Of a stretch of 9,529 nucleotides of DNA, positions 1-9,529 are shown piece after piece. Where the stretch lies: positions 1 to 9,529 of the forward strand of contig WQTY01000054.1 of NCBI GenBank assembly GCA_009786045.1, written 5' to 3'. A program made the translations under genes and the position numbers. The notes beneath the pieces are model-generated. The model was not told the DNA's origin, did no database searches, and worked only from the letters and a program-made list of their open reading frames with translations. This stretch comes from Pseudomonadota bacterium. GTDB lineage: Bacteria > Myxococcota_A > Bradymonadia > UBA4248. Within the stretch, counting starts at the first letter, position 1. Each line of letters starts with the position of its first letter.

Positions 1-18
1 AGCCTTGGGTATGGGGTC

Positions 19-54
19 AAAAAAAGCACCCTGCCGCAAATCGCGGGAGGGTGC
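19..54 (-). terminator. Intrinsic terminator of the ferredoxin gene
   Basis: On the minus strand a 12-base-pair stem with one internal mismatch (arms at 43-54 and 26-37, small A/T-rich loop) is followed directly by seven T residues (complement of 19-25). It lies about 30 bases after the ferredoxin stop. This is the classic rho-independent layout and implies that the ferredoxin is transcribed alone. Confidence 0.9.
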
Positions 55-84
55 CTGTGATATTAACCGAAATCTTTGGGATAA

Positions 85-264
85 TCAGCTTTCGGAGATA
101 GCCTCTGTTGGGCAGGAGTCGATGCAGGCCATGCACTCGACACAGGCACCGGCATCAATAGCGGCGATGGCATCGTCGCCGACCTTAATGGCTTCTGTGG
201 GGCAGCTTGATTCGCAGGCAGCACAACCCACGCACTTTTCAGCATCAATGACTGGGATCGCCAT
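85..264 (-). CDS. 2[4Fe-4S] ferredoxin, 59 residues
   Basis: This small acidic cytoplasmic electron carrier holds two 4Fe-4S clusters and would serve low-potential redox enzymes. The sequence shows two CxxCxxCxxxCP motifs: Cys11, 14, 17, 21 and Cys41, 44, 47, 51. Each is followed by TEAI, giving the internal two-fold symmetry typical of bacterial (clostridial-type) ferredoxins. Its length matches that family (about 55-60 residues). The start at 264 is supported by an AAGGAG ribosome site about 8 bases upstream. The gene stands alone, with its own terminator after the stop. A different minus-strand frame across the same DNA is also open but is cysteine-poor and is a shadow. The physiological partner cannot be told from the sequence. 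Confidence 0.95.
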   Translation of the reverse strand: MAIPVIDAEKCVGCAACESSCPTEAIKVGDDAIAAIDAGACVECMACIDSCPTEAISES

Positions 265-306
265 ACTCTTTTCTCCTTAAATAAGTCGCAGATAACGAGA
301 CGAACG

Positions 307-334
307 CCACGCCCTGTTTGACGGGCAGGCGTGG
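307..334. repeat. Small GC-rich inverted repeat upstream of the ferredoxin
   Basis: CCACGCC (307-313) pairs with GGCGTGG (328-334), and alternatively GCCC with GGGC inside it. It sits 43 bases or more ahead of the ferredoxin start on the minus strand. It could be an mRNA leader hairpin or a decayed intergenic repeat; no T-run follows it, so it is not an obvious terminator. Confidence 0.4.
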
Positions 335-377
335 GGGTAGTAACACTGGTCGAATGCCATTTCAATCGATTTTGTTT

Positions 378-398
378 TGGGGGAGCATTGCTACCCCA
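378..398. repeat. 21-base near-perfect palindrome in the ferredoxin/HD gap
   Basis: TGGGG, then AGCA, a single T, TGCT and CCCCA form a palindrome broken by one G/A mismatch. An A-rich tract follows on the plus strand. Its shape resembles the terminal hairpin of the repeats ahead of recJ and ilvE (G-run stem, short loop, then an A-rich tail), so it may be a degenerate member. It lies 51 bases after the HD gene stop, but no T-run follows in that direction, so I do not call it a terminator. Confidence 0.45.
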
Positions 399-448
399 CG
401 AAAAAAGAAAAAAGAAAACCGGGCGTCACAAATCTGATTTCGTTGGCA

Positions 449-1357
449 TCATTTGGTGTGAGGTATTGGAGGGTGGCGGTCGAGGTATTTTTGTGCGGAG
501 TCGAGAAATTCGCGAAGGTCGAGCTGGTACTTTTTTTCGTAGATTTTGGCTTGCAGTGCCATGTCGATTTTGTCTGCGATGTGGGAGAGGCGCGCTTGTG
601 GGGTTTGGTTTGCCTGGTAGCGTTGGAAGGCTGTGCTCAGGAGATGGGCAGAAGGGGGAGGGAGGGGTGCAAGGAGGGTTTCGAGGGCGAGGGTTTCGAG
701 GTTGTTTTTGTGCATTGTGGAGATGTCGTCGTGTGGAGTGAAGTCGCCTGTGATGATTTCGGGGAGGTCATGGACGATGGGAATGGCGTATGGGGGGAGG
801 GATATTTGGGGAGTCAGCAGACGCGTCAGCAGTGTGGTGCCCCATGCGTGGTCGGCGATGGTTTCGGTGTGATGGGGAGGAGGATGTTGAGCGTTTGGAA
901 TGACGCGCCGCCATCCGGCACGGTACAGGTTGAGGGATTGGGTAAATGGTTTGAGGTATGTCTGGATGGTTTTGGTGGTGGGGTCGGGCGTCGTGAGCAA
1001 CAGGCTTTGGACGATGCTTGTGGCAAGGTTGAGGGCATTTTGGACTTGTATTGAGGGATGCAGGAGGTTGTGCTGGAGGGTGAGGAGATTGTCGTCGTGG
1101 GGGATTTGGGGGCACAGTTTTGGGAGGAGGTCGTGGGGGATGATGGCGAGATCGATGGCCTGGCAGAGGGTTGCTTCGTCAAAATCCTGGTTCATCAGGA
1201 GGAGGGTCAGGGTTGTGAGGTGGGCATGGGCAGCATTGGTGATGCGTGTTGTGGGGTGGAGGTGGTCTTTCAGGCTGTAGGTATCTTGCAGAATTTTTGC
1301 GGCGGGGTGTTGGAAGAAAGTGTCGAGTTTTTGGGTGAGTTTGAGGAGGGGCGTCAT
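449..1357 (-). CDS. HD-domain phosphohydrolase (YfbR/HDDC2-like), possibly double-HD
   Basis: The C-terminal part (about residues 140-290) is a metal-dependent HD domain of the type found in 5'-deoxynucleotidases. Visible residues are GW at 148-149, His170 in ADHAW, His196-Asp197, Glu200, Asp205 in TGD and Asp262 in ADKID, followed by the LQAKIYE helix common in this family. Such enzymes dephosphorylate nucleoside monophosphates; the substrate here is inferred only. The family is usually about 190-200 residues, so this protein has roughly 140 extra N-terminal residues. That half shows H44/H46 and IIPHDLLPK (HD at 75-76), then IPHDD, echoing PIVHDLPE and TPHDD of the true domain. It looks like a duplicated HD domain lacking the later Glu and Asp. 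Composition is extreme: only 3 Gly and 4 Val but about 34 Thr and 20 His in 302 residues. No Shine-Dalgarno site is evident before the ATG at 1357. It is transcribed divergently from recJ. Confidence 0.85.
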   Translation of the reverse strand: MTPLLKLTQKLDTFFQHPAAKILQDTYSLKDHLHPTTRITNAAHAHLTTLTLLLMNQDFDEATLCQAIDLAIIPHDLLPKLCPQIPHDDNLLTLQHNLLHPSIQVQNALNLATSIVQSLLLTTPDPTTKTIQTYLKPFTQSLNLYRAGWRRVIPNAQHPPPHHTETIADHAWGTTLLTRLLTPQISLPPYAIPIVHDLPEIITGDFTPHDDISTMHKNNLETLALETLLAPLPPPSAHLLSTAFQRYQANQTPQARLSHIADKIDMALQAKIYEKKYQLDLREFLDSAQKYLDRHPPIPHTK

Positions 1358-1507
1358 GGTGGGATAGTTGTTATGTTAATGGCTTGCGTGTCAGAGGGTG
1401 AGGTGATTAAAGGGCGTCGTTTGTGTGTTGGCCATTGGGCTGTGTGTCTTAGAGCGTTTTCAAAGTCACTATATGTCCTCTTGCCTCGGAGCCGCAAACA
1501 TAAGCAG

Positions 1508-1631
1508 ATTGCTTCTCCCCTGTATGCCATGTGGGGTATGTGGTCACAAACGATGCTCTTTGCCGCTTTACCCACAAGCCATGCGTAGCATGGCAGGGGG
1601 TGTGGGGGAACAAATTCCCCCACATAAATAA
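1508..1631 (+). repeat. Two-hairpin intergenic element, copy A (upstream of recJ)
   Basis: The element has a conserved left part (about 1541-1577, including ACAAACGATGCTCTTTGCC and TTTACCCACAAG). Next is hairpin 1 (GCCATGC, loop GTA, GCATGGC; 1578-1594), a G-rich spacer, and hairpin 2 (TGTGGGGGAA, loop CAAA, TTCCCCCACA; 1601-1624), ending in TAAATAA. It recurs upstream of ilvE (copy C) and inverted after recJ (copy B). It stops about 20 bases before the recJ start, so it probably lies in the mRNA leader. The left limit is uncertain; weaker similarity may begin at TTAGAGC (1449). Confidence 0.8.
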
Positions 1632-1642
1632 GAAAACCAGGA

Positions 1643-3385
1643 ATGGAGGTCATGTTGTTGAGAGAAAAATGCTCGATGCCGTCGTTGTGCGATGCCGTGT
1701 GGCGGATGGCGGAGGTGGATGAGGCTTTGGCGTTATCGATATCGCGTGAGCATGGGGTATCGCTGCCGTTGGCGCGTTGTCTGGTTCGGCTTGGTCTGGA
1801 AGCGGGCGAAGAGGTGGGGGCATTTTTATCGCCGGGGATGTCGGATTTGCATGATCCGTATTTGATGCATGGGATGCGTGAGGCGGTGTCTCGTTTTCGC
1901 CAGGCAATAGAGGGCAGGGAGTCGGTTCGCGTTGTGACAGATTACGACGTGGATGGGACGATGAGCTCGTTGATTTTGCAGAGTGTGCTGAGGCTGTGTG
2001 GTCACACGCTGTTAAGCTATCACATTCCCGATCGCAGGCAAGAGGGGTATGGTTTTACGCTTTGGGCGGCCCGGCGTGCGGTTGAAGATGGGGTGCGTCT
2101 GATTGTCACTGCGGACATCGGGGTGAGGGATGAGGAGGCGATTGATTTTGCGCAGAGTCATGGTGTGGATGTCATCGTCCTTGATCATCATCTGCCGCAG
2201 GGTGCGGGTGTGCCTGCGCGTGCGCACTCGGTGTTGTGTCCGCCGCAGAAGGCGTGTGGGTATCCGAATAAATCGCTTGCGGCGTGTGGAATAGCGCTGA
2301 AATTTGCTCAGGCGATGCTGTCTGCGCATGCCAAATGCGAGGCAATGTTGTTGAGCATGATGAAGCTGGCGGCGTTGGGGACGATCGCGGATGTGGTGTC
2401 GCTTCGTGAGCAGGAGAATCGCGCCATTGTGTCGATGGGGCTGCGGGCGCTCAATGAGGGGGGGCATAAGCCGGGGCTGGAGGCGTTGCTGCGCGTATCG
2501 AAGGTGCGTTCCGGCAGTATTGAAGTGGACGATGTGGGGTACAGGATTGCGCCGCGGATCAACGCTGCCGGCCGGATGGCGACGGCAACACACGTCATTG
2601 AGCTGATGCATGCTGCGAATTCTGTGGAGGCTCAGGGGATGGCGTCCTGTTTGGATGCCATGAATACGGCGCGGCAGGAGGTACAGGGATTGATGGTGGA
2701 GCGGGCGATGGAAGAGGTGAGCAGATCAACGTCGCCATTTTTAGTGGTAGCGCTGGAGGAATCGGCCGTTTGGCATAGTGGTATTTCGGGGGTTGTGGCG
2801 GGGCGCATTCGCGAGAATTGCCACTGTCCCGTGGCAGTGGCGACGATCAGCGGAGAGACGGTGACGGGCAGCATTCGTTCGACACCGGGTGTGCATGCGG
2901 TCAAGGCGTTGACGTCGATTTCGGAGCACTTGACCAAGTTTGGCGGTCATGCGGCAGCGGCGGGTTTCACATGTGACAGGTGTAAGCTGGATTTGGTGCG
3001 TGCCGGTCTGGAAGCGAGCGTGTTGGAACAGCTTGGCCAGGCACGGGAGGTGGCATCGTTTGATGTGGCCATGGCTTTGAGGCCATTGGAGGTTTCGCGT
3101 GAGCTGCTGGAGGATCTGATGTTGCTTGAGCCTTGTGGGATGCAAAATAAGCGCCCCCTGGTTTGTCTTGAGGGAGTGCGTTTTGGGAGCAGCACCTGGA
3201 TGAAAGGGGAGCACTGGAAGGGGACTTTGCCAGTGAATGGATTTTCGCTGGAGGTGGTCTGGTTTGGTGCGCCCGGCGAGTTGTCTGCTTTGCTGCAGGG
3301 AGAGGTCGACGTGCTGGGCGAATTCCAGCGTCATCATTATGGCGGACAGGTGCGGTATCAATTGCGCGTGATCGATATGCGTTAG
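1643..3385 (+). CDS. recJ: Single-stranded-DNA-specific exonuclease RecJ
   Basis: RecJ degrades single-stranded DNA 5' to 3' with Mn/Mg in RecF-pathway recombination, mismatch repair and base excision repair. The 580-residue protein is of normal family length. DHH-superfamily motifs occur in order: DYDVDG (100-105), TADIG (156-160), LDHH (180-183), GTIAD with Asp250, then INAAGR (306-311). The DHHA1 domain follows with SGISGVVAGR (379-388) and the KFGGHAAAAGF motif (432-442). An OB-fold-like C-terminal region (about 460-580) completes the usual layout. All metal-binding Asp/His positions that I can place are present, so it should be active. The start is ambiguous. ATG 1643 overlaps the GGAGG site at 1645-1649. 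ATG 1652 lies only 2 bases after that site. TTG 1655 or 1658 has the best spacing, and ATG 1676 is also possible. All precede the conserved core. The gene is G/T-rich like its surroundings. Confidence 0.97.
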   Translation: MEVMLLREKCSMPSLCDAVWRMAEVDEALALSISREHGVSLPLARCLVRLGLEAGEEVGAFLSPGMSDLHDPYLMHGMREAVSRFRQAIEGRESVRVVTDYDVDGTMSSLILQSVLRLCGHTLLSYHIPDRRQEGYGFTLWAARRAVEDGVRLIVTADIGVRDEEAIDFAQSHGVDVIVLDHHLPQGAGVPARAHSVLCPPQKACGYPNKSLAACGIALKFAQAMLSAHAKCEAMLLSMMKLAALGTIADVVSLREQENRAIVSMGLRALNEGGHKPGLEALLRVSKVRSGSIEVDDVGYRIAPRINAAGRMATATHVIELMHAANSVEAQGMASCLDAMNTARQEVQGLMVERAMEEVSRSTSPFLVVALEESAVWHSGISGVVAGRIRENCHCPVAVATISGETVTGSIRSTPGVHAVKALTSISEHLTKFGGHAAAAGFTCDRCKLDLVRAGLEASVLEQLGQAREVASFDVAMALRPLEVSRELLEDLMLLEPCGMQNKRPLVCLEGVRFGSSTWMKGEHWKGTLPVNGFSLEVVWFGAPGELSALLQGEVDVLGEFQRHHYGGQVRYQLRVIDMR

Positions 3386-3399
3386 AGCATTTTTAGTTT

Positions 3400-3540
3400 T
3401 TTATGCGGGGGAGCCAGCTCCCCCGCGCCCCCTGCGCGGGCAGATATTATCTGCCCCTACGACGTATCGCTTGTGGGTAAAGTGGCAGAGTGTATCGTTT
3501 GTGGCCACATGCCCTGCATGGTGTGCTGAGAGAAGTCATC
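3400..3540 (-). repeat. Two-hairpin intergenic element, copy B (inverted, after recJ)
   Basis: Read on the minus strand, 3540 to 3400 follows copy A: CTTCTC, then a GCATGTGGCCACAAACGATAC stretch, TTTACCCACAAG, a hairpin region, CAGGGGGCGCGGGGG and a terminal hairpin before ATAAAAAA. The terminal hairpin is a perfect 10-base-pair stem, GCGGGGGAGC with GCTCCCCCGC (3405-3426) and a 2-base loop. Its stem sequence differs from copies A and C at both sides, so pairing is kept. Hairpin 1 is missing and a GTAG-headed palindrome sits in its place. It fills the first part of the 377-base recJ/ilvE gap; I see no gene there. T-rich DNA precedes the stem on the plus strand, so it is not an evident recJ terminator. 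Confidence 0.75.
3438..3460 (-). repeat. GTAG-headed REP palindrome 1
   Basis: On the minus strand GTAG (3460-3457) directly abuts a perfect 9-base-pair hairpin, GGGCAGATA, one base, TATCTGCCC (3456-3438). GTAG at the 5' foot of an imperfect palindrome is the established layout of REP sequences linked to RAYT transposases. It shares GTAGGGGCAGA and TCTGCCC with the palindrome inside hsdR (7122-7145). Confidence 0.7.
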
Positions 3541-3644
3541 TGTTTTGAGGTGAAAGGCGCATAATGGATGAATGGTGAGTTGTCGAAACGGAAAATTAGA
3601 GTTCCTTCGTCTTCGCAGATTGGAAATCGTCACAAAAGACGGCA

Positions 3645-3739
3645 ATTTTGGCCAAAATGATGTACTTCGCACTCTACCCACAAGCAATGCGCAGCATTGC
3701 AGGGGGTGTGGGGGAACTCGTTCCCCCACATAAATAAAA
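3645..3739 (+). repeat. Two-hairpin intergenic element, copy C (upstream of ilvE)
   Basis: This is a direct copy of the element before recJ. The left part is more diverged (AATGATGTACTTCGCACTC, then TACCCACAAG). Hairpin 1 is GCAATGC, loop GCA, GCATTGC (3684-3700). Hairpin 2 is TGTGGGGGAA, loop CTCG, TTCCCCCACA (3707-3730), then TAAATAA. Compared with copy A, the second stem is identical while its loop differs, and the first stem carries a C-G to A-T paired change. It ends about 25-30 bases before the ilvE start. With copy B it forms an inverted pair around 3541-3644, where I see no gene. Confidence 0.8.
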
Positions 3740-3762
3740 GAAAGAGGAGTGAGATAGCAGTG

Positions 3763-4869
3763 ATGGGAATTGAACGAAGGTCAAGTGTAGCGGAGCTTTT
3801 GTCGTTGGCGGAGAAGACACGCGTCTTTTTGAGTATGCCCTATCTTGAGGGGGTGACGCCCGTATGTATGCGAGACGCAGAGGTTGTGGATTCTTCGGGT
3901 GAGTATTCGCGCCGTCACGGCGTTTTTCGCCTCAATGAGGCGGGTCTTAGTCCGTTTGACCATGGCAATTTGTATGGTGATGCCGTTTTTGAGGGCATCC
4001 GCATTGATGGGCGATGTCTGGTGTTGCTTAAGGAGCACGTTGAGCGACTGTTTCGTTCGGCGGAACGATTGCAGATGGAGGTTCCCTATTGCCGGGTTGA
4101 GTTGGCAAACATTCTCGTATCGTTGTCGCGCGCGTCGTTGGGGGAGTCGGGAGAGAGCGGGTATCTTCGGCCGGTATTAACTCGCGGCATTGGCAATTTG
4201 GGGCTTAATCCTCTTAAGTGCATTGGAACCACCCTGTATGCGATTGGCTCAAGCATTTCGTTGTACCCAGAAGCGCACTATGAAAAGGGGATCGACGTTG
4301 CCATTGCTCGCCATATACGTCGAAACAGTGCACACAACATTGATCCTACAGCAAAGACGAACAACTACCTCAACAACATTCTGGCGTTTCTGGAGACGCG
4401 TGACAGAGAAGTACTTGAGACGATTATGCTGACGCCAGAGGGTTATCTGGCGGAGGCTACGGCCGATAATATTTTTGTCGCCGAGCGTATGGAAGGCCGC
4501 GTCAGGCTTCGCTATCCGGCGTCGAGATATGCGCTGGTGGGTTTGACGCGCAATCTCGTCATTGAGGTTGCCCGGCAGCTTGGATACGAGCTTTTTGAGG
4601 ATGACGCGATGTTGCCGACGGATCTTATCGGTCCGAACCGGGAGGTATTTATCACGGGGACGGCATGTGGCATCATGCCTGTGAAACGGGTGGATGGCCT
4701 GGAAACGGCCTGTGCGAGCCAGCGGCTGGCCACGGCGGCAATCAGAGCTGGCGTTGAGTCTGCCATGATGGATTCGGTTCACAGTCTTTCGATCGATGCA
4801 GCGGAGGATGAAATTTCTGCTTATATGGCGGCGCCGCTGGCTGTACCCGTGGTTGTGGGTGGGGGTTGA
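3763..4869 (+). CDS. ilvE: Class IV aminotransferase, probably branched-chain (IlvE)
   Basis: This fold-type IV PLP enzyme probably interconverts branched-chain amino acids and their 2-oxo acids with glutamate, in the cytoplasm. Motifs in the 368-residue product: FDHGNLYGDAVFEGIR (65-80), the substrate/PLP region of BCATs; KTNNYLNNILA with Lys198 as the Schiff-base lysine; EATADNIFV (231-239); and a glycine-threonine segment FITGTACGIMPV. The N-terminal 45 or so residues before the usual family start are an extension I do not recognise. The start is set at ATG 3763, with GTG 3760 as an in-frame alternative. The AGGAG at 3745-3749 is 13 and 10 bases upstream of these. The frame is open further up to TTG 3697, but that would run through the repeat hairpins and is unlikely. 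Related class IV enzymes (D-amino acid aminotransferase, aminodeoxychorismate lyase) are possible; FEGIR and NYLNNILA favour BCAT. Confidence 0.87.
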   Translation: MGIERRSSVAELLSLAEKTRVFLSMPYLEGVTPVCMRDAEVVDSSGEYSRRHGVFRLNEAGLSPFDHGNLYGDAVFEGIRIDGRCLVLLKEHVERLFRSAERLQMEVPYCRVELANILVSLSRASLGESGESGYLRPVLTRGIGNLGLNPLKCIGTTLYAIGSSISLYPEAHYEKGIDVAIARHIRRNSAHNIDPTAKTNNYLNNILAFLETRDREVLETIMLTPEGYLAEATADNIFVAERMEGRVRLRYPASRYALVGLTRNLVIEVARQLGYELFEDDAMLPTDLIGPNREVFITGTACGIMPVKRVDGLETACASQRLATAAIRAGVESAMMDSVHSLSIDAAEDEISAYMAAPLAVPVVVGGG

Positions 4870-4875
4870 CAGCGA

Positions 4876-5775
4876 ATGAGCAAGGTATCCATAAGATTCT
4901 ATCATGACAGAGAGGTCCGCGCGGTTTGGGATGATGAAAACGCCAAATGGTGGTTTTCTGTACTTGACATTGTCGGCGTGCTTCGAGGCGAAAGCGATTA
5001 CACGAAGAATCGCAACTATTGGAAATACCTGAAGGCGAAACTGAAACGCGAAAACCATCAAGTGGGTAGTGTGACTACCCAGTTCAAATTTACCGCACCC
5101 GACGGAAAAAAACGTGTCGCAAATGTTCTTGACTATGATGGCATCATTGCACTTGGAAAAATTTTCCCGAGCAAGAAAGCCAATCGCTTCATCGAGTGGT
5201 TCACGTTTAGCGATGAGACGATTGATGGGAAGAGCAAGTCCAAGGCTTATGCGCTGTTTGAGAGTTCACTGATCGACACCATAGAAGTCGGCACGGTTAA
5301 GGGGTTACAGCAAATCCACGGCTATCTGTTTGGTGGTCTCTATGATTTCGCAGGTCAAATCAGGACGCTGAACATTGCAAAGGGCGGTTTTCAGTTCGCG
5401 ATGGTGCGATTTCTACCGGAAACCTTAAAAAATATAGAAGCGATGGCGGAAAACACTTTTGACGAAATCGTAAAGAAGTATGTGGAGATGAACGTTGCCC
5501 ATCCCTTTATGGAGGGAAACGGCAGAACGACGCGCATCTGGCTCGATCTGATGTTGAAAAATAACCTTAGTTTGTGTGTGGATTGGAGCAAAATCGGCAA
5601 AAATGACTATCATGCTGCGATGAAGAAAAGCGTGGTGGATCCTACGCAGATCAGAGAACTGCTTAAATTTGCCTTGACGGATAAGATAAACGACCGCGAT
5701 GTATTTATGAAAGGCATAGATTATTCCTACTATTATGAGCAGGAAGATGACGTGATGGGAGATGACAGGGGATGA
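4876..5775 (+). CDS. Bro-N domain fused to class III Fic AMP-transferase
   Basis: This is a two-domain, 299-residue protein. Residues about 5-110 resemble the Bro-N domain of phage antirepressors and DinD: VRAVWDDENAKWWFSVLDIV, a YWK segment, then FTAPDGKKR and an IIALGKIFPS tail. Bro-N is thought to bind DNA. Residues 124-289 match compact Fic proteins like Neisseria NmFic. They show QQIHGYLFGGLYDFAGQIR, the target-docking flap KGGFQFA, and the complete catalytic motif HPFMEGNGRTTR (209-220). A C-terminal helix carries SYYYE (Ser284, Glu288), equivalent to the self-inhibitory [S/T]xxxE motif of class III. Residue 289 is Gln where Gly or Asn is usual. Class III Fic enzymes AMPylate DNA gyrase and topoisomerase IV and regulate themselves, so no separate antitoxin is expected. 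The target here is inferred. It starts 6 bases after the ilvE stop without a clear Shine-Dalgarno site, and its base use is unlike ilvE. This suggests an insertion boundary and possible read-through expression. Confidence 0.88.
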   Translation: MSKVSIRFYHDREVRAVWDDENAKWWFSVLDIVGVLRGESDYTKNRNYWKYLKAKLKRENHQVGSVTTQFKFTAPDGKKRVANVLDYDGIIALGKIFPSKKANRFIEWFTFSDETIDGKSKSKAYALFESSLIDTIEVGTVKGLQQIHGYLFGGLYDFAGQIRTLNIAKGGFQFAMVRFLPETLKNIEAMAENTFDEIVKKYVEMNVAHPFMEGNGRTTRIWLDLMLKNNLSLCVDWSKIGKNDYHAAMKKSVVDPTQIRELLKFALTDKINDRDVFMKGIDYSYYYEQEDDVMGDDRG

Positions 5776-5826
5776 GACTTCAAGATATTGCTGTTGCAAT
5801 ACAAACCTCATTTTCACATCTTTATA

Positions 5827-8800
5827 TCAATCTACAGTCACACCACAATATTTCTCAAAAAACTTTGTCATCTTATCAATGACAGCTTGCTTCTTTTCAG
5901 CACGGCCGCCCCTGCCAAAGCGCGAAACGGGTGGCAGAAGTTTATCCATAGCAGTGCCGGTTGTTTTTAGGACGCCATCGCGGAAAGCCATGTCGATAAA
6001 ATGTCGGGTTTCTTCGTCTTTGAGATTTTCGTCAGCTATCAGCGCGGATAAGTCTTGCTCTTTTTGCACCTGTACAAAGCATTGCCAATCTTCGTCTACG
6101 TGCGTTGATACATTGACTTGTTCGACAAAGCGCTCAATCAGATCTTTTTTGCTTCGCAATGCCATGCTCGAAGTGACGGCCTTATGAATAGAAGCGAGTA
6201 TGTTTTTGTCTTCGCAGTTTGAGGCATGGTATTTTTCGACGAGCAAGAGGATGTAATCAATATTGACTTCGATTTGCTTGATAAGTTCGAGCTCAAAAAC
6301 AATATCATCATTGATGTTTTCTTTGTTGGCGTCGGTTTTGGGGCGAAGCGCCTGGTAGAGGTCGATATAGGTACTTTGGTAATCCTGAAAATCTCTGTCA
6401 GTGAGGATTTCATTTCCTGCAAACTCGTCGAATGCCGTGAGGATGTTTTTGATCCGAAGAATTGCGCTATATAAACGGATAAAATCTTTCTGCACTTCCT
6501 CCCCGACGATTGGCTCACCCATCGGAAATTGTGCCATAAGTTCCGCCATCAATTCGACATAGCCTGGTTTGTGTTCGCCATTTTGCTCGAACCCGTTGTA
6601 GTAATCCCTGTACGTTTTAAGAAGCACGATGCCGCCAGCATCCTTGTCGCCGAACAGGGCTATAGCATCGTCGGTCGCTTGTTTTAAGTCGCGGAAACAA
6701 ATGATATTGCCAAAGGTTTTGACGCTGTTCAGGATGCGATTCGTGCGAGAATATGCCTGAATTAAACCGTGATGCTTTAGGTTCTTGTCGACCCATAGGG
6801 TGTTAAGTGTGGTCGCATCGAAGCCTGTCAAAAACATGTTCACAACGATGAGCAAATCCACCTCGCGATTTTTTACTCGCTGCGAAAGGTCTTTGTAATA
6901 GTTTTGGAACTTATCCGACGAGGTATCATAATTCGTCTTAAACACGGTGTTATAGTCGGCAATGGCCGACTCCAAAAAATCGCGCGAGCTTTTGTCGAGC
7001 TTGTCGTTTTCGAAATCTTCGTCTGGCAATGTGTCTATTGGGTTGTCTTCTGGATCATCCTCGTTGGGGCTGTAACTGAATATCGTCGCGATGGTGAGGT
7101 TGTGGGGGGTAGGACTATTGGGGGCAGAAATTGTTCTGCCCCTACGATTTTGCCTCTTGAATTCTTCGTAATATTTCATCGCCATCGGGATAGAAGACAC
7201 GGCAAAAATCGAATTAAACCCCGCAACGCGCTGCCCTTTGAGGGCATAGAATTCATTGCGTTTCGTCTTTTGGTCGAAATGCTCAAGGATATAGTCGACA
7301 ACCGCGCGGATGCGCTCTGGTGACTCAAGTGCTTTGTTGGTGTCAATCGCCAGAACATCTTTGTCTGAAACATCCTCTTTCTGTTTGACCGTATTGATAA
7401 AATCGATGCGAAACGGCAGCACGTTGCCGTCATTAATGGCGTCTACAATCGTATACGTATGCAGCTTCTCGCCAAAAGTCTGTGGCGTTGTCTTTAGCAG
7501 TGCGCTGTTGTTTCCAAGCTTTGCACCGCTCGCAGCATTGACCGCAAAAATGGGCGTCCCCGTAAAACCGAAGATGTGGTAATGACGAAAGGCTTTGACG
7601 ATCTTTTGGTGCATATCGCCAAACTGCGAACGGTGGCATTCATCGAAAATGATGACGATATGCTTTTTGTAAATATCGTGTGCCTTACTTTTACTAACAA
7701 ACAGGCCAAGTTTTTGGATGGTCGTGATGATGATGCGGGCGCTTGGGTCTTCGAGCTGCTTTTGCAGCACCCGTGTTGACGTATTGCTGTTTGTCGCCCC
7801 CTTTTCGAACCGGTCGTATTCCTTCATCGTCTGATAATCGAGGTCTTTGCGGTCAACGACAAACAACACCTTGTCGACAGTATCAATTTTTGTGGCAAGC
7901 TGCGCCGTCTTAAAACTCGTCAGCGTCTTGCCGCTGCCCGTTGTGTGCCAGATATAGCCGCCTGCATCGGTTGTCCCTGTCTTTTTGTAGTTGGCCGAAA
8001 TGACGATGCGGGTCAAAATGCGTTCGGTTGCCGCAATTTGGTAGGGGCGCATGACAAGCAGCAATTCTTCACTGGTGAACACGCAATAACGGGTCAGGAT
8101 GTTTAACAATGTATGCTTGGCAAAAAATGTCTTCGTAAAATCGACGAGATCGGCAATTACCTTGTTATTTGCATCCGACCAGTAGGATGTAAACTCGAAA
8201 CTATTGCTCGTCTTTTTGCTCTTTCTGCGTTCGCCTTCGGCCAACTCTTTGATGTGTGCGTTACGGGTCGTGTTGGAGTAATACTTCGTACTCGTACCGT
8301 TGGAGATGACATAAATTTGCACATATTCATAAAGCCCGCTCGCTGCCCAAAAGCTTTCGCGCTGATAACGCTTAATCTGGTTAAACGCCTCACGAATCGC
8401 CACACCTCGGCGCTTTAGTTCGATATGCACGAGGGGCAACCCGTTGACAAGTATCGTCACGTCATAGCGAGCACCATGTGCTCCACCGCATTCTTCGTAT
8501 TGGTTGATGACCTGCAAACGGTTATTGTGGATGTTCTTTTTATCGATCAGGCACACGTTTTTCGTGCTGCCATCGTCACGTTTCAGAACCTGAACATGAT
8601 CATCCTGAATCTTTCTGCTTTTCTCGATGATGCCCTCATTGGCGCTCGCCAAACACTCGCCAAAGAACCGCCGCCATTCGTCATCTGAGAATGCAAAATC
8701 GTTCAACTTTTCGAGCTGTCGACGCAGATTCAACTTCAGAGCATCTTCGCAATTAAAGTACAGATATTCATACCCCTGTGCTTGCAGTTGTCTGATAAAT

Positions 8801-8913
8801 TCCTGCTCCAAATCCTCCTCGGATTGGTAACTGTCCGAACGGGCTTGTTCGGTTTCGTATTCGGCAACTACGGTCGCTTCGTCTGTGCTGGTGATGATGT
8901 TGTATTGGGTCAT
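5827..8913 (-). CDS. hsdR: Type I restriction enzyme R subunit (HsdR, EcoR124I-like)
   Basis: HsdR is the motor and nuclease subunit: with HsdM and HsdS it translocates DNA by ATP hydrolysis and cuts unmodified DNA. The 1028-residue product is full length. The nuclease domain shows Asp151, Glu165-Leu-Lys167 and the QxxxY motif at Gln179-Tyr183. The helicase core shows HTTGSGKT (323-330, Walker A), DECH (424-427), FTGTP (450-454), and a motif VI region HHGLIQAYSRTNRI (714-727). The rest is the helical C-terminal domain that docks on the methylase. All key residues are intact. The start MTQYN agrees with the family, though no clear ribosome site precedes it. Residues about 588-605 are encoded by an inserted GTAG palindrome. 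No hsdM or hsdS is visible; upstream lies a RAYT gene. It converges on the Fic gene with a 51-base gap. Unlike the HD gene on the same strand, it is not Gly/Val-poor, which fits a recent arrival. Confidence 0.96.
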   Translation of the reverse strand: MTQYNIITSTDEATVVAEYETEQARSDSYQSEEDLEQEFIRQLQAQGYEYLYFNCEDALKLNLRRQLEKLNDFAFSDDEWRRFFGECLASANEGIIEKSRKIQDDHVQVLKRDDGSTKNVCLIDKKNIHNNRLQVINQYEECGGAHGARYDVTILVNGLPLVHIELKRRGVAIREAFNQIKRYQRESFWAASGLYEYVQIYVISNGTSTKYYSNTTRNAHIKELAEGERRKSKKTSNSFEFTSYWSDANNKVIADLVDFTKTFFAKHTLLNILTRYCVFTSEELLLVMRPYQIAATERILTRIVISANYKKTGTTDAGGYIWHTTGSGKTLTSFKTAQLATKIDTVDKVLFVVDRKDLDYQTMKEYDRFEKGATNSNTSTRVLQKQLEDPSARIIITTIQKLGLFVSKSKAHDIYKKHIVIIFDECHRSQFGDMHQKIVKAFRHYHIFGFTGTPIFAVNAASGAKLGNNSALLKTTPQTFGEKLHTYTIVDAINDGNVLPFRIDFINTVKQKEDVSDKDVLAIDTNKALESPERIRAVVDYILEHFDQKTKRNEFYALKGQRVAGFNSIFAVSSIPMAMKYYEEFKRQNRRGRTISAPNSPTPHNLTIATIFSYSPNEDDPEDNPIDTLPDEDFENDKLDKSSRDFLESAIADYNTVFKTNYDTSSDKFQNYYKDLSQRVKNREVDLLIVVNMFLTGFDATTLNTLWVDKNLKHHGLIQAYSRTNRILNSVKTFGNIICFRDLKQATDDAIALFGDKDAGGIVLLKTYRDYYNGFEQNGEHKPGYVELMAELMAQFPMGEPIVGEEVQKDFIRLYSAILRIKNILTAFDEFAGNEILTDRDFQDYQSTYIDLYQALRPKTDANKENINDDIVFELELIKQIEVNIDYILLLVEKYHASNCEDKNILASIHKAVTSSMALRSKKDLIERFVEQVNVSTHVDEDWQCFVQVQKEQDLSALIADENLKDEETRHFIDMAFRDGVLKTTGTAMDKLLPPVSRFGRGGRAEKKQAVIDKMTKFFEKYCGVTVD
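7122..7145 (-). repeat. GTAG-headed REP palindrome 2, inside the hsdR frame
   Basis: On the minus strand GTAG (7145-7142) abuts GGGCAGAA, loop CAAT, TTCTGCCC (7141-7122), followed by further C residues. It shares GTAGGGGCAGA with the REP after recJ. It is translated as part of an Arg/Ser/Pro-rich stretch (about residues 588-605) between EEFKRQ and LTIATIFSY of HsdR, a known variable linker, and keeps the frame open. The insertion limits cannot be fixed without a relative lacking it; a plausible span is 7104-7146. Confidence 0.75.
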
Positions 8914-8948
8914 GGGGGCAACTCATTTTTTAAGGGAGATTTTGTGTT

Positions 8949-9036
8949 GCCGTGCTATCTCCCTGCCGGTCGATACGCACGGCGGTCTGCTATTTCCTTC
9001 GGGGTGCTGTGGCCCCCCTACGTCAATACGCAGACC
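8949..9036 (-). repeat. Two abutting, related hairpin units upstream of hsdR
   Basis: Unit 1 (8949-8983) has arms GCCGTGC and GCACGGC. Unit 2 (8984-9036) follows without a gap and has arms GGTCTGC and GCAGACC. Just inside the arms both share TAT[C/T]TCC[C/T]T on one side and GTC[G/A]ATAC on the other. The outer four base pairs of the stems differ, yet pairing is complete in each. Unit 2 carries a GTAG palindrome in its centre where unit 1 has only GCCG. The pair fills most of the 144 bases between the transposase and hsdR and would lie in the hsdR leader if transcription starts upstream. Confidence 0.7.
9001..9021 (-). repeat. GTAG-headed REP palindrome 3, upstream of hsdR
   Basis: On the minus strand GTAG (9021-9018) is followed by a G-run and an imperfect hairpin: GGGG with CCCC around a G/A mismatch, then GC with GC and a CACA loop. 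Its 5' flank GCGTATTGAC resembles the GCGATACGTC flank of the REP after recJ. The stem is less perfect than in the other two copies. Confidence 0.55.
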
Positions 9037-9057
9037 ACATGATTGAATATAAATTCT

Positions 9058-9529
9058 TCACGCCTGTATTGATTTTTTTGTATGAAAACGATCATTTAGC
9101 CATTTTATAGGATTGCGCTCTATATATCTCACAATTCGGTTGAATTCATCTTCATTGCGAATAATGCGGTCGTGAAACGACCGTTGCCATATGGAAAAAC
9201 CAATTTGCTTGCTCGTCATTGTTTTAAAACTTCGTACAAACGTTGAAATCAACGAGTGATGGACGTTGTTTACAACGTCCTCTGGTACGACTATTCCATC
9301 TCGTTCGACGTCCCTTCTGCTGCAATTGGATACAATCAAAATCATATGGATATGATTGGGCATAATGGCATACGTACCTAATTGGATGTCAGGATTACCG
9401 CCATTTTTCAAAATGGCCTCAGCGATCTTGCCATACGCCGATAATTTGATATTCGTCCCGTTCGTCCCGTTCGTCCCGTTCGTCCCGTTCGTCCCGTCGG
9501 TGTCCGCCGTTGGGGCCGTCGCCGTTGGG
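9058..9529 (-). CDS. REP-associated tyrosine transposase (RAYT, Y1/HUH family), 5' end outside the window
   Basis: RAYTs are single-domain relatives of IS200/IS605 TnpA that nick single-stranded DNA at REP hairpins. The frame is open from the right edge (9529) to the stop at 9058-9060; the start is not seen. Family features in order: IKLSAYGKIAEAI, then YAIMPNHIHMILIV with the HUH motif (HIH), a variable middle, STFVRSFKTMTSKQI, IWQRSFHDRIIRNEDEFNRI, and RYIERNPIKW whose Tyr is the likely catalytic residue. A start at TTG 9411 would discard conserved sequence, so the longer open frame is preferred. Upstream of IKLSA it encodes about five Gly-Thr-Asn repeats from a 9-base tandem repeat. It sits 144 bases upstream of hsdR on the same strand, next to one GTAG palindrome. 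Catalytic residues in the visible part look intact; whether the N-terminus is whole is unknown. Confidence 0.88.
   Translation of the reverse strand, partial: PTATAPTADTDGTNGTNGTNGTNGTNIKLSAYGKIAEAILKNGGNPDIQLGTYAIMPNHIHMILIVSNCSRRDVERDGIVVPEDVVNNVHHSLISTFVRSFKTMTSKQIGFSIWQRSFHDRIIRNEDEFNRIVRYIERNPIKWLNDRFHTKKSIQA
9261..9280. repeat. 20-base perfect palindrome within the transposase gene
   Basis: GGACGTTGT, two T bases, ACAACGTCC form a 9-base-pair perfect hairpin. It lies in the variable middle of the transposase, where it encodes part of PEDVVNNVHH. A smaller palindrome, CGTTGA-AA-TCAACG, lies at 9241-9254. Confidence 0.6.
9452..9496. repeat. 9-base tandem repeat, five units, in frame in the transposase
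   Basis: Five exact copies of TTCGTCCCG (9452-9496) are followed by degenerate GT/CCG-rich sequence up to the edge. On the minus strand it encodes Gly-Thr-Asn repeats. As the unit is a multiple of three, copy number changes would not break the frame. Confidence 0.9.

Follow-up and report, generated by a model that had tools for sequence, protein, structure and literature searches.

A dispersed GTAG-type REP carried in frame in the Type I restriction gene hsdR and likely inserted there as a short unit

GTAG REPs are described within genes of several species in the main text of Di Nocera et al. (2013, PMC3733652), being otherwise mostly intergenic. That text gives flexible linkers or loops as one reason why such copies might do no harm. 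It also reports that many REP-bearing genes belong to DNA repair and replication, and that Rickettsia palindromic elements insert in frame in genes. In-frame REPs inside tnpAREP genes of subclass 2.4 are described in the portion of Quentin et al. (2018, PMC6006769) consulted here, and in-frame REPs in RAYT genes were therefore rejected as a novelty. As far as these parts of the two papers go, the in-frame insertion of GTAG REPs is already known; what is new is the instance in hsdR and restriction enzymes as hosts. The words "restriction" and "methyltransferase" are absent from the main text of PMC3733652. No report of a REP or palindromic repeat in a restriction gene was found among the papers listed by the literature searches, and the supplementary gene list of PMC3733652 could hold one.

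The REPs described here share the GTAG foot with a hairpin, and the occurrence of intragenic copies, with those in the main text of PMC3733652; they differ in that their hosts include restriction enzymes and that the genome is uncultured. The consulted portion of PMC6006769 defines the REPs of subclass 2.4 tnpAREP by three G-C pairs at the stem base and by double-foot copies. Both features are found here, whereas hsdR is not a transposase gene. The Rickettsia palindromic elements, likened only by their description in the main text of PMC3733652, are also palindromes in frame in genes; the unit in hsdR is about 27 nt long and has a GTAG foot. Within the parts of the literature compared, restriction enzymes join the reported hosts of in-frame GTAG REPs.

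The window is the whole stretch of 9,529 nucleotides that was analysed, and it belongs to an assembly of 2,621,058 bases in 456 contigs with 82.56% completeness. Its relevant features are as follows.

3438..3460, minus strand: REP of the hsdR arm class, 23 nt long, in the intergenic spacer separating recJ from an aminotransferase gene
5827..8913, minus strand: hsdR, Type I restriction enzyme R subunit, open frame of 1028 aa, with profile and PDB matches
7117..7119, minus strand: AAT, 3-nt direct repeat on one flank of the block, from the sequence
7120..7146, minus strand: 27-nt block, the putative inserted REP, common to the best genomic match (C254, 96%)
7122..7145, minus strand: REP core within hsdR, GTAG foot and hairpin, from pattern search and fold
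7147..7149, minus strand: AAT, 3-nt direct repeat on the other flank of the block, from the sequence
9058..9528, minus strand: RAYT-like Y1 transposase gene (PF01797, 24.4 bits over a cut-off of 23), running off the contig end

The hsdR product scores 587.5 bits against TIGR00348 (cut-off 284.55) and contains the Pfam domains HSDR_N, SWI2_SNF2, T1R_D3-like, and EcoR124_C. HSDR_N, helicase, and C-terminal domains are thus present in a single chain, as in Type I R subunits. It matches the solved HsdR entries 4bec (886.6 bits) and 2w00 (886.2 bits), the latter of which we take to be EcoR124I HsdR. The frame stays open through the hairpin, as the initial annotation had read it. Codon usage is host-like on either side of the REP, and many columns are invariant in an alignment of 48 HsdR sequences that includes the window protein. 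hsdM (PF02384, HsdM_N) is present on contig C239, separate from the window contig; a search for hsdS (PF01420) in the 82.56% complete assembly gave no match. Convergent with hsdR lies a gene for a Fic adenylyltransferase (4876-5775; NF046029 above cut-off), which also shows a Bro-N match slightly below cut-off.

A GTAG hairpin with an 8-bp stem had been noted at 7104-7146, inside hsdR. The hairpin itself is present, but the part common to the genomic copies is only 7120-7146, and the stem in the DNA fold has 9 bp, with arms at 7121-7129 and 7134-7142. The single-strand DNA fold of the 43 bases 7104-7146 reaches -10.7 kcal/mol (z -4.59), and none of 200 shuffles was as good. The RNA fold around the hairpin also beats its shuffles (z -3.57, 0/200 as good). 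The GTAG-type foot stands at the base of a hairpin of 20-40 nt, as in GTAG REPs. The initial annotation was correct that GTAGGGGCAGA and TCTGCCC are common to this hairpin and the intergenic REP at 3438-3460.

The 65 nt around the site were searched against the own genome with BLAST, which gave 15 rows at E <= 10 besides the self match. The top one of these, on C254, covers 7120-7146 with 96% identity (E 3.4e-6). Other copies align over shifted ranges, 7121-7151 for C37 (90%) and 7118-7153 for C108 (84%), so the ends of the block are uncertain by a few bases. A 37-nt unit extending up to a second GTAGG (plus strand 7109-7113) is not preferred because the REP matches stop short of it and because its length is not divisible by three. 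The sole row covering 7104-7127 is a weak match on C39 (E 1.8). Five of the six frames of the 27-nt block are free of stops, including the hsdR frame, in which the block is read as RRGRTISAP (residues 590-598). The added segment had been placed at residues about 588-605; it does lie in a linker, which extends from 589 to 605 and of which the repeat is read only at the above nine residues.

The best 120 of 8000 scored HsdR relatives were aligned with the window protein. Between Q588 and L606, 115 of these 120 have seven residues and the window HsdR has 17, a net gain of ten residues, or 30 nt, against the norm. Such a gap in relatives is what the initial annotation had named as support for an insertion. 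The remaining five linkers have 8 (two proteins), 9 (one), 15 (P0018), and 16 residues (P0042). The site is indeed a variable linker, a loop whose length also changes by other inserts in P0018 and P0042 and which is longer than the consensus in 2w00. The P0042 insert starts earlier than that of the window and is longer overall. Its linker DNA (locus L026) has no GTAG hairpin and neither GTAGG nor CCTAC, and the insert was therefore rejected as a GTAG REP. The span from FKR to IATIF is 20 residues in the window HsdR, 16 in 2w00, and 10 in the family consensus. The 2w00 HsdR is of the same family, aligns over most of its length, and has a loop at the same place, which exceeds the family norm yet is without the repeat peptide. 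The insert falls within T1R_D3-like (565-742), presumably the second helicase domain. An AlphaFold2 model of HsdR was too weak for a fold search (mean pLDDT 55.5, pTM 0.33); its local pattern is helix-loop-strand, with a helix at 575-590 and a strand at 608-612.

The linker residues of the window were found in none of the best 120 protein relatives. At the DNA level, 83 hsdR loci were collected, consisting of the best 80 of 580 confirmed matches and L105-L107, with L105 being the window's own. Eighty of them, the own locus included, were read at the protein level (L035, L046, and L051 were left out), and the linker residues are absent from the 79 other loci read (of 82). The automatic linker count parsed 65 of the 83 loci, including the own one, and missed 18. 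A scan of the linker DNA of 64 other loci found the palindrome in none of them. Of the 65 parsed loci, only the own one and L092 have GTAGG or CCTAC in their linker DNA, and the L092 match is not part of the hsdR palindrome. Relatives from unrelated genomes with the same linker or palindrome, which would speak against an insertion, are thus missing from the 120 proteins, 79 loci, and 64 linker DNAs. The closest HsdR among the best 120 is 82% identical, and no near relative with an empty site was found there; for this reason, the exact ends of the insert are estimates. The residues following the block, NSPTPHN, are unlike LAEKNKN in the family, so more bases may have been replaced.

The palindrome belongs to a dispersed family. 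The arm-class pattern GTAGGGGCAGAN{0,30}TCTGCCC matches the genome with 24 strand-hits at 23 places and its backward control has 0; for the wider pattern GTAGGGGCN{6,24}GCCC, the strand-hits number 196 against 9, double-foot copies being counted twice. These many dispersed copies are characteristic of GTAG REPs and bear out the earlier expectation of other GTAG palindromes in the host. The GGG base of the arm and double-foot copies (C37 3566) agree with the REPs of RAYT subclass 2.4 as defined in the consulted portion of PMC6006769. The base preceding GTAG in 88 copies with enough flank is T in 46, C in 29, A in 12, and G in 1. Of these 88 copies, 11 are flanked by 3-nt direct repeats, where shuffled flanks lead one to expect 10.6; direct repeats of at least 4 nt flank 7, with about 3.6 expected. 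A target-site duplication as a general signature of the REPs is unsupported, since the 3-nt repeats equal the shuffled expectation and the longer ones are slightly above theirs.

Some copies are associated with other repeats. A larger palindrome, TATCGGC...GCCGATA between AGGGGGTAG and GCAGGGGG, is found on contigs C2, C9, C10, C22, C28, C29, C53, C148, and others; some of its copies have a REP at the tip and some have none. In the window, 1566-1645 and 3672-3751 form an 80-nt intergenic repeat pair, 85% identical, with hairpins of its own. The REP at 3438-3460 appears to be set in a related inverted copy, at the position of a small hairpin.

The wide pattern gives 91 strand-hits in total in seven other genomes of the same family. 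The counts against controls are 17/5 (G001), 24/12 (G007), 15/11 (G005), 29/13 (G002), 3/22 (G006), 1/10 (G003), and 2/27 (G004), that is, below the control in three of the seven (G006, G003, and G004). The GTAGGGGCAGA arm class is found in 0 of these 91 strand-hits, indicating that the REP insertion likely took place in the window's lineage. The REP expansion looks specific to this lineage in the comparison with seven genomes of the family. HsdR has a patchy distribution: of the 56 other genomes searched, 2 have a close relative. Two same-family genomes have a close HsdR, 69 and 64% identical, and neither carries the insert. The initial annotation proposed that the REPs spread after the arrival of hsdR; the absence of the arm class from the same-family hits and the patchy HsdR are consistent with this order, and the insertion would then postdate hsdR.

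The RAYT-like gene of the window scores 47 bits against NF047646, under the cut-off of 80, and 144 bases separate its stop from the hsdR start. The assembly has four Y1_Tnp matches, two on C239, one on C189, and one on the window contig; three of the four are on the contigs of hsdR and hsdM. The C239 RAYT gene is directly downstream of hsdM.

It is quite probable that the dispersed GTAG REP carried in frame by hsdR entered the gene as a unit of some 27 nt through the action of a RAYT-type transposase. Movement may have proceeded via single-stranded REP DNA and a RAYT, of which candidate genes lie beside hsdR and hsdM. Together, the 27-nt block and one 3-nt flanking AAT would account for the gain of 30 nt; this sum fits and is no proof, because flanking repeats are near chance genome-wide. 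The REP could persist since the gain of 30 nt is divisible by three, no stop interrupts the block in the hsdR frame, and the loop tolerates changes in length. The added peptide is probably without a function of its own.

GTAG hairpins in other genes were surveyed with three patterns in 288,495 fetched bases, where they occupy at least 152 distinct places. At 104 of the 152, the REP is crossed by some frame that extends at least 20 codons to either side, and 32 lie no more than 60 bases from the end of a contig or stretch. For coding signal on both sides of the REP, hsdR comes first. Pfam was run on 22 spanning frames in addition to hsdR, one being a longer version of an earlier frame. Five of the 152 places are in four homology-backed genes, although genes without known relatives could escape the Pfam scan: hsdR (1), a Type ISP restriction gene on C85 (2), the C239 RAYT (1), and a C254 protein (1). 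The earlier proposal that the REP was tolerated only at a permissive site calls for modification, given these in-frame copies in other genes.

The end of the Type ISP gene (L184:1631-2125, C85, minus strand) contains three in-frame GTAG-type hairpins, one of them degenerate by eye, before the PF18135 domain. Its linker from LHxxYE to the next conserved block is 56 residues long; the eight other aligned rows that could be measured, two of which are overlapping loci of one contig, range from 17 to 40. The C85 contig starts at LHVNYE of this gene. In the C239 RAYT gene (L238:978-1595, minus strand), two in-frame REPs, one degenerate, are between the HuH and Y motifs. The C254 protein (L236:146-2011) is encoded by a frame of 622 aa, has its REP in a linker region, and shows no Pfam match. 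Its N-terminal part is matched in all seven other same-family genomes, and a single one of these relatives, L283 (478 aa), was aligned in full, poorly around the linker. A REP insertion in the C254 protein is the weakest of the four cases. The frames of FkbM (C1), NamZ (C281), and a beta-lactamase-fold protein (C28) were not counted, as the REP is well ahead of the domain and thus possibly upstream of the true start. A 766-aa ORF on C319 was not counted either, having no Pfam match and an odd composition.

Among the other explanations, copying by recombination or template switching at the hairpin, without a RAYT, is possible, though we do not favor it. Several REPs are at the tip of the larger palindrome that also exists without a REP, and the flanking duplication signal is not clear. 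Against it, the GTAG foot is kept and G almost never precedes it, which suits a foot-recognising enzyme, and RAYT-like genes are present in the genome. It is doubtful that restriction loci are preferred sites for REPs to land and be kept, with RAYT genes inside the Type I locus seeding in-frame hairpins into nearby genes and so steadily lengthening restriction enzymes (hsdR, and the Type ISP enzyme with its three copies) at loops and altering their activity. That the palindrome arrived with hsdR after an insertion in another host is improbable. The patchy distribution of hsdR is compatible with it, but the palindrome residues are in none of the best 120 protein relatives, and the arm class abundant in this genome is absent from the hits in the seven same-family genomes.

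A decaying orphan hsdR, in which the insertion would be meaningless, might explain why hsdS was not found; the open 1028-aa frame, the host-like codons, the many columns invariant across the 48 sequences, and hsdM on another contig make it quite improbable. Retention of the hairpin to tune the hsdR mRNA or protein, for example by holding restriction in check, could draw on the strong RNA fold and on the second restriction gene with in-frame REPs. It is nevertheless very unlikely, given that the hairpin is not seen in relatives and that other genes bear in-frame copies too. The linker does vary in a few relatives, but 27 nt agree with genomic copies at 96%, which leaves a chance palindrome in a variable linker a negligible probability. 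The preferred reading is the insertion of a REP unit by a RAYT-type transposase. In hsdR, the addition of codons by a repeat to an intact-looking enzyme can be read clearly, with a defined unit, a known family length without the repeat, and solved relatives. As restriction is measurable in a laboratory strain, the neutrality of in-frame REPs becomes directly testable.

The relatives of the C239 RAYT also bear on hairpins kept in frame. The peptide VGAX..Z(C/R/Y)P is found in 115 of the 119 best relatives (of 7994 scored, query excluded). X and Z can be encoded by reverse-complement codons in 112 of these 115, where 5000 shuffles reached 80 at most; with the commonest pair set aside, the count is 34 of 37. 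The relatives were chosen by likeness to a loop-bearing query, and shuffling leaves their relatedness in. The pairing only supports that hairpins may be kept in frame in these genes, in agreement with the published work.

Four of the 82 other loci (L026, L054, L099, and L104) have a RAYT-like MPN/DHxH motif close to hsdR; a fifth match, in L048, has stops around it. L026 combines the motif with the long linker insert without a GTAG hairpin. A frame in L099 reads VGADLRVCP, as expected of one REP class. In the window, the RAYT-like frame contains a nine-base tandem repeat, TTCGTCCCG, at 9452-9497, near the contig end.
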